Positions 1 to 64,000 of a stretch of 64,000 nt of DNA are shown in pieces. The first letter of the stretch is position 1, and every line of letters begins with the position of its first letter. The DNA is from Peribacillus simplex (GTDB lineage Bacteria > Bacillota > Bacilli > Bacillales > DSM-1321): contig NZ_FTMX01000001.1 of the NCBI RefSeq assembly GCF_900156045.1, forward strand, positions 930,001 through 994,000, read 5' to 3'. Under the pieces are notes generated by a model. The model ran no database searches, was not told where the DNA came from, and was given only the letters and a program-made list of their open reading frames with translations. The translations under genes were made by a program, and so were the position numbers.

Positions 1-863
1 TGATTTCCTGCCAGGGGCAAGAAGCTGCACAGGTTGGGGCTGCGTTTGCGCTTGATCGGCAAAAGGATTATGTACTGCCTTATTATCGGGATGTCGGTGT
101 AGTGCTTACCTTTGGAATGACCGCAAAAGACTTGATGCTTTCAGGTTTCGCGAAAGAGGAAGATCCCAATTCCGGCGGGCGCCAAATGCCTGGTCATTTT
201 GGTCAAAAGAAAAATAGGATCGTCACTGGTTCATCGCCTGTAACGACACAGGTCCCGCATGCTGTCGGGATTGCCCTTGCAGGGAAGCTGGAAGGTAAGG
301 ATTTGGTAACATTCGTAACGTTTGGGGAAGGTTCATCCAATCAGGGCGATTTTCATGAAGGGGCCAACTTTGCAGGTGTGCACAAGCTACCGGTCATTTT
401 CATGTGTGAAAATAATAAATATGCGATTTCAGTTCCTATTGAGAAACAGCTATCTTGTGAAAATGTTTCCGACAGGGCAATTGGCTATGGGATGCCTGGA
501 ATAACGGTGGATGGCAATGATCCATTGGAAGTGTATGCAGCGGTGAAAGAAGCGGCTGACCGTGCACGTAGAGGTGAAGGCCCAACTCTTGTAGAAACCG
601 TTTCATACAGGCTCACACCTCATTCAAGTGATGATGATGACCGAAGCTACCGGACTGCGGACGAAGTGGCCGAAGCCAAAACGAAGGATTCCATAATGAC
701 ATTTGGAGCGTATTTAAAAGAAGCGGGAATCATGGATGATGACCTTGAGAAACAAATGAATGATGAAGTCATGAAGATAGTAAACGAAGCAACCGATTAT
801 GCTGAGAATGCTCCATATCCGAAGGCTGAAAGTGCTATGAATCATGTGTATGCACAAAAGTAA
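1..863 (+). CDS. bkdAA: Branched-chain 2-oxoacid dehydrogenase E1 alpha subunit (5' partial)
   Basis: The 5' end lies outside the window; the frame is open from base 3. This is the thiamine-diphosphate-dependent E1 alpha subunit of the branched-chain 2-oxoacid dehydrogenase, which decarboxylates the 2-oxoacids of Val, Leu and Ile. Visible family features are the GQEAAQ motif, the ThDP-binding stretch GEGSSNQGDFHEG followed by ENNKYAIS, and the SYRLTPHSSDDD segment (a phosphorylation-loop region in mitochondrial homologues). The stop is followed after 12 bp by bkdAB, and bkdB comes next, so this is the standard E1a-E1b-E2 operon order. It supplies branched acyl-CoA primers for fatty acids and feeds catabolism. 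Its promoter and upstream genes (ptb, bcd, buk, lpdV in B. subtilis) are not visible. Confidence 0.95.
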   Translation, partial: ISCQGQEAAQVGAAFALDRQKDYVLPYYRDVGVVLTFGMTAKDLMLSGFAKEEDPNSGGRQMPGHFGQKKNRIVTGSSPVTTQVPHAVGIALAGKLEGKDLVTFVTFGEGSSNQGDFHEGANFAGVHKLPVIFMCENNKYAISVPIEKQLSCENVSDRAIGYGMPGITVDGNDPLEVYAAVKEAADRARRGEGPTLVETVSYRLTPHSSDDDDRSYRTADEVAEAKTKDSIMTFGAYLKEAGIMDDDLEKQMNDEVMKIVNEATDYAENAPYPKAESAMNHVYAQK

Positions 864-875
864 GGGGGTAATAGA

Positions 876-1859
876 ATGCCAGTGATTTCTTATATAGATG
901 CCGTGACAATGGCAATGAGGGAAGAGATGGAACGTGATTCCCGTGTATTCGTATTGGGAGAGGATGTAGGAAAAAAAGGTGGGGTCTTTAAAGCCACTAA
1001 TGGTTTATACGACCAATTCGGTGAAGCCAGGGTCATCGATACCCCGCTCGCTGAATCTGCAATTGCAGGAGTGGGAATTGGAGCCGCCATGTATGGACTT
1101 CGGCCGATAGCTGAGATGCAATTTGCTGATTTCATCATGCCTGCCATTAACCAAATCGTTTCAGAGGCAGCCAAAATTAGATACCGTTCTAATAACGACT
1201 GGAGCTGTCCTATGGTTATCCGTGCTCCGTATGGAGGAGGAATCCATGGAGCACTTTATCATTCACAATCGGTTGAAGCAATCTTTGCCAATCAGCCGGG
1301 CTTGAAAATTGTAATGCCTTCCACTCCTTATGATGTAAAGGGTTTGCTTAAAGCTGCCATTCGCGACGAAGACCCAGTGCTTTTCTTTGAACATAAACGC
1401 GCATACCGCTTGATCAAGGGTGAGGTCCCGACTGAAGATTATGTACTTCCCATCGGTAAGGCGGAAGTGAAAAGGGAAGGGGAAGACATTACTGTCATCA
1501 CCTATGGCCTTTGTGTGCATTTTGCCCTTCAGGCAGCAGAAAAATTAGCTGCAGATGGAATTTCTGCACATGTTCTTGACTTGCGTACGGTCTACCCTTT
1601 AGATAAGGATGCTATCATAGAAGCAGCTTCTAAAACGGGGAAAGTATTGCTGGTTACGGAAGATAATAAAGAAGGAAGCATCATGAGTGAGGTCGCAGCC
1701 ATCATTGCCGAGCATTGCCTTTTTGATTTGGATGCCCCTGTAAAACGTTTGGCCGGACCTGATGTACCTGCCATGCCATATGCGCCTACGATGGAAAAGC
1801 AATTTATGGTGAACCCTGATAAAGTGGAAAAAGCAATGAGGGAATTGGCCGAGTATTAA
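876..1859 (+). CDS. bkdAB: Branched-chain 2-oxoacid dehydrogenase E1 beta subunit
   Basis: A 327-residue E1 beta subunit, full length for the family. It opens with the typical MPVISYIDAV start and carries GEDVGKKGGVFKAT, the DTPLAESAIAGVGIGAA segment and the C-terminal transketolase-like domain (VLLVTEDNKEGSIMSEVAA). It pairs with BkdAA to form the E1 tetramer that decarboxylates branched 2-oxoacids and passes the acyl group to the lipoyl domain of BkdB. The ATG is preceded by a GGGGG-type ribosome binding site right after the bkdAA stop, so translation is probably coupled. The distinction from pyruvate dehydrogenase beta rests on operon context (E2 follows, with a separate MutAB locus) and overall family resemblance. 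Confidence 0.95.
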   Translation: MPVISYIDAVTMAMREEMERDSRVFVLGEDVGKKGGVFKATNGLYDQFGEARVIDTPLAESAIAGVGIGAAMYGLRPIAEMQFADFIMPAINQIVSEAAKIRYRSNNDWSCPMVIRAPYGGGIHGALYHSQSVEAIFANQPGLKIVMPSTPYDVKGLLKAAIRDEDPVLFFEHKRAYRLIKGEVPTEDYVLPIGKAEVKREGEDITVITYGLCVHFALQAAEKLAADGISAHVLDLRTVYPLDKDAIIEAASKTGKVLLVTEDNKEGSIMSEVAAIIAEHCLFDLDAPVKRLAGPDVPAMPYAPTMEKQFMVNPDKVEKAMRELAEY

Positions 1860-1885
1860 TGACTGTTAAGAAGGAGGAAAGAATT

Positions 1886-3178
1886 ATGGCTATGGAATTA
1901 ATGAAGATGCCTCAACTAGGCGAAAGTGTCACAGAGGGAACCATCAGTAAATGGCTTGTGAAGCCTGGGGATCATGTCACGAAATACGACCCGCTAGCTG
2001 AAGTGATGACGGATAAAGTAAATGCTGAGGTTCCTTCTTCCTTCACCGGCATCATCAAGGAATTGAAGGCGGATGAGAATCAAACGTTGGCAGTCGGGGA
2101 AGTCATTTGCTCGATTGAAGTTGAAGCGGCAAAGAAGGATAACGAAAATGCGGGGCAAGTTTCTCATAGTGAGGAAAATGTTAATGTTAATGCACCTGTT
2201 ACAAGAGATGTGCAGCAAGCGTCGGCCGAACCATCAAGGAAAGCTCGCTATTCGCCAGCTGTGTTAAAACTTTCCCAGGAGCATGGAATCGATCTTACAA
2301 AAGTTAAAGGAACGGGGAATGAGGGACGGATCACCCGTAAAGATTTACTGAAACTTGTTGAATCAGGGAATCTTCCTAAGGCGGATGAGCCTGCCGCAAT
2401 ATCCGAAACGGCTCCTGAAGAGACCGCCACTCAAGTTATTCGTCGAACCAATCCAGTACCTAACGTGCCTACTGCGGCTGGTGACAAGGAAATACCTGTT
2501 ACCGGCATCCGTAAGGCAATTGCGTCCAATATGTTGAAAAGTAAGCACGACATTCCGCATGCTTGGACGATGGTGGAAGTTGACGCAAGCAATATGGTGA
2601 AGTTGCGTGATAATCTTAAATCCGACTTTAAACAAAAAGAAGGCTATAATTTAACGTACTTTGCCTTTTTCGTAAAAGCGGTTGCTCAAGCCCTTACGGA
2701 ATTTCCAGAGCTCAATTCGATGTGGGCAGGCGAAAAAATCATACAAAAAAAAGAAATCAATATATCAATAGCCGTTGCAACAGAAGATGCCTTATTTGTA
2801 CCGGTCATTAAAAATGCAGATGAAAAATCAATCAAAGGTATAGCAAGGGAGATACAGGAACTCGCATCCAAAGTGAAGGCGGGTAAATTAAAAGCAGAGG
2901 ATATGCAAGGTGGTACGTTCACTGTTAATAACACTGGCTCATTCGGTTCTGTCCAGTCCATGGGAATCATCAATCATCCACAGGCGGCCATTTTACAAGT
3001 TGAAACGATTGTAAAACGTCCAGTGGTCATAAATGACATGATTGCCGTACGAGATATGGTGAATCTCTGTTTATCACTTGATCATCGTGTTTTGGACGGA
3101 CTGGTATGTGGACGATTCCTTGCAAGGGTTAAAGAAATCATCGAAAAGATTTCCAAAGATAACACTTCCATATACTAA
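1886..3178 (+). CDS. bkdB: Branched-chain 2-oxoacid dehydrogenase E2 (dihydrolipoyl acyltransferase)
   Basis: This is the E2 core of the branched-chain dehydrogenase, about 430 residues. The start is ATG 1886, preceded by AAGGAGG; a longer frame from 1859 has no ribosome site. Domains in order are an N-terminal lipoyl domain with the lipoylated lysine K44 in MTDKVNAEV, a linker rich in Glu/Ala/Pro/Thr, a peripheral subunit-binding domain at about 125-160 (RYSPAVLKLSQEHG, then GRITRKDLL), a second linker, and the C-terminal acyltransferase domain with the catalytic HRVLDG motif near the end. It transfers the acyl group from lipoamide to CoA. It is the last gene of the operon and is followed directly by a strong terminator. 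In B. subtilis bmr genes follow; here mutA does. Confidence 0.95.
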   Translation: MAMELMKMPQLGESVTEGTISKWLVKPGDHVTKYDPLAEVMTDKVNAEVPSSFTGIIKELKADENQTLAVGEVICSIEVEAAKKDNENAGQVSHSEENVNVNAPVTRDVQQASAEPSRKARYSPAVLKLSQEHGIDLTKVKGTGNEGRITRKDLLKLVESGNLPKADEPAAISETAPEETATQVIRRTNPVPNVPTAAGDKEIPVTGIRKAIASNMLKSKHDIPHAWTMVEVDASNMVKLRDNLKSDFKQKEGYNLTYFAFFVKAVAQALTEFPELNSMWAGEKIIQKKEINISIAVATEDALFVPVIKNADEKSIKGIAREIQELASKVKAGKLKAEDMQGGTFTVNNTGSFGSVQSMGIINHPQAAILQVETIVKRPVVINDMIAVRDMVNLCLSLDHRVLDGLVCGRFLARVKEIIEKISKDNTSIY

Positions 3179-3210
3179 AATGAAGAAAAGGAAGGCCGGA
3201 AGGTCATTCC

Positions 3211-3390
3211 TTCAGAATGTAGGCAAACTAGATGAAAATCGAGTTTGCCTACATTTTTTTTTGATTGGTACAATTTGCACGATGGTTGGAACTCCAGGCA
3301 CTCGATTTTCCGGGTGGGTCCGCCCTCGGCGCTCTTTGGCGCCTGTGTGGTATCTCCTTGGATGCACTATACCCGCTGAAGTCTCGCACA
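3211..3390 (+). repeat. Composite intergenic repeat, copy A (hairpin plus GC-rich Bacillaceae-type repeat)
   Basis: Two modules lie in tandem: the bkd terminator hairpin (3211-3256, beginning ttcagaatgtaggcaaac) and, about 35 bp later, a degenerate GC-rich block (about 3291-3390, containing cgctctttggcgcctg and gaagtctcgcac). The same two modules, in the same relative order, occur on the opposite strand at 9845-10012. The GC-rich block resembles an intergenic repeat found many times in Bacillaceae genomes (from memory, not searched). The copy here is eroded and lies outside genes. The rest of the 600-bp gap (3391-3785) is AT-rich, with no gene or clear promoter recognised. Confidence 0.7.
3216..3260 (+). 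terminator. Rho-independent terminator of the bkd operon
   Basis: A perfect 14-bp stem (3216-3229 pairs with 3242-3255) with a 12-nt loop is followed by a run of Ts. The same hairpin sequence family recurs in the repeat at 9971-10012, so this terminator belongs to a dispersed repeat (see that entry). Confidence 0.9.
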
Positions 3391-3785
3391 CCCATTCCAA
3401 TCACCTTTTTTAAAAAAAAATTTGATAGAAACCATAACTATGGTGAAGAAGGTGGTTCTTGAATCATCACTGCTATGCCGAAGTCGATTGCCAAAGTTTA
3501 GACCCTGTCCTTTCTCTTTTCTGTAGAAAAACATCGACAAAAATTTTATTTTTGCTATTATTTTATTAAGAGCTGTTCTAATACAGATCAGGGGCTGTAC
3601 GAGATTTAAAAAAAGCGAAATAGGCTAGTGGTTTCCCAAATAACAGATTTACTAATTTCTATTGTCTTAAATTTCAAGAAAATTATGGTAGAATGTTAGT
3701 ATAATCCAGATTAAATTGACGGGAGGGTGGTTTTCTTATCCAAAACTGACTGAGCGTTCGTTCTTCAAAAGAAAGGACAGGGCGT

Positions 3786-5696
3786 ATGAGGCGGCAGAAG
3801 ATAAGAAAGCGATTACAGATGGAACTAAAAGATGTAAAAAACATAACCTTTCCGAAGCCTTCTTTTGAAGAGTGGAAAGAAGCTGCGGAAGCAAGTTTAA
3901 AAGGGAAAAGTGTAGAAAAATTAAAAACGAATACATATGAGGGCATCACTTTATATCCGCTCTATACAGAAAAGGCGGATTCACCGGAAAAAGTAGCTGA
4001 ATTACCAGGATTTTACCCTTTCACCCGAGGAACGTCCCCAACGGGATATCATGAAAAACCTTGGCTTGTCGTTCAACCTGTAAGCGGTATCACAGCCGAA
4101 GAAGCAAATGAAAAGATGAAGGCTTCATTCAAACGTGGTCAAAATGTCGTGGCATACCCTGCACGATTGCTTGCCGAGGGCGCAAGGGCAGAAAAATTGT
4201 TTAAGGATATCCCATTAAAAGAAATCCCGGTTTTCATTGACCTTAAGGGGAAACAAAAAGGATTATTCCCTCAATTCAAAGCTGTTGCCGAAGCTCAAAA
4301 TACCCAATTGACAGGCGTTATTGCTGAAGATCCCATTGCAGAATGGCTCATTTGCGGTCAGCTGCCAGAAGATACGGATAACTATTTTGCAGACTGGCTG
4401 AAGAAGATCCAAGATTATCAGAATGTAGGCAGGGATTTAAAAACAATTTTGATTAATACGGCAGTCTACCATAATGGGGGAGCTAATGCCGTACAAGAAA
4501 TAGCTTACGGATTATCGGCTGCCGTCCAATATCTATTGGAGGGTGAAAAACAAGGGCTTTCCATTGCCTCGGTTTCCGAAAAAATAGTATTCTCTTTTGC
4601 TTTGGATTCAAATTACTTCATGTCCATCGCTAAACTGCGGGCTGCCAGAAGGCTTTGGGCAGGACTTGCAGAAGCTTTCGATACGGCATCGGATCATTTT
4701 AAAATGGCGATACATGCTGTTACTTCCGAGTTGACAGAAACGCTTTATGATCAGCATGTCAATATTCTTCGGACCACAAATCAAGCTTTCGCTGCAGCTA
4801 TTGGAGGCATTCAATATCTTCAAATTCATCCATTCACACACGCAACTGGTGAAACCGATGATTTTTCAGAAAGGATTGCCCGTAACACACACTTGATTTT
4901 AAAAGAAGAAACAAATATCACAACAGTGGTCGATCCTGCTGGCGGTTCATGGTATGTTGAGCAACTAACGGATGAATTGGCTGAAAAGGCTTGGGCGAAA
5001 TTCCTTGAAATCGATGCAGCTGGAGGGATTCTTGAGCTAATTAAACAAGGCACCCTTCAGAAAGAAATAGCTGAAGTTTACCTAGGAAGAGTTCAAAATG
5101 CGGCTTGCAGAAAAGAAAGTATCATCGGAACGAATGTATATCCGAATCCCGCTGATAAGATTAAAACCCCGACACGGAATAACCATGTGTCATATATGAA
5201 AGTCGAGAAGCCGGTCGGCATTACCCCACTTGACTTGGATCGGGTATCCATTCAGTTCGAACAGATAAGAATACGCAGTGAAAAGTATAAAGAAATAAGT
5301 GGAACCGCTCCAACTATCGGTTTGATTAATTTGAAAAATCTCAAATCCTATAAACCTCGTGCAGATTTCGTTAAAAGTCTTGCCGCAGCAGGTGGTATTG
5401 AAACAATCGGCAGTAAGGGGTGTCAAACCGTTGAGGAAGCAGTCGATTATGTAGCTGCGACCAAGCTCCCTATCTATTGTGTTTGCGGCAGTGATGCTGA
5501 CTACTCGGAATTAGCGCCAGTCACCATTAAAGAAATTAAAAAGCAATTCCCTGAAATCACTATTTATTGTGCCGGCAAGCAAAAAGAAGAATTGGAGATT
5601 ACACTAAGTGAAGCAGGAGTCAAGGATTTTATCCATGTTAAAACGAATGCAATATCCATTTTATCGGAATTGTTGCAGAAACTAGGGGTGAACTGA
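3786..5696 (+). CDS. mutA: Methylmalonyl-CoA mutase small (beta) subunit
   Basis: A 636-residue small subunit of adenosylcobalamin-dependent methylmalonyl-CoA mutase. The family pattern is clear: an N-terminal [20 protein letters not shown] segment, a TIM-barrel middle ([15 protein letters not shown], then [17 protein letters not shown] and [13 protein letters not shown]) and a C-terminal flavodoxin-like domain. The C-terminal domain lacks the DxHxxG cobalamin-ligand motif, as expected for the non-catalytic subunit; MutB has it. Two starts are possible: ATG 3786, with a weak AAAGGA site, and ATG 3822 ([13 protein letters not shown]), which matches the usual family N-terminus but has an even weaker site. 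It lies one base before mutB and is certainly co-translated with it. B. subtilis lacks this gene at this locus. Confidence 0.93.
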
Positions 5697-5697
5697 A

Positions 5698-7890
5698 ATG
5701 AAAAAACCGAATTTTTCTGCTATAAATCCTGCTAAGTCAGAGGTTAAAGGTACGGTGGAAGCATGGAAAAAGGAAGTCGAAAAAGCAGTTGGGAAAAACA
5801 TGGAGTATCTTCTGTTTGAAACCAACGAACAAATAAAAATCAAACCGCTTTATGTTGAGGAAGATAATCGCGATTTGGAGCATATGGAAAGTGTGCCAGG
5901 CATCGCTCCTTTTACAAGAGGGCCCTATCCTTCCATGTATGTCAATCGTCCTTGGACGGTACGCCAGTATGCAGGGTTTTCGACTGCCGAGGAATCCAAT
6001 GCGTTTTACAGGCGTAATCTGGCGATGGGGCAAAAAGGGCTCTCAGTTGCTTTTGATTTAGCTACACACCGCGGTTATGACTCCGATCATCCACGCGTAG
6101 TCGGTGATGTGGGGAAGGCGGGAGTTGCCATTGATTCCATTCTTGACATGAAAATCCTGTTTGACGGCATTCCGCTTGATCAGATGTCCGTGTCAATGAC
6201 GATGAATGGTGCTGTATTACCCATCCTTGCATTTTATATCGTGACAGCTGAAGAACAAGGCGTAACACAGGATAAGCTTTCAGGCACGATCCAAAATGAC
6301 ATCTTAAAGGAATACATGGTTCGGAATACGTATATCTACCCACCTGAAATGTCCATGAAAATCATAGCTGATATATTTGAGTATACATCCAAATATATGC
6401 CCAAGTTCAATTCCATTTCCATCTCCGGCTATCATCTGCAAGAAGCGGGGGCGCCGGCTGATATCGAACTTGCCTATACTTTGGCGGATGGGCTTGAGTA
6501 TGCACGTACCGGAATGAAAGCAGGTATTGATATCGATAAATTTGCACCACGCCTGTCATTCTTCTGGGCTGTAGGAATGAACTATTTCATGGAAGTGGCG
6601 AAAATGAGGGCAGCTCGCTTCATTTGGTCCAAACTGATGAAACAATTCGAACCGAAGAATAATAAAGCGATGGCATTGAGGACGCATTCCCAAACCTCCG
6701 GCTGGAGCCTCTCCGAGCAGGATCCGTTTAACAATGTCGCAAGGACCCTTATTGAAGCGCATGCGGCTGCACTTGGGCATACACAGTCCCTGCATACGAA
6801 CGCATTGGATGAGGCCATTGCCTTGCCAACTGATTTTTCGGCACGCATTGCACGTAACACACAGCTATATTTGCAGGAGGAAACCGGGATCACAAAAGTG
6901 ATCGATCCATGGGCGGGTTCATACTATGTAGAATCGCTCACTAATGAATTAATCGAACGGGCTTGGGCTCACATAGAAGAAATCGAAGGTCTCGGTGGAA
7001 TGGCGAAGGCTATTGAAACGGGCCTTCCAAAAATGAGGATCGAGGAAGCAGCTGCAAAGCGTCAGGCCAAAATCGATTCTCAAGTTGAAACGATCGTAGG
7101 CGTCAATAAGTATCGTTTGAAAAAAGAAGATCCTATTGAAATACTGGAGATTGATAATACGGTGGTTCGCGAAAGTCAGCTTAAGCGTTTGAGCGAATTA
7201 AAAGCGAAACGTGATCAGGCAAAGGTGGATGAAGCTCTTCAAGCGCTATCCATGGCAGCCAGAACTGGCGAAGGTAACCTTCTTGAACTGGCTGTCCAAG
7301 CTGCAAGAGTCCGGGCTTCATTAGGTGAAATATCCGATGCGATCGAAGAGGTGGCTGGACGTCACAAAGCAACGATCCGTTCCATCAGCGGCGTATATAG
7401 CTCGGCATACTCAAAAGAAGCGGAAATTGAGGAAGTCGTCCGCATGACGGAAGAGTTCCTTGAAAATGAAGGAAGAAGACCGCGTTTGTTAATGGCTAAA
7501 ATGGGCCAGGATGGTCATGATCGCGGAGCTAAAGTAGTAGGAACGGGGTTTGCGGATTTAGGCTATGATGTCGATATCGGTCCATTATTCCAAACACCGA
7601 AAGAAACCGCCATCCAGGCCGTGGAAAATGATGTGCATGTAGTCGGAATGAGTTCGCTTGCTGCCGGCCATAAAACTTTGTTGCCGCAGCTCATGACTGA
7701 ACTGAAGAACTTGGGCCGTGAGGACATTATAGTGATCATAGGCGGCGTCATCCCTGCACAGGATTATGATTACCTATTGGAAAATGGTGCTACAGCCATT
7801 TTTGGACCTGGTACGGTCATTCCACAGGCAGCGAAGAAAGTGCTTCAGGAAATATACAATCGCCTCGGATATGAGGAAGTGGCCCAATAA
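5698..7890 (+). CDS. mutB: Methylmalonyl-CoA mutase large (catalytic) subunit
   Basis: A 730-residue catalytic alpha subunit that interconverts (R)-methylmalonyl-CoA and succinyl-CoA with adenosylcobalamin. It shows the substrate-binding TIM barrel ([20 protein letters not shown], then [25 protein letters not shown] and [19 protein letters not shown]) and a C-terminal B12 domain with [11 protein letters not shown], in which H607 is the predicted cobalt ligand of DxHxxG. The length is normal. mutA ends one base upstream, and the meaB start overlaps the stop codon by one base, so the three form one transcript. Downstream mce (14649) and yqjD (15071) complete the propionyl-CoA to succinyl-CoA route. 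No cobalamin riboswitch was seen upstream. Confidence 0.97.
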
Positions 7891-9017
7891 TGAGTGAAGA
7901 CAAGAAGCCCGAATGGGTCGATCTTAACAATCAGGAAGGTTTTGCATCTTCATTGAAGCCAGGTGTTGAATTAACTGCCAGCCAAAACAAACCTTCAAAA
8001 AGCAAATTCGTCAAAAAACATAATGTAAACATACCGGTCCATGAACTTAAAGAGGGAATCATAAAAGGGGACAGGGCTAAGCTAGCTAAAGGGATTACAT
8101 TGGTTGAAAGCAATGCATCCCACCACTTGGATCATGCACAGGAATTATTGCATGCCATCCTTCCTCATACAGGGAACTCGATTCGCATCGGGATTTCCGG
8201 AGTGCCCGGTGCCGGAAAAAGTACCTTTATCGAGACGTTCGGAACTTACTTATGTGACAGGGGCCATAAGGTTGCCGTTCTAGCCGTCGATCCAAGCTCT
8301 TCAATCAATGGCGGTAGTATACTAGGTGATAAGACAAGGATGGAGGAACTGGCAAGAAACCCCCATGCCTTCATAAGACCCTCACCATCCGAAGGCACTC
8401 TAGGAGGAGTTCACCGCAAAACGAGGGAAACGATGTTGCTTTGTGAAGCGGCAGGATTTGATGTGATACTGATAGAAACTGTCGGTGTCGGTCAGAGTGA
8501 AGCTATAGTTCGAAGTATGGTCGACTTCTTCATGCTCCTCGTCCTAACGGGTGCCGGAGATGAATTACAAGGGATGAAAAAAGGGATTCTGGAACTTGTG
8601 GACGGAATTGTGGTCAATAAAGCCGACGGAGAGAACATTCCGCTGGCTATTAGGACGAAGTCCGAATATAGCAGAATCTTGCACTTCCTTCAGCCAGCAA
8701 CAAAGGGATGGGCAGGAAAGGCATATGCTTGTTCTGCCATAACCGGTAAAGGAATTCCTGAGCTTTGGGATGTATTGAATGAATTTTCCGATATGACCAA
8801 GGAAACGGGTGTTTTTCAGGAACGGAGAAGAATGCAATCTAAGGAATGGCTTTATTCATTGATTGATCACCAGCTTAAAACGATGTTTTATAAAAATGAA
8901 ACTGTCAAAGGACTTCTCCCTATACTCGAGAATCAAGTGATGTCAGGGAATAAAACGGTCACTGCTGCTGTTAAGCAGGCCTTTCAATCTTTTACAGAAA
9001 CATTTAAATCAAATTAA
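7890..9017 (+). CDS. meaB: MeaB/ArgK-type GTPase, methylmalonyl-CoA mutase chaperone
   Basis: A 375-residue G3E-family P-loop GTPase. The Walker A motif GVPGAGKST has K110, followed by [22 protein letters not shown], the Walker B-like [13 protein letters not shown], and NKADG as the guanine-specificity motif. MeaB proteins load and protect adenosylcobalamin in methylmalonyl-CoA mutase; older annotations call them LAO/AO transport ATPase (ArgK). Its position, overlapping the mutB stop by one base, supports the chaperone role. The first 80 or so residues are lysine-rich and longer than in the shortest homologues. A strong terminator follows. Confidence 0.93.
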
Positions 9018-9026
9018 AAAAGAAAT

Positions 9027-9074
9027 AGGATGGGGCATGCGTGGAATGTCTCCTAAGCATGCCCCATCCTTTTG
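9027..9074 (+). terminator. Terminator of mutA-mutB-meaB
   Basis: A 14-bp perfect stem (9027-9040 with 9057-9070) around the sequence aggatggggcatgc, followed by TTTTG. It lies 9 bp after the meaB stop. Confidence 0.88.
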
Positions 9075-9162
9075 TAAGTCTTGTTGTTTCACACATGATT
9101 CCCGCTTCTATTTCGTTTTAAACATGTTCGGAACGGTTTCTGCGGTTTAACAGGTAAATTTA

Positions 9163-9191
9163 TTGAATCACGAAGTGGCAATTGTTATGAT
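9163..9191 (+). promoter_or_regulatory. Candidate sigma-A promoter of brxB
   Basis: TTGAAT (9163-9168), a 17-bp spacer and TATGAT (9186-9191), 36 bp before the brxB start. Confidence 0.5.
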
Positions 9192-9226
9192 AGGATTGAA
9201 GAGAAAACTTGGAAGGAGCAAATGCC

Positions 9227-9664
9227 ATGAATATGGATTTTAATTTTTTAATGAACGACGTAGTCAAACAGGCTCGCGATGAGATAAAGACTGCTGGATA
9301 TACAGAATTGACCACTCCCGAGGAAGTAGAGGAAGTATTTGCACAAAAAGGAACGACACTTGTCATGGTAAACTCCGTTTGTGGCTGCGCTGGGGGGATT
9401 GCTAGACCTGCAGCTGCTCATGCAATCCATAATGATAAACGCCCAGATCAGCTTGTAACCGTTTTTGCTGGGCAAGATAAAGAGGCGACGGAAAAAGCCC
9501 GTGATTATTTCGAAGGGTATCCGCCGTCATCCCCATCATTTGCATTACTGAAGGATGGAAAAATCATCACCATGATAGAGCGTCATGAAATTGAAGGGCA
9601 CCACCCGATGTCTGTAGTAGAAAAATTACAAGACTACTTCGATCAATATTGCGAAGAAGTGTAA
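9227..9664 (+). CDS. brxB: Bacilliredoxin BrxB (YphP/YqiW family)
   Basis: A 145-residue thioredoxin-fold protein with the bacilliredoxin CGC motif ([16 protein letters not shown]). Bacilliredoxins remove bacillithiol from S-bacillithiolated proteins after oxidative stress. The N-terminus [11 protein letters not shown] and the C-terminal [10 protein letters not shown] segment fit the YqiW paralogue, and the position between the bkd region and artP is the yqiW position of B. subtilis. ATG 9227 is chosen because AAGGAG (9213-9218) is 8 bp upstream; an in-frame TTG at 9209 overlaps that site. A candidate promoter lies at 9163-9191, and a hairpin that is also the edge of a repeat follows the gene. 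Confidence 0.93.
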
Positions 9665-9687
9665 GCCCATAGCCATAGCTATAGCTA

Positions 9688-10036
9688 AAAAACCCGCCCA
9701 ATCGGCGGGTTTCAGTTTGTAGACAAAAGGGGTTCGGAATCCGTCTCATCCCGAACCATGATGATAAAAAGAAGACATGGTTATCCCTCATGAATTTTAC
9801 CTTTTTTATAGGGAATGAAATCCTTATTGGATTGAAGAAATATGCGACACTCCTGCCGAATTACTGTCTAGCCGAGACCCCGCAGGCGCTTGCGCGAGGA
9901 GGCTTGGCAGACAGTCGGCGGAAAGGGAGCGGATTTCTGAAATCAACTGGAATGTTTTTTTAGAAACAAACCGTAGTCAAACTCGCTTTTCTTGAAGTTT
10001 GTCTACATCTGAAACCGCCCATCCGGCGGTTTTTTT
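9688..10036. repeat. Composite intergenic repeat, copy B, bracketed by inverted hairpin arms
   Basis: The left arm (about 9691-9730: hairpin, then tttcagtttgtagacaaa) is mirrored by the right arm (about 10034-9997 on the minus strand: hairpin, then tttcagatgtagacaaac). Between them lies a GC-rich block (9845-9932) that is itself an imperfect hairpin, since ctgtctagcc near 9864 pairs with ggcagacag near 9906. The minus-strand piece 10012-9971 is homologous to the bkd terminator at 3213-3256, and the GC-rich block to 3291-3390. No open frame of note lies inside. The remainder of this intergenic gap up to 10300 holds the artP regulatory region. Confidence 0.65.
9691..9714 (+). terminator. Short GC-rich hairpin after brxB
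   Basis: AACCCGCC (9691-9698) pairs with GGCGGGTT (9704-9711); only a short T-run follows. It doubles as the left outer hairpin of the repeat block 9688-10036. A sister hairpin of nearly the same sequence, with eight Ts, stands at 10012-10034. Confidence 0.6.
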
Positions 10037-10146
10037 TATTCATGATTTTGCATAAGTCAGGGGCATTTAGGAAAGAAGATAGATAAGGATGCCGAAATAT
10101 TTCCCTTTGGAGCTTAAAGCGCGAAAGTTAGAAATAAAATTATAGC

Positions 10147-10161
10147 AATATTCTGAAAAAT
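10147..10161 (+). promoter_or_regulatory. Candidate CodY box upstream of artP
   Basis: AATATTCTGAAAAAT differs at two positions from the 15-bp CodY consensus (AATTTTCWGAAAATT). It lies just upstream of the candidate -35. CodY control would suit an amino-acid importer. Confidence 0.4.
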
Positions 10162-10180
10162 AAATCTATTATTTACGTTA

Positions 10181-10238
10181 TTGAATAATTATAAGAGTGT
10201 GTTAAAATACACATTAGTGTATGAATATTAGTTATTCA
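10181..10238 (+). promoter_or_regulatory. Candidate artP promoter with downstream palindrome
   Basis: TTGAAT (10181-10186), a 16-bp spacer and TAAAAT (10203-10208) form a sigma-A-like promoter. A palindrome TGAATATTAGTTATTCA (10222-10238) follows near the expected transcription start. The half-sites TGAAT/ATTCA look like an ARG box, but the 7-bp spacer is longer than the 4 bp of the ArgR/AhrC consensus, so the binding protein is not assigned. Confidence 0.45.
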
Positions 10239-10300
10239 AATTTTAACTAAACCAAATTCAATAACAAGAGAATTGAAAATATCATTTTGGAGGAATAATA

Positions 10301-11110
10301 ATGAAGTTGAAAAAGCAGTTAGCATTGTTGCTTACTTCTGTTTTATTAGTAGGTATTTTAGCAGCATGCGGAACATCCGGGAAAGAAGATAAGGACACAG
10401 CTGGTACAGAAGACAAAAAGGTTCTGGTAATGGGAACTTCTGCGGATTATCCGCCATTTGAATATGTTGAAACATCTAAAAGTGATGAAATCAAAGGATT
10501 TGACATCGATATCGCTAAAGCAATCGGAAAAAAATTAGGTTATGAAGTTCAAGTGAAGGACATTGACTTTAATAGTCTTGTGCCTGCTCTGGAAAATAAA
10601 TCGGTCGATTTCGTTATCTCTGGAATGACGCCAACAGCAAAACGTGAGCAATCAGTCGATTTCAGTGATATTTACTATACAGCTAAAAACATGATCATCA
10701 CGACAAAGGACAGTAAAATCAAAACTGTTGAAGATTTAAAAGGGAAAACCGTAGGCGTACAGCTTGCATCCATTCAGGAGACATTGGCAAATGACTTGAA
10801 TAAATCCCAAGATATCGGGATGAAAGTTGAAAAACGGAACCGTATTCCTGAGGTTGTTCAAGAAATGTCAACAGGACGTTTTGATGCCGTGATCATGGAA
10901 GATACTGTGGCAAAAGGCTACCTGAAAGATAATAAAGAATTGGTGGGCCATGTGATCACGTCCGGTGAACAAGATGCCGGTTCGGCAATCGCTTTCCAAA
11001 AAGGAAGCAAGTTAACTGAAGAATTCAATGCCGAGTTGAAAAAAATGATGGAAAATGGTGAAATGGAAAAATTAATATTAAAATGGTTCGGTGGCAGTGA
11101 AACTGAATAA
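10301..11110 (+). CDS. artP: Amino-acid ABC transporter substrate-binding lipoprotein (ArtP/YqiX)
   Basis: A 269-residue extracellular solute-binding protein of family 3. A lysine-start signal peptide ends in the lipobox LAAC (residues about 21-24), so the mature protein is a lipoprotein on the outer face of the membrane. Family features are the SADYPPFEY start of the domain, GFDIDIAKAIGKKLG, the FVISGMTPTAKREQSVDFS segment and a C-terminal LILKWFGG. By position and partners it corresponds to B. subtilis ArtP (YqiX) of the arginine importer; the substrate is inferred, not shown. A terminator separates it from artQ, so the binding protein is probably made in excess over the membrane parts. Confidence 0.88.
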   Translation: MKLKKQLALLLTSVLLVGILAACGTSGKEDKDTAGTEDKKVLVMGTSADYPPFEYVETSKSDEIKGFDIDIAKAIGKKLGYEVQVKDIDFNSLVPALENKSVDFVISGMTPTAKREQSVDFSDIYYTAKNMIITTKDSKIKTVEDLKGKTVGVQLASIQETLANDLNKSQDIGMKVEKRNRIPEVVQEMSTGRFDAVIMEDTVAKGYLKDNKELVGHVITSGEQDAGSAIAFQKGSKLTEEFNAELKKMMENGEMEKLILKWFGGSETE

Positions 11111-11122
11111 TGCAGAGAGATG

Positions 11123-11166
11123 AAAAGCGTTCAGAAGAGATTTAGCATGCCTTCTGAACGTTTTTC
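11123..11166 (+). terminator. Partial terminator between artP and artQ
   Basis: CGTTCAGAAG (11128-11137) pairs with CTTCTGAACG (11151-11160), extended by AAAAG and a T-run. It sits inside the art operon and should reduce, not abolish, transcription into artQR. Confidence 0.8.
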
Positions 11167-11241
11167 CGCGCTTTATTGTTAATAAAATGAAGCAGGAGGA
11201 AGGACCTAAGATAACGGCCTTCATAAGAGAGGATGAATGGA

Positions 11242-11901
11242 GTGAATCTGGAATTTGAAAGGATTATGCCTTCCCTTCCATATATCCTGGAGGGAATACC
11301 GACTACATTAAAGGTTGTAGCGGTAGCGGCAGTAATCGGATTTGTTTTGGGAATATTACTATCTATACTTAAAATCAGCAGAATCAAGCCCTTGAATTGG
11401 ATTGCTGATTTTTATACATCCATTTTTCGCGGTACGCCTTTGGTGCTGCAATTAATGTTGATTTATTTTGGTTCACCACAAATATTAGGGATTCAAATCG
11501 AAGCGTTCCAAGCAGCATTTTTAGCATTCGGGCTGAATTCAGCGGCATACATCTCCGAAATTATCAGGGGAGGCATTTTAGCTGTCGATAAAGGCCAACG
11601 AGAGGCTTCGCTTGCACTGGGGGTTCCCTATTCAGGGATGATGCTTAATATTATCCTTCCGCAGGCCATCAAGAATATCCTGCCATCCCTTGTGAACGAA
11701 TTGATTTCCTTAACGAAGGAATCAGCCGTTGTCACAATTATTGGATTAGGGGATATCATGCGCCGTGCTTATATTGTCGGCGGTGAGACATATAAATTCT
11801 TCGAGCCGATATTATTTGCCGGCCTCATTTATTATGTGATGGTCATGGTTCTCACCATCTTAGGCAAAGTGATTGAAAGGAGAATGAGACGCAGTGATTA
11901 A
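11242..11901 (+). CDS. artQ: Amino-acid ABC transporter permease (ArtQ/YqiY)
   Basis: A His/Glu/Gln/Arg/opine-type (HEQRO) permease of about 219 residues with several hydrophobic segments and the EAA-loop region ([20 protein letters not shown]). GTG 11242 is preferred because the AGAGG site (11228-11232) is 9 bp upstream; ATG 11233 sits immediately against that site and would add three residues. It forms the membrane channel with ArtR as ATPase and ArtP as receptor. The 3' end overlaps artR by 8 bp, so translation is coupled. Confidence 0.88.
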
Positions 11902-12616
11902 AATTGATGGACTCAAAAAAAATTATGGAAAGCTCGAGGTATTAAAAGGGATCAGCACCGAGATAGGGCAGGGTGAAGTATTAGCCATCATCGGTCCATC
12001 CGGTTCGGGAAAATCAACTTTCTTGCGCTGCATCAATATGCTCGAAACTCCTACTGATGGTCAAATCAGGTTTAAAGATCAAATCATCACTGATAAAAAG
12101 ACCAATATCATGAAAGTGCGTGAAAACGTCGGGATGGTATTTCAGCATTTTCATTTATTTCCACATAAAACCGTACTGGAAAATCTGACATATGCACCTA
12201 TGAAGGTGAAAAAACTATCAAAGGCCGAGGCTGTAAAACAAGCTCGTGAGCTCTTGACTAAAGTCGGTTTGGCCGATAAAGAATCGTCTTATCCGAATCG
12301 TCTGTCTGGCGGGCAAAAACAAAGGGTCGCGATTGCACGGGCATTGGCAATGAACCCGGAAGTAATCCTTTTCGATGAGCCGACTTCAGCGCTTGATCCC
12401 GAGATGGTAAAAGAAGTGCTCGAGGTTATGAAGTCACTGGCACATACGGGGATGACCATGCTGATCGTAACGCATGAAATGGGATTTGCGAGAGAAGTGG
12501 CCGATCGTGTACTATTCCTGGACGGGGGTCTGCTCGTTGAGGAAAGTGCTCCGGAAGAATTCTTTTCCAATCCGAAAAGCCAGCGTGCAAAAGACTTCTT
12601 GGAAAAAGTTTTATAA
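11894..12616 (+). CDS. artR: Amino-acid ABC transporter ATP-binding protein (ArtR/YqiZ)
   Basis: A 240-residue ABC ATPase of the polar amino-acid uptake class. Walker A is GPSGSGKST, the Q-loop lies in [12 protein letters not shown], the signature is [15 protein letters not shown], Walker B is [13 protein letters not shown] and the switch histidine is in VTHEMGFA. The start is GTG 11894, inside the end of artQ, with AAAGGAG 11 bp upstream. It is the last gene of the operon, and a good terminator follows 27 bp after the stop. Confidence 0.92.
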
Positions 12617-12642
12617 GCTAAAGAAAATAGTATATAATTGTG

Positions 12643-12674
12643 AAAAAAGGTAACGTTTAGGTTACCTTTTTTAT
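12643..12674 (+). terminator. Terminator of the art operon
   Basis: A 12-bp perfect stem AAAAAAGGTAAC (12643-12654) with GTTACCTTTTTT (12661-12672) around a 6-nt loop. Confidence 0.9.
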
Positions 12675-12808
12675 TTTTTTCCTATAATGTATTTTTGCTT
12701 GAAATGTATTTAGAAAAATTGGAAATTTAGCTCGCAAAGGACTGTGAAAATATCTGATTTCCTGATAGTATTATAATAGATAGAGAAAGTGCCAGGTGAT
12801 ACATAACA

Positions 12809-13798
12809 ATGTTTAAAATCGGATACAGGACGATTAAAACTGCTTTGGGGGCCACCCTGGCAATTATTATTGCACAAATGCTTAATCTCGAATATTTCTC
12901 TGCTGCGGGAATCATTGCGATCTTATGCATTCAAGTTACAAAAAAGAAGTCGGTGTATGCCTCCTGGCACCGGTTTTTAGCTTGTTTGATCGCAATGGCC
13001 TATGCATCCCTATTCTTTCATTTCATCGCATTCCATCCGCTGATGATAGGTTTGATCCTCTTGATTTTCATTCCAACGACAGTTGCTTTGAAGATTAATG
13101 AGGGGATTGTGACGAGCAGCGTCATCATCATGCATTTATACGGGGCGGGTGACATCACTTTTTCCCTGCTGATCAATGAAACGATATTAATTGCAGTTGG
13201 AGTTGGAGTGGCGCTTGTCATGAATCTGTACATGCCCAGTGTCGATGATAAACTGCTGGCCTACCAGGAAAGCATCGAAACGAACTTTAGTGCGATCTTG
13301 ATGGGAATTGTCCGCTATTTAAGGGATAATGATCACACATGGGATGGTAAGGAAATCACCGACACAGCCAATCTGCTTAATCAAGCCAAAAGCCTTGCCT
13401 TCAGGGACGTGGAAAATCATTTTTTAAGGGAAGAAGACCTGTATTACCATTATTTCAAAATGCGTGAAAAGCAATTTGAAATAATTGAACGAATTCTGCC
13501 CCTAGTCACGAATATTCCACTGGTTGTCAAGCAAAGCGGAATAGTGGCTGATTTTATAGAAGATTTGGCAGAAAACGTACACCCACAAAATACGGCCATC
13601 CTTTATCTGAAGAAGCTTGAGGAAATGGAGATTCATTTTAGGGGAATGGCACTGCCGCAGACACGGGAAGAGTTCGAATCCAGGGCCGCATTACTGCAGC
13701 TCATGAAGGAAATGGAGCGTTATTTATTGTTGAAGCATTCCTTCAAGGGACTGCCCAAGCTGAACAGCAGCCGAATGAAAAAGAGGCACTTGGCTTAA
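12809..13798 (+). CDS. yqjA: YqjA family membrane protein (aromatic acid exporter-like, DUF939)
   Basis: A 329-residue protein. The first 140 or so residues form about five hydrophobic segments (LGATLAIIIAQML, then FHFIAFHPLMIGLILLIFIP and others), typical of the ArAE/FUSC-like DUF939 N-terminal half. The remaining 190 residues are charged and predicted helical, and probably cytosolic. Homologues are grouped with aromatic acid exporters, but transport has not been shown for YqjA as far as I know. The weak AGGTGA site is 9 bp before ATG 12809. The next gene, yqjB, follows after 31 bp, as in B. subtilis, so the two are probably co-transcribed. Confidence 0.82.
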   Translation: MFKIGYRTIKTALGATLAIIIAQMLNLEYFSAAGIIAILCIQVTKKKSVYASWHRFLACLIAMAYASLFFHFIAFHPLMIGLILLIFIPTTVALKINEGIVTSSVIIMHLYGAGDITFSLLINETILIAVGVGVALVMNLYMPSVDDKLLAYQESIETNFSAILMGIVRYLRDNDHTWDGKEITDTANLLNQAKSLAFRDVENHFLREEDLYYHYFKMREKQFEIIERILPLVTNIPLVVKQSGIVADFIEDLAENVHPQNTAILYLKKLEEMEIHFRGMALPQTREEFESRAALLQLMKEMERYLLLKHSFKGLPKLNSSRMKKRHLA

Positions 13799-13829
13799 AC
13801 TAAGCAAAAAAGTGAAGGAATTGATACAA

Positions 13830-14345
13830 ATGAAATGGATCCTTTCTTTGTTGCTCATGCTATCTTTGTGGCCGTTGCAGGCACAAGCCCAACCTCAATC
13901 GGTTAAGCCTGGCGATCCGTTTATCATCATCAATAAAGCCAACAATAAATTGGCGTTCATTGATGATAACGAGGTCAAGGAGATCCTGCCGGTCGGTACG
14001 GGAAAGAGTCAAGAACTTACACCTGAAGGGATTTTCACGGTCAAAGTAAAAGCAGTCAATCCATATTACCGAAAAAAAAATATTCCTGGCGGCGATCCCA
14101 GGAATCCTCTGGGGTCGCGGTGGATTGGATTCGATGCACGAAATACCGATGGAAGGATTTACGGCATTCATGGTACGAATCAGCCATCATCAATTGGTAA
14201 ATACATTTCAAATGGCTGTGTACGGATGCATAAATCCGATGTAGAGCGGTTATACGAAAAAGTCCCCATCGGCACTAAAGTGTTGATCACCATATCGAAC
14301 GAGGATTTCAAAACGTTGGCAAAGAAAAATGGGGCGATAAAATAA
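13830..14345 (+). CDS. yqjB: Exported L,D-transpeptidase (YkuD domain)
   Basis: A 171-residue protein with a signal peptide (MKWILSLLLMLSLWPLQAQA) and a YkuD catalytic domain. The active-site pattern is complete: H114 in YGIHGTNQPSSIG, then SNGCVRM with the nucleophile C130 and the following Arg. Such enzymes make 3-3 cross-links in, or modify, peptidoglycan outside the membrane. ATG 13830 is chosen for the GAAGGA site and the clean signal peptide; a GTG at 13812 overlaps that site. No LysM domain is present, so it differs from YkuD itself. Its 3' end faces the prli42-like gene, and a shared hairpin lies between them. Confidence 0.88.
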   Translation: MKWILSLLLMLSLWPLQAQAQPQSVKPGDPFIIINKANNKLAFIDDNEVKEILPVGTGKSQELTPEGIFTVKVKAVNPYYRKKNIPGGDPRNPLGSRWIGFDARNTDGRIYGIHGTNQPSSIGKYISNGCVRMHKSDVERLYEKVPIGTKVLITISNEDFKTLAKKNGAIK

Positions 14346-14369
14346 AGAGAGGGAAGCTTTGCTCCCCTC
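14343..14369 (-). terminator. Hairpin between convergent yqjB and the prli42-like gene
   Basis: GAGGGAAGC (14349-14357) pairs with GCTCCCCTC (14361-14369) with one wobble and a 3-nt loop. On the minus strand it is followed by TCTTTATTTTA, so it is a better terminator for the small minus-strand gene than for yqjB. Confidence 0.7.
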
Positions 14370-14385
14370 CCAATTACGGTTTCTA

Positions 14386-14481
14386 TTACAAAAGAAATGC
14401 GATACCTGATAATAAGCTCGTTAATAACATTGAGATAAGCATTAAATACACGACGATTTTTCTGATTTTCTTGTTTCCCAT
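14386..14481 (-). CDS. prli42: Prli42-like stressosome-associated mini membrane protein (31 aa)
   Basis: An open frame of exactly 31 residues: a short basic head (MGNKKIRKIV) and one hydrophobic helix (VYLMLISMLLTSLLSGIAFLL). Size, charge pattern and topology match Prli42, the 31-residue protein that anchors the stressosome to the membrane in Listeria and is conserved in Firmicutes. An AAGGGAG site lies 6-8 bp before the ATG, a TTGTTT-17-TAAAAT promoter lies upstream (14544-14516), and a terminator lies downstream. It is divergent from mce and convergent with yqjB. The identity rests on remembered family features; the existence of a gene is well supported by its signals. Confidence 0.75.
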   Translation of the reverse strand: MGNKKIRKIVVYLMLISMLLTSLLSGIAFLL

Positions 14482-14515
14482 ATGCTCTCTCCCTTAAAAC
14501 AGTTTAATTGATTTT

Positions 14516-14544
14516 ATTTTAACTTGAACATTTAGTAGAAACAA
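14516..14544 (-). promoter_or_regulatory. Candidate sigma-A promoter of the prli42-like gene
   Basis: On the minus strand, TTGTTT (14544-14539), 17 bp, then TAAAAT (14521-14516), 35 bp before the start codon. Confidence 0.5.
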
Positions 14545-14648
14545 GTAAAAGTATAATGTTCATATTATTCCGAATCTTAAAAGGCTTTAATGCAAGATTA
14601 GTAGTATTTTAATGGAGTCATCCAATCATACATAGCATGGGGGTTTTT

Positions 14649-15074
14649 ATGATGATTAAAAATATCGATCATATAGGTATTGCCGTCAAGTCACTGGAGG
14701 AAGCCTTGCCGCTTTACACGGAAACGTTGAAATTGAAACTTGAAGGAATCGAGACAGTGGAGAGCCAAGGAGTGAAAGTGGCCTTCATCCTGGCAGGCAA
14801 TACCCGTTTGGAGTTGTTGGAAGCGTTGTCACCGGCAAGCCCAATCGCCAAATTCATCGAAAAACGCGGTGAAGGGATTCATCATGTGGCACTTGGCGTC
14901 GATGGCATCGAAGATAGAATAAAAGAAATCAAAGAATCTGGATTGCGCATGATTGATGATTCATCAAGAAAGGGAGCGCACAATGCGGATGTTGCTTTCG
15001 TTCATCCCAAGTCTACCGCGGGTGTATTATATGAGCTTTGTGAACAAGCATTATCAAAGGAGGAGCAGGAATGA
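14649..15074 (+). CDS. mce: Methylmalonyl-CoA epimerase
   Basis: A VOC-fold protein of about 141 residues (YqjC in B. subtilis) that interconverts (S)- and (R)-methylmalonyl-CoA. Metal-ligand positions are visible: H8 in NIDHIGIAV, the His in GIHHVALGV and the Glu in LYELCEQ. The start is ATG 14649 or 14652 behind GGGGG (14639-14643); ATG 14637 would overlap that site. The stop overlaps the yqjD start by 4 bp (ATGA), so the two are translationally coupled. With YqjD and MutAB it links propionyl-CoA to succinyl-CoA. Confidence 0.9.
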   Translation: MMIKNIDHIGIAVKSLEEALPLYTETLKLKLEGIETVESQGVKVAFILAGNTRLELLEALSPASPIAKFIEKRGEGIHHVALGVDGIEDRIKEIKESGLRMIDDSSRKGAHNADVAFVHPKSTAGVLYELCEQALSKEEQE

Positions 15075-16621
15075 CAGACATATACGATACAATCAATGAC
15101 CTATATGACAGACGCCGCAAAGTGGAAATGGGCGGCGGTGAAGAAAGAATCGATAAGCAGCATGAAAAGGGCAAACTTACTGCAAGGGAAAGAATTGATC
15201 TTTTAGTTGATCCGGGTACTTTCATAGAGCTTAATCCTTTTATCAAACACCGTAATACCAATTTTGGCATGGAAAAGGAAGAAGGGCCAGGAGAAGGGGT
15301 TGTCACTGGTTACGGAAAGGTCAACGGCCGCGACATTTATCTGTTTTCACAGGATTTTACTGTTTTTGGCGGCGCACTCGGTGAAATGCATGCTCTGAAA
15401 ATTGCCAATGTTATGGATTTGGCAGCGGAAAATGGAGCCCCTTTCATAGGTTTGAACGATTCTGGTGGGGCTCGCATTCAAGAAGGCGTAGTTTCGCTTG
15501 ACGGATATGGCCAAATTTTTTACCGGAATTCCATTTATTCAGGGGTCATTCCACAGATTTCGGTTATTATGGGACCTTGTGCAGGCGGAGCCGTATATTC
15601 CCCAGCCATAACCGACTTTGTCTTCATGGTTGAAAAAACGAGCCAAATGTTCATAACAGGTCCTAAAGTCATTGAAACGGTTACAGGTGAAAAGATTTCA
15701 TCTGAAGGATTGGGTGGAGCGACAGTACATAATACCATAAGCGGTAATGCCCATTTCAAGGGAGCATCTGAGGAGCAAGTATTGGCGGACGTTAGACGTC
15801 TCCTGAGTTATCTTCCACAAAATAATGAAGAGAAGCCGCCGGTTTTGGAAGCAGACGATGGAGATGACTACCGTCCGGATTTAACGGATGTAGTCCCTTA
15901 TGAAGGGATCCGTCCATATGATGTTCGGAAAGTATTGGAGCAGGTTGTCGATGAGGATTCCTTTATGGAAGTTCAAGAGGGCTTTGCGAAAAACATAGTG
16001 ATCGGCTTGGCGCGTATCAAAGGGAAATCAGTGGGGCTTGTCTGTAACCAGCCAAAGGTATTGGCTGGGGGACTTGATATCGATTCATCAGATAAGGCTG
16101 CCCGTTTTATTCGTTTCTGTGACTCGTTCAACATTCCGCTAATTACGTTTGAAGACGTTTCAGGGTTTTTCCCGGGCGTTAAACAAGAACATGGCGGGAT
16201 CATTCGCCACGGTGCAAAGCTGCTATATGCATATTCAGAAGCGACAGTACCAAAATTGACGATCATTCTGCGTAAAGCATACGGTGGAGCTTACGTAGCT
16301 CTTAATAGTAAATCAATCGGTGCGGATCTTACGTTTGCATGGCCGAATGCTGAAATCGCGGTTATGGGTTCTGCTGGAGCGGCAAATATCATTTTTGCCC
16401 GTGAAATTCAAAATAGCCAAGATCCGGAAGCGACACGTGCAGCTAAAATTGAAGAATACCGTGAGAAGTTCGCCAATCCATATGTTGCCGCAAGTCTTGG
16501 AATGGTGGATGATGTTATCGATCCCCGTGAAACCAGGATTAAGATCATTCAATCTCTTGATATGCTACGCAACAAAAAAGAAACCCGACCATGGAAAAAA
16601 CACGGGAATATCCCGTTGTGA
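15071..16621 (+). CDS. yqjD: Propionyl/methylmalonyl-CoA carboxyltransferase subunit
   Basis: A 516-residue crotonase-fold carboxyltransferase (PccB/MmdA type), full length for the family. Visible are FGGALGEMHALKI, the GGARIQEGV acyl-CoA binding region in the N-terminal half, and GFFPGVKQEHGGIIRHGAKL, GGAYVALNSK and EIAVMGSAGAANIIF in the C-terminal half. It moves carboxyl from carboxybiotin to propionyl-CoA, or the reverse. The biotin carboxylase and biotin carrier subunits that it needs are not in this window, so its partner must be elsewhere. It forms an operon with mce, and a terminator follows after 14 bp. Confidence 0.9.
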   Translation: MTDIYDTINDLYDRRRKVEMGGGEERIDKQHEKGKLTARERIDLLVDPGTFIELNPFIKHRNTNFGMEKEEGPGEGVVTGYGKVNGRDIYLFSQDFTVFGGALGEMHALKIANVMDLAAENGAPFIGLNDSGGARIQEGVVSLDGYGQIFYRNSIYSGVIPQISVIMGPCAGGAVYSPAITDFVFMVEKTSQMFITGPKVIETVTGEKISSEGLGGATVHNTISGNAHFKGASEEQVLADVRRLLSYLPQNNEEKPPVLEADDGDDYRPDLTDVVPYEGIRPYDVRKVLEQVVDEDSFMEVQEGFAKNIVIGLARIKGKSVGLVCNQPKVLAGGLDIDSSDKAARFIRFCDSFNIPLITFEDVSGFFPGVKQEHGGIIRHGAKLLYAYSEATVPKLTIILRKAYGGAYVALNSKSIGADLTFAWPNAEIAVMGSAGAANIIFAREIQNSQDPEATRAAKIEEYREKFANPYVAASLGMVDDVIDPRETRIKIIQSLDMLRNKKETRPWKKHGNIPL

Positions 16622-16635
16622 TCCAACATTGCAAG

Positions 16636-16666
16636 GAGCCCAAACTATCTGTTTTGGGCTCTTTTC
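16636..16666 (+). terminator. Terminator of mce-yqjD
   Basis: GAGCCCAAA (16636-16644) pairs with TTTGGGCTC (16653-16661), followed by TTTTCC. Confidence 0.85.
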
Positions 16667-16854
16667 CATACTGGGGAAGATATCATTTTTTAAAGAAAAT
16701 CATTTTAGTCATCATTCACCTTTTTAAAGCGGCCTATTGGCAGGGAAATGACCAGGATGCTTTTTTAGCCGGGCCTTCCTTTTCACATTATTTGCCGGGG
16801 CGCCGCTTTTAGCAGTATAATTAAAGAGGAAAACTTTTTTGGAGGTTTTATTTT

Positions 16855-17976
16855 ATGATTAATGAAGAACGTTTAGTTAATGAATTTATGGAATTGGTGC
16901 AGATCGATTCCGAAACGAAAAATGAAGCAGCCATCGCCAAAGTGCTGAAAGAAAAATTCGGGGCACTGGGTGTAGAGGTTTTTGAAGATGATACAACAGC
17001 AGTTACCGGTCATGGTGCAGGGAATTTAGTATGTACTTTAAAAGGAAATAAAGAAGGCGTGGATACCATCTATTTCACCTCCCATATGGATACGGTTGTA
17101 CCAGGTAATGGGATCAAGCCTTCCATCAAAGATGGATACATAGTTTCAGACGGAACGACCATTTTAGGGGCGGATGACAAAGCTGGATTAGCGGTCATGT
17201 TAGAAACGCTTAAAGTGTTGAAAGAACAGAATATCGAGCATGGTACAATCGAATTCATCATTACAGTCGGTGAAGAATCTGGCTTGGTAGGGGCAAAGGC
17301 ATTGGACCGCTCCCTAGTAACGGCTAAATTCGGTTTTGCACTTGATAGTGATGGTAAAGTGGGCAATGTGGTTGTTGCTGCACCTACTCAGGCGAAAGTA
17401 TCTGCAACCATTTTAGGCAAGACTGCTCACGCTGGTGTCGCTCCCGAGAAAGGCGTTTCGGCCATTACGATCGCTGCCAAAGCAATCTCTAGAATGCCAT
17501 TAGGCAGAATCGACGAGGAAACGACAGCCAATATCGGAAGGTTCCAGGGGGGACAGCAAACCAATATTGTTTGTGACCATGTTGAAATCCTTGCAGAAGC
17601 AAGATCCTTGATTCCTGAAAAAATGGAAATACAGGTAGCGAAAATGAAAGAGGCATTCGAGACTGCAGCCATTGAAATGGGCGGACGTGCCGAAGTTGAA
17701 GTTAACGTCATGTATCCTGGTTTTAAATATGGTGCTGGTGATCATGTAGTCGAAATCGCAAGAAAGGCAGCAGAGAAAATCGGCCGTCCTTGCGAGCTGG
17801 TTAAAAGCGGCGGAGGAAGCGATGCGAATGTCATTGCAGGCTTTGGCATCCCTACTGTCAATCTCGCAGTGGGCTATGAAGATATCCATACTACGAATGA
17901 AAGAATCCCAGTTGAGGAATTAACGAAGCTAGCTGAAATGGTTGTCAGTATCGTCAAAGAAGTATCAGGGGAATAA
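16855..17976 (+). CDS. yqjE: M20-family peptidase, PepT-like (YqjE)
   Basis: A 373-residue cytosolic metallopeptidase of the tripeptidase T-like subgroup. The two-zinc site is recognisable: SHMDTV (first His and the Asp that follows), ADDKAGLA (bridging Asp), the catalytic GEESGLVG, the LDSDG ligand and a C-terminal His in GYEDIHTTNERI. The middle dimerisation domain starts near KTAHAGVAPEKG. A GGAGG site lies about 10 bp before ATG 16855. It probably trims small peptides; the natural substrate is not shown. It has its own space upstream (233 bp with an AT-rich promoter-like stretch) and a long gene-poor gap downstream. Confidence 0.87.
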   Translation: MINEERLVNEFMELVQIDSETKNEAAIAKVLKEKFGALGVEVFEDDTTAVTGHGAGNLVCTLKGNKEGVDTIYFTSHMDTVVPGNGIKPSIKDGYIVSDGTTILGADDKAGLAVMLETLKVLKEQNIEHGTIEFIITVGEESGLVGAKALDRSLVTAKFGFALDSDGKVGNVVVAAPTQAKVSATILGKTAHAGVAPEKGVSAITIAAKAISRMPLGRIDEETTANIGRFQGGQQTNIVCDHVEILAEARSLIPEKMEIQVAKMKEAFETAAIEMGGRAEVEVNVMYPGFKYGAGDHVVEIARKAAEKIGRPCELVKSGGGSDANVIAGFGIPTVNLAVGYEDIHTTNERIPVEELTKLAEMVVSIVKEVSGE

Positions 17977-18018
17977 ACACCCTAAATAAGAGAGGGAGTT
18001 GGAGGGGAGTTTCCTAAA

Positions 18019-18096
18019 GTAAATCGAAAAAGGCGGCAGAGGTACGATGAATATGCCTTGCCGATTGAATACGTGTTTCCGTCGAAAAAGACCTGA
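18019..18096 (+). other. Possible 25-residue ORF with a GTA in start position
   Basis: A strong ribosome site, GGAGGGGAG (18001-18009), is followed 9 bp later by GTA and then an in-frame basic peptide (NRKRRQRYDEYALPIEYVF, then PSKKT) ending in TGA. No ATG, GTG or TTG is in frame near the site. This is either a gene that lost its GTG start (GTG to GTA), a gene with a non-standard start, or chance. The peptide does not match anything I can name. Confidence 0.3.
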
Positions 18097-18247
18097 TGCC
18101 TTGCTTTCCGGGATTCAGCAACCAGGTAAATAGGCTATGATGGTCAAAGGCGGATTGCAATAAAGATGGATATCCTCTCCTTCAAACTATTTGTCCAGGA
18201 ACCCGTGAAATCTTGATTTTTACCGAATATATTCAGGGTGTTGCCGT

Positions 18248-18340
18248 TTGATTACGATCATTGATCAGCAAAAACTCGTATATATTTGCCAAGATGTTAA
18301 AAGTATTGAAGGAATATATGTACAGTCATCAATGACATGA
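18248..18340 (+). other. Possible 30-residue ORF (TTG start) before a terminator
   Basis: The frame begins TTG ATT ACG and encodes about 30 residues (LITIIDQQKLVYICQDVK and 12 more), ending inside a hairpin terminator at 18322-18352. AGGGTG, 12-17 bp upstream, is a poor ribosome site. It could be the remnant of a lost gene in this 490-bp gap (B. subtilis carries yqjF and yqjG here) or a small peptide gene. Confidence 0.25.
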
Positions 18341-18352
18341 TGGCTGTTTTTC
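18322..18352 (+). terminator. Hairpin terminator in the yqjE-dinB gap
   Basis: ACAGTCATC (18322-18330) pairs with GATGGCTGT (18339-18347) with one wobble, followed by TTTTTC. It implies a transcript arriving from 17977-18320, either yqjE read-through or a small gene. Elsewhere in the 17977-18468 gap I see only the two weak ORFs listed. Confidence 0.7.
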
Positions 18353-18468
18353 TTGGAGTGGGAGCAACGTGGTTACCAAAGATAAATAGGGGTACCTTAA
18401 TAGAAGTGGTTTTTTAGTGGGCCTATTATCCGGTATTTTTTATTTTTACAAGGATGTGACGGTCAAAC

Positions 18469-19743
18469 ATGAAGGACATGTATCCCAAAAATGGCAGGGT
18501 CATTCTCCATGTAGACATGAATAGTTTCTATGCTTCGGTGGAAATGTCATATGATGCTTCATTAAAAGGCAAACCGCTTGCCATTGCAGGCAATGTTGAA
18601 GAGAGAAGGGGCATAATCGTCACCTGCAGCTATGAGGCGAGGAAGTTCGGGGTTAAAACGACCATGCCGATTTGGCAGGCGAAAAAACTATGTCCCCAAT
18701 TAGTTATTCAGAAACCGAATTTCGAGCGCTATCGAAAGGCATCACTGGCTATTTTCGATGTTTTAAGGCAATATACAGAGATGGTTGAACCGGTTTCGAT
18801 AGATGAGGGGTATCTGGATATTAGTGAATGCGCCGAATTGGGTTCGCCTTTAGATATAGCCAATAGCATTCAGGAAAGAATTTTTAATACGATGGATCTC
18901 CCTTGCAGCATCGGGATTGCCCCTAATAAATTTTTGGCCAAAACTGCTTCTGATATGAAGAAGCCAATGGGAATCACCGTGTTAAGGAAACGGGACATTT
19001 CGGAAAAGCTCTGGCCTTTACAAGTGGGCCAAATGCATGGCATCGGGGATAAGACCTCGGAAAAGCTTCAAACTATCGGGATAATGACGATCAGGGACCT
19101 TGCACACGCCAATGACAGTCAACTTAAACAGCTTCTAGGGATCAATGGCATCCGTTTGAAAGATAGGGCAAATGGAATCGATCCAAGGGTAGTGGATCCC
19201 GAAGCGATTTTTGAGCATAAGAGCATTGGGAACTCGACAACTCTTCCGCATGACACTACCAATCAAAAAGAACTGATCGGTGTATTGGATAAGCTTTCCG
19301 GGAAGGTAGCCGTCCGCTTGAGAAATAAACGCCTGCTTGGTCAAAAAATAGGTGTGACGATCCGTTACAAAGACCGCCGCACAATAACGAGAAGCAGAAC
19401 GGTTCCTAATCCGGTTTTTGAAAAAAAGGATATTTTGGATGAAGCTATCGATCTCTTTATGAAAAATTGGAATGGGGAAGGAATCAGGCTTCTTGGTGTC
19501 ACTGCCTATGATGTCATCGAAAAAGAGTCGGCCTTCAAGCAACTGGATATTTTCTCCTTTCAAGAGGATGCAGAAAAAGAACCTCTGTATGAGGCGATGG
19601 AACACTTGCAAAATAAGTACGGAGAAAATATTATTAAAAAGGGATTACCCTTGAAAAACCGTTCAATTGGAACAGACACTAGCTTCAGCAAAGATTTCTT
19701 TGGGCAATCCAGGAGGAATGATCCTCCATTTGACAAAGAATAG
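18469..19743 (+). CDS. dinB: DNA polymerase IV (DinB/PolY1, YqjH)
   Basis: A 424-residue Y-family translesion polymerase. Catalytic acids are D16 in HVDMNSFYAS and D112/E113 in PVSIDEGYLD; the SIGIAPNKFLAKTASDMKKP segment and helix-hairpin-helix region (MHGIGDKTSEKLQTIG) follow, with the little-finger domain after that. Near the C-terminus QLDIFSF resembles a beta-clamp-binding motif. The start ATG 18469 has AAGGATGTG about 10 bp upstream. No LexA box was seen upstream, in contrast to the second Y-family gene at 35086, which fits B. subtilis, where yqjH is not SOS-induced. It is followed after 42 bp by gndA. Confidence 0.93.
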   Translation: MKDMYPKNGRVILHVDMNSFYASVEMSYDASLKGKPLAIAGNVEERRGIIVTCSYEARKFGVKTTMPIWQAKKLCPQLVIQKPNFERYRKASLAIFDVLRQYTEMVEPVSIDEGYLDISECAELGSPLDIANSIQERIFNTMDLPCSIGIAPNKFLAKTASDMKKPMGITVLRKRDISEKLWPLQVGQMHGIGDKTSEKLQTIGIMTIRDLAHANDSQLKQLLGINGIRLKDRANGIDPRVVDPEAIFEHKSIGNSTTLPHDTTNQKELIGVLDKLSGKVAVRLRNKRLLGQKIGVTIRYKDRRTITRSRTVPNPVFEKKDILDEAIDLFMKNWNGEGIRLLGVTAYDVIEKESAFKQLDIFSFQEDAEKEPLYEAMEHLQNKYGENIIKKGLPLKNRSIGTDTSFSKDFFGQSRRNDPPFDKE

Positions 19744-19785
19744 CTTACAAGCTGTGTAAAGATATAGAGAAGGGAAAGATGAAGC

Positions 19786-21198
19786 ATGACAAAACAACAG
19801 ATTGGCGTTATCGGACTAGCCGTAATGGGCAAGAACCTTGCATTTAATATTGAAAGCAGGGGATATTCAATTTCCGTGTATAATCGCTCAGGATCAAAAA
19901 CGGACGAAATGATGAAGGAAGCGGAAGGCAAAAACGTAACACCTGCTTATACGCTTGAAGAATTCGTCAATTCTTTGGAAACGCCGCGTAAAATTTTATT
20001 GATGGTTAAAGCCGGAGCGGCAACAGATGCAACGATCGAGCAATTAAAACCGTTACTTGAAAAAGGTGATATCGTTATTGATGGGGGGAATACCTTCTTC
20101 AAGGACACTCAGCGCCGCAATGAGGAATTAAGCAAGCTTGGCATCCATTTCATCGGTACAGGCGTGTCAGGAGGGGAAGAAGGAGCTCTGACAGGTCCAT
20201 CCATCATGCCTGGAGGTCAAAAAGAAGCATATGAACTTGTTGCACCGATCTTGAAGGATATATCAGCTAAGGTCGATGGTGATGCTTGCTGTACATATAT
20301 CGGACCGGATGGTGCAGGTCATTATGTTAAAATGGTACATAACGGTATTGAATATGGGGACATGCAATTGATTTCGGAATCTTATTTCCTTCTGAAAAAT
20401 CTCCTTGGACTATCTGCTGAAGAATTCCATGAAGTCTTTACTGAATGGAATGAAGGGGAACTTGATAGCTATTTAATTGAAATCACTGCTGATATTTTCA
20501 AAAAATATGATGAAGAAACCGGCAAGCCGATGGTCGATGTCATTTTAGATAAAGCTGGCCAAAAAGGTACAGGGAAATGGACTAGTCAAAGTGCGCTTGA
20601 TCTTGGTGTTCCGCTTCCAATCATTACGGAGTCCGTGTTTGCCCGGTTTATTTCAGCAATCAAGGACGAGCGTGTTGAAGCGAGTAAAATCCTTCGTGGT
20701 CCAAAAGCGGAATCATTTACAGGCGACAAAAAGGCTTTGATTGAAAATATCCGTAAAGCACTTTATATGAGCAAAATCTGTTCATATGCACAAGGCTTTG
20801 CACAAATGAAAGCAGCTTCAGAAGAAAATGACTGGAACTTGCAATATGGGGAAATCGCGATGATTTTCCGTGGCGGCTGTATCATTCGTGCACAATTCCT
20901 CCAAAAAATAAAGGAAGCGTACGATCGTGAAGCGAACTTGAACAACCTTCTTCTAGATCCATACTTCCAAGGGATCGTCGAAAGCTATCAAGGAGCTTTA
21001 CGTGAGGTAGTGTCAACGGCTGTGATGAACGGAATCCCGGTTCCTTGCTTGTCATCAGCACTTGCCTATTTCGACAGCTATCGCACAGAAACGCTGCCAG
21101 CAAACCTGATTCAAGCTCAACGTGACTATTTTGGAGCTCATACTTATCAACGCATTGATAAAGAAGGAACGTTCCATACCGAATGGATGGAAAAATAA
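19786..21198 (+). CDS. gndA: 6-phosphogluconate dehydrogenase (decarboxylating)
   Basis: A 470-residue enzyme of the oxidative pentose-phosphate pathway that converts 6-phosphogluconate to ribulose-5-phosphate with NADP. The nucleotide-binding start is [14 protein letters not shown], the substrate motif [20 protein letters not shown], and the catalytic K and H lie in [16 protein letters not shown]. The length is that of the dimeric short-chain form. The neighbouring zwf gene on the opposite strand encodes the first enzyme of the same branch, so the pair is convergent with two small genes in between, as in B. subtilis for gndA/zwf. A hairpin terminator follows. Confidence 0.97.
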
Positions 21199-21205
21199 AA
21201 AGTTC

Positions 21206-21247
21206 AAGCCGGCTTAAAAGGGGATTCCCTTTTATACTGGCTTTTTT
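21206..21247 (+). terminator. Terminator of gndA
   Basis: AAGCCGGCTTA (from 21206) pairs imperfectly with TACTGGCTT (ending about 21243), with an inner AAAAGGGG/CCCTTTT stem and a T-run. Confidence 0.8.
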
Positions 21248-21290
21248 GGTTGTAATATTCATCATGTTAAGAACCTCGAATGCACAGAAA

Positions 21291-21323
21291 AAAGAGGGCG
21301 CTTCTATGCGTCCTCTTTTTTTT
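21291..21323. terminator. Bidirectional terminator downstream of the 57-residue minus-strand gene
   Basis: AAAGAGGGCG (21291-21300) pairs with CGTCCTCTTT (21309-21318) with one G-U pair; A-run and T-run on either side serve both strands. Confidence 0.75.
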
Positions 21324-21324
21324 A

Positions 21325-21498
21325 CTATCTTCGATGCTCTACAAGGTCAATGACCCCTAATACAACATGTGCCAAACCGAAACCAAAAACCGTATTAGCT
21401 ACCATTTTGTTTGAGCCCCGGGTCTGCTTCATTGCATAACCCGCAGCTGTCACGGCTGTGCCCAACGCTGTTGGAATTAATCCTTCACGAATGTCCAT
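21325..21498 (-). CDS. Small conserved-looking protein of unknown function (57 aa)
   Basis: A 57-residue frame starting MDIREGLIPTALGTAV and ending GVIDLVEHRR. It has two modestly hydrophobic glycine/alanine-rich stretches (about 8-22 and 34-50), which suggests a membrane-associated hairpin. GGAGGG lies 9 bp upstream of the ATG and a terminator lies 2 bp after the stop, so it looks like a real monocistronic gene. I do not recognise the family. It sits between gndA and zwf, convergent with gndA, but nothing shows a metabolic link. Confidence 0.7.
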   Translation of the reverse strand: MDIREGLIPTALGTAVTAAGYAMKQTRGSNKMVANTVFGFGLAHVVLGVIDLVEHRR

Positions 21499-21792
21499 AA
21501 GTTTAATCCCTCCACACCGAAGTTAGTGGTGCCGTCCTCTGGCACCTTTTCTAGTGTAACCTTAGCAAGGACTTAGCATTCTTTTTCCATGAGGGTAAAA
21601 ATGGTGAAAATGAACTAGTTGTAAATAGTTCCAATTAATTTACCTTTTTTAGGAAAATCGTAGTATGATGTATGTCATTCATCCTTGCTTTTTAGGTTTA
21701 AACACCTGCGGAAAAAGGAATATGGACATTGAAAGAGTTGGACGGACCGTAGGATACAGTAGGCAGAAAGAAGAGAGAAGGAGCGGAGACTT

Positions 21793-21954
21793 ATGTTCAT
21801 CACCTGGTGGGCTGTAGCCATTTTTTTATTTTTCATCGCCTTGGAATCTGGTGTTTCCTTTTGGCTTAATTCAGAAATAGAGGAAGAAATGTCTAAGCCC
21901 AAAGAAATGTTTCATATTATCCGGAATAAATTGCTGAGAAAGAGTGTTTCATGA
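21793..21954 (+). CDS. Small membrane protein of unknown function (53 aa)
   Basis: A 53-residue frame with one N-terminal hydrophobic helix (WWAVAIFLFFIALESGVSF) and a charged tail (NSEIEEEMSKPKE, ending RNKLLRKSVS). AGAAGGAG (21777-21784) gives a good ribosome site 8 bp before ATG 21793, and a very strong terminator begins right at the stop. No family is recognised. The gene lies in the gap before convergent zwf. Confidence 0.65.
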   Translation: MFITWWAVAIFLFFIALESGVSFWLNSEIEEEMSKPKEMFHIIRNKLLRKSVS

Positions 21955-21955
21955 A

Positions 21956-21995
21956 TGAAGAAGGGATGCAGATTCAAATCTGCATCCCTTCTTCA
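21956..21995. terminator. Strong bidirectional terminator between the 53-aa gene and zwf
   Basis: A perfect 17-bp stem (21956-21972 with 21979-21995) containing AGAAGGGATGCAGA, 6-nt loop. It lies just before the zwf stop codon and serves both convergent genes. Confidence 0.85.
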
Positions 21996-21997
21996 TT

Positions 21998-23497
21998 TCA
22001 ATCAACATCATTTTCGTTATTCTTGATTTCCCACCAAATATGCCCATCCTCTGCGAGGAGTTCATCGGATGCCAGCGGACCTGTGGATCCCGCTTCATAG
22101 TTAGGGAAAGACTCTTCCTTTGTATTTTCCCATGCATTGGAAATGGTATCGACGAACTTCCATGATAGGGCAACCTCGTCCCAGTGCGTAAAGTTTGTAG
22201 CATCCCCGCGCATGCTGTCAAACAATAGCTTTTCATAAGCCTCGGGAGAATTGATGTGTTCGATCCCTTTGTTGGAGACGGTAAGCTTCACTGGCTTTGT
22301 ATTGGATGTCGTCCCAGATTTCTTAACATTTAAGTACAGTGTGATACCTTCGTCAGGCTGGATATGGATAACGAGAAGATTCGGGTTCAGCGTTTCTTCC
22401 GTTTTATAATACAGATTCATCGGGATATCTTTGAATTGAACGACGATATTCGTTGATTTGACATCCATCCTCTTTCCGGTACGGATATAAAAAGGAACAC
22501 CGGCCCAACGGAAGTTATCAATCATCAATTTACCCGCCACATAGGTCTCTGTGTTGGATTCGGGATCTACGTTATGTTCATTGCGGTAGGCTGGAAGTGT
22601 TTGATCGGCTATCGTTCCTTCACCATATTGGCCACGGACGAAGTATTGATTGACTTCTTCCACTTTCATTGGTCGAAGTGAGCGCAATGCCCGCACTTTT
22701 TCGCTTCGGATCTCTTCTGTCGTCAAAGCGATCGGGGGTTCCATGGCAAGCAAGGCTACCATTTGCAGCAGATGGTTTTGGACCATATCCCTTAGGGCAC
22801 CGCTGGTTTCATAATAACGCCCACGTTCTTCAACGCCAAGTGTTTCGCTTGAAGTAACCTGGATATTGGATATATATCTGTTATTCCAAAGCGGCTCGAA
22901 TAGGGCATTTGAAAAACGTATGACCTCAATATTTTGTACCATTTCTTTACCTAAATAATGATCGATACGATAGATTTCATCTTCGGCGAATGCAGTTCGA
23001 ATCTGCTCATTCAATTTTTGTGCTGTTTCGAAACTGTGTCCAAATGGCTTTTCTATGACAAGGCGCTTATATCCATTCGTATCGGTCAGGCCTTGAGCTT
23101 TAATCTGTTCGGCAATCGTTCCGAAAAACTCGGGTGCCATCGCCAAGTAGAAGATCCGGTTTCCTTCTAATTGATATTGTCCGTCCAATTTTTCGGCAAT
23201 GTCTTTTAACTGCAGGTATGATTCCGAACTGGAGACATCATGGGAGTGATAATGGAAATGGGAAATGAATTCGTCGACCTTTTCTTCCGCATGTCCGAAC
23301 GTAAGTATGGAATCCTTTACACTTGTCTGGAACTCCTCGTTCGTCAGGGGCCTCCTGGCTACTCCAACGACGGCGAACTTATTGATTTTCTCTTTTTGAA
23401 ATAGTCGATATATGGAAGGAAACAATTTCCTTTTCGCTAAATCTCCGGTAGCACCAAAAATCATGATCAATGCTGTGGGTTTATTATTTTCTGTCAT
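21998..23497 (-). CDS. zwf: Glucose-6-phosphate 1-dehydrogenase
   Basis: A 499-residue enzyme of the oxidative pentose-phosphate pathway that oxidises glucose-6-phosphate to 6-phosphogluconolactone with NADP. The Rossmann motif is FGATGDLAKRKLFP, and the substrate and active-site motif is RIDHYLGKEMVQN, with the catalytic His usually located in the later NHLLQM segment. The ATG is the first codon after a GAGGTTTTAAC ribosome site. Its product is the substrate path for GndA, encoded 0.8 kb away on the other strand. Confidence 0.97.
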   Translation of the reverse strand: MTENNKPTALIMIFGATGDLAKRKLFPSIYRLFQKEKINKFAVVGVARRPLTNEEFQTSVKDSILTFGHAEEKVDEFISHFHYHSHDVSSSESYLQLKDIAEKLDGQYQLEGNRIFYLAMAPEFFGTIAEQIKAQGLTDTNGYKRLVIEKPFGHSFETAQKLNEQIRTAFAEDEIYRIDHYLGKEMVQNIEVIRFSNALFEPLWNNRYISNIQVTSSETLGVEERGRYYETSGALRDMVQNHLLQMVALLAMEPPIALTTEEIRSEKVRALRSLRPMKVEEVNQYFVRGQYGEGTIADQTLPAYRNEHNVDPESNTETYVAGKLMIDNFRWAGVPFYIRTGKRMDVKSTNIVVQFKDIPMNLYYKTEETLNPNLLVIHIQPDEGITLYLNVKKSGTTSNTKPVKLTVSNKGIEHINSPEAYEKLLFDSMRGDATNFTHWDEVALSWKFVDTISNAWENTKEESFPNYEAGSTGPLASDELLAEDGHIWWEIKNNENDVD

Positions 23498-23726
23498 GTT
23501 AAAACCTCAACTTTCCGTTAAATCTGTCTATAAAGTTGGAATTCCCGTATGTGTACCAATTTCTAATTTTACGTTTAGCTTTCCCTCAAAGCAATCAATT
23601 TGCGCATATTTTCTCATATTTCATTAAAAGTTTAATTTGGTTTCGGTTTTAATGGGCTATAAATGAAAGAGCACCTTGGTTATGCTATAGTTAAGTAATA
23701 AAGTATTTGCAACGGAGGTAGTATGA

Positions 23727-24668
23727 GTGGATTTCGTTTTATTGGGTACAGGCGCTGGCGTTCCGGCTAAAGCGCGTAATGTGACATCAATCGCCCTTCA
23801 ATTATTGGAAGAACGAGGGACGGTTTGGTTATTCGATTGTGGGGAAGCAACACAGCATCAAATATTAAAAACGGCGGTCAAGCCGCGAAAGGTTGAAAAG
23901 ATTTTCATCACCCATTTACATGGTGACCACATCTTCGGACTGCCTGGATTTTTAAGCAGCAGATCTTTTCAGGGCGGTGTGGATAAATTGACCGTATATG
24001 GTCCACAAGGAATAGATGCATTTATTAAGACGAGCTTACAGGTGAGTGGAACTCATTTAAAATATCCCTTGGAAATCATCGAAATAGAAGAAGGCGCAGT
24101 GTTTGAGGACGAACAATTCACAGTGACGGCCATGTCGCTTGATCATGGCATTTACAGCATCGGTTACAGGATTGTTGAAAAAGATCGTCCGGGAAGCCTG
24201 CTTGTCGACCGGCTGCGGTCTGAAGGTGTGAAGCCGGGGCCTCTTTTTAAAGCATTGAAAAATGGACAAACGGTCTGTCTCGAAGATGGCCGTGTCTTAA
24301 ATGGGAAGGACTATCTCAGTGCACCGCAAAAAGGACGGATCATCACGATTCTTGGTGATACAAGAATGTGCAGCAATGCGCTCATTCTTGCTGAATCGGC
24401 GGATTACCTTGTTCATGAAGCTACATTTTCAGCGGAAGAATCCGAAATGGCATCAGCCTATTATCATTCGACCACCGTTCAGGCTGCAGAAACGGCATTG
24501 AAAGCGGGAGCTAAGAATCTAATCCTTACGCATATCAGCTCACGGTATACTCCGGAGGATGCTGAGAGGCTAAAAGAGGAAAGCAAAGCGATCTTTGCAA
24601 ACACGATTATGGGTGAAGATCTGATGGCAATTAAAGTTCCTTTGTATTCAGAGGAATCGGGCAGCTGA
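23727..24668 (+). CDS. rnz: Ribonuclease Z
   Basis: A 313-residue metallo-beta-lactamase-fold tRNA 3'-processing endonuclease. The zinc-binding [13 protein letters not shown] motif is present, with further ligands in SLDHGI (after the flexible exosite arm region), LGDTR and [10 protein letters not shown]. The start is GTG 23727 with GGAGGT 7 bp upstream; an ATG at 23723 is out of frame. The position after zwf is the B. subtilis order. It removes 3' trailers from tRNA precursors that lack an encoded CCA. Confidence 0.95.
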
Positions 24669-24731
24669 AATCAAAGTCAATGTTTGATATAATTAATCAA
24701 TTGTTCATTGGATATTTAAAGGAGTGTAAAT

Positions 24732-25550
24732 ATGACTGATAAAAGTGACCTACATACTAAAGCAATGGATTTTCTCCTAAAAACAAGCCGGACTTTTTTC
24801 ATTCCAATCAGCTATCTTCCAAAGGGTTTGCAAGAAGCTATTGGAGCTGCGTACCTTTGCATGCGCGCCATCGATGAGATCGAGGATCACCCGGGTCTTC
24901 CTGCAGCTAATAAGGTTTCCCTTTTAAAGGCTCTTAGTGAGATGCTTGATGCGGATTTCAGGGAAGAAGATCTTCAATCGTTATTTGAACCATATAAGGA
25001 TGATCTTCCCGAGGTGACCCTGTTTCTTTCGGACTGGATTGAATTTTGTCCTCCCGGTGCAAAAGGCAAAGTCTTGGAATCTACAAAGGAAATGGCCGAA
25101 GGCATGGCAAAATGGGTTACTTTGGACTGGCAAATCCATAATGAAGAGGAACTCGATGATTACACATATTATGTTGCAGGTTTAGTGGGGGTCATGCTGT
25201 CTGATATGTGGAACTGGTACGATGGAACCGAAACGGATCGCGAGCTTGCCATCGCATTTGGCCGTGGACTCCAAACGGTCAATATCCTGCGTAACCGTGA
25301 GGAAGATGCAGAGCGCGGTGTGAATTTTTATCCGGATGGCTGGGGTTTCGACGAGATGCTTGCCCATACGGAACATAATCTTGCATTAGCCGATGCATAC
25401 ATTGGAGAGATTGAAACGAAAGAAATCATCCAATTCTGCAAAATACCCTTGGAATTGGCAAAAGCCACATTGAAAGCCCTCAAAGAAGGCAAAGAAAAAA
25501 TCGATCGAACTACAGTTACCGAAATTGTCAGCCAGGTTGTCGAACACTGA
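24732..25550 (+). CDS. yisP: YisP-like squalene/phytoene synthase-family protein
   Basis: A 272-residue all-helical prenyl-diphosphate-binding protein. The first Asp-rich motif is intact (RAIDEIEDHPG), but the second, normally NxxxD-type with an Asp after NILR, reads NILRNREEDAERG. B. subtilis YisP has a similar defect and is reported to act as a farnesyl diphosphate phosphatase making farnesol, not as a squalene synthase. The same activity is therefore the best guess, inferred from this one feature. AAAGGAG precedes ATG 24732. In B. subtilis yisP lies elsewhere, so its position after rnz is a rearrangement. Confidence 0.8.
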   Translation: MTDKSDLHTKAMDFLLKTSRTFFIPISYLPKGLQEAIGAAYLCMRAIDEIEDHPGLPAANKVSLLKALSEMLDADFREEDLQSLFEPYKDDLPEVTLFLSDWIEFCPPGAKGKVLESTKEMAEGMAKWVTLDWQIHNEEELDDYTYYVAGLVGVMLSDMWNWYDGTETDRELAIAFGRGLQTVNILRNREEDAERGVNFYPDGWGFDEMLAHTEHNLALADAYIGEIETKEIIQFCKIPLELAKATLKALKEGKEKIDRTTVTEIVSQVVEH

Positions 25551-25557
25551 TTTTTCA

Positions 25558-25604
25558 TAAAGCTGCTGTGAAAGTTACCATACCTTTCACAGCAGCTTTT
25601 TTTT
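25558..25604 (+). terminator. Terminator of yisP
   Basis: A 16-bp stem AAAGCTGCTGTGAAAG (about 25559-25574) pairs with CTTTCACAGCAGCTTT (25585-25600), followed by Ts. Confidence 0.92.
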
Positions 25605-25652
25605 ATGTTTTACATCCAGAACTCAAAAAATTCTAAAAAGTTAAAAAATATA

Positions 25653-25682
25653 TTGGAATAATTGGGACTAAACGATTATAAT
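25653..25682 (+). promoter_or_regulatory. Candidate sigma-A promoter of the ABC transporter operon
   Basis: TTGGAA (25653-25658), an 18-bp spacer and TATAAT (25677-25682), 76 bp before the binding-protein start. No T-box or other riboswitch was recognised between. Confidence 0.5.
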
Positions 25683-25758
25683 TTAGGAAATAAAAGCGAA
25701 AAAGTTGACGTCGCTAGAAAAAACCTAATCTTAAATAAGAAAAAAGCGGGGGGAAAAT

Positions 25759-26754
25759 ATGAAAAAGAAATTATATTCAACTGCAGCTATGACATTGGTC
25801 GCAGGGTTATTATTGGCTGGCTGTGGAAATGACAAGGAAAAAGATACGGCAAAGGATGAAAGCAAAAAGGATACCTTCAACATTGGGGTAACACAAATCG
25901 TTCAGCATGATTCGCTGGATCAGGCTTATGAAGGATTCCAGGCGGCATTGAAGGATAGTGACATCAATGCCAAATATGATTTGCAAATTGCACAGGGTGA
26001 CCAAAATAACAGTCAAACGATTGCCAATAACTTTGTTGGGGATAAAGTGGACTTAATCTTTGCCAATTCTACTCCTAGTGCCCTTAGCGCTTTGAATGCG
26101 ACAAAGGATATACCAATCGTTTTTACCTCGGTAACCGATCCTGTAGCGGCGGAGCTTGTTACATCTTTGGATAAGCCAGGCGGAAATGTGACGGGTACGA
26201 CGGATTCCCATCCTGAGGCCATTGCCAAATCAATGAAATTCCTGGCAGAAGAACTTGGCGCCAAGACAATTGGGACCGTTTATAATACAGGGGAGCAAAA
26301 TTCCGTTGTCCAAATAAAAAACGTGAAAGCGGAAGCGAAAAAAGCTGGATTGAAAGTCGTGGAAGCATCCGTCTCCACTTCAGCCGAGGTTAAACAGGCA
26401 ACGGAATCATTAATCGGAAAAGCCGATGCTTTCTATATCATTACTGATAATACCGTTGTCTCTGCACTTGAATCGGTCATTTCGGTGGCAAATGATAAAG
26501 ATATTCCATTGTTTGTTGGTGAGCTTGATTCCGTGAATGCTGGTGGTTTTGCAGCATATGGCTTCAGTTACTATGATATTGGTTATGAAGCGGGGCAAAA
26601 AGCGGTTGAAATCTTGAAGGATGGCAAAAAGCCTGGAGATATCGCAGTTCAATATCCACAAAAACTGAAATTGGTCATCAATGAAAAGGCAGCAAAAGAT
26701 ATGGGTGTTGAAATAAAAGAAGAATGGAAAGCAGATGCTGAGTTTGTAAAATAA
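25759..26754 (+). CDS. ABC transporter substrate-binding lipoprotein (PF04392-type, TrpX-like)
   Basis: A 331-residue lipoprotein: signal peptide MKKKLYSTAAMTLVAGLLLAGC with lipobox LAGC. The domain shows features of the ABC_sub_bind family: FNIGVTQIVQHDSLDQAY, then VDLIFANSTPSALSAL, VFTSVTDPVAAELV, GGNVTGTTDSHP and a QYPQKLKLVIN end. Related three-gene operons in streptococci are called trpXYZ for inferred tryptophan transport, but the substrate here is not established. The permease follows after 32 bp. Its ribosome site is GCGGGGGG before ATG 25759. Confidence 0.82.
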   Translation: MKKKLYSTAAMTLVAGLLLAGCGNDKEKDTAKDESKKDTFNIGVTQIVQHDSLDQAYEGFQAALKDSDINAKYDLQIAQGDQNNSQTIANNFVGDKVDLIFANSTPSALSALNATKDIPIVFTSVTDPVAAELVTSLDKPGGNVTGTTDSHPEAIAKSMKFLAEELGAKTIGTVYNTGEQNSVVQIKNVKAEAKKAGLKVVEASVSTSAEVKQATESLIGKADAFYIITDNTVVSALESVISVANDKDIPLFVGELDSVNAGGFAAYGFSYYDIGYEAGQKAVEILKDGKKPGDIAVQYPQKLKLVINEKAAKDMGVEIKEEWKADAEFVK

Positions 26755-26786
26755 ACTCTGCTTTTGTTCGGGGAAGGAAGAAAAAA

Positions 26787-27818
26787 ATGTTCTCAGCTTT
26801 ATTCAACTCTTTTGAGTCGGGAATGATTTATGCAATCATGGCACTAGGTGTCTATTTAACATTCAGGATCCTCGACTTCCCGGATATGACAGTGGAAGGC
26901 AGTTTTGTGACGGGGGCCTCTGTGGCCGCCATTATGATCGTTAACGGTTTCTCGCCAGTCATGGCCACGTTTTGTGCCATGGTGGCAGGTTTCATCGCTG
27001 GGACAATAACGGGATTCCTGCATACGAAAGGAAAAATCAATCCACTTCTCGCAGGTATCTTAATGATGATTGCACTCTATTCCATCAATTTAAGGATCAT
27101 GGGTGCATCTAACATTCCGTTGCTTTCTCAAACGACCATTATCACGAATATCCAGGATGTTTGGGCTAAAACTGGCATGGACAATATGTTGAATGGTCTT
27201 TTATCGATTGTGGGACTTGGTGATAGCTTACCAAAAACGTGGGCCATACTAATTGTTATGTTGGTTGTGGCTTTAATCATTCAAGCTGGAATGTCAGCTT
27301 TTTTAAAAACGGAAATCGGTCTTGCTTTACGTGCGACGGGTGATAATGAAGCAATGGTCAAGAGCTTTTCCGCCCATACAGGAAACATGAAGATCCTGGG
27401 ACTTGCGATTGGAAATGCACTTGTGGCTTTCTCGGGATCCTTGGTTGCCCAATATAACGGGTTTAGCGATATTGGAATGGGGATTGGAATCATCGTCATC
27501 GGATTGGCATCCGTTATAATAGGCGAAGCATTATTTGGCTCAAAAACGATTGCACGTGCGACCCTTGCGGTCATTGGAGGAGCGATCATTTACCGAATCG
27601 TCGTAACTTTGGCACTTCGCGTAGAATTTCTTGAAACAGGTGATGTTAAATTAATTACGGCACTTATTGTGGTAGGGGCACTTGTCATTCCGAAAATTAC
27701 CGATAAACAAAAAGAGAAAAGCCGAAAGAAAAGGCGTCTCAAAGAAATACAGATGCGCCATGGCGGGACTTTATCGAAAGGGGGAGAAGGATATGCTTCA
27801 GTTAAATCAGATTTATAA
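26787..27818 (+). CDS. ABC transporter permease (BPD_transp_2 family)
   Basis: A 343-residue membrane protein with about eight or nine hydrophobic segments, of the LivH/RbsC-like permease family (LGVYLTFRILDFPDMTVEGSF near the start, EIGLALRATGDNEAMVKS in the cytoplasmic EAA-like loop, then IVIGLASVIIGEALFGSKT). Only one permease is present, so the channel is probably a homodimer. The tail after residue 305 is highly basic (KQKEKSRKKRRLKE). It overlaps the following ATPase gene by 26 bp. Confidence 0.85.
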   Translation: MFSALFNSFESGMIYAIMALGVYLTFRILDFPDMTVEGSFVTGASVAAIMIVNGFSPVMATFCAMVAGFIAGTITGFLHTKGKINPLLAGILMMIALYSINLRIMGASNIPLLSQTTIITNIQDVWAKTGMDNMLNGLLSIVGLGDSLPKTWAILIVMLVVALIIQAGMSAFLKTEIGLALRATGDNEAMVKSFSAHTGNMKILGLAIGNALVAFSGSLVAQYNGFSDIGMGIGIIVIGLASVIIGEALFGSKTIARATLAVIGGAIIYRIVVTLALRVEFLETGDVKLITALIVVGALVIPKITDKQKEKSRKKRRLKEIQMRHGGTLSKGGEGYASVKSDL

Positions 27819-28587
27819 GGTCTTCAATGAAGGGACACCGGATGAAAAGCTAGCCCTTGGGAATCTGGAACTGCAGATGACAAAAGGCGAATTTGTAACA
27901 GTCATCGGGAGTAATGGAGCAGGTAAATCGACGCTGATGAACATGATATCCGGCAAAATTCTCCCTGATGCCGGTGAAGTCATCATTGATGGGGAAAACG
28001 TGTCGGCCATTGAGGAACATGCCCGTGCTAAAATGATTGGCCGCGTTTTTCAGGACCCCATGCTGGGTACGGCGCCGCATATGACGATTGAAGAAAATAT
28101 GGCAATCGCCTATGGCAGAACCAATAGAAGAGGGTTAGGCTTCGGGGTGACAAAAAAACGGAAAGAGCTTTTTAAAGAATGTTTGGGTACCCTTCACTTA
28201 GGCTTGGAAAACCGGATGACTGCAAAAGTGGGATTATTATCAGGAGGGGAGCGCCAGGCATTATCATTGTTGATGGCGACCTTCACCGATCCTAAAATCT
28301 TGCTTCTTGATGAACATACAGCAGCACTTGATCCTTCCAGGGCAGAGCTTGTTACAAATCTGACGAAGGAAATCGTCGAAAAGAACAAGTTAACGACGTT
28401 GATGGTGACTCACAATATGCAGCAGGCAATCGATCTTGGAAATTCTTTGATCATGATGGATAAAGGACAAATCATTTTTGAAGCAAGAGGTGCTGAAAAG
28501 CAGAAGCTTACCGTTGAAAAACTGCTTAACGAATTCCAGCGCATCAAAGGCGAAAAAATGCTCAATGACCGTGCAGTGTTGATTTAA
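27793..28587 (+). CDS. ABC transporter ATP-binding protein
   Basis: A 264-residue ABC ATPase. Walker A is GSNGAGKST, the signature LLSGGERQALSLLMA, Walker B KILLLDEHTAALDP and the switch His lies in VTHNMQQA. The Walker B Asp is followed by E-H-T rather than the common E-P-T, as in other members of this subclass. ATG 27793 is chosen for the GGGGAGAAGG site; a longer upstream frame lies in the permease gene. It completes the binding protein-permease-ATPase operon, which ends at a strong terminator. Confidence 0.87.
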   Translation: MLQLNQIYKVFNEGTPDEKLALGNLELQMTKGEFVTVIGSNGAGKSTLMNMISGKILPDAGEVIIDGENVSAIEEHARAKMIGRVFQDPMLGTAPHMTIEENMAIAYGRTNRRGLGFGVTKKRKELFKECLGTLHLGLENRMTAKVGLLSGGERQALSLLMATFTDPKILLLDEHTAALDPSRAELVTNLTKEIVEKNKLTTLMVTHNMQQAIDLGNSLIMMDKGQIIFEARGAEKQKLTVEKLLNEFQRIKGEKMLNDRAVLI

Positions 28588-28593
28588 GAAGAG

Positions 28594-28641
28594 AAAAGGC
28601 CCGACCCAGGTGAGATTTAACCTTGGGCCGGGCCTTTTTAT
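28594..28641 (+). terminator. Terminator of the ABC transporter operon
   Basis: AAAAGGCCCGACCCAGG (28594-28610) pairs with CCTTGGGCCGGGCCTTTT (28621-28638), followed by Ts. Confidence 0.92.
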
Positions 28642-28744
28642 TTTAGGGGTGATTAATTAGCTCAGGTCCTATTACTGAAGAAATGCTCGGCATAAGAAAA
28701 ATGGCTATCGTGGGGTGCTCATCCATCTTGAATGATAATCGATG

Positions 28745-29296
28745 TTAATCGCTGTCGGCTGTGCTCCATGATGAACTATCGTTCTTTCTGTTTCCAAAAA
28801 TCATTTTTATGAATGGCTTTTTCTTCGTCTTTTTAGTGGCAGCAGCTTCTTCAGCAGCGAGGAAATAATCAAACGGCTGACTCATTGGTGTTTCTAACGC
28901 TTCGATACGGGCCTCGAGTTTCCTAACGAGTTTGTGCATTTCTTCCATTTCACTTCTGTGCTGTAAAAGCTGATAGGACACAACATCGTCCGCTTTTGTT
29001 TTCAGACCATTTTCAAGCCGGGTGACCCGTTCAAGCAGTTGATCATGTTCTTTATCCGGTTCGGAGTGTTTCTGGATGGTTGCTTTCCTAATTTTTTTCT
29101 CTGAGATGCTGACCTTTTGGAGAATGATGCCCTCGTTCAACTGATCTTGGATTTTTCTCAATAATGCAATGTCTTCATCCGAAAACTGGTAGTGGCCAAG
29201 CTGATTCCGTTCTACTTCCATGTTCAATTGGGTGACCCAGCGTTGAATCGTACTATGGGAAACATTCAGTAACCGGGCAACTGCACTTGTATTCAT
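28745..29296 (-). CDS. racA: Chromosome-anchoring protein RacA
   Basis: A 183-residue protein, the size of B. subtilis RacA. It has an N-terminal MerR-like helix-turn-helix (MNTSAVARLLNVSHSTIQRW, then GHYQFSDEDI), a central coiled coil (about 85-145, LLERVTRLENGL and MHKLVRKLEARIEALE) and a basic/hydrophobic C-terminus (TKKTKKKPFIKMIFG). RacA binds GC-rich inverted repeats near the origin and ties the chromosome to the cell pole through DivIVA at sporulation. ATG 29296 follows an AAAGGGGGA site; an upstream extension has none. In B. subtilis racA is elsewhere in the chromosome. Confidence 0.85.
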   Translation of the reverse strand: MNTSAVARLLNVSHSTIQRWVTQLNMEVERNQLGHYQFSDEDIALLRKIQDQLNEGIILQKVSISEKKIRKATIQKHSEPDKEHDQLLERVTRLENGLKTKADDVVSYQLLQHRSEMEEMHKLVRKLEARIEALETPMSQPFDYFLAAEEAAATKKTKKKPFIKMIFGNRKNDSSSWSTADSD

Positions 29297-29400
29297 CGAG
29301 ATTCCCCCTTTTAGTTGTTGAATTCGATAAGTATGAGGGAATTCCTTTAGAGATGACAAAACATGTATTCATTCGGCAAAGAAAGTGGAATTCCTACGTA

Positions 29401-29449
29401 ATTTGCATAAGGAGCAATCCAAGCCCCCTTGATTGTCCCTTATGCAAAT
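29401..29449. repeat. Long imperfect inverted repeat between racA and the VOC gene
   Basis: Left arm atttgcataaggagcaatcc (29401-29420) and right arm gattgtcccttatgcaaat (29431-29449) pair over about 17 positions with few mismatches. There is no T-run on either strand, so a simple terminator is unlikely. It lies in the racA upstream region and could be an operator, an RNA element or a repeat remnant. Confidence 0.5.
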
Positions 29450-29575
29450 GTTGAGCGTTTTCAGGAATTTTAAGAAGCATTTGTGATGGTGTGGCTGATG
29501 GTCAATCAAGCTATAAAGGGAAAAGTGACCCAGATGTCGAATTTACCCTTAAAACAGGGAAAAAGGAGGACTAGT

Positions 29576-30007
29576 ATGAACAGGATCAACATTATAACTT
29601 TAGGTGTCAGGGATATTACTGAATCATTAAGGTTTTACCGGGACGGGTTGGGATTCCATACATCGATTAAAGAGGACGAACCCGCAATCGTTTTTTTTAA
29701 TAATGCCGGAACGAAACTTGCTTTGTATCCTTTAGAGGAGCTGGCAAAAGACATCAATGAGAAAGAACCGCCTAAGAAAAAGGGTTTTCCGGGCCTTACG
29801 CTCGCTTATAATGCTAAATCAATTGAAGAAGTGGATGATGTGATCAACAAGGCTGAAAAGGCTGGGGGAACAATCGAGAAATCACCTCAGGATGTTGTTT
29901 GGGGAGGATACAGCGGATATTTTTCAGACCCCGATGGTTACTATTGGGAGGTTGCGTATTCGAAGGATTGGAGTTTCGATGAAAATGATATGCTGATCAT
30001 AAAGTAA
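29576..30007 (+). CDS. VOC family protein (glyoxalase/dioxygenase fold)
   Basis: A 143-residue single-module VOC protein: NIITLGVRDITESLRFYRDGLGF at the start, FSDPDGYYWEVAYSKDW at the end. The E in YYWEVA is a typical metal ligand; the position usually held by the N-terminal ligand His is occupied by T in NIITLGV, which makes classic glyoxalase I activity less likely. The AAGGAGG site precedes ATG 29576. Substrate unknown. Neighbours give no hint (divergent from racA, convergent with proI). Confidence 0.8.
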   Translation: MNRINIITLGVRDITESLRFYRDGLGFHTSIKEDEPAIVFFNNAGTKLALYPLEELAKDINEKEPPKKKGFPGLTLAYNAKSIEEVDDVINKAEKAGGTIEKSPQDVVWGGYSGYFSDPDGYYWEVAYSKDWSFDENDMLIIK

Positions 30008-30047
30008 CGCTCCGGAAGGATCACCCTTTATAGGATGTCCGGATCAT

Positions 30048-30097
30048 AAAAAGGGCTGTTGCCTGGCCAATGCCGTAGGTAGTGGCCAGGCAATAGC
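30048..30097 (-). terminator. Terminator of proI
   Basis: On the minus strand GGCTATTGCCTGGCCA pairs with TGGCCAGGCAACAGCC, then CCTTTTTATG. The arms are 30097-30082 and 30069-30054. Confidence 0.85.
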
Positions 30098-30115
30098 CGA
30101 TCATCTTCATGCGGC

Positions 30116-30961
30116 TTACTGCGAAACTACATATTTGGCTAGTTCTTTACTTATTTGATTGCCCATTCGCTTCGATTGCTCTGTCGCTTCTTGTACACAG
30201 GCAATGAATGCTTCTTCCACTTGATGTGCTTGAAGTGCTTTCAGACCTGCTTCAGTCGTTCCGCCTGGTGAAGTTACTTCCTTTCTTAGTACGGCAGGCG
30301 TTTTAGGTGATTTCTGTAACATATCGGCAGCACCCATCAGTGTCTGCAGAATCAATTGCTTGGCGGTTTCGGAATCGAGACCTATTTTTTCTGCTGATTT
30401 TTCCAATGCCTCGACCAAGTAATAAATATAAGCCGGACCGCTGCCTGATAAGCCTGTTACCGCATCTAGCTGGGTTTCGTCGACGACTGCCACCGTACCT
30501 ACCGTTTCAAAAAGGGTAATCGCCGTTTGTAATTGCGAGTCTTTCGTATGACAGTTAGCCGCAAGGGCCGTTGCTGATTTCCCTACAGCTGCCGATGTAT
30601 TAGGCATGGCACGGACGATCGAGAACCGCTTGTTGGCGATTCCTTCCAAGCTTGTTGTATGAACCCCGGCAACAACGGAAATGAACAGCATTTCCTCACG
30701 AATGTATTCTTTTATTGATTGCATCGTTTCTAAAATATCTTTCGGTTTCACCGCCAGTACGACTAGGCTTGCATCCTGTACTAATTGCTGCAGCGATCTT
30801 GTGGCAGTAACACCATATTGGTTCTTTAAATAATCGAACCGATCATCATTTGATTTATTTGTTACAAAAATATTTGCCGGTTCAATTACCTTTTGGGTCA
30901 CCAGCCCCGAAATGATTGCTTCTGCCATCGATCCTGCTCCGATAAACGCGATTTTTTTCAT
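30116..30961 (-). CDS. proI: Pyrroline-5-carboxylate reductase
   Basis: A 281-residue P5C reductase (ProC family; YqjO = ProI in B. subtilis), the last step of proline synthesis. The Rossmann start is KKIAFIGAGSMAEAII, and the ProC signature region is TGLSGSGPAYIYYLVEAL with the later EVTSPGGTTEAGL. ATG 30961 follows an AAGGAGCGG site. A proline-specific T-box leader lies upstream, so expression should rise when tRNA-Pro is uncharged. The position before yqjP/yqjQ (here divergent) is as in B. subtilis. Confidence 0.94.
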   Translation of the reverse strand: MKKIAFIGAGSMAEAIISGLVTQKVIEPANIFVTNKSNDDRFDYLKNQYGVTATRSLQQLVQDASLVVLAVKPKDILETMQSIKEYIREEMLFISVVAGVHTTSLEGIANKRFSIVRAMPNTSAAVGKSATALAANCHTKDSQLQTAITLFETVGTVAVVDETQLDAVTGLSGSGPAYIYYLVEALEKSAEKIGLDSETAKQLILQTLMGAADMLQKSPKTPAVLRKEVTSPGGTTEAGLKALQAHQVEEAFIACVQEATEQSKRMGNQISKELAKYVVSQ

Positions 30962-31008
30962 ATTTACCGCTCCTTTTTCTTTTAAATTTTCGGCCTTTTT
31001 TTGACAAA

Positions 31009-31275
31009 CAAAAAGACCCCTCATCCAATAAAGGACGAAAGGTCTAGCTTCCGTGGTACCACCTTTGTTCAACTTTTCCATAACAAATAAACAGAAAAGC
31101 TGCACTTGAATCCTCTAACGCGGGAATTACGTCAGGTTTTCCTGAAGGCTCATAAGGTAGGTTCAATAATGAGGGGGCGATGAAGCCTTTCAGCACATTC
31201 CGAGCTTCACTCTCTTTACGCCATCATAAATTTACTTGGCCTTAATCAATGCCACGCCGTCTTTAATTACTTGTG
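31009..31275 (-). promoter_or_regulatory. Proline T-box leader of proI
   Basis: The conserved T-box core AAAGGTGGTACCACGG lies at 31065-31050 on the minus strand and is followed by a terminator hairpin (AGACCTTTCGTCC with GGATGAGGGGTCT, about 31046-31011, then Ts). Upstream, stem I carries the specifier context GAACCTACC (31164-31156) with CCT as specifier codon at 31161-31159, which reads tRNA-Pro. Uncharged tRNA-Pro should stabilise the antiterminator formed by the T-box core. Confidence 0.9.
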
Positions 31276-31305
31276 ATTATGAAGGATATATCAGTACTCT
31301 GTCAA
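31276..31305 (-). promoter_or_regulatory. Candidate sigma-A promoter of the proI T-box transcript
   Basis: On the minus strand TTGACA (31305-31300), 18 bp, then CATAAT (31281-31276), right upstream of the leader. Confidence 0.6.
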
Positions 31306-31473
31306 TGATAATATATGCAAGGGCGATAAAAAGTAGACATGAATTATGTGAAAATAATGACAGTGATTTAAAATGCATGTAAAATGGTAATTATACATGT
31401 TAAGTGTACTAGGAATCCTGTTTAGCGTATAAAAAGATTTATATAAATATAATTTTCTAAGGTGGAAAAGATT

Positions 31474-32442
31474 ATGGCGAATTGGAATGGAGATATTGCA
31501 AAACTTGCTTTGCCCACGCCGTTTGCAGTGGGTGATGTGAATGTTTATGTTGTTAAAGGGGATGCTTTAACGCTAATCGATACTGGAGTGAAAACAAAAC
31601 GATCAAAGGAAGCCTTGACTAACGGGCTTGGGGATTTGGGTCTGAAACTGACTGATATCGAACAAATCATTTTAACCCATCATCATCCCGATCATGCTGG
31701 TGCACTAGATTTCTTTGAAAAGGAAATCCCCGTTTATGGACACAAAAACAATCAGCGCTGGCTGACTATCAGTGATGAATTCCTTGAAATCCATAATCGT
31801 TTTTTTCTTGATTATGCCACAAAGTTTGGAGTCGCAGAAGAGCTGAAAAATAAACTGATCCATAGCCGCGACGAAATCAGTTTCCTTAGTGAAAGGAAGC
31901 TTCATGGATATTTGGCTGAGGGAGATGAGCTCCCTGGTCTTCCAGGCTGGAAAGTGATTGAGACTCCAGGGCATGCGCAAAGCCATTTATCCTTTTACCG
32001 GGAAAGTGACGGTGTCATGATTGCAGGCGATCACTTGCTTGCCAAGATCTCACCTAATCCATTAATGGAACCACCTTTACTTCCCGGCGGCATAAGGCCT
32101 CGTCCGTTACTGCAATATAATGCATCACTTCAGAAATTATTGGATCTTTCCATTTCCACTGTTTACTCCGGACATGGATCTGAAGTGGAAGGAGATGCGG
32201 TTGCCGACTTGATTCAATATCGATTCGAGCGGCAGCATAACCGTGCCATGCAGGTGAAAAGCATGCTTCAAGATAGGCCTTTATCGGCCTTTGAAGTGTG
32301 TCAGCAGCTTTTTCCGAAAGTATACCTTCAGGAAGTGGGCCTGACACTTTCGGAAACGGTCGGTCAGCTGGACTATTTAGAAGACTTGGGTGAAGTCGAA
32401 ACAGAAATCCAATCAGGCGTCATTCTGTATTCAATCGCTTAA
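31474..32442 (+). CDS. yqjP: Metallo-beta-lactamase-fold hydrolase (YqjP)
   Basis: A 322-residue MBL-fold protein. The zinc motif is THHHPDHAGALD, further ligands lie in ETPGHAQSHLSFY and AGDHLL, and a last His in YSGHGSEV. A C-terminal helical extension of about 90 residues follows, as in the glyoxalase II-like subgroup with a winged helix-like tail. The substrate is unknown. ATG 31474 has AAGGTGG 8 bp upstream; a GTG at 31462 overlaps that site. yqjQ follows after 23 bp, so the two are co-transcribed. Confidence 0.85.
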   Translation: MANWNGDIAKLALPTPFAVGDVNVYVVKGDALTLIDTGVKTKRSKEALTNGLGDLGLKLTDIEQIILTHHHPDHAGALDFFEKEIPVYGHKNNQRWLTISDEFLEIHNRFFLDYATKFGVAEELKNKLIHSRDEISFLSERKLHGYLAEGDELPGLPGWKVIETPGHAQSHLSFYRESDGVMIAGDHLLAKISPNPLMEPPLLPGGIRPRPLLQYNASLQKLLDLSISTVYSGHGSEVEGDAVADLIQYRFERQHNRAMQVKSMLQDRPLSAFEVCQQLFPKVYLQEVGLTLSETVGQLDYLEDLGEVETEIQSGVILYSIA

Positions 32443-32465
32443 TGTACGCAAGGAGGCTCACTTTT

Positions 32466-33257
32466 TTGAATAAGTTGCAAGGCAAAGTCATTGTTATTAC
32501 CGGTGCTTCCGGAGGGATTGGCAAGGAAGTTGCCATTCAAAGTGCAAGGCAGGGAGCCCGTCTCGTCCTCTTGGCCAGAAGCCTGGATAAATTACTGCAG
32601 CTAAAGAATGAACTGATCACCGAATATGGGATTGATGCATATGCCTATAAGCTTGATGTTGCAGATACTGATCAGGTGACAAATGTATTTAATGACATCC
32701 ATGCGCAAATAGGAGAAGTGGATGTGTTGGTCAACAATGCTGGTTTCGGCACGTTTAAAGAAGCACAGGATACGGAATTGAATGAAACGAAAGCAATGTT
32801 TGCTGTCAACGTCATTGGATTAATGGCCTGCACAAAGCTGGTTCTTCCGTATATGAAGCAGAGAAAAGCGGGGCATATCATCAACATAGCTTCACAGGCC
32901 GGTAAAATCGCCACTCCTAAATCAACATTGTACTCTTCGACCAAGTTCGCGGTTCTTGGCTATTCAAACGCACTTCGGCTCGAGCTGATGGACGATCATG
33001 TGTTTGTGACCACCGTCAATCCTGGCCCCATTGAAACCAATTTCTTTAACATTGCGGATGAATCGGGTACATACTTAAAGAATGTTGAAAAATTCATGCT
33101 TAAGCCAGGAGATGTCGCTGCCAAAATCGTAGCGGCGATGCTGACCAATAAGAGGGAAATCAATCTACCTGGCTGGATGAATTTTGCTGGGAAATGGTAT
33201 AACATGTTTCCAAAGATCACCGAAACATTAGGAAAAAAAGCATTTTTTAAAAAGTAG
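32466..33257 (+). CDS. yqjQ: Short-chain dehydrogenase/reductase (YqjQ)
   Basis: A 263-residue classical SDR: cofactor motif TGASGGIGKEVA, NNAGFGTF, and the catalytic pair in YSSTKFAVLGYS with the Ser in INIASQAGK. The start is TTG 32466, with AAGGAGG (32450-32456) 9 bp upstream; ATG 32442 would place the ribosome site inside the gene. The substrate is not known; the C-terminus (GWMNFAGKWYNMFPK) resembles DltE/YqjQ-type SDRs that may act on lipids. It is followed by a very strong terminator. Confidence 0.87.
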   Translation: MNKLQGKVIVITGASGGIGKEVAIQSARQGARLVLLARSLDKLLQLKNELITEYGIDAYAYKLDVADTDQVTNVFNDIHAQIGEVDVLVNNAGFGTFKEAQDTELNETKAMFAVNVIGLMACTKLVLPYMKQRKAGHIINIASQAGKIATPKSTLYSSTKFAVLGYSNALRLELMDDHVFVTTVNPGPIETNFFNIADESGTYLKNVEKFMLKPGDVAAKIVAAMLTNKREINLPGWMNFAGKWYNMFPKITETLGKKAFFKK

Positions 33258-33303
33258 GCTAGACTTTCGATACGAAAAGGCGAAAGTCGGTCTAATAATA
33301 GGC

Positions 33304-33336
33304 AAAGGGGAATGTCGATGACATTCCCCTTTTTGA
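33304..33336 (+). terminator. Terminator of yqjP-yqjQ
   Basis: A perfect 13-bp stem AAAGGGGAATGTC with GACATTCCCCTTT, 3-nt loop, T-run. A second hairpin (agactttcg region, about 33261-33292) precedes it. Confidence 0.92.
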
Positions 33337-33416
33337 AATGACCAAAGGTTTCTTTTTTTAATAAATTGGTAACTATTTCATGGGGAATCCGTCTATTTCT
33401 AGTAGGAGGGATTTGT

Positions 33417-33932
33417 ATGAAGATGATAGTGAACCTTTATATATCTGTATTCGTTGCCTTTATTCTGGGTAGCTGTCAATCCCCTGATGAATTTATTGAT
33501 AAGGGGGAAGAAGGTTTCATTACGGATCTTGACGATAAAAGGATTTTGATTAAAGGGACGTATTATAAGGTGACCAATGATACATATATTCAAGATCAAC
33601 ATGGTAATGACCTCGAATATTCCGACCTGGAAATCGGAATGAAAGTGAAGCCATGGCACAGGGGCGGGGTGAAGAAATCATTTCCTGGGAAAGCGGAAGC
33701 GGAACTGATTCTTGTTTTGACGGATGAAAAAAGCTTAGCTGAACAAAGGGCGGTCACTGCTGCCCTCGATCATGTCAGCAAAGCGGAAAGCCAGCGGTTC
33801 ATGGTTCTCGAAGTCGTCCATTTACCCTCAGAGCATGTTTATAATATCGAAATGATGAATCGTTCCAACTTAGACTCTTCTTTTTTGGTGACAGTAGAGG
33901 ATTTAACGGATGAAATATTATATATAAAATAA
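33417..33932 (+). CDS. Putative lipoprotein (DUF3221-like)
   Basis: A 171-residue protein with a short signal peptide (MKMIVNLYISVFVAFILGSC) and lipobox LGSC, then a beta-rich domain starting EEGFITDLDDKRILIKGTYY and IGMKVKPWHRGGV, which resembles the DUF3221/OB-like lipoproteins of Bacillus. It is predicted to sit on the outer face of the membrane; function unknown. AGGAGGG lies 6 bp before ATG 33417. It is monocistronic: terminators lie on both sides. Confidence 0.7.
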   Translation: MKMIVNLYISVFVAFILGSCQSPDEFIDKGEEGFITDLDDKRILIKGTYYKVTNDTYIQDQHGNDLEYSDLEIGMKVKPWHRGGVKKSFPGKAEAELILVLTDEKSLAEQRAVTAALDHVSKAESQRFMVLEVVHLPSEHVYNIEMMNRSNLDSSFLVTVEDLTDEILYIK

Positions 33933-33935
33933 AAT

Positions 33936-33975
33936 AACCGGACTGAATCACTGTGGAATTCTGTCCGGTTGTTTT
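33936..33975 (+). terminator. Terminator of the DUF3221-like gene
   Basis: AACCGGAC (33936-33943) pairs with GTCCGGTT (33963-33970), followed by GTTTTA. Confidence 0.75.
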
Positions 33976-34014
33976 ATGGGTATTCGCTCACAAGAATAGG
34001 CTCTTGTTCTGATT

Positions 34015-34674
34015 TTATAAAGTTTTCGCACCTAAATATTTTGGTTTCCAATAAGAATTATCCATATCCGTGATGGTTATTCCTTTAGAAGACGTAGCAC
34101 TAATGAATTGACCATTTCCGATATAGATTCCAACATGGGATACACCTGTTCTTCCAGAAGAAGTATCAAAGAATACAAGATCACCCTTAGCTGGTGAAGA
34201 TACTTTTAAACCTGTATTGGAATAGAGCAATGATGTTGTACGCGGTAAGGTAATTCCTTGCGATTTCTGGAATACATAATAGACGAAGCCTGAGCAGTCG
34301 AATCCAGTCGGTGTCGTCCCGCCCCATTTGTAAGGTTTGCCTATTAAGGTTTTTGCATAGCTTATCAGGCTTGTATTATTGACTTTATAAACACCAAGCG
34401 CATTAAATGTGCCCCGGCCGGCAATTCCATCGACAGTTAACCCTTTGGCTTTCTGGAATTTTTTTACTGCGGATACAGAATAGGTGCCGTAATATGTAGT
34501 CAGTGAACCTGAATATGTGAAATAACCTTTGGTTTTTAAAAGTTGTTGTAGTTGTTTGACATCGCTATGTGTCATTCCGGGTCTGAGGGTTTGATCTCCA
34601 ATATTTGCAAAGGCTTGCAGTGGGGTTAGCATCATGGCAGATGCAACAGCAGCTGAAGCGATCCATTTCTTCAT
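34015..34674 (-). CDS. Secreted NlpC/P60 peptidoglycan endopeptidase with PG-binding domain
   Basis: A 219-residue exported protein: signal peptide (MKKWIASAAVASAMMLTPLQAFA), a peptidoglycan-binding type 1 domain (about 30-95, LRPGMTHSDVKQLQQLLKTK and SAVKKFQKAKGLTVDGIAG), and a C-terminal NlpC/P60 domain with the nucleophile Cys in GFDCSGFVYYVF and the His in VSHVGIYIGNGQF. It probably cuts D-Glu-DAP bonds in the wall. ATG 34674 has GAGAGG 11 bp upstream; ATG 34683 is too close to it. A WalR-type box and promoter lie upstream, as expected for a growth-linked autolysin. Confidence 0.88.
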   Translation of the reverse strand: MKKWIASAAVASAMMLTPLQAFANIGDQTLRPGMTHSDVKQLQQLLKTKGYFTYSGSLTTYYGTYSVSAVKKFQKAKGLTVDGIAGRGTFNALGVYKVNNTSLISYAKTLIGKPYKWGGTTPTGFDCSGFVYYVFQKSQGITLPRTTSLLYSNTGLKVSSPAKGDLVFFDTSSGRTGVSHVGIYIGNGQFISATSSKGITITDMDNSYWKPKYLGAKTL

Positions 34675-34713
34675 AATTTCCATTTCCTCTCTATCTATCT
34701 ATAATTCTTAACA

Positions 34714-34741
34714 ATATTATCCTACAATACCATTATGACAA
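34714..34741 (-). promoter_or_regulatory. Candidate promoter of the NlpC/P60 gene
   Basis: On the minus strand TTGTCA (34741-34736), 16 bp, TAATAT (34719-34714). Confidence 0.45.
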
Positions 34742-34756
34742 TTAGACATAATTTTG

Positions 34757-34773
34757 GTTACAGTTTCATTACA
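34757..34773 (-). promoter_or_regulatory. WalR (YycF) box upstream of the NlpC/P60 gene
   Basis: On the minus strand the sequence is TGTAAT-GAAAC-TGTAAC, a perfect match to the WalR consensus TGTWAH-N5-TGTWAH. It ends 15 bp upstream of the candidate -35, a position suited to activation. WalRK activates D,L-endopeptidases such as lytE and cwlO in B. subtilis. Confidence 0.65.
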
Positions 34774-35017
34774 AAAAATGAGCAGTAAGACTGAATTATA
34801 AATAGACGAAAGCCTATTGAAAAGGGGGGACGAATTTTAAAAAAATGAGCATATGGATCCATTAAAAATTATTCAAGCTACTAACTGATTCTTTTTCTAA
34901 AAAACAATTTGGATATGTAGTTTAAATTTGGTATTTTATCCATTTTAAGTATCAATTATATTTTTCAAGGAAATTACAATAAAAAGTAGAAATTTGTATG
35001 AAAACTTCCATTGAATA

Positions 35018-35031
35018 AGAACGTATATTCG
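35018..35031. promoter_or_regulatory. LexA (SOS) box 1 upstream of polYB
   Basis: AGAACGTATATTCG has the GAAC-N4-RTTC form of the Bacillus LexA box (consensus CGAAC-N4-GTTCG). Confidence 0.65.
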
Positions 35032-35056
35032 GTTAAAGTTATGAATATAATAAAAG

Positions 35057-35070
35057 CGAACGTATATTCT
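35057..35070. promoter_or_regulatory. LexA (SOS) box 2 upstream of polYB
   Basis: CGAACGTATATTCT repeats the same 12-bp core (GAACGTATATTC) as box 1, 39 bp further on and 15 bp before the start codon. Apart from these boxes and the WalR box, the 34675-35085 gap is AT-rich with nothing else recognised. Confidence 0.7.
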
Positions 35071-35085
35071 TGTTAGGGTGAAGAA

Positions 35086-36345
35086 ATGATGGATTATGGG
35101 ACGATGCCGAAACAATCAATTATGTGTATCGATATGAAAAGTTTTTATGCAAGCTGTTCAGCAGTCATGCTTGGTCTGGACCCGCTTGATTGTTATCTGG
35201 CGGTGGTTGGTGATTTGAAGAGGACAGGGAGCATTGTGCTCGCGGCTTCTCCAAAAATGAAGAAGGAATTTGGCATCAAGACAGGTTCGCGGATGTTTGA
35301 GATCCCGAATGATCCGAGGATTGTCGTCGTTGAACCTAAAATGGCGACCTATTTAAGGGTTTCGACGGAAATCACCCGCTTGTTCAACCGTTATGTGCCC
35401 AAAGAAGCGATTCACGTATATAGTGTGGACGAAAGTTTTGTGAAAGTCGATGGTGCCGCTTCTTTATGGGGAGATGCCCGGATGATAGCTGAAAAAATAA
35501 AGGATGAAATCGAACGCGAATTACAACTTCCTTGTGCAATTGGAATTGGACCGAACATGCTTATGGCAAAACTTTGCCTTGATTTGGATGCCAAACACAA
35601 AGGGATTGCAGAATGGAAGTATGAGGATGTGCCAAGCAAACTTTGGCCGATTTCCCCGCTTCGTGAAATGTGGGGGATCGGCAGGCGCGTTGAAAAAACC
35701 CTTCATGGAATGGGGATATTTACGGTTGGGCAGCTTGCCAATTATGATCTTGAATTACTTGAAGCGAAGTTTGGGATTATGGGCAATCAGCTTTACCACC
35801 ATGCGTGGGGAATAGATTTATCCGATATGGGGGCAGCGATCATCGAAGGGCAGGTAAGCTTCGGCAAAAGTCAAATCCTGCTGCGGGATTATAAGGAGGC
35901 GCATGAGGTAAAGCAGGTCATGCTGGAAATTTGCGAAGAAGTTGGAAGAAGGGCACGCACCCATCGCAAGGCAGGAAGAACGGTGAGCCTAAGCATTGGT
36001 TACAGCAAGGATGAGTTTGGCGGAGGTTTCCATCGTTCGCGTTCGATTAGCGAACCGACCAACATTACGATGGAGTTATATAAAGTTTGCCTGGAGCTTT
36101 TTCATGAGAACTATAAGCAAAAAACAGTTCGGAGCATAGAGGTCAGACTCTCGAATATTGTGGATGATAACGAAATGCAGCTGACTTTATTCGATGCTTC
36201 GCGCTGGAAGAAGCGGGAATTGAGTTACACGGTTGATCGAATCCGCCATAAATATGGAGCCAAATCGTTATTGCGTGCCGTTTCGTATACGGAAGCGGGT
36301 ACAGCCGTCTACCGAAGCAGGCTGCTTGGTGGGCATAAGGCGTAA
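35086..36345 (+). CDS. polYB: Y-family translesion DNA polymerase (PolY2/YqjW, UvrX-like)
   Basis: A 419-residue UmuC/DinB-superfamily polymerase. Catalytic acids lie in CIDMKSFYAS and VYSVDESFVKV; helix-hairpin-helix region MWGIGRRVEKTLHGMGIFT; little finger follows; the C-terminal QLTLFD is a beta-clamp-binding motif. It does not carry the DinB1-type core sequence and belongs to the YqjW/UvrX branch, which in B. subtilis is SOS-induced and acts in UV mutagenesis. Two LexA boxes precede the gene. yqjX follows after 26 bp, with a ribosome site, so it is co-transcribed. Confidence 0.92.
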   Translation: MMDYGTMPKQSIMCIDMKSFYASCSAVMLGLDPLDCYLAVVGDLKRTGSIVLAASPKMKKEFGIKTGSRMFEIPNDPRIVVVEPKMATYLRVSTEITRLFNRYVPKEAIHVYSVDESFVKVDGAASLWGDARMIAEKIKDEIERELQLPCAIGIGPNMLMAKLCLDLDAKHKGIAEWKYEDVPSKLWPISPLREMWGIGRRVEKTLHGMGIFTVGQLANYDLELLEAKFGIMGNQLYHHAWGIDLSDMGAAIIEGQVSFGKSQILLRDYKEAHEVKQVMLEICEEVGRRARTHRKAGRTVSLSIGYSKDEFGGGFHRSRSISEPTNITMELYKVCLELFHENYKQKTVRSIEVRLSNIVDDNEMQLTLFDASRWKKRELSYTVDRIRHKYGAKSLLRAVSYTEAGTAVYRSRLLGGHKA

Positions 36346-36371
36346 GGGTGACTTTGAAGGGAGTGAAAAGA

Positions 36372-36704
36372 ATGATTCGTGATCGCGGCCGTATCAAATG
36401 GACATCGATGATGTTACCGGAGCATGTGAAGATGCTGCGGGATTGGGTAGTGGAGGATGGCTATGAAACGAAGCGCATCCTGGATGAGCAGCAACTGGAA
36501 GAAATGAATGCCGTAATGGGGGAAGCGATGGAGGAAAGAAAGGATGTTACGATTGCTCATTATGAAGGAAACCGGTATCAGCTGTTAATCGGCAGGATCC
36601 ATTATTATAATGAGCCCACCCAAAGGCTTCATATCGTTGATCGGTTTCAGCAGGTTCACTATATCAGGCTTTCCGATATAGCGGATGTAAGGATAATGGA
36701 ATGA
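36372..36704 (+). CDS. yqjX: YolD-like family protein (YqjX)
   Basis: A 110-residue YolD-like protein (PF08863 features: RDRGRIKWTSMMLPEHV at the N-terminus and a C-terminal beta-rich YNEPTQRLHIVDRF region). Such genes commonly follow UvrX/YqjW polymerases and share their SOS promoter; the biochemical role is unknown. ATG 36372 is preceded by AAGGGAG at 6-8 bp; the GTG at 36348 has none. A terminator follows. Confidence 0.85.
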   Translation: MIRDRGRIKWTSMMLPEHVKMLRDWVVEDGYETKRILDEQQLEEMNAVMGEAMEERKDVTIAHYEGNRYQLLIGRIHYYNEPTQRLHIVDRFQQVHYIRLSDIADVRIME

Positions 36705-36710
36705 TGAGCG

Positions 36711-36744
36711 GAAAGGCTGTGCCAAGGGACAGCCTTTCATTTTC
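36711..36744 (+). terminator. Terminator of polYB-yqjX
   Basis: GAAAGGCTGT (36711-36720) pairs with ACAGCCTTTC (36729-36738), followed by ATTTTC. Confidence 0.8.
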
Positions 36745-36848
36745 GAAACGGCATCGTGATGAAAAGGATCACGTGGGCGTAAAAGAGAGTCGGCATTTGT
36801 TAGCACGGTTCGTGTGGCTGATCTTGCGAAAGGAAGCAGGCAGTTTTT

Positions 36849-36877
36849 TTAACAGGAGCGTTTTTATCGTTTATAAT
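36849..36877 (+). promoter_or_regulatory. Candidate sigma-A promoter of yqkB
   Basis: TTAACA (36849-36854), 17 bp, TATAAT (36872-36877), 35 bp before the start codon. Confidence 0.55.
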
Positions 36878-36911
36878 GGGGGAAAGGAAAGACATCGGGA
36901 GGCGTGCAATC

Positions 36912-37238
36912 ATGTATATTGAATGGACGGAAACAGCGGCTGGGAAAATGGTCGATAAGGTAGAGGGACAAGAAGGATATTTACAATTGAAATATGATAC
37001 TGATGGCTGTGGCTGCGTGGTAAGTGGTGTGACCGCGCTATGGTGGGTCAACGAACCTGAAGAAGGTACCGAAAAAGTGGAAACAAACGGGATTCCTCTA
37101 TATGTGGAGAAATCAAAAATGATTTTTCTTGATGAGGTCATGAAAATAGACTTTATTCCGGAAGCGAACAGCTTTCAATTAAAAAGTCCGAATCAAATCT
37201 TAAATCCAAGGATGAGCTTTTTTAATAAAATCCAATGA
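36912..37238 (+). CDS. yqkB: HesB/IscA-like protein YqkB
   Basis: A 108-residue protein of the HesB/YadR/YfhF (Fe-S_biosyn-like) group. It keeps a CGC motif (DTDGCGCVVSG) but lacks the two C-terminal Cys of true IscA/SufA A-type carriers, so a direct role in Fe-S cluster delivery is uncertain. GGGAGG is 9 bp before ATG 36912. The position after yqjX and before yqkD follows the B. subtilis order with some genes missing. Confidence 0.82.
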   Translation: MYIEWTETAAGKMVDKVEGQEGYLQLKYDTDGCGCVVSGVTALWWVNEPEEGTEKVETNGIPLYVEKSKMIFLDEVMKIDFIPEANSFQLKSPNQILNPRMSFFNKIQ

Positions 37239-37241
37239 AGC

Positions 37242-37272
37242 AAAGAGGGAATCTTGGATTCCCTCTCTTTCT
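37242..37272. terminator. Bidirectional terminator between yqkB and yqkD
   Basis: AAAGAGGGAATC (37242-37253) pairs with GATTCCCTC (37257-37265) and on to CTTT; 3-nt loop. It serves two convergent genes. Confidence 0.85.
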
Positions 37273-37274
37273 TA

Positions 37275-38174
37275 TCAGACAAGTTTTAGAAACTGATCGA
37301 TTTGATCTTCATATTCTCTTGGATTTTCATTATAAGATTGAGCGTGGGCCCCCTTTTTAGCAATGTACAGCTGCTTTGGGCCCTCTTTTGCTGCATATAA
37401 TTCCGCTGTCATGGAAGCGGGAATGAAACTATCATTTTCACTATGGATGAAGAGCACGGGGGTTCGGATATTTTTCATATAATCGATGGGTGACACTTCA
37501 TTGGTCCAATACCCATCACGGAGTTTGATGAACGTACGCCCAAGCGGAAACACGGTCCAAGAGGGAAGTGGGACTACATGTTTAAGCTGGTGTTTGATCT
37601 GATCTTCGAAATTTGAAAATGGGCAGTCGGCAATGTAAAAATCAGCACCATCTTCAAGCATTCCGGCATATAAAAGCAGGGTTACAGCCCCCATGGATTC
37701 TCCATGAATGCCAATATGAAGGCCGGGACCTTTACGTCTTTTCAATTCATCGATTACGGCCTTCAGGTCGAATTTTTCATAATGTCCATAACTGCTCGTC
37801 TTGCCACCGGAATCCCCATGCCGGCGGTGGTCATAAATGATAGCATTGAAGCCCCGCTTAAGAAAAATATTCATGTACTTAATCGAATTGACTTTGTTCT
37901 CCGTGACACCATGAGAAATGACCACCCACTTATTGGTATCATGCGGTTCGATAAACAAGCATTTCAAGGAATATCCGGATGGTGACGATACCCAAATTTC
38001 CGTTTTAGGCAGATTATCAAAATCCTCCGTGATCAGGCGTTTAGCCATGATTTCACGATTCTGGATAAAATCATCTTCCTTCTTTTTCATATACATGATC
38101 CGATTGGAAAAATAAATGCCGACTCCGATGACATACGATAGGATTCCAGCCAGTGTAAACCACCATTTCTTCAT
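37275..38174 (-). CDS. yqkD: Membrane-anchored alpha/beta hydrolase (YqkD)
   Basis: A 299-residue protein. It begins with one transmembrane anchor (WWFTLAGILSYVIGVGIYFS) and continues with a serine-hydrolase fold: WVVISHGVTENK (oxyanion region), nucleophile elbow HGESMG (GxSxG) and the acid/His part in VLFIHSENDSF and KKGAHAQSY. The substrate is unknown. ATG 38174 has AGGAGG 7-8 bp upstream; the longer frame to 38282 has no ribosome site. It is divergent from yqkE. Confidence 0.87.
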   Translation of the reverse strand: MKKWWFTLAGILSYVIGVGIYFSNRIMYMKKKEDDFIQNREIMAKRLITEDFDNLPKTEIWVSSPSGYSLKCLFIEPHDTNKWVVISHGVTENKVNSIKYMNIFLKRGFNAIIYDHRRHGDSGGKTSSYGHYEKFDLKAVIDELKRRKGPGLHIGIHGESMGAVTLLLYAGMLEDGADFYIADCPFSNFEDQIKHQLKHVVPLPSWTVFPLGRTFIKLRDGYWTNEVSPIDYMKNIRTPVLFIHSENDSFIPASMTAELYAAKEGPKQLYIAKKGAHAQSYNENPREYEDQIDQFLKLV

Positions 38175-38304
38175 GAGAGGTCCTCCTAGGTTGATTTTCT
38201 TTATTTTACCATGAGGGAAATGGGAAAACACTGTTTGAAAACCATGACGAGGAAAACGGCAGTCGTGATATAATAATTTCATAAATGGCCAGGAGGTTTT
38301 AAGG

Positions 38305-38565
38305 GTGAAAAAGAAACAGCAGCGAAATCAAAATCAAAGCAAAAACCAAGATAAAGATTCATCTTCATTGAAACTTGGTGATATGATCAATCAAGATATC
38401 ATGTCACAGCTTCGTCAAAAGCAAAAGGAACTTAATGAGGCTGAACAAGAAAAAAGGGCAGAGGAAGAAGAAAAAAAACGCGAAGAAAGAAAGCGGCGGG
38501 AGAAGAATAAATCATTCGAAGAACTATTGGGCGAAAGCAACCTGAACTGGAAGAACTATAAATGA
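38305..38565 (+). CDS. yqkE: Small highly charged protein YqkE (DUF3886)
   Basis: An 86-residue, very Lys/Glu/Arg-rich protein with a long predicted single helix (about 35-72, KQKELNEAEQEKRAEEEE and KKREERKRREKNK) and a conserved-looking end (SFEELLGESNLNWKNYK). The function is unknown; the family is Bacillus-specific as far as I recall. The start is GTG 38305 with AGGAGG 9-14 bp upstream. A weak terminator (GGGAGC 38572-38577 with GCTCCC 38599-38604) follows. Confidence 0.82.
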   Translation: MKKKQQRNQNQSKNQDKDSSSLKLGDMINQDIMSQLRQKQKELNEAEQEKRAEEEEKKREERKRREKNKSFEELLGESNLNWKNYK

Positions 38566-38571
38566 AGAACA

Positions 38572-38608
38572 GGGAGCAGTTTTAGTTTAAGAGGGCTGGC
38601 TCCCTTTT
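38572..38608 (+). terminator. Weak terminator of yqkE
   Basis: A 6-bp GGGAGC/GCTCCC stem with a long loop and TTTTCC. Confidence 0.5.
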
Positions 38609-38725
38609 CCCGTTCAGGAGACCATTCCTTGCCGATATTCCTTTATTTTATAAAGTATAACGATTATATTAAAGATAAGTTCGATATGCTTTCATATCGG
38701 ATGGACTAAATTAGCTGGTGATAGG

Positions 38726-39163
38726 ATGCAAAGAAAAATAGAAAAAGTACTGGAAGACCAATTATGTTTCCTGCTTTATGCAAGTTCAAGGGAAATGACG
38801 AAGAAATATAAACCGCTGCTTGATAAACTCGAAGTGACATATCCTCAATATCTTGTTCTTCTTCTATTATGGGAACAGGATACACTTACGGTAAAAAAAC
38901 TAGGGGAGCTCCTTGCCCTCGACTCAGGAACGCTTACCCCCATGTTGAAACGAATGGAGCAGAATGGCTTGATTGTCCGTGAACGTTCGTCTGAGGATGA
39001 ACGGTCTGTCATGATTAAGTTGACGGAAAAGGGACTTGGTTTACAGGAAGAGGCCTGTTTCATTCCAGATCGCATTTCGGCAATGTCGGGTGATGATAAG
39101 AAGGTGGTTGAGGATTTAAAAGCTTCGCTGCTCCAACTATTGAAAACATTACAGGAATTTTAG
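38726..39163 (+). CDS. ohrR: Organic hydroperoxide-sensing repressor OhrR (MarR family)
   Basis: A 145-residue MarR-family regulator. The peroxide-sensing Cys is C14 in LEDQLCFLLYASSREM, the hallmark of OhrR; the winged helix has LGELLALDSGTLTPMLKRM and the wing DERSVMIKLT. A second Cys (C112 region, EEACFIPD) is present, unlike the strict 1-Cys B. subtilis protein, but it is not at the canonical 2-Cys position. It should repress the convergent ohr gene through the palindrome at 39672-39688. The locus is not next to yqkE in B. subtilis. Confidence 0.92.
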   Translation: MQRKIEKVLEDQLCFLLYASSREMTKKYKPLLDKLEVTYPQYLVLLLLWEQDTLTVKKLGELLALDSGTLTPMLKRMEQNGLIVRERSSEDERSVMIKLTEKGLGLQEEACFIPDRISAMSGDDKKVVEDLKASLLQLLKTLQEF

Positions 39164-39169
39164 CAAAGA

Positions 39170-39198
39170 AAAGACGCATGGTGATCCCAAGCGTCTTT
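39170..39198. terminator. Bidirectional terminator between ohrR and ohr
   Basis: AAAGACGC (39170-39177) pairs with GCGTCTTT (39191-39198), with A- and T-runs on the two strands. Confidence 0.8.
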
Positions 39199-39207
39199 TT
39201 GTCGGAT

Positions 39208-39636
39208 TTAATCTACATCTATTTCAAAGGCGACGTCCACATTGCCATTGATTGCTTTTGAATAAGGACACATTTGATGCGCTTTATGAACAAGGGTTTC
39301 GAATGTCTCCTTGTCGACCCCGGACCCCTTCACGGCCAAAGTTACTGCCAAGCTGTACTGATGCATCTCACCCATCAAAAGACTGACGCTTGCGGTGACT
39401 TTGGAATCGAAAGAAACGCGTTCAATTTTACCAACTGATTGCAAAGCACTATCAAAACATGCAGCATATCCAGCAGCAAAAAGCTGTTCCGGATTAGATG
39501 CTTCAGGCATCTGTTTAGCCCTAGGTGTCCCAGGCATCGCAATATCAACCGTGAAGTTGCCGTCAGCAGAAATTGCCGTTCCTTCTCTTCCGCCATCAAC
39601 TGTTACAGACGTTGTAAATAATGTTTTTGTCATCAT
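39208..39636 (-). CDS. ohr: Organic hydroperoxide resistance protein (Ohr)
   Basis: A 142-residue OsmC/Ohr-family thiol peroxidase that reduces organic hydroperoxides in the cytosol. The two redox Cys are in YAACFDSALQ and HQMCPYSKA, and the Arg of the active site is in the GGREGTA or PGTPRAKQ segment. It starts ATG-ATG behind AAGGGAG; either is possible. The OhrR-type operator lies 36 bp upstream. Together with ohrR it forms a complete sensing and detoxification pair. Confidence 0.93.
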   Translation of the reverse strand: MMTKTLFTTSVTVDGGREGTAISADGNFTVDIAMPGTPRAKQMPEASNPEQLFAAGYAACFDSALQSVGKIERVSFDSKVTASVSLLMGEMHQYSLAVTLAVKGSGVDKETFETLVHKAHQMCPYSKAINGNVDVAFEIDVD

Positions 39637-39671
39637 TTTTTCTCCCTTAACTTCTTTTTATTTTAAATTGT

Positions 39672-39688
39672 GCACAATTGAATTGTAC
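39672..39688. promoter_or_regulatory. OhrR operator upstream of ohr
   Basis: The palindrome GCACAATTGAATTGTAC matches the OhrR box (TACAATTNAATTGTA) in all but one outer base. It overlaps the region where the ohr promoter is expected. Confidence 0.75.
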
Positions 39689-39814
39689 AATATTAAATTT
39701 GAAATGTCCAATGGAAAAGTAAAAACTTTGGTATGAAGTTAAATTGGTTGGAAAGGGATTAGACTGAGGGGAAACTTGAAAGTGGTATAGAAGCTAAAAA
39801 AAATGAAGGAATGG

Positions 39815-39860
39815 AAAAAGGCTGCCTATCACGTTGGTTAAACGGAGATAGTGCAGCCTA
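39815..39860 (-). terminator. Terminator of yqkF
   Basis: On the minus strand AGGCTGCACTATC pairs with GATAGGCAGCCT (a bulged stem), then TTTTTCC. Confidence 0.75.
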
Positions 39861-39876
39861 AATAGTTCTATTTTTT

Positions 39877-40785
39877 TTACTCCCGGTGACTTTCATATTT
39901 GTTCGCTTTGGTCAACCGCTTCAAGATATCCAGCTCGGTTTTGGACAGTGAAGGGCTGTTAGCGGCCTGGCAGTTCTCGCGGAGCTGCTGTACTGAGCTT
40001 GCTCCTGGTACAACGGTAGCGACGCTTTGATGTGACAATACATATTGAAGTGCCGTTTCATTCAACTTCCTATCAGAAAGTTTGTCCTTTATTTGCGGAA
40101 GCAAATCTTTAAGTTCGTGATAGCTATAGTCAAGGTATCTATCCTCATTTGCCTTTTCAAGCATTTTTTCGCTGAGCAGCCCTTTGGCAAGGGGGCCGCG
40201 GGCGATAATGCTGATCTGTTTATTGGCCAAAAGGGACAGCCACTCTTCTGGGCGGCGGTCGAGTAGATTAAACTGCATCATCACGGAATCAAGCTCAGAC
40301 TTTTCAGTGAATTCCTTGATTACATTCGGACGAATCGAGGAAATTCCATAATGTCGGATATAGCCTTCTTTTTTCAAATCTTCAAATGCTTCTACCGTTT
40401 CCCCGATATTGTCTGAAATGGTGCCGCCATGTAATTGATAAAGATCAATATAATCAGTACCCAATCGCTTTAAGCTATCTTTTACTGCCGTTTTAATATA
40501 AGCGCCAGACGGATCCCAGCTCCAGGAATCTTTATTTTCATTCCAGCGGTTTCCGACCTTGGTGGCTATGTATACCTTATCGCGGACCGATTTTAAATTC
40601 TTTCCGACGATTTCTTCATTCATTCCGAAATCATATAAGTCAGCAGTATCAAAATAGTTGATTCCTTCATCTAAAGCGGCCTGTATGATTTCGGATGCTT
40701 GATTTTCAACAGTCCCCAATGACATGCAGCCGAGCCCGATTTCAGAAACTAGCAAGTCAGAATTTCCTAGTCTGCGTTTTTTCAT
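39877..40785 (-). CDS. yqkF: Aldo/keto reductase (YqkF)
   Basis: A 302-residue NADPH-dependent aldo-keto reductase. The TIM-barrel start MKKRRLGNSDLLVSEIGLG is followed by the catalytic Asp/Tyr in NYFDTADLYDFGMNEE, Lys in VYIATKVGN and His in IDLYQLHGG, so the tetrad is complete. The substrate is not known; B. subtilis homologues reduce various aldehydes. ATG 40785 follows AAGGGAGTGG; the longer frame to 40845 does not. A 53-residue gene lies 56 bp upstream on the same strand. Confidence 0.9.
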   Translation of the reverse strand: MKKRRLGNSDLLVSEIGLGCMSLGTVENQASEIIQAALDEGINYFDTADLYDFGMNEEIVGKNLKSVRDKVYIATKVGNRWNENKDSWSWDPSGAYIKTAVKDSLKRLGTDYIDLYQLHGGTISDNIGETVEAFEDLKKEGYIRHYGISSIRPNVIKEFTEKSELDSVMMQFNLLDRRPEEWLSLLANKQISIIARGPLAKGLLSEKMLEKANEDRYLDYSYHELKDLLPQIKDKLSDRKLNETALQYVLSHQSVATVVPGASSVQQLRENCQAANSPSLSKTELDILKRLTKANKYESHRE

Positions 40786-40841
40786 GTTATCCACTCCCTT
40801 TACATTCATTGTAAAGGAGAAATCCATTTCACTCAAAGAAT

Positions 40842-41003
40842 TCACTTGATCCGTTTTAAAGGAGTGGGCGGCACCTGATCATGTATGTCGGCAATCCAAT
40901 CATTGATATAGACATATTGATTTTGTAATTGTTTTAGTTTTTGAAGGATTTCCCAACTCTTTCCGGATAAAGTAACGCTTTTTTCCAATACGTAAACTTT
41001 CAT
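40842..41003 (-). CDS. Small protein of unknown function (53 aa)
   Basis: A 53-residue soluble-looking frame (MKVYVLEKSVTLSGKSWEIL, a Gln/Lys-rich middle KLKQLQNQYVYINDW and an end PPTPLKRIK). GGAGGG lies 7-8 bp before ATG 41003. It precedes yqkF on the same strand and may share its transcript. No family is recognised. Confidence 0.6.
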   Translation of the reverse strand: MKVYVLEKSVTLSGKSWEILQKLKQLQNQYVYINDWIADIHDQVPPTPLKRIK

Positions 41004-41078
41004 TAAATCGCCCTCCATCTCTATTATGGTAAAATGTATGAGGAATCATGCTGCAATTAGAACAGAGGAGTGGTCAGG

Positions 41079-41630
41079 ATGAAAAAATTTGAAGAAAAAA
41101 CGCTGTATTCGAAAAAAATCTTCACGGGAAAGGTAATCAGCCTGCAAGTGGATGATGTAGAGCTTCCAGATGGGAAAACGGGCAAACGTGAAATAATCAA
41201 ACATCCGGGGGCGGTTGCCATCATAGCTCTCACGGCAGACAATAAAATCATCATGGTTGAGCAGTACCGTAAAGCGCTGGAGAGGAGCTTGGTGGAAATT
41301 CCTGCAGGAAAGCTGGAAGTAGGCGAAGAGCCGGTTCTGTCGGCTAAACGGGAGCTGGAAGAGGAGACAGGTTATGAATGTGAAAAAATGGAGCACATCA
41401 TATCCTTCTATACATCCCCAGGTTTCGCCGATGAATTGGTCCACCTGTATGTGGCCCACAATTTGAAAAAGAAAGAAAATGCGGCCCCACTGGATGAAGA
41501 TGAATTTGTCGAGATGCTTGAACTCACATTGGAGGAAGCTCAAACTTATATGGATGAAGGGAAAATCCAGGATGCCAAAACGGCATATGCAGTTCAGTAT
41601 CTGCAGTTGAAAAAGGCGATGACATCATAA
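41079..41630 (+). CDS. nudF: ADP-ribose pyrophosphatase (Nudix hydrolase NudF)
   Basis: A 183-residue Nudix enzyme that splits ADP-ribose to AMP and ribose-5-phosphate. The Nudix box is complete: G-KLEVGEE-...-KRELEEETGY (GX5EX7REUXEEXGU). The length matches B. subtilis NudF (185). ATG 41079 has AGAGGAG 8 bp upstream; GTG 41070 overlaps it. The following gene begins at the very next base after the stop, so both are translated from one message. Confidence 0.93.
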   Translation: MKKFEEKTLYSKKIFTGKVISLQVDDVELPDGKTGKREIIKHPGAVAIIALTADNKIIMVEQYRKALERSLVEIPAGKLEVGEEPVLSAKRELEEETGYECEKMEHIISFYTSPGFADELVHLYVAHNLKKKENAAPLDEDEFVEMLELTLEEAQTYMDEGKIQDAKTAYAVQYLQLKKAMTS

Positions 41631-42812
41631 ATGAAGGAATTTTATGCTGACCTGCATATCCATATAGGCAGAACGAGAAGCGGAAGGGCAGTGAAAATAA
41701 CAGGTGCTAAAACGTTAACCTTCAGCAAAGTGCTGCAAGTGGCAAGTGAAAGGAAGGGCCTTGATCTAATCGGGATAATCGATTGCCATTCTCCTGAAAT
41801 AATCGAAGAGATCGAAGCGGGGATTCTTGATGGCGAAATCATGGAAAAGATTAAAGGCGGACTTCAATACAAGAATACAACCATCATTCCAGGCACGGAG
41901 ATTGAAATATATGATCAGAATTGTAATGGACCGATCCATGTCCTCGCCTATTTTCCCACTTTAAAAGCGATGAAGGAATTCTCCTCATGGATGAGCGGAC
42001 ATGTTAAAAATATCACCTTGAGCTCCCAAAGGATTTATTGTGATGGAAGAACGCTGCAAAAGATCGTGAAGTCACTGGGCGGCCTGTTTATCCCGGCACA
42101 TGTTTTTACCCCATTTAAAAGCTTATATGGGAAAGGGGTGCGATCCAGTCTGACAGAAGTATTCGATCCGAAGCTAATTGATGCGATCGAACTCGGTTTA
42201 AGTTCAGATACAGAAATGGTCAAGGATATCGAGGAGTTGGACTCCTATGTATTCGTGACAAATTCCGATGCCCATTCGCTTGGGAAAATCGCCCGTGAAT
42301 ATCAAAAAGTTCTGCTTGAAGAACCAAGTTTCTATGAGCTGGCAAAAGCCCTTAAAGAAAAAGGGAATCGTAAGGTGGCCGTTAATTATGGATTGAACCC
42401 CTTATTGGGAAAGTATCATCAAACCGTATGTTCAGGGTGTTTACACCAGGTATTGAGGGATGATGAACAATGTCCCGAGTGTGGTAATAAATCCATTATT
42501 AAAGGGGTATCGTCCAGGATCGAAGAACTCTCCGTTTCCGAGTTGGACGGAAGAAATGGAAGGGAAAGGCCGCCATATATCCATCAAGTGCCACTCGATT
42601 TCATCCCAGGACTCGGACCTAAATCCATGGAAAAACTGCTGGCGGCATTTGGAACTGAGATGAATATCCTTCATGAAGTTACGCTTGAACAGCTTATGGA
42701 AATCGTTCCTGAAAAATTGGCGTGCTACATCGATTCTGCCAGAAAAGGGACGCTTTCTTTTGAAGTGGGGGGCGGAGGAAAGTACGGAAAGGTCAAAAAG
42801 GAATTAACCTGA
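41631..42812 (+). CDS. Endonuclease Q family protein (YqxK-like)
   Basis: A 393-residue protein with an N-terminal PHP metal-dependent domain (FYADLHIHIGRTRSGRAVKI, then GIIDCHSP, PGTEIEIYD and FVTNSDAHSLGKIAREY), a four-Cys zinc-binding module (VCSGCLHQV and QCPECGNKS) and a C-terminal helix-hairpin-helix (FIPGLGPKSMEKLLAAFG). This domain order is that of EndoQ, which nicks DNA 5' of deaminated bases such as uracil and hypoxanthine. The activity here is inferred. It starts on the base after the nudF stop. Confidence 0.85.
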   Translation: MKEFYADLHIHIGRTRSGRAVKITGAKTLTFSKVLQVASERKGLDLIGIIDCHSPEIIEEIEAGILDGEIMEKIKGGLQYKNTTIIPGTEIEIYDQNCNGPIHVLAYFPTLKAMKEFSSWMSGHVKNITLSSQRIYCDGRTLQKIVKSLGGLFIPAHVFTPFKSLYGKGVRSSLTEVFDPKLIDAIELGLSSDTEMVKDIEELDSYVFVTNSDAHSLGKIAREYQKVLLEEPSFYELAKALKEKGNRKVAVNYGLNPLLGKYHQTVCSGCLHQVLRDDEQCPECGNKSIIKGVSSRIEELSVSELDGRNGRERPPYIHQVPLDFIPGLGPKSMEKLLAAFGTEMNILHEVTLEQLMEIVPEKLACYIDSARKGTLSFEVGGGGKYGKVKKELT

Positions 42813-42850
42813 AAAAAGTCCTGACAGATGAGATCTGTCAGGACTTTTTT
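42812..42850. terminator. Bidirectional terminator after the endoQ-like gene
   Basis: A perfect 18-bp stem containing AAGTCCTGACAGAT, 3-nt loop, with A- and T-runs for both convergent genes. Confidence 0.92.
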
Positions 42851-43412
42851 AGTTTGTTGTTTTTGCATAAATGGAAGTGTCCCGCACTTCCTTGCCGTCT
42901 GCACTAAGGCAGTCATTAAGCAAAATACCTTCAAGTGTATATCCCAGCCTCTCGGGAATCTGTTTGCTGGCAATATTATTAGGGTCACAGCGGATTTCGA
43001 CTCGTTTTGCGCCATAATGGTAAAAGGCAAATTTAGTTAACTTTTCCACCGCCTCGGTTATGTAGCCTAGTTTACTGTATCTCGTATCAATCCAATAGCC
43101 AATCTCGAATTTAGGGATATCCCAGTTAATTCGGTGCAGACCCGTGGAGCCGATGAATTGATCGTCTTCTTTCCTATAAATATGGAGTCTGATATCCTCT
43201 TTTAAAATAAAGTCCGCAAAGGACTTAAGGACGTTCTGTTCAGAAGTTTCCAAAGAAATATCTTGATGTGCAAACGGCAGCCACTGTTTCAATTCAGGTT
43301 TAGAATGGACAATGGCTTCGTAAAGGTCCAGGCCGTCGCCAGGCTGACAAGATCTTAGATATAATCGTGGGGTTTCAATTTTTTCGGGAAAATCCATTAA
43401 TATAGCTTTCAT
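42849..43412 (-). CDS. GNAT family N-acetyltransferase (RimJ/RimL-like)
   Basis: A 187-residue RimJ/RimL-type acetyltransferase: ETPRLYLRSCQPGDGLDLYEA at the start, FIGSTGLHRINWDIPKFEIGYW, then the C-terminal acetyl-CoA motif region RVEIRCDPNNIASKQIPERLGY. These enzymes often modify ribosomal protein N-termini or small amines; this member's substrate is unknown. GGAGGCAGG precedes ATG 43412. It is monocistronic. Confidence 0.85.
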   Translation of the reverse strand: MKAILMDFPEKIETPRLYLRSCQPGDGLDLYEAIVHSKPELKQWLPFAHQDISLETSEQNVLKSFADFILKEDIRLHIYRKEDDQFIGSTGLHRINWDIPKFEIGYWIDTRYSKLGYITEAVEKLTKFAFYHYGAKRVEIRCDPNNIASKQIPERLGYTLEGILLNDCLSADGKEVRDTSIYAKTTN

Positions 43413-43494
43413 ATCCTGCCTCCATATCATTGATATGGAAAATTATAACACAAATTAGGTTAAAGCCGTTCGGCTGATGGGGAAAGTTTTCTTA

Positions 43495-43523
43495 GCATAA
43501 ATGAGAGAGTGAAAACATAGATT
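43495..43523 (+). promoter_or_regulatory. Candidate sigma-E promoter of spoIIM
   Basis: GCATAAA (43495-43501), 14 bp, CATAGATT (43516-43523); compare sigma-E KMATATT-N14-CATACAHT. The spacing is exact, with two mismatches in -35 and a few in -10. spoIIM is known to be a sigma-E gene in B. subtilis. Confidence 0.4.
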
Positions 43524-43551
43524 CTAGTAAGCGGAGTTGGGAGGATGAAAG

Positions 43552-44199
43552 ATGAAAAAAAAATCTGTCGTACAAAATGCCGTAATGAAACATATTAACG
43601 AACATTCCTCATTATATGTCTTTATCACTGTGCTTTTTTTGATGGGTGTCATTTTTGGGGCAATATTGGTGAATAGTTTGAGCTTTACCCAAAAGGAAGA
43701 CTTGTTCTATTATTTATCGCAATTTTTCGGACAAGTATCCAAGGGTGAATTTGCATCTTCGCATGATATGTTCAGCCAAAGTATTATGCATAATATAAAA
43801 TATATCGGGGTCATCTGGATTCTCGGAATATCGGTCATCGGTTTGCCTGTCATCCTGGTTTTGTTATTTATTAAAGGGATGGTTGTTGGATTTACAGTCG
43901 GCTTTTTAGTCAATCAAATGGGATGGAGCGGGTTCTTATTATCGTTTGTCGCCATTCTGCCCCAAAATATATTTATCGTCCCGATATTCATCGTCATAAC
44001 CGTCCTTGCGGTCTCACTATCAATGAAAATGATCAGCCGGATTTTCCTAAAGCAGGTTCGTGAACCGCTGAAGCCGATAATTTCACGATATATTTTCTCA
44101 TTGGTTTTGTCGGGGTTATTTTTGATTACGGCTGCTGCGTTTGAAGCGTACCTATCCCCTTCTTTAATGAAAAATGTCGTAAGTTTATTGGGTCATTGA
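43552..44199 (+). CDS. spoIIM: Stage II sporulation protein M
   Basis: A 215-residue integral membrane protein with about five hydrophobic segments (VFITVLFLMGVIFGAILVN at the N-terminus, IGVIWILGISVIGLPVILVL in the middle, a C-terminal helix at 185-205). SpoIIM, with SpoIID and SpoIIP, forms the engulfment complex that hydrolyses septal peptidoglycan in the mother cell. GGGAGGATGAAAG precedes ATG 43552. The order spoIIM-fur-yqzK-xerD is as in B. subtilis. Confidence 0.93.
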   Translation: MKKKSVVQNAVMKHINEHSSLYVFITVLFLMGVIFGAILVNSLSFTQKEDLFYYLSQFFGQVSKGEFASSHDMFSQSIMHNIKYIGVIWILGISVIGLPVILVLLFIKGMVVGFTVGFLVNQMGWSGFLLSFVAILPQNIFIVPIFIVITVLAVSLSMKMISRIFLKQVREPLKPIISRYIFSLVLSGLFLITAAAFEAYLSPSLMKNVVSLLGH

Positions 44200-44250
44200 T
44201 GGAAATATACCGTTCCCGCAAATTTTTTTATCATTAACAAGAAATCTATT

Positions 44251-44278
44251 TTGACAGTTTTCCCTCTTTTGATATAAT
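44251..44278 (+). promoter_or_regulatory. sigma-A promoter of fur
   Basis: TTGACA (44251-44256), 16 bp, TATAAT (44273-44278): near-consensus hexamers. Confidence 0.75.
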
Positions 44279-44312
44279 GGATAGGATAGCGGCGCGGGAG
44301 GGAATATTAGGT

Positions 44313-44768
44313 ATGGAAATAGAAAACAGAATTGATAGGATAAAAAAGCAGTTACACTCGTCCAGCTACAAATTAACGCCTCAGCGAGAAGCGACCGTCC
44401 GCGTTTTACTTGAGCATGAAGAGGATCATTTAAGCGCAGAAGACGTTTACCTCCTTGTCAAAGAAAAGTCGCCGGAAATTGGATTGGCAACAGTTTACCG
44501 TACGCTAGAGTTGCTGACTGAATTGAAGATAGTAGATAAAATTAACTTTGGAGACGGGGTTTCCCGTTATGATTTAAGACAAGAGGGAGCTGCGCATTTC
44601 CATCATCATCTTGTTTGTGTGGAATGTGGTGCGGTAGATGAGATCCAGGAAGACCTACTTGAAGACGTAGAAGACATTGTGGAACGCGACTGGAACTTCA
44701 AGATTAAAGACCATAGATTAACCTTTCATGGCATTTGTCATCGGTGTCATGACAAAGAAGAAAATTAA
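44313..44768 (+). CDS. fur: Ferric uptake regulator Fur
   Basis: A 151-residue Fe(II)-dependent repressor, nearly identical in pattern to B. subtilis Fur: ENRIDRIKKQLHSSSYKLTP at the N-terminus, recognition helix in IGLATVYRTLELL, the metal-binding HFHHHLVC, and a structural zinc site of two CxxC pairs (CVECG, CHRCH). ATG 44313 is the family start; the GGGAGGG site is 11 bp upstream. A near-consensus promoter lies just before. It represses siderophore and iron-uptake genes elsewhere. A hairpin follows. Confidence 0.97.
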   Translation: MEIENRIDRIKKQLHSSSYKLTPQREATVRVLLEHEEDHLSAEDVYLLVKEKSPEIGLATVYRTLELLTELKIVDKINFGDGVSRYDLRQEGAAHFHHHLVCVECGAVDEIQEDLLEDVEDIVERDWNFKIKDHRLTFHGICHRCHDKEEN

Positions 44769-44783
44769 GGTGAATGAAGTCGG

Positions 44784-44811
44784 ACCTTTTCCATTTAATG
44801 GAGAAGGTTTT
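44784..44811 (+). terminator. Terminator of fur
   Basis: ACCTTTTCCA (44784-44793) pairs with TGGAGAAGGT (44799-44808) with wobble pairs, followed by TTT. Confidence 0.65.
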
Positions 44812-44933
44812 CTGCATTTTAAAAACCCATTTTCTTAAGGAAGAGCTGTTTTTGTTTTCTCCTTTCCGAAACACGTATAAAACTTGTCCTGTTGGGCATA
44901 GATTGATACAAAGGATCGAATGGGAGGGGAAAG

Positions 44934-45164
44934 ATGATGAAAACATCATTATCGCTTGTTTTGCACACGGCTAAAGTGATGGTTCTCTTTGTTAGCTTCA
45001 CTGTTCTTTTTTATATAGGAATGGTATGGTTAAATCAAGAATATCAAAGTTATCATCGTTATGATGAACCGAAAGGCATGGCCGTAAAAGTATCAAAGGC
45101 TGTTGATACGGGTGATGATGCATGGCTTGAACGCTTAATGTTGTTTTATTTAAACGGGGAGTAA
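44934..45164 (+). CDS. yqzK: YqzK family protein (DUF4227)
   Basis: A 76-residue protein with one N-terminal transmembrane helix (about 13-31, [19 protein letters not shown]) and a conserved tail ([19 protein letters not shown]). Function unknown. GGGAGGGG lies 5-8 bp before the ATG-ATG start. Its stop is 5 bp before the xerD start, so it is translated with xerD. Confidence 0.85.
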
Positions 45165-45169
45165 TGAAT

Positions 45170-46063
45170 ATGGAGAATCAAATTAGGGATTTCATTCATT
45201 TTTTAACCATTGAAAAAGGACTTGCCAAGAATACGCTCGTCTCGTATGAGCGTGACTTAAGATCATATTGGAGCTATCTGAAAGATGTTGAAGCCATTGA
45301 AACTTGGAATGATTCACGGCGGGTGAACATCCTGCATTTTCTCGTGCATTTGAAGGATCAAGGGAAATCATCGAAGACGGTGGCACGTCATATAGCTTCC
45401 ATTCGGTCTTTTCATCAATTTCTTCTAAGGGAAAAAGTAACCGAGCAGGATCCGTCTATACATATAGAAACGCCAAAACCGGAACGAAACCTTCCAAAGG
45501 TATTAAGCATGGAAGAGGTTGAAGCACTATTGGAAGCCCCGAAGAAAATGGATGAATTCGGTTTACGCGATAAGGCGATGCTAGAACTGATGTATGCGAC
45601 GGGTATGCGTGTCAGTGAGTTGATATCCATGGATGTGAGTGATGTCCATGCATCGATGGGTTTTGTCCGATGCGTAGGGAAAGGAAATAAAGAGAGAATC
45701 ATTCCGATTGGACAAACCGCATTGGGTGCGATTGAACATTATATGGAAAGTTCCCGGGGGAAAATGGCCAGTCCCAAGCACAGGACAGATTCACTTTTTT
45801 TGAATCATCATGGAAACAGGCTGACAAGGCAGGGATTTTGGAAGATTCTAAAAAAACTTGTAAAATCGGCACAAATTGAAAAAGAAATTACACCTCATAC
45901 ACTAAGACATTCTTTTGCGACACATCTATTGATGAATGGGGCTGATTTACGTGCCGTCCAAGAAATGCTTGGTCATGCGGATATTTCGACAACTCAAATT
46001 TATACACATATAACGAACGTACGGATCAAGGATGTATATTCAAAATTCCATCCGCGAGCTTAA
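45170..46063 (+). CDS. xerD: Site-specific tyrosine recombinase XerD
   Basis: A 297-residue tyrosine recombinase (RipX in B. subtilis) that, with CodV/XerC, resolves chromosome dimers at dif. The SAM-like N-terminal domain ([20 protein letters not shown]) is followed by the catalytic set: R in [11 protein letters not shown] in [10 protein letters not shown], HxxR in [12 protein letters not shown], and the H and nucleophile Y in [18 protein letters not shown] 45170 sits 8 bp after GGGGAG; ATG 45164 would overlap the yqzK stop. A hairpin terminator follows. Confidence 0.94.
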
Positions 46064-46082
46064 AAGAATAGTAGAATGATAG

Positions 46083-46133
46083 AAAAGGTTGTGAGTTTAA
46101 CTGCGAGGCAGTTGGAGGAGCAGCCTTTTTTCT
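46083..46133 (+). terminator. Terminator of yqzK-xerD
   Basis: AAAAGGTTG pairs with CAGCCTTTT at the base (46083-46129), with an inner AACTGC/GCAGTT stem and a T-run. Confidence 0.65.
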
Positions 46134-46218
46134 TCGTTTTCACTTGACTGCTATAAGGGCTGCAAATGATTCCAACGTGCATCTTGGGGCACTTTGTTTC
46201 ATTCCGAAATATATTATT

Positions 46219-46246
46219 TGTCTCCATCATGGTAATCGTTTACAAT
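46219..46246 (+). promoter_or_regulatory. Candidate promoter of the deoB-pupG-pdp operon
   Basis: TTGTCT (46219-46224), 16 bp, TACAAT (46241-46246), about 120 bp before the deoB start. Confidence 0.45.
46231..46244 (+). promoter_or_regulatory. Candidate cre (CcpA) site in the deoB promoter
   Basis: GGTAATCGTTTACA differs from the cre consensus TGWAANCGNTTNCA only at the first base. It overlaps the promoter spacer and -10, a repressing position, which fits carbon control of nucleoside use. Confidence 0.55.
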
Positions 46247-46254
46247 GTAGAGAG

Positions 46255-46268
46255 GTCAGACTTCTGAC
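46255..46268. promoter_or_regulatory. Perfect palindrome downstream of the deoB promoter
   Basis: GTCAGA-CT-TCTGAC lies about 9 bp after the candidate -10, where a repressor operator would be. The regulator is not identified. Confidence 0.45.
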
Positions 46269-46364
46269 GTTCTCGCGATTTCATTTAAATGAAGAGTAAC
46301 TGAGCAGAATAAGGGTATTATAGAGAGTATAAAAAGTGATTTACTATTTTAGGAGGAATGACTC

Positions 46365-47567
46365 ATGAAAGGGAATTCAGCATTTAAACGAATATTTGTA
46401 ATAGTTATGGATTCAGTTGGGATTGGTGAAGCACCTGATGCAGATTTATTCGGCGATAAAGGGGCGGATACACTTGGCCATATCGCAGAAAGAATGAATG
46501 GATTGAACATGCCGACACTCGCAAAATTGGGTTTAGGCAATATCCGTGAAATCAAGGGGATTGATAAAGCTCAGCAACCTCTCGCATACTATACGAAAAT
46601 GAAGGAAGCCTCCACAGGTAAAGATACGATGACTGGACATTGGGAAATCATGGGATTGAATATATCGACTCCATTCCGTGTATTTCCGGATGGTTTCCCG
46701 GAATTATTAGTCAATGAGCTCGAGGCGAAGATGGGTCGGGGAATTATTGGGAACGTCCCGGCAAGCGGCACGGAAATTATCGAAAGGCTTGGCGAGGAAC
46801 ATATGAAAACGGGTGCGCTGATCGTTTATACATCAGCTGATTCCGTATTGCAGATTGCTGCACATGAAGATATCGTCCCGATAGACGAATTATACAAGAT
46901 TTGTGAAATTGCCCGTGAGGTGACAATGGCTGATGAGTTCAAGGTTGGACGCGTGATTGCCAGACCGTTCACAGGTGAACCAGGCAGCTTTAAAAGAACG
47001 TCTAATCGTCATGATTATGCGTTGAAGCCTTTTAACCGGACGGTAATGGATGAATTGAAAGATTCTGGATATGATGTGCTCGCAATCGGGAAAATCTCTG
47101 ATATCTTTGATGGGGAGGGCGTCACTGAATCATTGAGGACAGTATCCAATATGGATGGAATGGATAAATTAATCCAAACGGTAGAACAGGATTTCAAAGG
47201 GTTAAGTTTCCTTAACCTAGTCGACTTCGATGCTTTATACGGTCACCGCCGCGATCCAGAGGGATACGGAAAGGCATTGGAAGAATTCGATGCTCGGATG
47301 CCGGAAGTCCTTGATAAACTGAATGAGGATGATTTATTGATCATCACTGCCGATCACGGGAATGATCCAGTCCATGAAGGAACCGATCACACACGTGAAT
47401 ATGTTCCATTATTAGTTTATTCAAAACGATTTATGGAAGGTGCCGAACTCCCGATAAGAGATACATTTGCTGATATTGGGGCGACGGTCGCTACTAATTT
47501 TGATGTAAAAATGCCTGCCTTTGGAAAAAATATATTGGGCGATTTAAATTTAGGGGAGATTAAATAG
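46365..47567 (+). CDS. deoB: Phosphopentomutase
   Basis: A 400-residue phosphopentomutase (Drm in B. subtilis) that converts (deoxy)ribose-1-phosphate to the 5-phosphate. It has the alkaline-phosphatase-fold metal motifs: [20 protein letters not shown], the phosphorylated Thr in [16 protein letters not shown] and the C-terminal ADHGNDP plus [20 protein letters not shown] lies 8 bp before the ATG. pupG starts on the base after its stop and pdp follows, so the operon handles purine and pyrimidine nucleosides and their sugar phosphate. Confidence 0.97.
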
Positions 47568-48380
47568 ATGTTTAATAAAATAGAGACTGCTGCGTCATTT
47601 ATAAAAAGTAAAATTGAAGGCACTCCGGAGATAGGACTGATTCTTGGTTCCGGGCTTGGTGTATTGGCGGATGAAATTGAAAATCCGATGACTATTCCAT
47701 ATCACGAAATCCCGGAATTCCCGGTATCGACTGTTGAGGGACACGCTGGACAGCTTGTCATTGGACAATTAAGTGGCAAAAAAGTTGTAGCCATGCAAGG
47801 ACGTTTCCACTTTTATGAGGGTTATTCTATGGAGAAGGTCACTTTTCCTGTACGTGTAATGAAACTACTTGGCGTTGAGCAATTAATTGTAACAAATGCT
47901 GCGGGAAGCGTTAATGAAAGCTATGAACCAGGTGATTTGATGCTCATTACGGATCATATTAATTTGATGGGGGCAAATCCATTGATTGGTCCTAATGAAG
48001 AGCGTTTCGGCCCTAGATTCCCTGATATGTCGGAGGCTTATAATAAAGACCTTCGGACGCAGGCAAAAAAAATAGCAGCTTCACTAGGATTGGATATTAA
48101 AGAAGGTGTCTATATCGGAAATACAGGACCGACCTATGAGACACCGGCAGAAGTGAAAATGGCAAGGATCCTTGGCGGGGATGCAGTTGGTATGTCGACA
48201 GTTCCGGAAGTTATCGTAGCTAGGCATAGTGGTATGAAGGTGCTCGGAATTTCATGCCTTACAAATATGGCCGCAGGTATTCTTGATCAGCCATTGTCTC
48301 ATGAAGAGGTTATTGAAACGACTGAAAAAGTGAAAAGCAGTTTTCTTGAATTTGTTAAGCAGATCGTTAAAGACATATAA
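47568..48380 (+). CDS. pupG: Purine nucleoside phosphorylase (PNP I, trimeric type)
   Basis: A 270-residue PNP (also called punA) for guanosine and inosine. It shows the trimeric-family pattern GLILGSGLGVLADEI, the phosphate loop in STVEGHAGQLVIGQL and MQGRFHFYEGYS, and the base-binding GPTYETPAE with VGMSTVPEVIVARH. The start codon directly follows the deoB stop (no gap). It produces (deoxy)ribose-1-phosphate for DeoB. Confidence 0.96.
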   Translation: MFNKIETAASFIKSKIEGTPEIGLILGSGLGVLADEIENPMTIPYHEIPEFPVSTVEGHAGQLVIGQLSGKKVVAMQGRFHFYEGYSMEKVTFPVRVMKLLGVEQLIVTNAAGSVNESYEPGDLMLITDHINLMGANPLIGPNEERFGPRFPDMSEAYNKDLRTQAKKIAASLGLDIKEGVYIGNTGPTYETPAEVKMARILGGDAVGMSTVPEVIVARHSGMKVLGISCLTNMAAGILDQPLSHEEVIETTEKVKSSFLEFVKQIVKDI

Positions 48381-48446
48381 AACGAACAAAAAAATACAAG
48401 TACACCTAAAGAGATGCGGTGTCTTTGAAAAAGTGGGGATTCCAAT

Positions 48447-49751
48447 ATGAGAATGGTAGATTTAATTGAGAAAAAGCGTGATGGAAAGGCGCTTACTACG
48501 GAAGAAATACAGTTCATCATCAAAGGGTTTACCGATGGATCGATTCCGGATTACCAAATGAGCGCTTGGTCAATGGCAGTTTATTTCAAAGGCATGAATG
48601 AGCAGGAACGTGCAGATCTAACCATGGCAATGGTCGAATCAGGAGATCAAATTGATTTATCGATGATTGAAGGAATTAAGGTCGATAAACATTCAACAGG
48701 CGGTGTTGGTGATACCACAACTCTAGTGCTTGGACCATTGGTTGCTGCTGTAGGTGTTCCAGTGGCAAAGATGTCAGGACGCGGTCTTGGTCATACAGGC
48801 GGAACGATCGATAAGTTGGAGTCTGTAAAAGGATTTCATGTCGAAATAGAAAATGACGAGTTCATTCGACTTGTTAATAAAAATAAGATAGCTGTCATTG
48901 GACAAAGTGGTAACCTGACTCCAGCCGACAAAAAGTTATATGCATTGCGCGATGTTACGGCTACCGTTAACAGTATCGGTTTGATTGCTGGCTCGATCAT
49001 GAGTAAGAAAATCGCCGCTGGTGCTGATGCAATCGTACTTGATGTTAAAACGGGAGCGGGCGCTTTCATGAAAACTCTCGAAGATTCCGAAGAGTTGGCG
49101 CATGCAATGGTTAGCATTGGAAACAATGTGGGACGAAACACGATGGCAGTCATTTCCGATATGAGCCAACCGTTGGGTTACGCAATTGGAAATGCTTTAG
49201 AAGTGAAGGAAGCCATCGATACGCTTAAAGGAGAGGGACCGGAAGATTTAACGGAACTTTCTTTAACACTAGGAAGCCATATGGTATACCTTGCCAAAAA
49301 GGCAAGCTCGCTGGAAGAAGCAAGAACCTTGCTGGAAAATGCGATTAAGGATGGTTCTGCACTTAACTCATTCAAGGTTTTCCTAGAAGCGCAGGGAGGC
49401 GATGGTTCGGTTGTGGATCAGCCGGAAAAACTACCGCAGGCTGCTCATACTTTCGAGCTGGAAGCGAAAGAGGACGGATATGTATCGGAAATCATCGCTG
49501 ATGAAGTAGGAACGGCAGCCATGCTTTTAGGCGCCGGGCGGGCAACAAAAGAATCAGAGATTGATTTGGCAGTCGGACTGGTACTTCGTAAAAAAATCGG
49601 GGAAACCGTGGCAAAAGGTGAATCCCTAGTGACGATTTACAGCAATTTTGAAGATGTTTCAAAGGTAAAAGAAAAATTGTATGAAAGCATTGCGATTTCA
49701 AAAGAGAAAATAGAAAAACCTACATTGATTTATAAAGAAATCATGGAATAA
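48447..49751 (+). CDS. pdp: Pyrimidine-nucleoside phosphorylase
   Basis: A 434-residue pyrimidine nucleoside phosphorylase that splits uridine and (deoxy)thymidine. Features are [20 protein letters not shown] (phosphate site), the thymidine-phosphorylase signature [17 protein letters not shown] and the C-terminal alpha/beta domain. It follows pupG after 66 bp. In B. subtilis pdp is in the separate dra-nupC-pdp operon, while here it is joined to deoB-pupG, giving a set for both base types. Two terminators follow. Confidence 0.95.
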
Positions 49752-49788
49752 ACGTAAAATGGCCGCTATTGAGCGGCTTTTTACGTTC
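49752..49788 (+). terminator. Terminator 1 after pdp
   Basis: AACGTAAAATGGCCGCT pairs with AGCGGCTTTTTACGTT with one bulge, starting at the stop codon. Confidence 0.85.
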
Positions 49789-49801
49789 ATCCCATTGAAT
49801 G

Positions 49802-49838
49802 TTAAAAGAGGATGCCCATGCGCATCCTCTTTTAATTT
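49802..49838. terminator. Terminator 2 after pdp
   Basis: A perfect 14-bp stem TTAAAAGAGGATGC (49802-49815) with GCATCCTCTTTTAA (49822-49835). Confidence 0.85.
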
Positions 49839-49891
49839 GGTTCACTTTGTTACCCTATATCCAGTATATGTTTCAAAATTCATCTTTATTT

Positions 49892-49920
49892 GTATAAAAA
49901 TGGGTTTAATGGAAAAAATA
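49892..49920 (+). promoter_or_regulatory. Candidate sigma-F promoter of dacF
   Basis: GTATA (49892-49896), 14 bp, GGAAAAAATA (49911-49920). The -10 fits GGNNANAWTR at every position. B. subtilis dacF is transcribed by sigma-F in the forespore. Confidence 0.6.
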
Positions 49921-49948
49921 AAATCTATAAAGATTGGAGGGTATGGAG

Positions 49949-51115
49949 ATGAAGCGGATTCTTTCTCTATTTTTAACCGTTTTGGTAGCATTGGGTTTTA
50001 GCATCCCGCATACAAAAGCAGCTGAAGAAAAAGGGGTCGAATTGGCGGCAAATGCTAAATCCGCTATTTTGATTGAACGGGATACAGGTACTGTTCTCTA
50101 TGATAAAAATGCAGACGTTCGCCTTTCACCGGCAAGCATGACGAAAATCATGACGATGCTGCTGATCATGGAAGCGATCGATAAAGGCGAACTTAGCATG
50201 AAGGAGAAAATCAGGACTAGTGAGTATGCAGCATCGATGGGCGGTTCCCAGATCTTTCTCGAGCCAGGTGAAGAAATGACCACAGAACAAATGCTCAAGG
50301 GCATCTCGATTGGTTCGGCGAATGATGCATCGGTGGCGATGGCTGAACGTCTAGCTGGATCGGAAGAAGAGTTTGTTAGGAAAATGAACAAAAAGGCGAA
50401 AGATCTCGGGTTGAAAAATACAAAGTTCCAAAACGCAACAGGCCTTCCTGTTAAAGATCATTACAGTTCGGCACATGATATGTCGATCATGGCAAAGGAA
50501 TTATTGAAATACGATACGATTACAAGGTTCACGGGTACATATGAAGATTATCTCCGTGAAAATACCGAAAAGAAATTCTGGCTTGTCAACACGAACAGAT
50601 TAGTGAAATTTTACCCTGGGGTCGATGGATTGAAGACAGGATTCACAAATGAAGCGAAGTATTGTTTGACAGCTACTGCTAAAAAAGGGAATATGCGTGT
50701 CATTGCCGTCGTTTTCGGAGCCGTTTCTCCAAAAGAACGAAACGCTCAGGTAACCAAGATGTTAGATTATGCATTTTCACAATACATCACATACCCGATT
50801 TATAAACGCGGCGAGGTGTTAGGTGAAGCCAAGGTAAGTAAAGGACACAAAAAATCCGTGGTGGGAGTCACAAGTGAACCTATTTCAGTTTTGACAGCCA
50901 AAAACGGAACGGCAAAGGACTTTACAAAAAAAATCACGCTTGATAAAGATTTGGATGCCCCGATTAAAAAAGGGGATGAAATTGGTACGCTTGAATTGAA
51001 GAAAAACGGTAAGGTGTATGTCGAATCTCCGATCGTTGCGAAGGAAACTGTTGAAAATGCCAGCTGGTGGCAATTGTATAAAAGGGCTTTCGGCATGTTT
51101 ACCCAGGCAAAATAG
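49949..51115 (+). CDS. dacF: D-alanyl-D-alanine carboxypeptidase DacF
   Basis: A 388-residue penicillin-binding carboxypeptidase (low-molecular-mass PBP). A signal peptide (MKRILSLFLTVLVALGFSIP, then cleavage near TKAAEE) precedes the catalytic domain with SxxK in SPASMTKIM, SxN in IGSANDAS and KTG in DGLKTGFT, then the PBP5-like C-terminal domain and a terminal amphipathic helix. It trims pentapeptides in the spore cortex. Length and position (directly before spoIIA) match B. subtilis DacF. ATG 49949 follows GGAGGG by 8 bp. Confidence 0.95.
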   Translation: MKRILSLFLTVLVALGFSIPHTKAAEEKGVELAANAKSAILIERDTGTVLYDKNADVRLSPASMTKIMTMLLIMEAIDKGELSMKEKIRTSEYAASMGGSQIFLEPGEEMTTEQMLKGISIGSANDASVAMAERLAGSEEEFVRKMNKKAKDLGLKNTKFQNATGLPVKDHYSSAHDMSIMAKELLKYDTITRFTGTYEDYLRENTEKKFWLVNTNRLVKFYPGVDGLKTGFTNEAKYCLTATAKKGNMRVIAVVFGAVSPKERNAQVTKMLDYAFSQYITYPIYKRGEVLGEAKVSKGHKKSVVGVTSEPISVLTAKNGTAKDFTKKITLDKDLDAPIKKGDEIGTLELKKNGKVYVESPIVAKETVENASWWQLYKRAFGMFTQAK

Positions 51116-51182
51116 AATAAATTGTCGCATTGCCTGTTAATCGTACTAATTTAGGCGAAACTCCACTAGTTTTGCTAGTAAG

Positions 51183-51209
51183 GAGGAATCGGCAGGTGAA
51201 AAAGAGAAT
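51183..51209 (+). promoter_or_regulatory. Candidate sigma-H promoter of the spoIIA operon
   Basis: GGAGGAATC (51182-51190; compare RWAGGAWWT, two mismatches) is followed 14 bp later by AGAAT (51205-51209; compare HGAAT). spoIIA is sigma-H-dependent in B. subtilis. Confidence 0.4.
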
Positions 51210-51246
51210 TTGACTCTTTATAAGACAGTGAAGGAGGCTGTATATA

Positions 51247-51597
51247 ATGAGTCTTACGATTAATATGGAGGCGAAAAACAGCGTATTGTGCATTCGTCTC
51301 AAAGGTGATTTGGATCATCATACAGCAGAAAAGCTGAAAAACCAGGCAGAGGCAGCCATTCAAAAGCATAATATCAAACATATCATCCTTAACATGGAAG
51401 AATTGGATTTTATGGACAGTTCGGGGCTCGGAGTTATTTTAGGGCGCTATAAGCAGGTAAACAAAAAACAAGGTGAAATGGTGGTCTGTGCAATTTCTCC
51501 AGCAGTAAAGCGGTTATTTGAGATGTCAGGGTTGTTTAAAATTGTTAAAATGGAACTATCCGAAAAAAACGCTTTGCAAAGACTGGGGGTTGCCTAA
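51247..51597 (+). CDS. spoIIAA: Anti-sigma F factor antagonist SpoIIAA
   Basis: A 116-residue STAS-domain protein. The phosphorylation site is S58 in [16 protein letters not shown], the same number as in B. subtilis. Unphosphorylated SpoIIAA releases sigma-F from SpoIIAB; SpoIIE (elsewhere) dephosphorylates it. AAGGAGG precedes ATG 51247. One base separates its stop from spoIIAB. Confidence 0.97.
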
Positions 51598-51598
51598 A

Positions 51599-52039
51599 AT
51601 GAAAAATAAAATGGAAACGAAATTTTCTGCACTTAGCCAAAATGAATCTTTTGCCAGGGTAACTGTTGCGGCTTTCATTGCCCAATTGGACCCGACGATG
51701 GATGAATTGACAGAGATCAAGACTGTCGTGTCAGAAGCCGTTACGAATTCGATTATCCATGGTTATGAAAGTGACCCGGAAGGTTGGGTCTACATTTCAG
51801 TGGTCATCGAAGGCGATACTGTGGAATTGACCATCCGGGATGAAGGACTGGGCATTGAAGACGTCGAGGAGGCTAAACAGCCGTTATTTACGACAAAACC
51901 CGAACTTGAACGTTCCGGTATGGGATTCACCATCATGGAAAACTTCATGGATGAAATCAATATAATTTCCCACAAGGGCGAAGGCACGATCATTCGATTA
52001 AAAAAGCACTTAACTACAAGCAGAGCTTTGTGCAATTAA
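51599..52039 (+). CDS. spoIIAB: Anti-sigma F factor / serine kinase SpoIIAB
   Basis: A 146-residue GHKL-fold kinase, the length of the B. subtilis protein. ATP-binding N-box [15 protein letters not shown]1 box [13 protein letters not shown], and [13 protein letters not shown]. It holds sigma-F inactive and phosphorylates SpoIIAA. The start is ATG 51599, one base after the spoIIAA stop; the ribosome site GGGGGTT lies in the end of spoIIAA. sigF follows after 13 bp. Confidence 0.97.
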
Positions 52040-52052
52040 GGGAGACTTGCAT

Positions 52053-52820
52053 ATGGATGTGGAGGTTAAAAACGAGAAGAGCAAGAAAGGCCAGCCCCAT
52101 TTAAAAGATGAGGAATTGCGGAATTTAATCCAACGCAGCCAGAGCGGTGACCAAGATGCGAGGAACCTGATTGTCAACAGCAATCTGAGGCTTGTATGGT
52201 CAGTGGTGCAAAGATTCCTCAACCGAGGTTACGAACCGGATGACCTTTATCAAATAGGCTGTATTGGCCTGTTGAAGTCCGTGGATAAATTTGATTTATC
52301 GTTTGAAGTGAAATTCTCAACGTATGCGGTGCCTATGATCATTGGTGAAATCCAACGTTTTATCCGTGATGACGGGACGGTTAAAGTAAGCCGGTCATTA
52401 AAGGAAATGGCGAATAAAATTCGCAGGGCCAAAGAGGAACTTTCAAAAACGTATGGCCGTGTTCCGACTGTCAATGAATTAGCGGAACATCTAGAGTTGT
52501 CGCCAGAGGAAATCATCATGGCCCAAGAAGCTAGCAGGAGCCCTTCATCCATCCATGAAACGGTTTACGAAAATGATGGAGATCCGATTACTCTTCTTGA
52601 CCAGATTGCCGACCATAATGAAACATCCTGGTTCGATCAAATCGCTTTGAAAGAAGCCATACAAGAATTGAATGAACGTGAAAGGCTGATTGTTTTCCTG
52701 AGGTATTATAAAGATCAGACGCAATCGGAAGTGGCGGCAAGGCTTGGTATTTCCCAAGTCCAAGTGTCAAGGCTGGAAAAGAAGATTCTTCAACAAATGA
52801 AAAACCACATGAATCAGTGA
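52053..52820 (+). CDS. sigF: RNA polymerase sigma-F factor
   Basis: A 255-residue forespore sigma factor (SpoIIAC). Region 2 includes EPDDLYQIGCIGLLKSVDKF and VKFSTYAVPMIIGEIQRFIR, followed by region 3 and the region 4 helix-turn-helix (QSEVAARLGISQVQVSRLEK). ATG 52053 has AGGGAG 8 bp upstream. The stop codon lies in a palindromic terminator. In B. subtilis spoVAA comes next, but here a purine permease is interposed. Confidence 0.97.
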   Translation: MDVEVKNEKSKKGQPHLKDEELRNLIQRSQSGDQDARNLIVNSNLRLVWSVVQRFLNRGYEPDDLYQIGCIGLLKSVDKFDLSFEVKFSTYAVPMIIGEIQRFIRDDGTVKVSRSLKEMANKIRRAKEELSKTYGRVPTVNELAEHLELSPEEIIMAQEASRSPSSIHETVYENDGDPITLLDQIADHNETSWFDQIALKEAIQELNERERLIVFLRYYKDQTQSEVAARLGISQVQVSRLEKKILQQMKNHMNQ

Positions 52821-52836
52821 TTCATGTGGTTTTTTT
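52802..52836 (+). terminator. Terminator of the spoIIA operon
   Basis: A 15-bp near-perfect stem AAACCACATGAATCA with TGATTCATGTGGTTT includes the sigF stop codon; T-run follows. Confidence 0.9.
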
Positions 52837-52927
52837 ATTGAGCTGAAAATAAATCTTGATTTTAGGAAAAAGTAAAAGTGATTCCTTATCAGGTAGCGCG
52901 AAAATATGATTGGGGTCGAATTTTTAG

Positions 52928-52980
52928 TTGAATTTAAGAATAAAAACGAATATTATAGTAAAGGTCGCGCTTCTCATTCG
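52928..52980 (+). promoter_or_regulatory. Promoter with PurR-box-like inverted pair upstream of the purine permease
   Basis: TTGAAT (52928-52933), 17 bp, TATTAT (52951-52956) form a candidate promoter. GAATAAAAACGAAT ends over the -10, and ATTCGTTTTTTATC (52976-52989) is its inverted partner, so CGAA (52947-52950) and TTCG (52977-52980) face each other across 26 bp. PurR boxes (AWWWCCGAACWWT) come as inverted pairs with CGAA cores about 24-25 bp apart. No purine riboswitch core was found. Confidence 0.45.
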
Positions 52981-53103
52981 TTTTTTATCTTTCTTTCAAT
53001 GAATAACGATCAGGAAAAACGTCGATGCAGTACAATTTTAGGACACCTTGTCTTTTCGTGCAAACGGTTGTCGGTGTTTCCTTTAGATCTGGAGGTCTAA
53101 AAT

Positions 53104-54399
53104 ATGTTTTTGGAAAAATTTTTCTCCCTGAAAGAAAATGGGACGGATGTCCGTACAGAAGTCATGGCGGGTGTTACGACATTTTTAACTATGGTTTATA
53201 TCCTTATTGTGAATCCGGCTTTATTGTCTTCAATCGGAATTCCATTTGAACAAGTTTTCATGGCAACGGTCATATCAGCGGTGATTGGTACCCTTATCAT
53301 GGGGCTTGTTGCAAAATACCCGATTGCGATAGCACCAGGAATGGGTTTGAATGCTTATTTTGCCAGCGTAGTTGGGGCACAGGGCCTTTCATACCAGACC
53401 GTATTCGGTACGGTTTTCATTGCTGGTTTGCTATTTCTATTAATTAGCGTGACAAGCTTGCGTAAAATGATAATTGATGCGATTCCTAACTCATTAAAAT
53501 ATGGCATCACATCCGGAATTGGTTTATTCATTGCGTTTATCGGATTGAAAAATGCCGGAATCGTAGTACCTAATGAATCAACGATGGTTACGCTTGGAGA
53601 TTTGCACCAGCCTGGAACCGTTTTAGCGTTAGCAGGGTTATTCATTACCTTGATTTTTATGGCCCGTAATATTAAAGGGGCAATTTTCATTGGTATGATC
53701 ATTACGGCAATCATTGGCTACTTTATCGATTTGCTCAACTTTGATGGGGTCTTATCTGTGCCTCCAACACCGGTATTTTTCGATATCGATATTGCTGGGG
53801 TCTTCACGAATTCATTATATTCAATTGTTTTCGCCTTTTTACTTGTGACGATTTTTGATACGACAGGAACCTTGATTGGCGTGACGGAACAGGCTGGATT
53901 AACGAAGGATGGGAAAATCCCTCGTGCCAAGAAAGCCTTTTTAGGTGATGCGATCGCGACGACAGTCGGCTCGATGTTTGGTACAAGTCCTTCGACGGCC
54001 TATGTTGAATCGAGCACGGGAGTTGCCGCAGGCGGACGTACGGGATTAACCGCTACTGTCGTGGCAATCTTGTTTGCTGCATCGATTTTCTTTTCTCCAT
54101 TGATATCGGCAATTTCTTCCGTTCAAGCAATCACAGCTCCCGTTTTGATCATTGTAGGATGTTTCATGATGGAAGGGCTGGCTAAAGTAAATTGGAAAAT
54201 TTTCGATGAGGCATTTCCGGCATTTGCGATCATTTTAACGATGCCGCTTACTTCAAGTATATCTACAGGGATTGCAATCGGGTTCATTACATTTCCGCTT
54301 ATGAAGGTATTCAGTGGAAAAGGAAAATCGGTACATCCCCTCATTTATATTTTTGGATTAATATTTTTGATTCAGCTGATTTTCTTCCCCACTCATTAA
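53104..54399 (+). CDS. pbuO: Purine (adenine/guanine/hypoxanthine) permease, PbuO-like
   Basis: A 431-residue AzgA/NCS2-type permease with about 12 membrane segments. Typical features are EVMAGVTTFLTMVYILIVNP, the APGMGLNAYF motif, FDTTGTLIGV and GTSPSTAYVESSTGVAAGGRTG. The closest remembered match is B. subtilis PbuO over PbuG, from the C-terminal half. It imports purine bases by proton symport. GGAGGT lies 8 bp before ATG 53104. It stands alone between the spoIIA and spoVA operons, with a possible PurR site upstream and a terminator downstream. Confidence 0.85.
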   Translation: MFLEKFFSLKENGTDVRTEVMAGVTTFLTMVYILIVNPALLSSIGIPFEQVFMATVISAVIGTLIMGLVAKYPIAIAPGMGLNAYFASVVGAQGLSYQTVFGTVFIAGLLFLLISVTSLRKMIIDAIPNSLKYGITSGIGLFIAFIGLKNAGIVVPNESTMVTLGDLHQPGTVLALAGLFITLIFMARNIKGAIFIGMIITAIIGYFIDLLNFDGVLSVPPTPVFFDIDIAGVFTNSLYSIVFAFLLVTIFDTTGTLIGVTEQAGLTKDGKIPRAKKAFLGDAIATTVGSMFGTSPSTAYVESSTGVAAGGRTGLTATVVAILFAASIFFSPLISAISSVQAITAPVLIIVGCFMMEGLAKVNWKIFDEAFPAFAIILTMPLTSSISTGIAIGFITFPLMKVFSGKGKSVHPLIYIFGLIFLIQLIFFPTH

Positions 54400-54414
54400 T
54401 GTATATCTGTTATC

Positions 54415-54452
54415 AAAAAGACATGCTGTCATTGCAGCGTGTCTTTTTTTTG
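54415..54452 (+). terminator. Terminator of the purine permease gene
   Basis: AAAAAGACATGCTG pairs with TGCAGCGTGTCTTTTT (one bulge and one wobble), followed by Ts. Confidence 0.85.
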
Positions 54453-54490
54453 TTTTCAAATTAGTAATATTTGGACATGGTTCACTTCCT

Positions 54491-54520
54491 GCATTTTCAA
54501 ACTGTTTCCAAACCATACTA
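54491..54520 (+). promoter_or_regulatory. Candidate sigma-G promoter of spoVAA
   Basis: GCATT (54491-54495), 18 bp, CATACTA (54514-54520). The -10 fits CATNHTA at every position and the spacing is exact (GHATR-N18-CATNHTA). The spoVA operon is a sigma-G operon in B. subtilis. Confidence 0.6.
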
Positions 54521-54551
54521 CTAGCATAAGGAAATAAAAGGTCGGGATGTG

Positions 54552-55175
54552 ATGATAGTGGCAGTTGTATATATCAGGATGAGGAACCGTGTACAAGTAA
54601 AGGGAAATCAAACGGTGAGGATAAAAGATATTTCAAGGATAATCGGACCTGAAGAAGTGATTCCCATTATTGAAGAAATTATATTATTAACGGTCAAGAA
54701 GGAAGATAAGAATATTATTGTCGTTGATTTGGCTCAAGTAATCGTGGCCATCCGCAAGATGGATTCGACTATTGAACTGGAGACATTCGGGCCCTCCCAA
54801 ACGATCATCGAAATCATCCTCTCGAAAAAGAAAATGTCATACCTGACATTCGCCTTAGTTTGGTTTTTGTTATTTGTCGGCGGCGGGATGACGATCATGA
54901 ATTTTCATGTGGATGTCAGCATGGGGGAAGTGCATCAAAAAATCTTCACTATAATCACGGGAAAAGTGGATGATAAGCCGTTATTGATCCAAATCCCATA
55001 TAGCTTCGGCCTTGGTATGGGCATGATTCTATTTTTTAATCACTTTTTTAAAAAACGCTTCAATGAGGAACCTAGTCCGCTCGAGGTTGAAATGTTCAAC
55101 TATCAGCAGGATTTGGACAGTTATGTAATCATGAATGAAAATAAGGAGAATGTGCGACACCTTGATGACCGGTAA
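54552..55175 (+). CDS. spoVAA: Stage V sporulation protein AA
   Basis: A 207-residue protein, part of the inner-membrane apparatus for dipicolinate movement in spores. A soluble N-terminal domain of about 95 residues is followed by two membrane segments (YLTFALVWFLLFVGGGMTIM, IPYSFGLGMGMILFFNHFF) and the conserved tail FKKRFNEEPSPLEVEMFNYQ. The exact start is unclear: GTG 54549, ATG 54552 and GTG 54558 are all close to GGTCGGGATG. It overlaps spoVAB. Confidence 0.9.
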   Translation: MIVAVVYIRMRNRVQVKGNQTVRIKDISRIIGPEEVIPIIEEIILLTVKKEDKNIIVVDLAQVIVAIRKMDSTIELETFGPSQTIIEIILSKKKMSYLTFALVWFLLFVGGGMTIMNFHVDVSMGEVHQKIFTIITGKVDDKPLLIQIPYSFGLGMGMILFFNHFFKKRFNEEPSPLEVEMFNYQQDLDSYVIMNENKENVRHLDDR

Positions 55176-55587
55176 AATTATCTTTGGAATCTTTGTCGGT
55201 TTAGCCGGGGGTTTTGCGACAGGTGCCGGTTTTGTAGCGTTTTTAACTGTACTTGGGGTGATTCCGAGACTGACTCAGCTAACAAAAACAATGAAGATGA
55301 TTCATTACTACGAAGGAGCCATCATTGCCGGCGTTGTCGCAGGAACATGGTTAGGATTACAGGAAACGGAACTTTCCCTCCCATATTTTTTATTAATTCC
55401 GATCGGTTTGGCTGACGGGATATTTAATGGAATGCTTGCTGCTGCCCTAACTGAAGTCCTGAATGTGTTTCCGGTTCTGTCAAAGCGAATCGGAATTCAA
55501 GAGAAAATCATTTATCTGTTAATGGCACTTGTATTGGGGAAAATAGCCGGATCATTATTCCAATGGATGTATTTAGTGGATTTATAA
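55165..55587 (+). CDS. spoVAB: Stage V sporulation protein AB
   Basis: A membrane protein of about 140 residues with four hydrophobic segments: FGIFVGLAGGFATGAGFVAF, the conserved LTVLGVIPRLTQLTKT loop, LPYFLLIPIGLADGIFNGML and a C-terminal helix. AAGGAG lies at 55143-55148, so a start at ATG 55150 or TTG 55162 is also possible; ATG 55165 (MTGKIIFG) matches the family N-terminus. In B. subtilis spoVAC follows at once. Here spoVAEa follows after 43 bp. Confidence 0.88.
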   Translation: MTGKIIFGIFVGLAGGFATGAGFVAFLTVLGVIPRLTQLTKTMKMIHYYEGAIIAGVVAGTWLGLQETELSLPYFLLIPIGLADGIFNGMLAAALTEVLNVFPVLSKRIGIQEKIIYLLMALVLGKIAGSLFQWMYLVDL

Positions 55588-55630
55588 GTTTATGAGGTAA
55601 CTATTCCTGATGATGAAAGGTAGGCCCAAG

Positions 55631-56212
55631 ATGGTGACCAAACGAAAAGTGATATTGATTACGGATGGAGATGAGTATGCGAAACGGGCTGTCGAGCATG
55701 TAGCCAAGGAAATAGGGGGAAGGTGTATCTCGATGTCCCAAGGTAATCCATCACGATATACGGGCTTGGAACTAGTGGAATTAATAAAAAAGGCGAAGTA
55801 TGATCCTGTATTGGTCATGTTTGATGATAGCGGCTTTATCGGTGAAGGATCAGGCGAACAGGCAATGAAGGTAGTTGCCAGTCACCCTGATATTCATGTC
55901 CTTGGTGTGATAGCGGTCGCTTCAAAGACTAGAAGGGAAGAATGGACCAAGGTGGATATCTGTATTGACCGTGATGGTAACCTGACACCGAACGGGGTTG
56001 ATAAATACGGCGCCGAAGAATTTGAACTCGGCAAGATAACTGGAGATACGGTGTATTGCATCGATCAATTACATGTTCCTATAGTAGTGGGGATAGGGGA
56101 TATCGGAAAAATGTCCCATCAGGACGATTTTAAAAGAGGAGCACCGATAACGAAGCTAGCGGTGGAAATCATATTGGAAAGGAGTGGTCATGATGACTTC
56201 AGAAAAACCTGA
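55631..56212 (+). CDS. spoVAEA: Stage V sporulation protein AEa (SpoVAEA)
   Basis: A soluble protein of about 193 residues with the typical SpoVAEa start [18 protein letters not shown], then [35 protein letters not shown] and [20 protein letters not shown] lies just before ATG 55631. Its function in spores is unknown. The expected upstream neighbours spoVAC, spoVAD and spoVAEb are missing here. It overlaps spoVAF by 20 bp. Confidence 0.9.
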
Positions 56213-57683
56213 AAACATGAAACCGATTCCGGATAGGGTAGCGGAAGTTGACGCATACATGGAAAAGAATGTAGGTCTGGGCGTCAGCTTCGACTTAGGT
56301 GTAAGAAGGATTAAGGTCCTAAGAAAAGATGTGCATCTATACTATATAAACGGGCTGACGGATACAGAGTACATCATTGATATCCTTGATTCTCTTATCC
56401 ATAACAAAAATGCGGAAATCTTGACTACTAAAGTTTTTGATGCAGTCAAAGAGTTGCTTGTACACCAATCCGTTGAGGAAATAAAGACGATGGATGAGCT
56501 TGTTGATCAGGTATTATCCGGTTTAATAGTCGTTGTTGTTGATGGTAAACCAATAGGATTGGTTGTGGATGTCAGGAGTTATCCCGGGAGACAGCCAGTA
56601 GAACCCGATACGGAAAAAGTCGTCCGTGGATCAAGGGACGGTTTTGTCGAGAATATCATCATTAACACAGCGATAACCAGACGAAGAATCCGGGATGAAA
56701 GATTACGTTTCGAAATGTTGCATGTAGGGGAACGATCGAAATCGGATATATCCATCGGCTACATTAAAGATATTGCCGATCCGGATTTAATAGAAATCGT
56801 TCGTAAGGAATTGAATAGTATTGAAGTTGATGGCATAACGATGTCTGATAAAACGATCGAAGAGTTCATCGTCAAGCAAAAATATAACCCATACCCGCTT
56901 GTCAGATATACGGAACGGGCAGATGTGGCGGCAACGCATTTACTTGAGGGGCATGTCCTTATTTATGTGGATACGTCACCGAGTGTCATCATTACCCCGT
57001 CCACCCTTTTTCATCACATGCAGCACGCTGAGGAGTATCGGCAGGCACCTGCCGTTGGGACCTTGGTACGCTGGGTCCGGTTTCTCGGGATTTTCGTTTC
57101 GTTATTCTTGCTGCCGATTTGGTTATTGTTTTGTTTAGAGCCTTCCCTCCTGCCGGAGAAGTTCGAGTATATCGGGCCGAATGATAAAACGCATATACCC
57201 ATTGTGATCCAAATCTTCATTTCCGATATTGGGATAGAATTTCTAAGGATGGCAGCCGTTCATACCCCGACCCCGCTTTCTACGGCAATGGGCTTGGTTG
57301 CGGCAGTTTTGATAGGACAGATAGCGATAGATGTTGGTCTATTTGTTCCTGAGGTGGTTCTCTACGCTTCCGTAGCGACAATCGGTACATTTGTCACTCC
57401 AAGTTTAGAATTAGGAGTTGCAAATAAAATTTCCCGTTTAGTCCTGCTAGTATTGGTCGCTTTATTTAAAGTGCCTGGCCTAGTCATAGGCATCACACTC
57501 TACATTATTATGCTTACTAGTATAAAAACGTTAAATACGCCTTATTTATGGCCGCTTCTCCCGTTTCAGCCAAAGGCCCTGTCACATATAATATTAAGAA
57601 GACCTTATCCTGGTACTATAGAACGTCCGAGTATTGTACATCCCCAGGATCTATATAGGCAGCCGAGAAAATCTAAAGGTTGA
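56193..57683 (+). CDS. spoVAF: Stage V sporulation protein AF (GerA-family membrane protein)
   Basis: A 496-residue protein of the GerA A-subunit family: N-terminal soluble part (about 1-280, with [15 protein letters not shown] and [18 protein letters not shown]-like region at [14 protein letters not shown]), then about five or six membrane segments ([20 protein letters not shown] and others) and a basic tail. SpoVAF is in the spore inner membrane and is reported to amplify germination signals with a partner protein. AAAGGAG lies 8 bp before ATG 56193. It is the last gene of the operon; no strong terminator follows directly. Confidence 0.92.
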
Positions 57684-57954
57684 TGTTGTCGAAAAGTTGT
57701 GGTAATTTAATTTTATTCGGATAAAGAGGTATTGTTAGGCTTCACAAAGAGATAGAGCTACTATGACTCTTTGGAGTTTAAACCAATCTGTCTTTCCCTT
57801 CGAACTACCAAGCAGTCATAGAGAACAATATTTACAGATATCGATTCGGATGAGGCTTGTTCATATAGAGGACCTTTTACAGCAGGGTTTCTTTATTTGA
57901 GGCTGCCTCATTTCTTATTAATCTTTAGTTTTAAGTCAGGAAGGTGAGGCTATC

Positions 57955-59283
57955 ATGCATTTGTACGGAACCGGTGGTGTAAATGAACGTGGACATCTGG
58001 TGATTGGCGGAGTGGACACGATCGAATTGATCGAGCAATTTGGAACACCATTATATGTTTATGATGTAGAGCTAATTCGCGAACGGGCAAGAGGGTTCAA
58101 GAGAACTTTTGAGGAATTGGGGATTTCAGCTCAAGTTGCTTACGCAAGTAAGGCCTTTTCTTCGATTGCCATGATCCAGTTGGCAGAGCAAGAAGGACTT
58201 TCTCTCGATGTTGTCTCAGCAGGGGAATTATATACGGCAATTAAGGCAAATTTCCCAACGGAACGGATTCACTTCCATGGAAATAACAAAAGTGAAGAAG
58301 AGCTACATATGGCTTTGGATCATAACATTGGCTGTATAGTAGTCGATAATTTTTCAGAGTTGACATTATTGGAAGAAATTTGTACAAACCGTGAACAAAA
58401 GGTGAAAATCCTTCTTCGTGTAACACCAGGTATCGAAGCCCATACGCATGATTATATTTTGACAGGGCAAGAAGATTCGAAATTTGGTTTTGATCTTATT
58501 AATGGGCAGGCCGAAGCTGCCCTTCGGCAAGCGCTGCAAAGTGAATTCCTCGAAGTGCTGGGTCTTCACTGTCATATCGGTTCCCAGATCTTTCAAACGA
58601 CCGGTTTCCTTCTTGCAGCCCAAAAAATTATCGGCAAGCTGAATGATTGGCACGGCTCGGTAGGGTTTCAACCAAAGGTATTGAATCTCGGAGGTGGGTT
58701 CGGGATTCGGTATACACAAGAGGACGACCCGCTACCGGCGTCTCAATATGTTGAGGAAATCGTTAGGGAAGTGCAGAACCTGATTGCTGATTCTGATTTA
58801 GTGATGCCTGAAATCTGGATCGAACCTGGCCGTTCATTAGTCGGAGATGCCGGTGTGACACTGTACAAGGTCGGTTCTGAAAAGGAAGTTCCTAATGTCC
58901 GTAAATATATTGCCGTTGATGGGGGCATGAGTGATAATATACGTCCCGCACTTTACGAAGCGAAATATGATGCCATTCTAGCAAACCGGCCACTTGACCC
59001 TGTAGAAGAGACAGTGTCCATTGCCGGGAAATGCTGTGAAAGCGGAGATATGTTGATTTGGGATTTACCATTGCCAAAAGCCGGCCGCGGTGATGTCTTG
59101 GCGGTATTTTGTACTGGGGCATATGGATATTCCATGTCGAATAATTACAATCGGATTCCAAGACCGGCTGTCGTCTTTGCCGAAAATGGAGAAGCCCGGT
59201 TGGTCATCAAACGTGAGACGTACGAAGATCTTATCCATTTGGATTTGGCTCTTCATGAAGCGGCAGTCGTCACTAAAGAATAG
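57955..59283 (+). CDS. lysA: Diaminopimelate decarboxylase
   Basis: A 442-residue PLP enzyme that makes lysine from meso-diaminopimelate. The PLP lysine is K66 in VAYASKAFSS; other features are LHCHIGSQIFQT, LNLGGGFGIRY, IEPGRSLVGDAG and the active-site Cys motif KCCESGDML. GGAAGGTGAGG precedes ATG 57955. The 271 bp between spoVAF and lysA hold no gene I can recognise and no clear lysine riboswitch. Position after spoVA follows B. subtilis. Confidence 0.96.
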   Translation: MHLYGTGGVNERGHLVIGGVDTIELIEQFGTPLYVYDVELIRERARGFKRTFEELGISAQVAYASKAFSSIAMIQLAEQEGLSLDVVSAGELYTAIKANFPTERIHFHGNNKSEEELHMALDHNIGCIVVDNFSELTLLEEICTNREQKVKILLRVTPGIEAHTHDYILTGQEDSKFGFDLINGQAEAALRQALQSEFLEVLGLHCHIGSQIFQTTGFLLAAQKIIGKLNDWHGSVGFQPKVLNLGGGFGIRYTQEDDPLPASQYVEEIVREVQNLIADSDLVMPEIWIEPGRSLVGDAGVTLYKVGSEKEVPNVRKYIAVDGGMSDNIRPALYEAKYDAILANRPLDPVEETVSIAGKCCESGDMLIWDLPLPKAGRGDVLAVFCTGAYGYSMSNNYNRIPRPAVVFAENGEARLVIKRETYEDLIHLDLALHEAAVVTKE

Positions 59284-59316
59284 AAAAAAGGATGGCATTG
59301 GCCATCCTTTTTTTTA
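59284..59316. terminator. Bidirectional terminator between lysA and ypuA
   Basis: AAAAAAGGATGGC pairs with GCCATCCTTTTTT around a short loop, with A- and T-runs for both convergent genes. Confidence 0.9.
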
Positions 59317-59322
59317 TTTGAT

Positions 59323-60192
59323 TCAGCTGAAAAGTGACTTGATTGCGTCTATTAAACTACTGAAGACTTCTTTCAATTTATCCAGAAATGATTGACCCTC
59401 TTCGGATTCAAGAAAATTGGAAAGTTTATCTTTAGCTGCAGTAAGCTGATCACCGACAGCGTTCCAATCAATATCCAATTCTTTTAGCTTATTGAATAAA
59501 TCAATTAAACTTTGAACTTGGGCATCATTTAAGGTGATTCCAAGGTCTTTTGCTGAAGACTCGACAACCTCGCGGACCTCTTCAGTATTGGCTGGTGGAT
59601 TTGCAGCCATTTCCTCTTTGATTTTCGTAACCAATGCTGAGGCTTCTTCTGTACCGATTTCATCACCCAATTTTGCTGTTTTCACCATTTCTTCATTCGC
59701 TGCCTGTTTCACATCCTCAGGAATCTTCTTGTCGGCAGAGATTTCATAAGCCTTAATGACTCCTGTCAAAGCCGCTGTACCGGAAACGGGTATAGGTGCT
59801 GTGACATAAACGGTAGCATCTTTTACTCCAGCAGTTGCCAGTGCATTGATATACATTTCATCGGTAACCCAGTTGATGTTTTTCGACTCCAGTTTAAGTC
59901 CTGTACCTTTTTCCTCCAAAGTGATGGCAGAAGATGAAATCGCTTTTGTACCGATCAGACGGCTAGCGATATAGTCTCCTAAGTATTCATGTTCCTCCGC
60001 ATTTGTAACCGTTAGAACCTCAACATCGTTTGGTGCTTTCATTTCAGATAAAATCATATTTTTTTGTTCATTTGTCAAATTCTCACCAAGTGTGACGATC
60101 ATTTCACCAACAGCTGCATCTGCAAAAGCTTTATATGGCAATAATAGACATAATAAAATGGTCACAATGACCCATTTATTCATTTTTTTCAT
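59323..60192 (-). CDS. ypuA: Exported DUF1002 protein (YpuA)
   Basis: A 289-residue exported protein: signal peptide (KWVIVTILLCLLLPYKAFA) and a DUF1002 domain (MIVTLGENLTNEQKNMILSE, then SSSAITLEEKGTGLKLESKN and TVYVTAPIPVSGTAALTGV). The C-terminal 90 residues are helical and acidic. Function unknown; B. subtilis YpuA responds to cell-wall stress, as far as I recall. AAGGAGG lies 6 bp before ATG 60192. The 337-bp gap upstream (60193-60529) is AT-rich; I see only a small hairpin near 60346 (CTACGTT/AACGTAG). Confidence 0.87.
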   Translation of the reverse strand: MKKMNKWVIVTILLCLLLPYKAFADAAVGEMIVTLGENLTNEQKNMILSEMKAPNDVEVLTVTNAEEHEYLGDYIASRLIGTKAISSSAITLEEKGTGLKLESKNINWVTDEMYINALATAGVKDATVYVTAPIPVSGTAALTGVIKAYEISADKKIPEDVKQAANEEMVKTAKLGDEIGTEEASALVTKIKEEMAANPPANTEEVREVVESSAKDLGITLNDAQVQSLIDLFNKLKELDIDWNAVGDQLTAAKDKLSNFLESEEGQSFLDKLKEVFSSLIDAIKSLFS

Positions 60193-60529
60193 GATAATCC
60201 TCCTTAACTTTTCCTGCTGATTTGGGAATCTTTCAATAAAAGGGCGGCACTTTAAATCAGATTCATAGTATTTGACGAAACAAAGGATAAAAAAGATACA
60301 TATTTTCCTGAAAAAAATTTATATAGCCCAAGGCAGCTACGTTCTTTTAACGTAGAAGTTGGTTGTATCTTGTCTTTTATACCTAAGAGGGCACTCTATG
60401 AACCTAGATCACTTTACCAATGTAGTAAAATCGAAGCAAGATTGCAAGGATATTTGTCAGATTGTGTTAAGTTATAGTAGAATGAATTCGTTATTTAAAT
60501 ATTTGGACCATTCATAAAGGGAGTATGGG

Positions 60530-60616
60530 ATGAGGAAAAGTAATAAGACTCTTTTACTTATGATGCTTATTATCGCTTTGATGTGGGGAATCGTATATTG
60601 GCTGTTTATCGCTTAG
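60530..60616 (+). CDS. Putative 28-residue single-helix membrane peptide
   Basis: ATG 60530 follows AAAGGGAG (60517-60524). The peptide has a basic head (MRKSNK) and one hydrophobic helix (TLLLMMLIIALMWGIVYW). Ribosome site, topology and stop support a real mini-gene; no family is recognised and no terminator is clear. Confidence 0.5.
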   Translation: MRKSNKTLLLMMLIIALMWGIVYWLFIA

Positions 60617-60745
60617 CACATAGCACATCGATAAATCAAGTGCTGAAAGTGATGTTGAAACGAACGAAGTTTTTATGTATGATGTAAATGTTATATGTGA
60701 GGATTATTATTCAAAGCAAATTAATTGGAAACAGGAAGATAATAA

Positions 60746-61117
<372 letters not shown>

Positions 61118-61130
61118 ATATGAAAGCTTG

Positions 61131-61171
61131 AATGGAGGACCACCTTTAAGGGCGGTCCTCCATTCTTGTTT
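61131..61171. terminator. Bidirectional terminator between ribT and ypuF
   Basis: AATGGAGGACCACC (61131-61144) pairs with GGCGGTCCTCCATT (61151-61164) with one wobble. It overlaps the last codons of ypuF. Confidence 0.8.
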
Positions 61172-61682
61172 TTCGAAGAGATAGCTGCCGAGCCCTTTCT
61201 GAAATGACATCCGAACGGTCACGCATTAGATGCTTATCAACTATTGATGAATTAGCCAAGTCGCTAGCTGTACCCCATATGTAGCCTTCATGCAAACAGA
61301 TGGACTGGCATTTTTCGATCAAGCTTTGATCGGCTATCGGCAGATTAATGCTTTTATATGGCTTTTGTGATAACATTCGCTCATGGGTGTCCTCGAGCAA
61401 TTTGAACAGTCGTTCTGTATCGAGTCCCAACTTTAGGAGCTCAGCCTTTTTAAGGCGGAGATTTGCCAGGGCTTTAGACAGGGTCCTTTCAGCCCCTTTT
61501 TTATTTCCCCTGCGATCATGATACAGGGCAACCGCAATTTGAATGAGCCCGACCCAATGAGAGTCACGGTCTTTTGGTGCGGTTTCCTTCCAATATTCTT
61601 CAAGTATTTCATGACATTCGAAGTAATCCCTTGGACCATGGAAATGGACAAGGAAAGAAAGGTAGTCTTCCGCGTAATTCAA
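61146..61682 (-). CDS. ypuF: DUF309 protein YpuF
   Basis: A 178-residue helical protein with the DUF309 signature (FHGPRDYFECHEILEEYWK, then DSHWVGLIQIAVALYHDRRG). The HxxxE pattern resembles a metal site, but no enzyme activity is known. TTG 61682 is preferred because AAAAGGGG lies about 11 bp upstream; a GTG at 61691 overlaps the site. In B. subtilis ypuF lies next to scpA, as here, though on the same strand there. Confidence 0.83.
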   Translation of the reverse strand: MNYAEDYLSFLVHFHGPRDYFECHEILEEYWKETAPKDRDSHWVGLIQIAVALYHDRRGNKKGAERTLSKALANLRLKKAELLKLGLDTERLFKLLEDTHERMLSQKPYKSINLPIADQSLIEKCQSICLHEGYIWGTASDLANSSIVDKHLMRDRSDVISERARQLSLRKTRMEDRP

Positions 61683-61806
61683 TAGGAGCACCCCTTTTGT
61701 TTGATGGAATCATCTAAAGTAGGCAAAAAGCCATTTCTTATAGCTTAACACCCGCTATGTATACTCACTAAGTTTAGCATAGAATTTTTTCTTGGAAAAT
61801 AAAGAA

Positions 61807-61832
61807 AGCCGATTGCAAGGCAATCAGCTTGA
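61807..61832 (-). terminator. Terminator of the yjcZ-like gene
   Basis: On the minus strand AGCTGATTG pairs with CAATCGGCT (one wobble), then TTCTTT. Confidence 0.7.
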
Positions 61833-61847
61833 TTCAACAATCTTCAT

Positions 61848-61940
61848 TTAACACCAAGAAGCACCGACGATAACTAATAAAATGAACAATACTACAATAA
61901 ACGCGAATCCGCCGCCGCTTCCAAAACCACCTGAACCCAT
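61848..61940 (-). CDS. YjcZ-family small sporulation protein (30 aa)
   Basis: A 30-residue peptide with a Gly-rich head (MGSGGFGSGGG) and one hydrophobic helix ending in Cys (FAFIVVLFILLVIVGASWC). This is the YjcZ pattern of tiny membrane proteins found in spore-formers. AAGGAGG lies 9 bp before ATG 61940. Upstream CATAACCTA (61986-61978, minus strand) fits a sigma-K -10 (CATANNNTA). A terminator follows. Confidence 0.8.
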   Translation of the reverse strand: MGSGGFGSGGGFAFIVVLFILLVIVGASWC

Positions 61941-62155
61941 AATGAGTACCTCCTTTGTTCTGCTATTCTTACATTTCTAGGTTATGTTGGATTTCGGAAT
62001 GTGATTGGGCAACGACCCATTTGACGGTAATCCCAAATAAAAACTTTTCTAAGGTCAGTAAATTATTATTTGGATAAAGGGCGGCAATCCACTATACTTG
62101 ATTAGTAAAAGAAATAGGTCTATATCGGCCAATTAGATTTAAATGAGGTAATTTA

Positions 62156-62923
62156 ATGGGTTATAATATAAAAATTGACGCTTTCGAAGGACCGATGGAT
62201 TTACTTCTGCACTTGATTAATCGCCTGGAAATAGACATCTACGATATTCCGATGGCTGATATTACAGATCAATACCTAAGTTACATCCATACGATGCAGC
62301 ATCTTGAATTGGATGTCGCCAGCGAATATTTGGTGATGGCTGCAACGCTGCTTGCCATCAAGAGTAAAACGTTGCTTCCAAAGCATGAAGATGAACTAAT
62401 GATGGATGAAGATGGCGAAATATTTGAGGAAGATCCACGGGATGAGCTTGTGGAAAAACTATTAGAATATAAAAAGTATAAAAATGCAGCCCAAGAATTT
62501 AAAGGGATGGAAGAAGAAAGAAGCTTGATTTTCACCAAACCCCCAAGTGATTTATCAGTTTATGTAAAAGAAGCGCAAAATGATAAGCAAGAGTTGAATA
62601 TAAGTCTATACGATATGTTGGGGGCTCTTCAAAAACTGCTGCGAAGGCAAAAAATTCAAAAGCCGCTTTACACGAAGGTAACGAAACAAGAGATATCGAT
62701 AGAGAAAAGAATGGATGAAATCATGATTGAGCTACAATCGATTAAAGGAAAGAAAAGTTTTTTTGAACTGTTCTCGATCCCGGTTAAAGAGCATATCGTC
62801 ATCACGTTTATGGCGGTGCTGGAACTGATGAAATTAAATGAAGTCATCGTTGAACAGGAAGATAATTTTTCGGATATCATGATTGCTGCTAAGGAAGGTG
62901 TAGAACCAGTTGGAAGTTATTAA
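62156..62923 (+). CDS. scpA: Segregation and condensation protein A
   Basis: A 255-residue kleisin of the SMC-ScpAB condensin. The N-terminal KIDAFEGPMDLLLHLINRLE and DITDQYLSYIHTM segments bind the SMC neck, the acidic middle (DELMMDEDGEIFEEDPRDE) is a linker, and a C-terminal winged helix binds the SMC cap. GAGGTAATTTA precedes ATG 62156. scpB overlaps its end by 14 bp, which gives coupled translation. Confidence 0.96.
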   Translation: MGYNIKIDAFEGPMDLLLHLINRLEIDIYDIPMADITDQYLSYIHTMQHLELDVASEYLVMAATLLAIKSKTLLPKHEDELMMDEDGEIFEEDPRDELVEKLLEYKKYKNAAQEFKGMEEERSLIFTKPPSDLSVYVKEAQNDKQELNISLYDMLGALQKLLRRQKIQKPLYTKVTKQEISIEKRMDEIMIELQSIKGKKSFFELFSIPVKEHIVITFMAVLELMKLNEVIVEQEDNFSDIMIAAKEGVEPVGSY

Positions 62924-63491
62924 TTGGAAAGGGATTCTTGAGGCATTATTGTTTGCTGCCGGAGATGAAGGGCTATCCGTCAAACAAATTGCCTCTGTCC
63001 TGGAAATTACGGAATATCAAGCAACGGACATCGTTGAAAGTTTAAAGGAAGAATATATATCGGATGTACGCGGGATTCAGGTGATCGAAATAGCGGGTGT
63101 TTATCAAATGACGACAAAGAAAGAGCACTCGGATTACTTGAAAAGGCTGGTGGAAACATCAAGCACTCAAGGATTGTCCCAGGCGGCTTTGGAAACACTC
63201 GCAATCATTGCCTATAAGCAGCCGATTACAAGAGCTGAAATTGATGAAATACGCGGAGTGAAAACGGAACGCCCCATTCATACACTTGTCACAAAAGTCT
63301 TAATAAAAGAGGTCGGACGTGCTGAAGGCTCGGGCCGGGCTTATTTATATGGGACAACAAAAGAGTTTTTGGATTACTTCGGCCTGAATTCCATCGATGA
63401 ATTACCGCCTCTCGCAGATAACTCGGATGATAGCTTTGAAAATGGTGAAGCCGATCTGTTTTTTGAAAAATTTCAGCAAACAATCGAATAA
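62910..63491 (+). CDS. scpB: Segregation and condensation protein B
   Basis: A 193-residue protein with two winged helices that binds ScpA as a dimer. Features are NWKGILEALLFAAGDEGL, LETLAIIAYKQPITRAEIDEIRGV and GRAYLYGTTKEFLDYFGL. The start is TTG 62910 inside scpA, with AAGGAAGG upstream. Length normal. The C-terminus is acidic (NGEADLFFEKFQQTIE). Confidence 0.95.
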   Translation: MEVINWKGILEALLFAAGDEGLSVKQIASVLEITEYQATDIVESLKEEYISDVRGIQVIEIAGVYQMTTKKEHSDYLKRLVETSSTQGLSQAALETLAIIAYKQPITRAEIDEIRGVKTERPIHTLVTKVLIKEVGRAEGSGRAYLYGTTKEFLDYFGLNSIDELPPLADNSDDSFENGEADLFFEKFQQTIE

Positions 63492-63546
63492 CATTTTTCA
63501 ATAAATTGTGATAATATAGAAAAAAATGAATACGGGGGGATGGCAG

Positions 63547-63963
63547 GTGCGAATTGTAGCATGCAATGGATTTGGGCTTGAAAAGGAAAAGTCAAATTCA
63601 CCTGAAGACTTCTTTAATCGATCCGTTATACAATACATAAAGGATGGAGAAGAAAAGACACTGAATGTACTGTATCTTCGTTATTTTGATGAGATGGTCA
63701 CCCGTTGGACCCCATATCCTGCCAATCCTATATTCAAAAGCCCTAACAGAGATATTTATATGGCCGATATCATTGCAATGGTCTGTCTACTCAAAGACCC
63801 AGGCCTGGTTAACCGAAAACGTATTTATATAAATGCAGAAAAAGAGATGGCTGGTTATTTCGAAAATATAGATTTTGAAAAATTGGAGAAAGTGTTTATA
63901 TCTATTGACCAAGCTAAACCATATGATATAGAGTCACATGTTGACTATTATATTCAATCTTAA
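63547..63963 (+). CDS. Hypothetical protein between scpB and ypuI
   Basis: A 138-residue soluble-looking protein, without signal peptide or membrane segment: RIVACNGFGLEKEKSNSPED at the start, VLYLRYFDEMVTRWTPYPANP in the middle, and DFEKLEKVFISIDQAKPYDI near the end. GTG 63547 has GGGGGATGG 5-8 bp upstream; the ATG at 63526 lies before that site. I do not recognise the family, and B. subtilis has no gene in this gap as far as I recall. It may be transcribed with ypuI. Confidence 0.65.
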   Translation: MRIVACNGFGLEKEKSNSPEDFFNRSVIQYIKDGEEKTLNVLYLRYFDEMVTRWTPYPANPIFKSPNRDIYMADIIAMVCLLKDPGLVNRKRIYINAEKEMAGYFENIDFEKLEKVFISIDQAKPYDIESHVDYYIQS

Positions 63964-63985
63964 TCATTTTGAGGAGGGTTCACGG

Positions 63986-64000
63986 TTGGGGAATACATTG
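63986..64000 (+). CDS. ypuI: Start of ypuI (DUF3907 family), 3' partial
   Basis: Only five codons (TTG GGG AAT ACA TTG, reading MGNTL) lie in the window, 8 bp after a GAGGAGG site. The start resembles YpuI, which follows scpB in B. subtilis. The identity rests on position and five residues. Confidence 0.55.

Follow-up and report, generated by a model that had tools for sequence, protein, structure and literature searches.

Does a prli42 gene tell us that a bacterium ties its stressosome to the membrane? We asked this for a very short frame of Peribacillus simplex, located in a window, by which we mean the whole analysed stretch of 64,000 nucleotides (contig NZ_FTMX01000001.1, positions 930,001 to 994,000). 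A sequence-only reading had proposed that the frame at 14386-14481 is a 31-codon gene resembling prli42, the stressosome membrane anchor, and that the stressosome of this organism is consequently membrane-tethered. The position was right and the strand is minus; the plus strand of 14386-14481 has stops throughout. The features of the locus are as follows.

14386..14481, minus strand: prli42 coding sequence, 31 codons plus TAA (ATG at 14481, TAA ending at 14386)
14489..14495, minus strand: AAGGGAG, resembling a Shine-Dalgarno site, 7 nt upstream of the ATG (by reading of the sequence)
14516..14521, minus strand: -10-like TAAAAT, taken from an aligned block and a spaced pattern in the family
14539..14544, minus strand: -35-like TTGTTT, 17 nt from the -10
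14347..14371, minus strand: intrinsic terminator, 11-pair stem and 3-nt loop, then TTTATTTTAT on the strand of the gene
13812..14345, plus strand: ldt, YkuD-type L,D-transpeptidase, convergent neighbour (PF03734, E 1.3e-24)
14637..15074, plus strand: mce, methylmalonyl-CoA epimerase, divergent neighbour (TIGR03081, 152.9 bits)
15071..16621, plus strand: carboxyltransferase gene after mce (TIGR01117, mmdA-like, 842 bits, below the cut-off of 998.8)

The peptide, MGNKKIRKIVVYLMLISMLLTSLLSGIAFLL (31 aa), has the length and type that had been noticed: a basic head (K4, K5, R7 and K8) followed by one hydrophobic stretch of helix length, whose KD19 maximum of 2.33 is, by hydropathy, that of a single membrane-spanning helix. 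It shares with Prli42 of Listeria, a 31-aa miniprotein, its length, the basic head with K4 and K5, the one hydrophobic stretch and a full-length match to the family profile; unlike Listeria Prli42, it has K instead of R at position 8 and an additional R7.

The frame also carries its own ribosome site and terminator, as had been described. AAGGGAG-like sites lie upstream of most of the 71 family members that we compared, a count biased by the start-choosing script, which favoured starts with a ribosome site. The terminator folds with a dG of -19.1 kcal/mol (z -2.57), and 3 of 200 shuffles folded at least as well. The promoter-like sequence, TTGTTT-17-TAAAAT at 14544-14516, agrees with the promoter consensus at 8 of 12 positions and was absent from the list of the consensus promoter scanner, which named no promoter at the right place before prli42, because its threshold was 9 of 12. 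Further, the sequence was kept as an aligned block, with some letters changed, in 28 loci (22 distinct genomes), in an alignment in which much of the surrounding gap sequence drifts, and it is conserved in the genus. The pattern TTGnnn-N16..18-TAnnnT was found within -90..-15 in 55 of the 71 loci compared with 6.8 expected from mononucleotide shuffles, although these loci are not independent, since they are related. A SigB-like promoter pattern (one pattern was tried) was absent within 200 nt upstream in all 71 loci. A sigma-A-type promoter of its own probably drives prli42.

The Prli42 family model (NF033880) matched the peptide over residues 1-31 of 31 with an E-value of 1.4e-14 and 53.5 bits, against a cut-off of 27.5, and was its sole NCBIfam match at E <= 10; among Pfam families there was a weak match to DUF7396 (E 0.016). 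A profile of 35 family members that excluded the genus also scored the peptide at 53.5 bits, and 1000 shuffles of the membrane segment scored on average 6.5 bits against the same profile (sd 4.3, maximum 28.2). All 39 family-member peptides of our alignment (A2) matched NF033880, partly by construction. Prli42 was above the cut-off in 21/21 genomes of the set of relatives, and the locus itself was 96.6% identical to that of Peribacillus frigoritolerans RU293. Among 10 own-genus sequences of equal length, mean pS was 0.55 and mean pN 0.09, which indicates purifying selection. Each of the 71 loci allowed a start codon to be assigned; they were chosen for their match (relatives, best matches and 20 hand-picked loci) and are not a random sample; nine of these starts were GTG or TTG, and two (L028 and L030) were doubtful and were excluded from residue-position counts. 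We conclude that prli42 is a genuine gene, an ordinary further member of the known Prli42 family; its translation, its membrane topology and any binding to RsbR are predictions for this organism.

Several unusual copies were seen. In the genomes of L028 and L030 (G018 and G013), the Prli42 match begins at model position 7 and the head is longer and more basic; both lie in the usual slot, with a methylmalonyl-CoA-mutase-like gene adjoining. Another genome (G002) carries, beside a normal Prli42, a second Prli42-like frame (L032 1501-1587) with a long, very basic head and a sub-cut-off score of 24.9 bits. One locus (L110) in a record named Paenibacillus sp. FJAT-29882 is of the Peribacillus type, and the record is probably misnamed. 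In a sample of 249 genomes of the phylum, there were nine Prli42 matches. Eight were above the cut-off, all within Bacilli; the ninth, outside the class, was below the cut-off and inside a 380-aa frame, so that no above-cut-off match lay outside Bacilli in this sample.

The gene occupies a recurrent chromosomal slot. The mce gene adjoins prli42 in 13/13 own-genus loci, a neighbourhood whose conservation had been proposed as a check. Among the 71 chosen loci, genes of a shared neighbourhood were found on both sides in 64 and on at least one side in 70, and every one of them was antiparallel to prli42. The slot is bounded on one side by mce (40 loci) and pccB (39), by a PepT-like peptidase gene (23), by gnd (7) or by a mutA-like gene (6). 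On its opposite side there is a gene for a membrane protein of the ArAE type (37 loci), ldt (26), bacilliredoxin (21), a gene for the E2 component of a 2-oxo-acid dehydrogenase (18), lipB (12) or meaB (9). Pfam or NCBIfam matches support the names mce, ldt and ArAE; PepT-like, lipB, E2, bacilliredoxin, gnd and meaB were named from NCBIfam through one representative or the window homolog, and mutA-, recN- and obg-like by reading only. In the window, prli42 lies amid meaB, mce, carboxyltransferase and PepT-like genes (7890-17976), a propionyl/methylmalonyl-CoA neighbourhood, and this association recurs.

We then considered the stressosome. The source genome possesses rsbR, rsbS, rsbT, rsbU, rsbV, rsbW, sigB and rsbX in a row (contig L034, 4797-9665), so the rsbRST genes that had been suggested as a check are present, and the setting resembles that of Listeria in that prli42 coexists with genes for RsbR, RsbS and RsbT. 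The Rsbr_N domain (the RsbR turret) scored 133.2 bits, RsbT 262 bits (its own sequence being part of the query alignment) and SigB 415.7 bits against a cut-off of 315, with a second, non-operon match of 155.7 bits; rsbS, rsbU, rsbV, rsbW and rsbX were assigned by gene order and sequence reading.

In Listeria, K4, K5 and R8 of Prli42 are reported to contact E109, E110 and E113 of RsbR; pull-downs in which these residues of the two proteins had been mutated are described, and the RsbR contact mutant fails to restore survival in peroxide and iron (passages of PMC6614362). Further, the membrane localisation of RsbR1 was Prli42-dependent by PALM in Listeria, and the prli42 deletion had no growth or acid-survival defect and no stress phenotype (passages of PMC9840623); a study cited in a passage of PMC12153296 found RsbR1 at membranes without Prli42. 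The Listeria literature, in these passages, is in conflict, with an essential stressosome link on one side and dispensability for sensing on the other.

Unlike the RsbR of Listeria, the RsbR of the source genome lacks the reported contact glutamates at that place: a three-residue gap and N/Q stand opposite E109, E110 and E113. The motif E-E-x-x-E was found by eye at the contact place in 0/11 RsbRs of our alignment (A4), its own RsbR included; seven of these 11 rows are of the genus, and the Listeria sequence is not among them. Acidic residues elsewhere in RsbR could substitute for the three glutamates. On the side of Prli42, the 32 distinct peptides from genomes with neither Rsbr_N nor strong RsbT were basic at position 8 in 32, at position 5 in 31 and at position 4 in 22 cases, and the 25 distinct peptides from Rsbr_N genomes in 24, 22 and 24 cases, respectively. 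The head thus stays basic whether or not the known partner is present, and position 4 is under some additional constraint in genomes that have Rsbr_N.

We surveyed 398 Bacilli genomes drawn evenly from the class, in which species are not independent. Prli42 was matched in 193 genomes (160 above and 33 below the cut-off) in a first pass that scored at most 19 candidates per genome and may have lost small genes. Rsbr_N was found in 60 genomes and RsbT at E <= 1e-25 in 141. Prli42 and RsbT occurred together in 96 genomes, Prli42 alone in 97, RsbT alone in 45 and neither in 160, a positive association (odds ratio 3.5, Fisher p 7e-9, for species that are not independent). All 60 Rsbr_N genomes matched Prli42 at E <= 1e-3, and 57 of them at E <= 3e-6.

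The two genes nevertheless come apart in both directions. On one side, the 97 Prli42 genomes without RsbT at E <= 1e-25 fell to 70 when Prli42 was held to E <= 3e-6, and 41 had Prli42 at E <= 1e-10: 32 of family f26, six of f13 and one each of f18, f25 and f31. In f26, 32 of the 36 Prli42-matching genomes were of this kind; the per-family counts cover genomes with matches, the non-matching ones being mostly unlisted, so there is no full denominator. The highest score for Prli42 in the survey, 61.5 bits, was that of an f13 genome (G231) with no Rsbr_N match, RsbT of at most 30.2 bits and a best sigma factor of at most 168 bits against the SigB cut-off of 315, and several other f13 copies were near the top. 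Among the f13 and f26 genomes that were examined, no sigma-factor match exceeded 210 bits against the same cut-off. Such sub-cut-off matches do not prove the absence of SigB from these families, because PMC9847131 scores both Geobacillus and Paenibacillus as having sigB; complete stressosomes were found in general in the Bacillus and Listeria species listed in the passages of that paper. From evidence that includes the sigma factors, f26 appears Paenibacillaceae-like and f32 Staphylococcaceae-like. In f32, 15 of 32 Prli42 matches were above the cut-off and four genomes examined had SigB at 454-462 bits; no f32 genome was among the RsbT matches at E <= 1e-25, and a loose search of three gave no match.

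On the other side, the RsbT-strong families with Rsbr_N matched Prli42 in 15 of 15 cases (f45 only below the cut-off) and those without Rsbr_N in 0 of 3 (p 0.0012). The latter, f34, f44 and f56, comprise 41 genomes with strong RsbT and no Prli42 match. In members such as G042, G062 and G031, RsbT was strong and neither Rsbr_N nor Prli42 was matched, and in G042 the strong RsbT gene lay about 2 kb from a SigB gene. Perhaps the stressosomes of these three families use another type of RsbR sensor and no Prli42.

A Prli42 genome without its stressosome was also found within the genus. The locus of G011 is 96.9% identical over 3.1 kb to that of Peribacillus asahii MA001. Rsbr_N and RsbT were searched across genus members: G011 gave no Rsbr_N match, and its RsbT scored 106 bits against 251-265 bits in the 12 other members searched, the source genome included. 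SigB, checked in G011 and the source genome, was below the cut-off in G011 (157 bits). The same genome keeps Prli42 (locus L018, 52.7 bits), with pN of 0.07-0.28 and pS of 0.62-0.93 relative to those 12 members. Judged by these scores, G011 lacks SigB and the stressosome yet retains Prli42.

We considered whether the dissociation arose because one of the genes had been missed. When 16 genomes with Prli42 and no strong RsbT, G011 not among them, were searched loosely, no RsbT match exceeded 43.5 bits. Three genomes had no match, and in 12 of the 13 others the best match adjoined a gene for a sigma factor, which is where SpoIIAB or RsbW would be expected (G052 was the exception). Conversely, the PepT-like gene was located in 15 of the 41 RsbT-strong genomes of the Prli42-free families (10 of f44, three of f34 and two of f56), and none had a prli42 beside it; this covers the PepT-like side of the slot. 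The family profile run on the stretches around the gene in these 15 genomes gave a best E-value of 0.67 (6.7 bits). One of them (L177) has an unrelated-looking hydrophobic frame of 31 codons nearby, and two others have longer ones. Further, the shared slot was common to six loci each of f13 and f32 and to most loci of f26, with L090 (f26) outside it. The stressosome-free Prli42 copies examined are thus mostly the same gene by position and not look-alikes.

These results fit a partnership of Prli42 with Rsbr_N that is nested inside a wider distribution of Prli42. With moderate confidence, we regard Prli42 as an old membrane microprotein of Bacilli that has a stressosome-independent role and, in organisms with globin-type RsbR, can also serve to tether RsbR. 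Anchoring is probably not its sole job, because relatives keep prli42 where the stressosome is missing, and it is the distribution together with the selection that argues for the independent role. The gene would encode a microprotein that spans the membrane once, with its basic head in the cytosol, as the charge distribution (positive-inside rule) and the Listeria reports suggest. The family would be an old part of the Bacilli envelope, in which selection holds head and helix for a job that needs no stressosome; most likely the peptide docks onto, or is a small subunit of, some membrane complex that many Bacilli possess. Where RsbR bears Rsbr_N, as here, the same basic head would also hold RsbR at the membrane, as reported in Listeria, and so tether the stressosomes. 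Tethering may occur in P. simplex, because of the Listeria work and the presence of the partner genes.

There are points against this reading. Prli42 is positively associated with RsbT. The match in 60/60 Rsbr_N genomes and the lack of Rsbr_N in the three Prli42-free families would be the expectation for a dedicated Rsbr_N partner, although Rsbr_N occurs in lineages that mostly have Prli42 anyway. Position 4, more often basic in peptides from Rsbr_N genomes, the sigB records of PMC9847131 and the position of L090 also weigh against it. Prli42 in stressosome-free lineages could also serve another RsbR-like protein.

That Prli42 is a dedicated stressosome anchor, its basic head binding the RsbR turret and keeping the stressosome at the membrane for signal input, and its rsbRST-free copies being leftovers or reused, is possible, and we think it rather doubtful. 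The NCBIfam family is named for its association with the stressosome; the contact-mutant pull-downs (PMC6614362) and the PALM localisation of RsbR1 (PMC9840623), as given in the passages cited above, agree with such a role, as do the rsbRSTUVW-sigB-rsbX genes of the source genome, the 60/60 match in Rsbr_N genomes and the positive association with RsbT. Leftovers should decay, however, yet top-scoring copies stand in f13, without Rsbr_N or RsbT and in the same slot. Three RsbT-strong families gave no Prli42 match, and in the 15 of 41 genomes where the PepT-like gene was located, a search beside it yielded none. Further, E109, E110 and E113 are not in place in the RsbR of this organism (0/11 by eye for E-E-x-x-E), and the passages on Listeria include a deletion without a growth or acid-survival defect (PMC9840623) and RsbR1 at the membrane without Prli42 (study cited in PMC12153296). 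Thus the label of stressosome anchor stood in part: the gene belongs to the prli42 family, its genome has rsbRST and every Rsbr_N genome matched Prli42, but Prli42 is also retained without Rsbr_N and RsbT. The further claim, that the gene implies a membrane-tethered stressosome, does not follow, because genomes in which Rsbr_N and RsbT were not found, several of them also without an above-cut-off SigB, retain Prli42, and the contact glutamates are not in place. The disagreement within the cited Listeria passages on the weight of Prli42 in stress sensing weakens this implication too.

We consider it unlikely that Prli42 serves a respiratory oxidase, or a similar membrane complex, as accessory subunit or assembly factor. 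According to a passage of PMC12153296, the founding study saw cytochrome D co-purify with Prli42, and the size and one-span form of Prli42 are like those of KdpF, AcrZ and CydX-type subunits (named in passages of PMC11539335 and PMC12350097). However, phmmer of the peptide against the sequences of solved structures gave no match at E <= 10, a 39-member profile gave two chance-level matches (the better, E 0.17, to a photosystem II peptide), and no oxidase gene was among the named recurrent neighbour clusters. Neither search gave a credible match that would place Prli42 as a named subunit of a complex. Something so short, in a gap between two opposite-strand genes, might be suspected of being a chance frame, or of encoding an antisense or leader RNA in place of a protein. 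This is very improbable against a full-length family match far above the membrane-segment shuffles, a pS much larger than pN and a start codon in all 71 loci (chosen for their match).

Prli42 may have a wider kinship. The peptide scored 13.8 bits against DUF4044 (PF13253), whose gathering score is 21.8, and is therefore not a member of that family and at most related to it. DUF4044 was found in 42 of the 398 genomes (41 above the cut-off), of which 36 are in f48, f27, f54 and f60, families that appear streptococcus- or lactobacillus-like; the Lactococcus lactis control was matched by the DUF4044 model. Like Prli42, DUF4044 has a basic head, a single hydrophobic stretch and a similar core; unlike Prli42, it has a longer head and, by reading, RecN-like or Obg-like neighbours (L065-L076). 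A profile-profile comparison of the two families gave a probability of 94.6 over 26 columns. The DUF4044 model matched 15 of 39 Prli42 peptides at E <= 0.1 (best 9.6e-8), and both models matched the same place in G066, G124, G165, G254, G333 and G377. The Prli42 model matched only four of 12 DUF4044 peptides at E <= 0.1. When nine DUF4044 peptides were compared with 200 shuffles each, five exceeded all shuffles, one was reached by two, two were not above them, and for one the control was invalid. DUF4044 thus looks like a sister family of Prli42. We see about equal grounds for and against the view that the two form one class-wide microprotein family, whose core job would be outside the stressosome and whose tethering would have come later, tied to the globin-type RsbR turret.

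Prli42 in rsbRST-free genomes is not treated in the literature passages on Prli42 that were covered, and the dissociation may have been described elsewhere. The gene in the window is itself ordinary, and the informative part is the double dissociation, with Prli42 retained without RsbR and RsbT, and RsbT without Prli42. If the wider family is real, the name "stressosome-associated protein Prli42" misleads for many of the genomes that carry it. A membrane-tethered stressosome should accordingly not be read from the gene name alone, and the dissociated genomes offer a ready natural set in which to seek the other role of Prli42.
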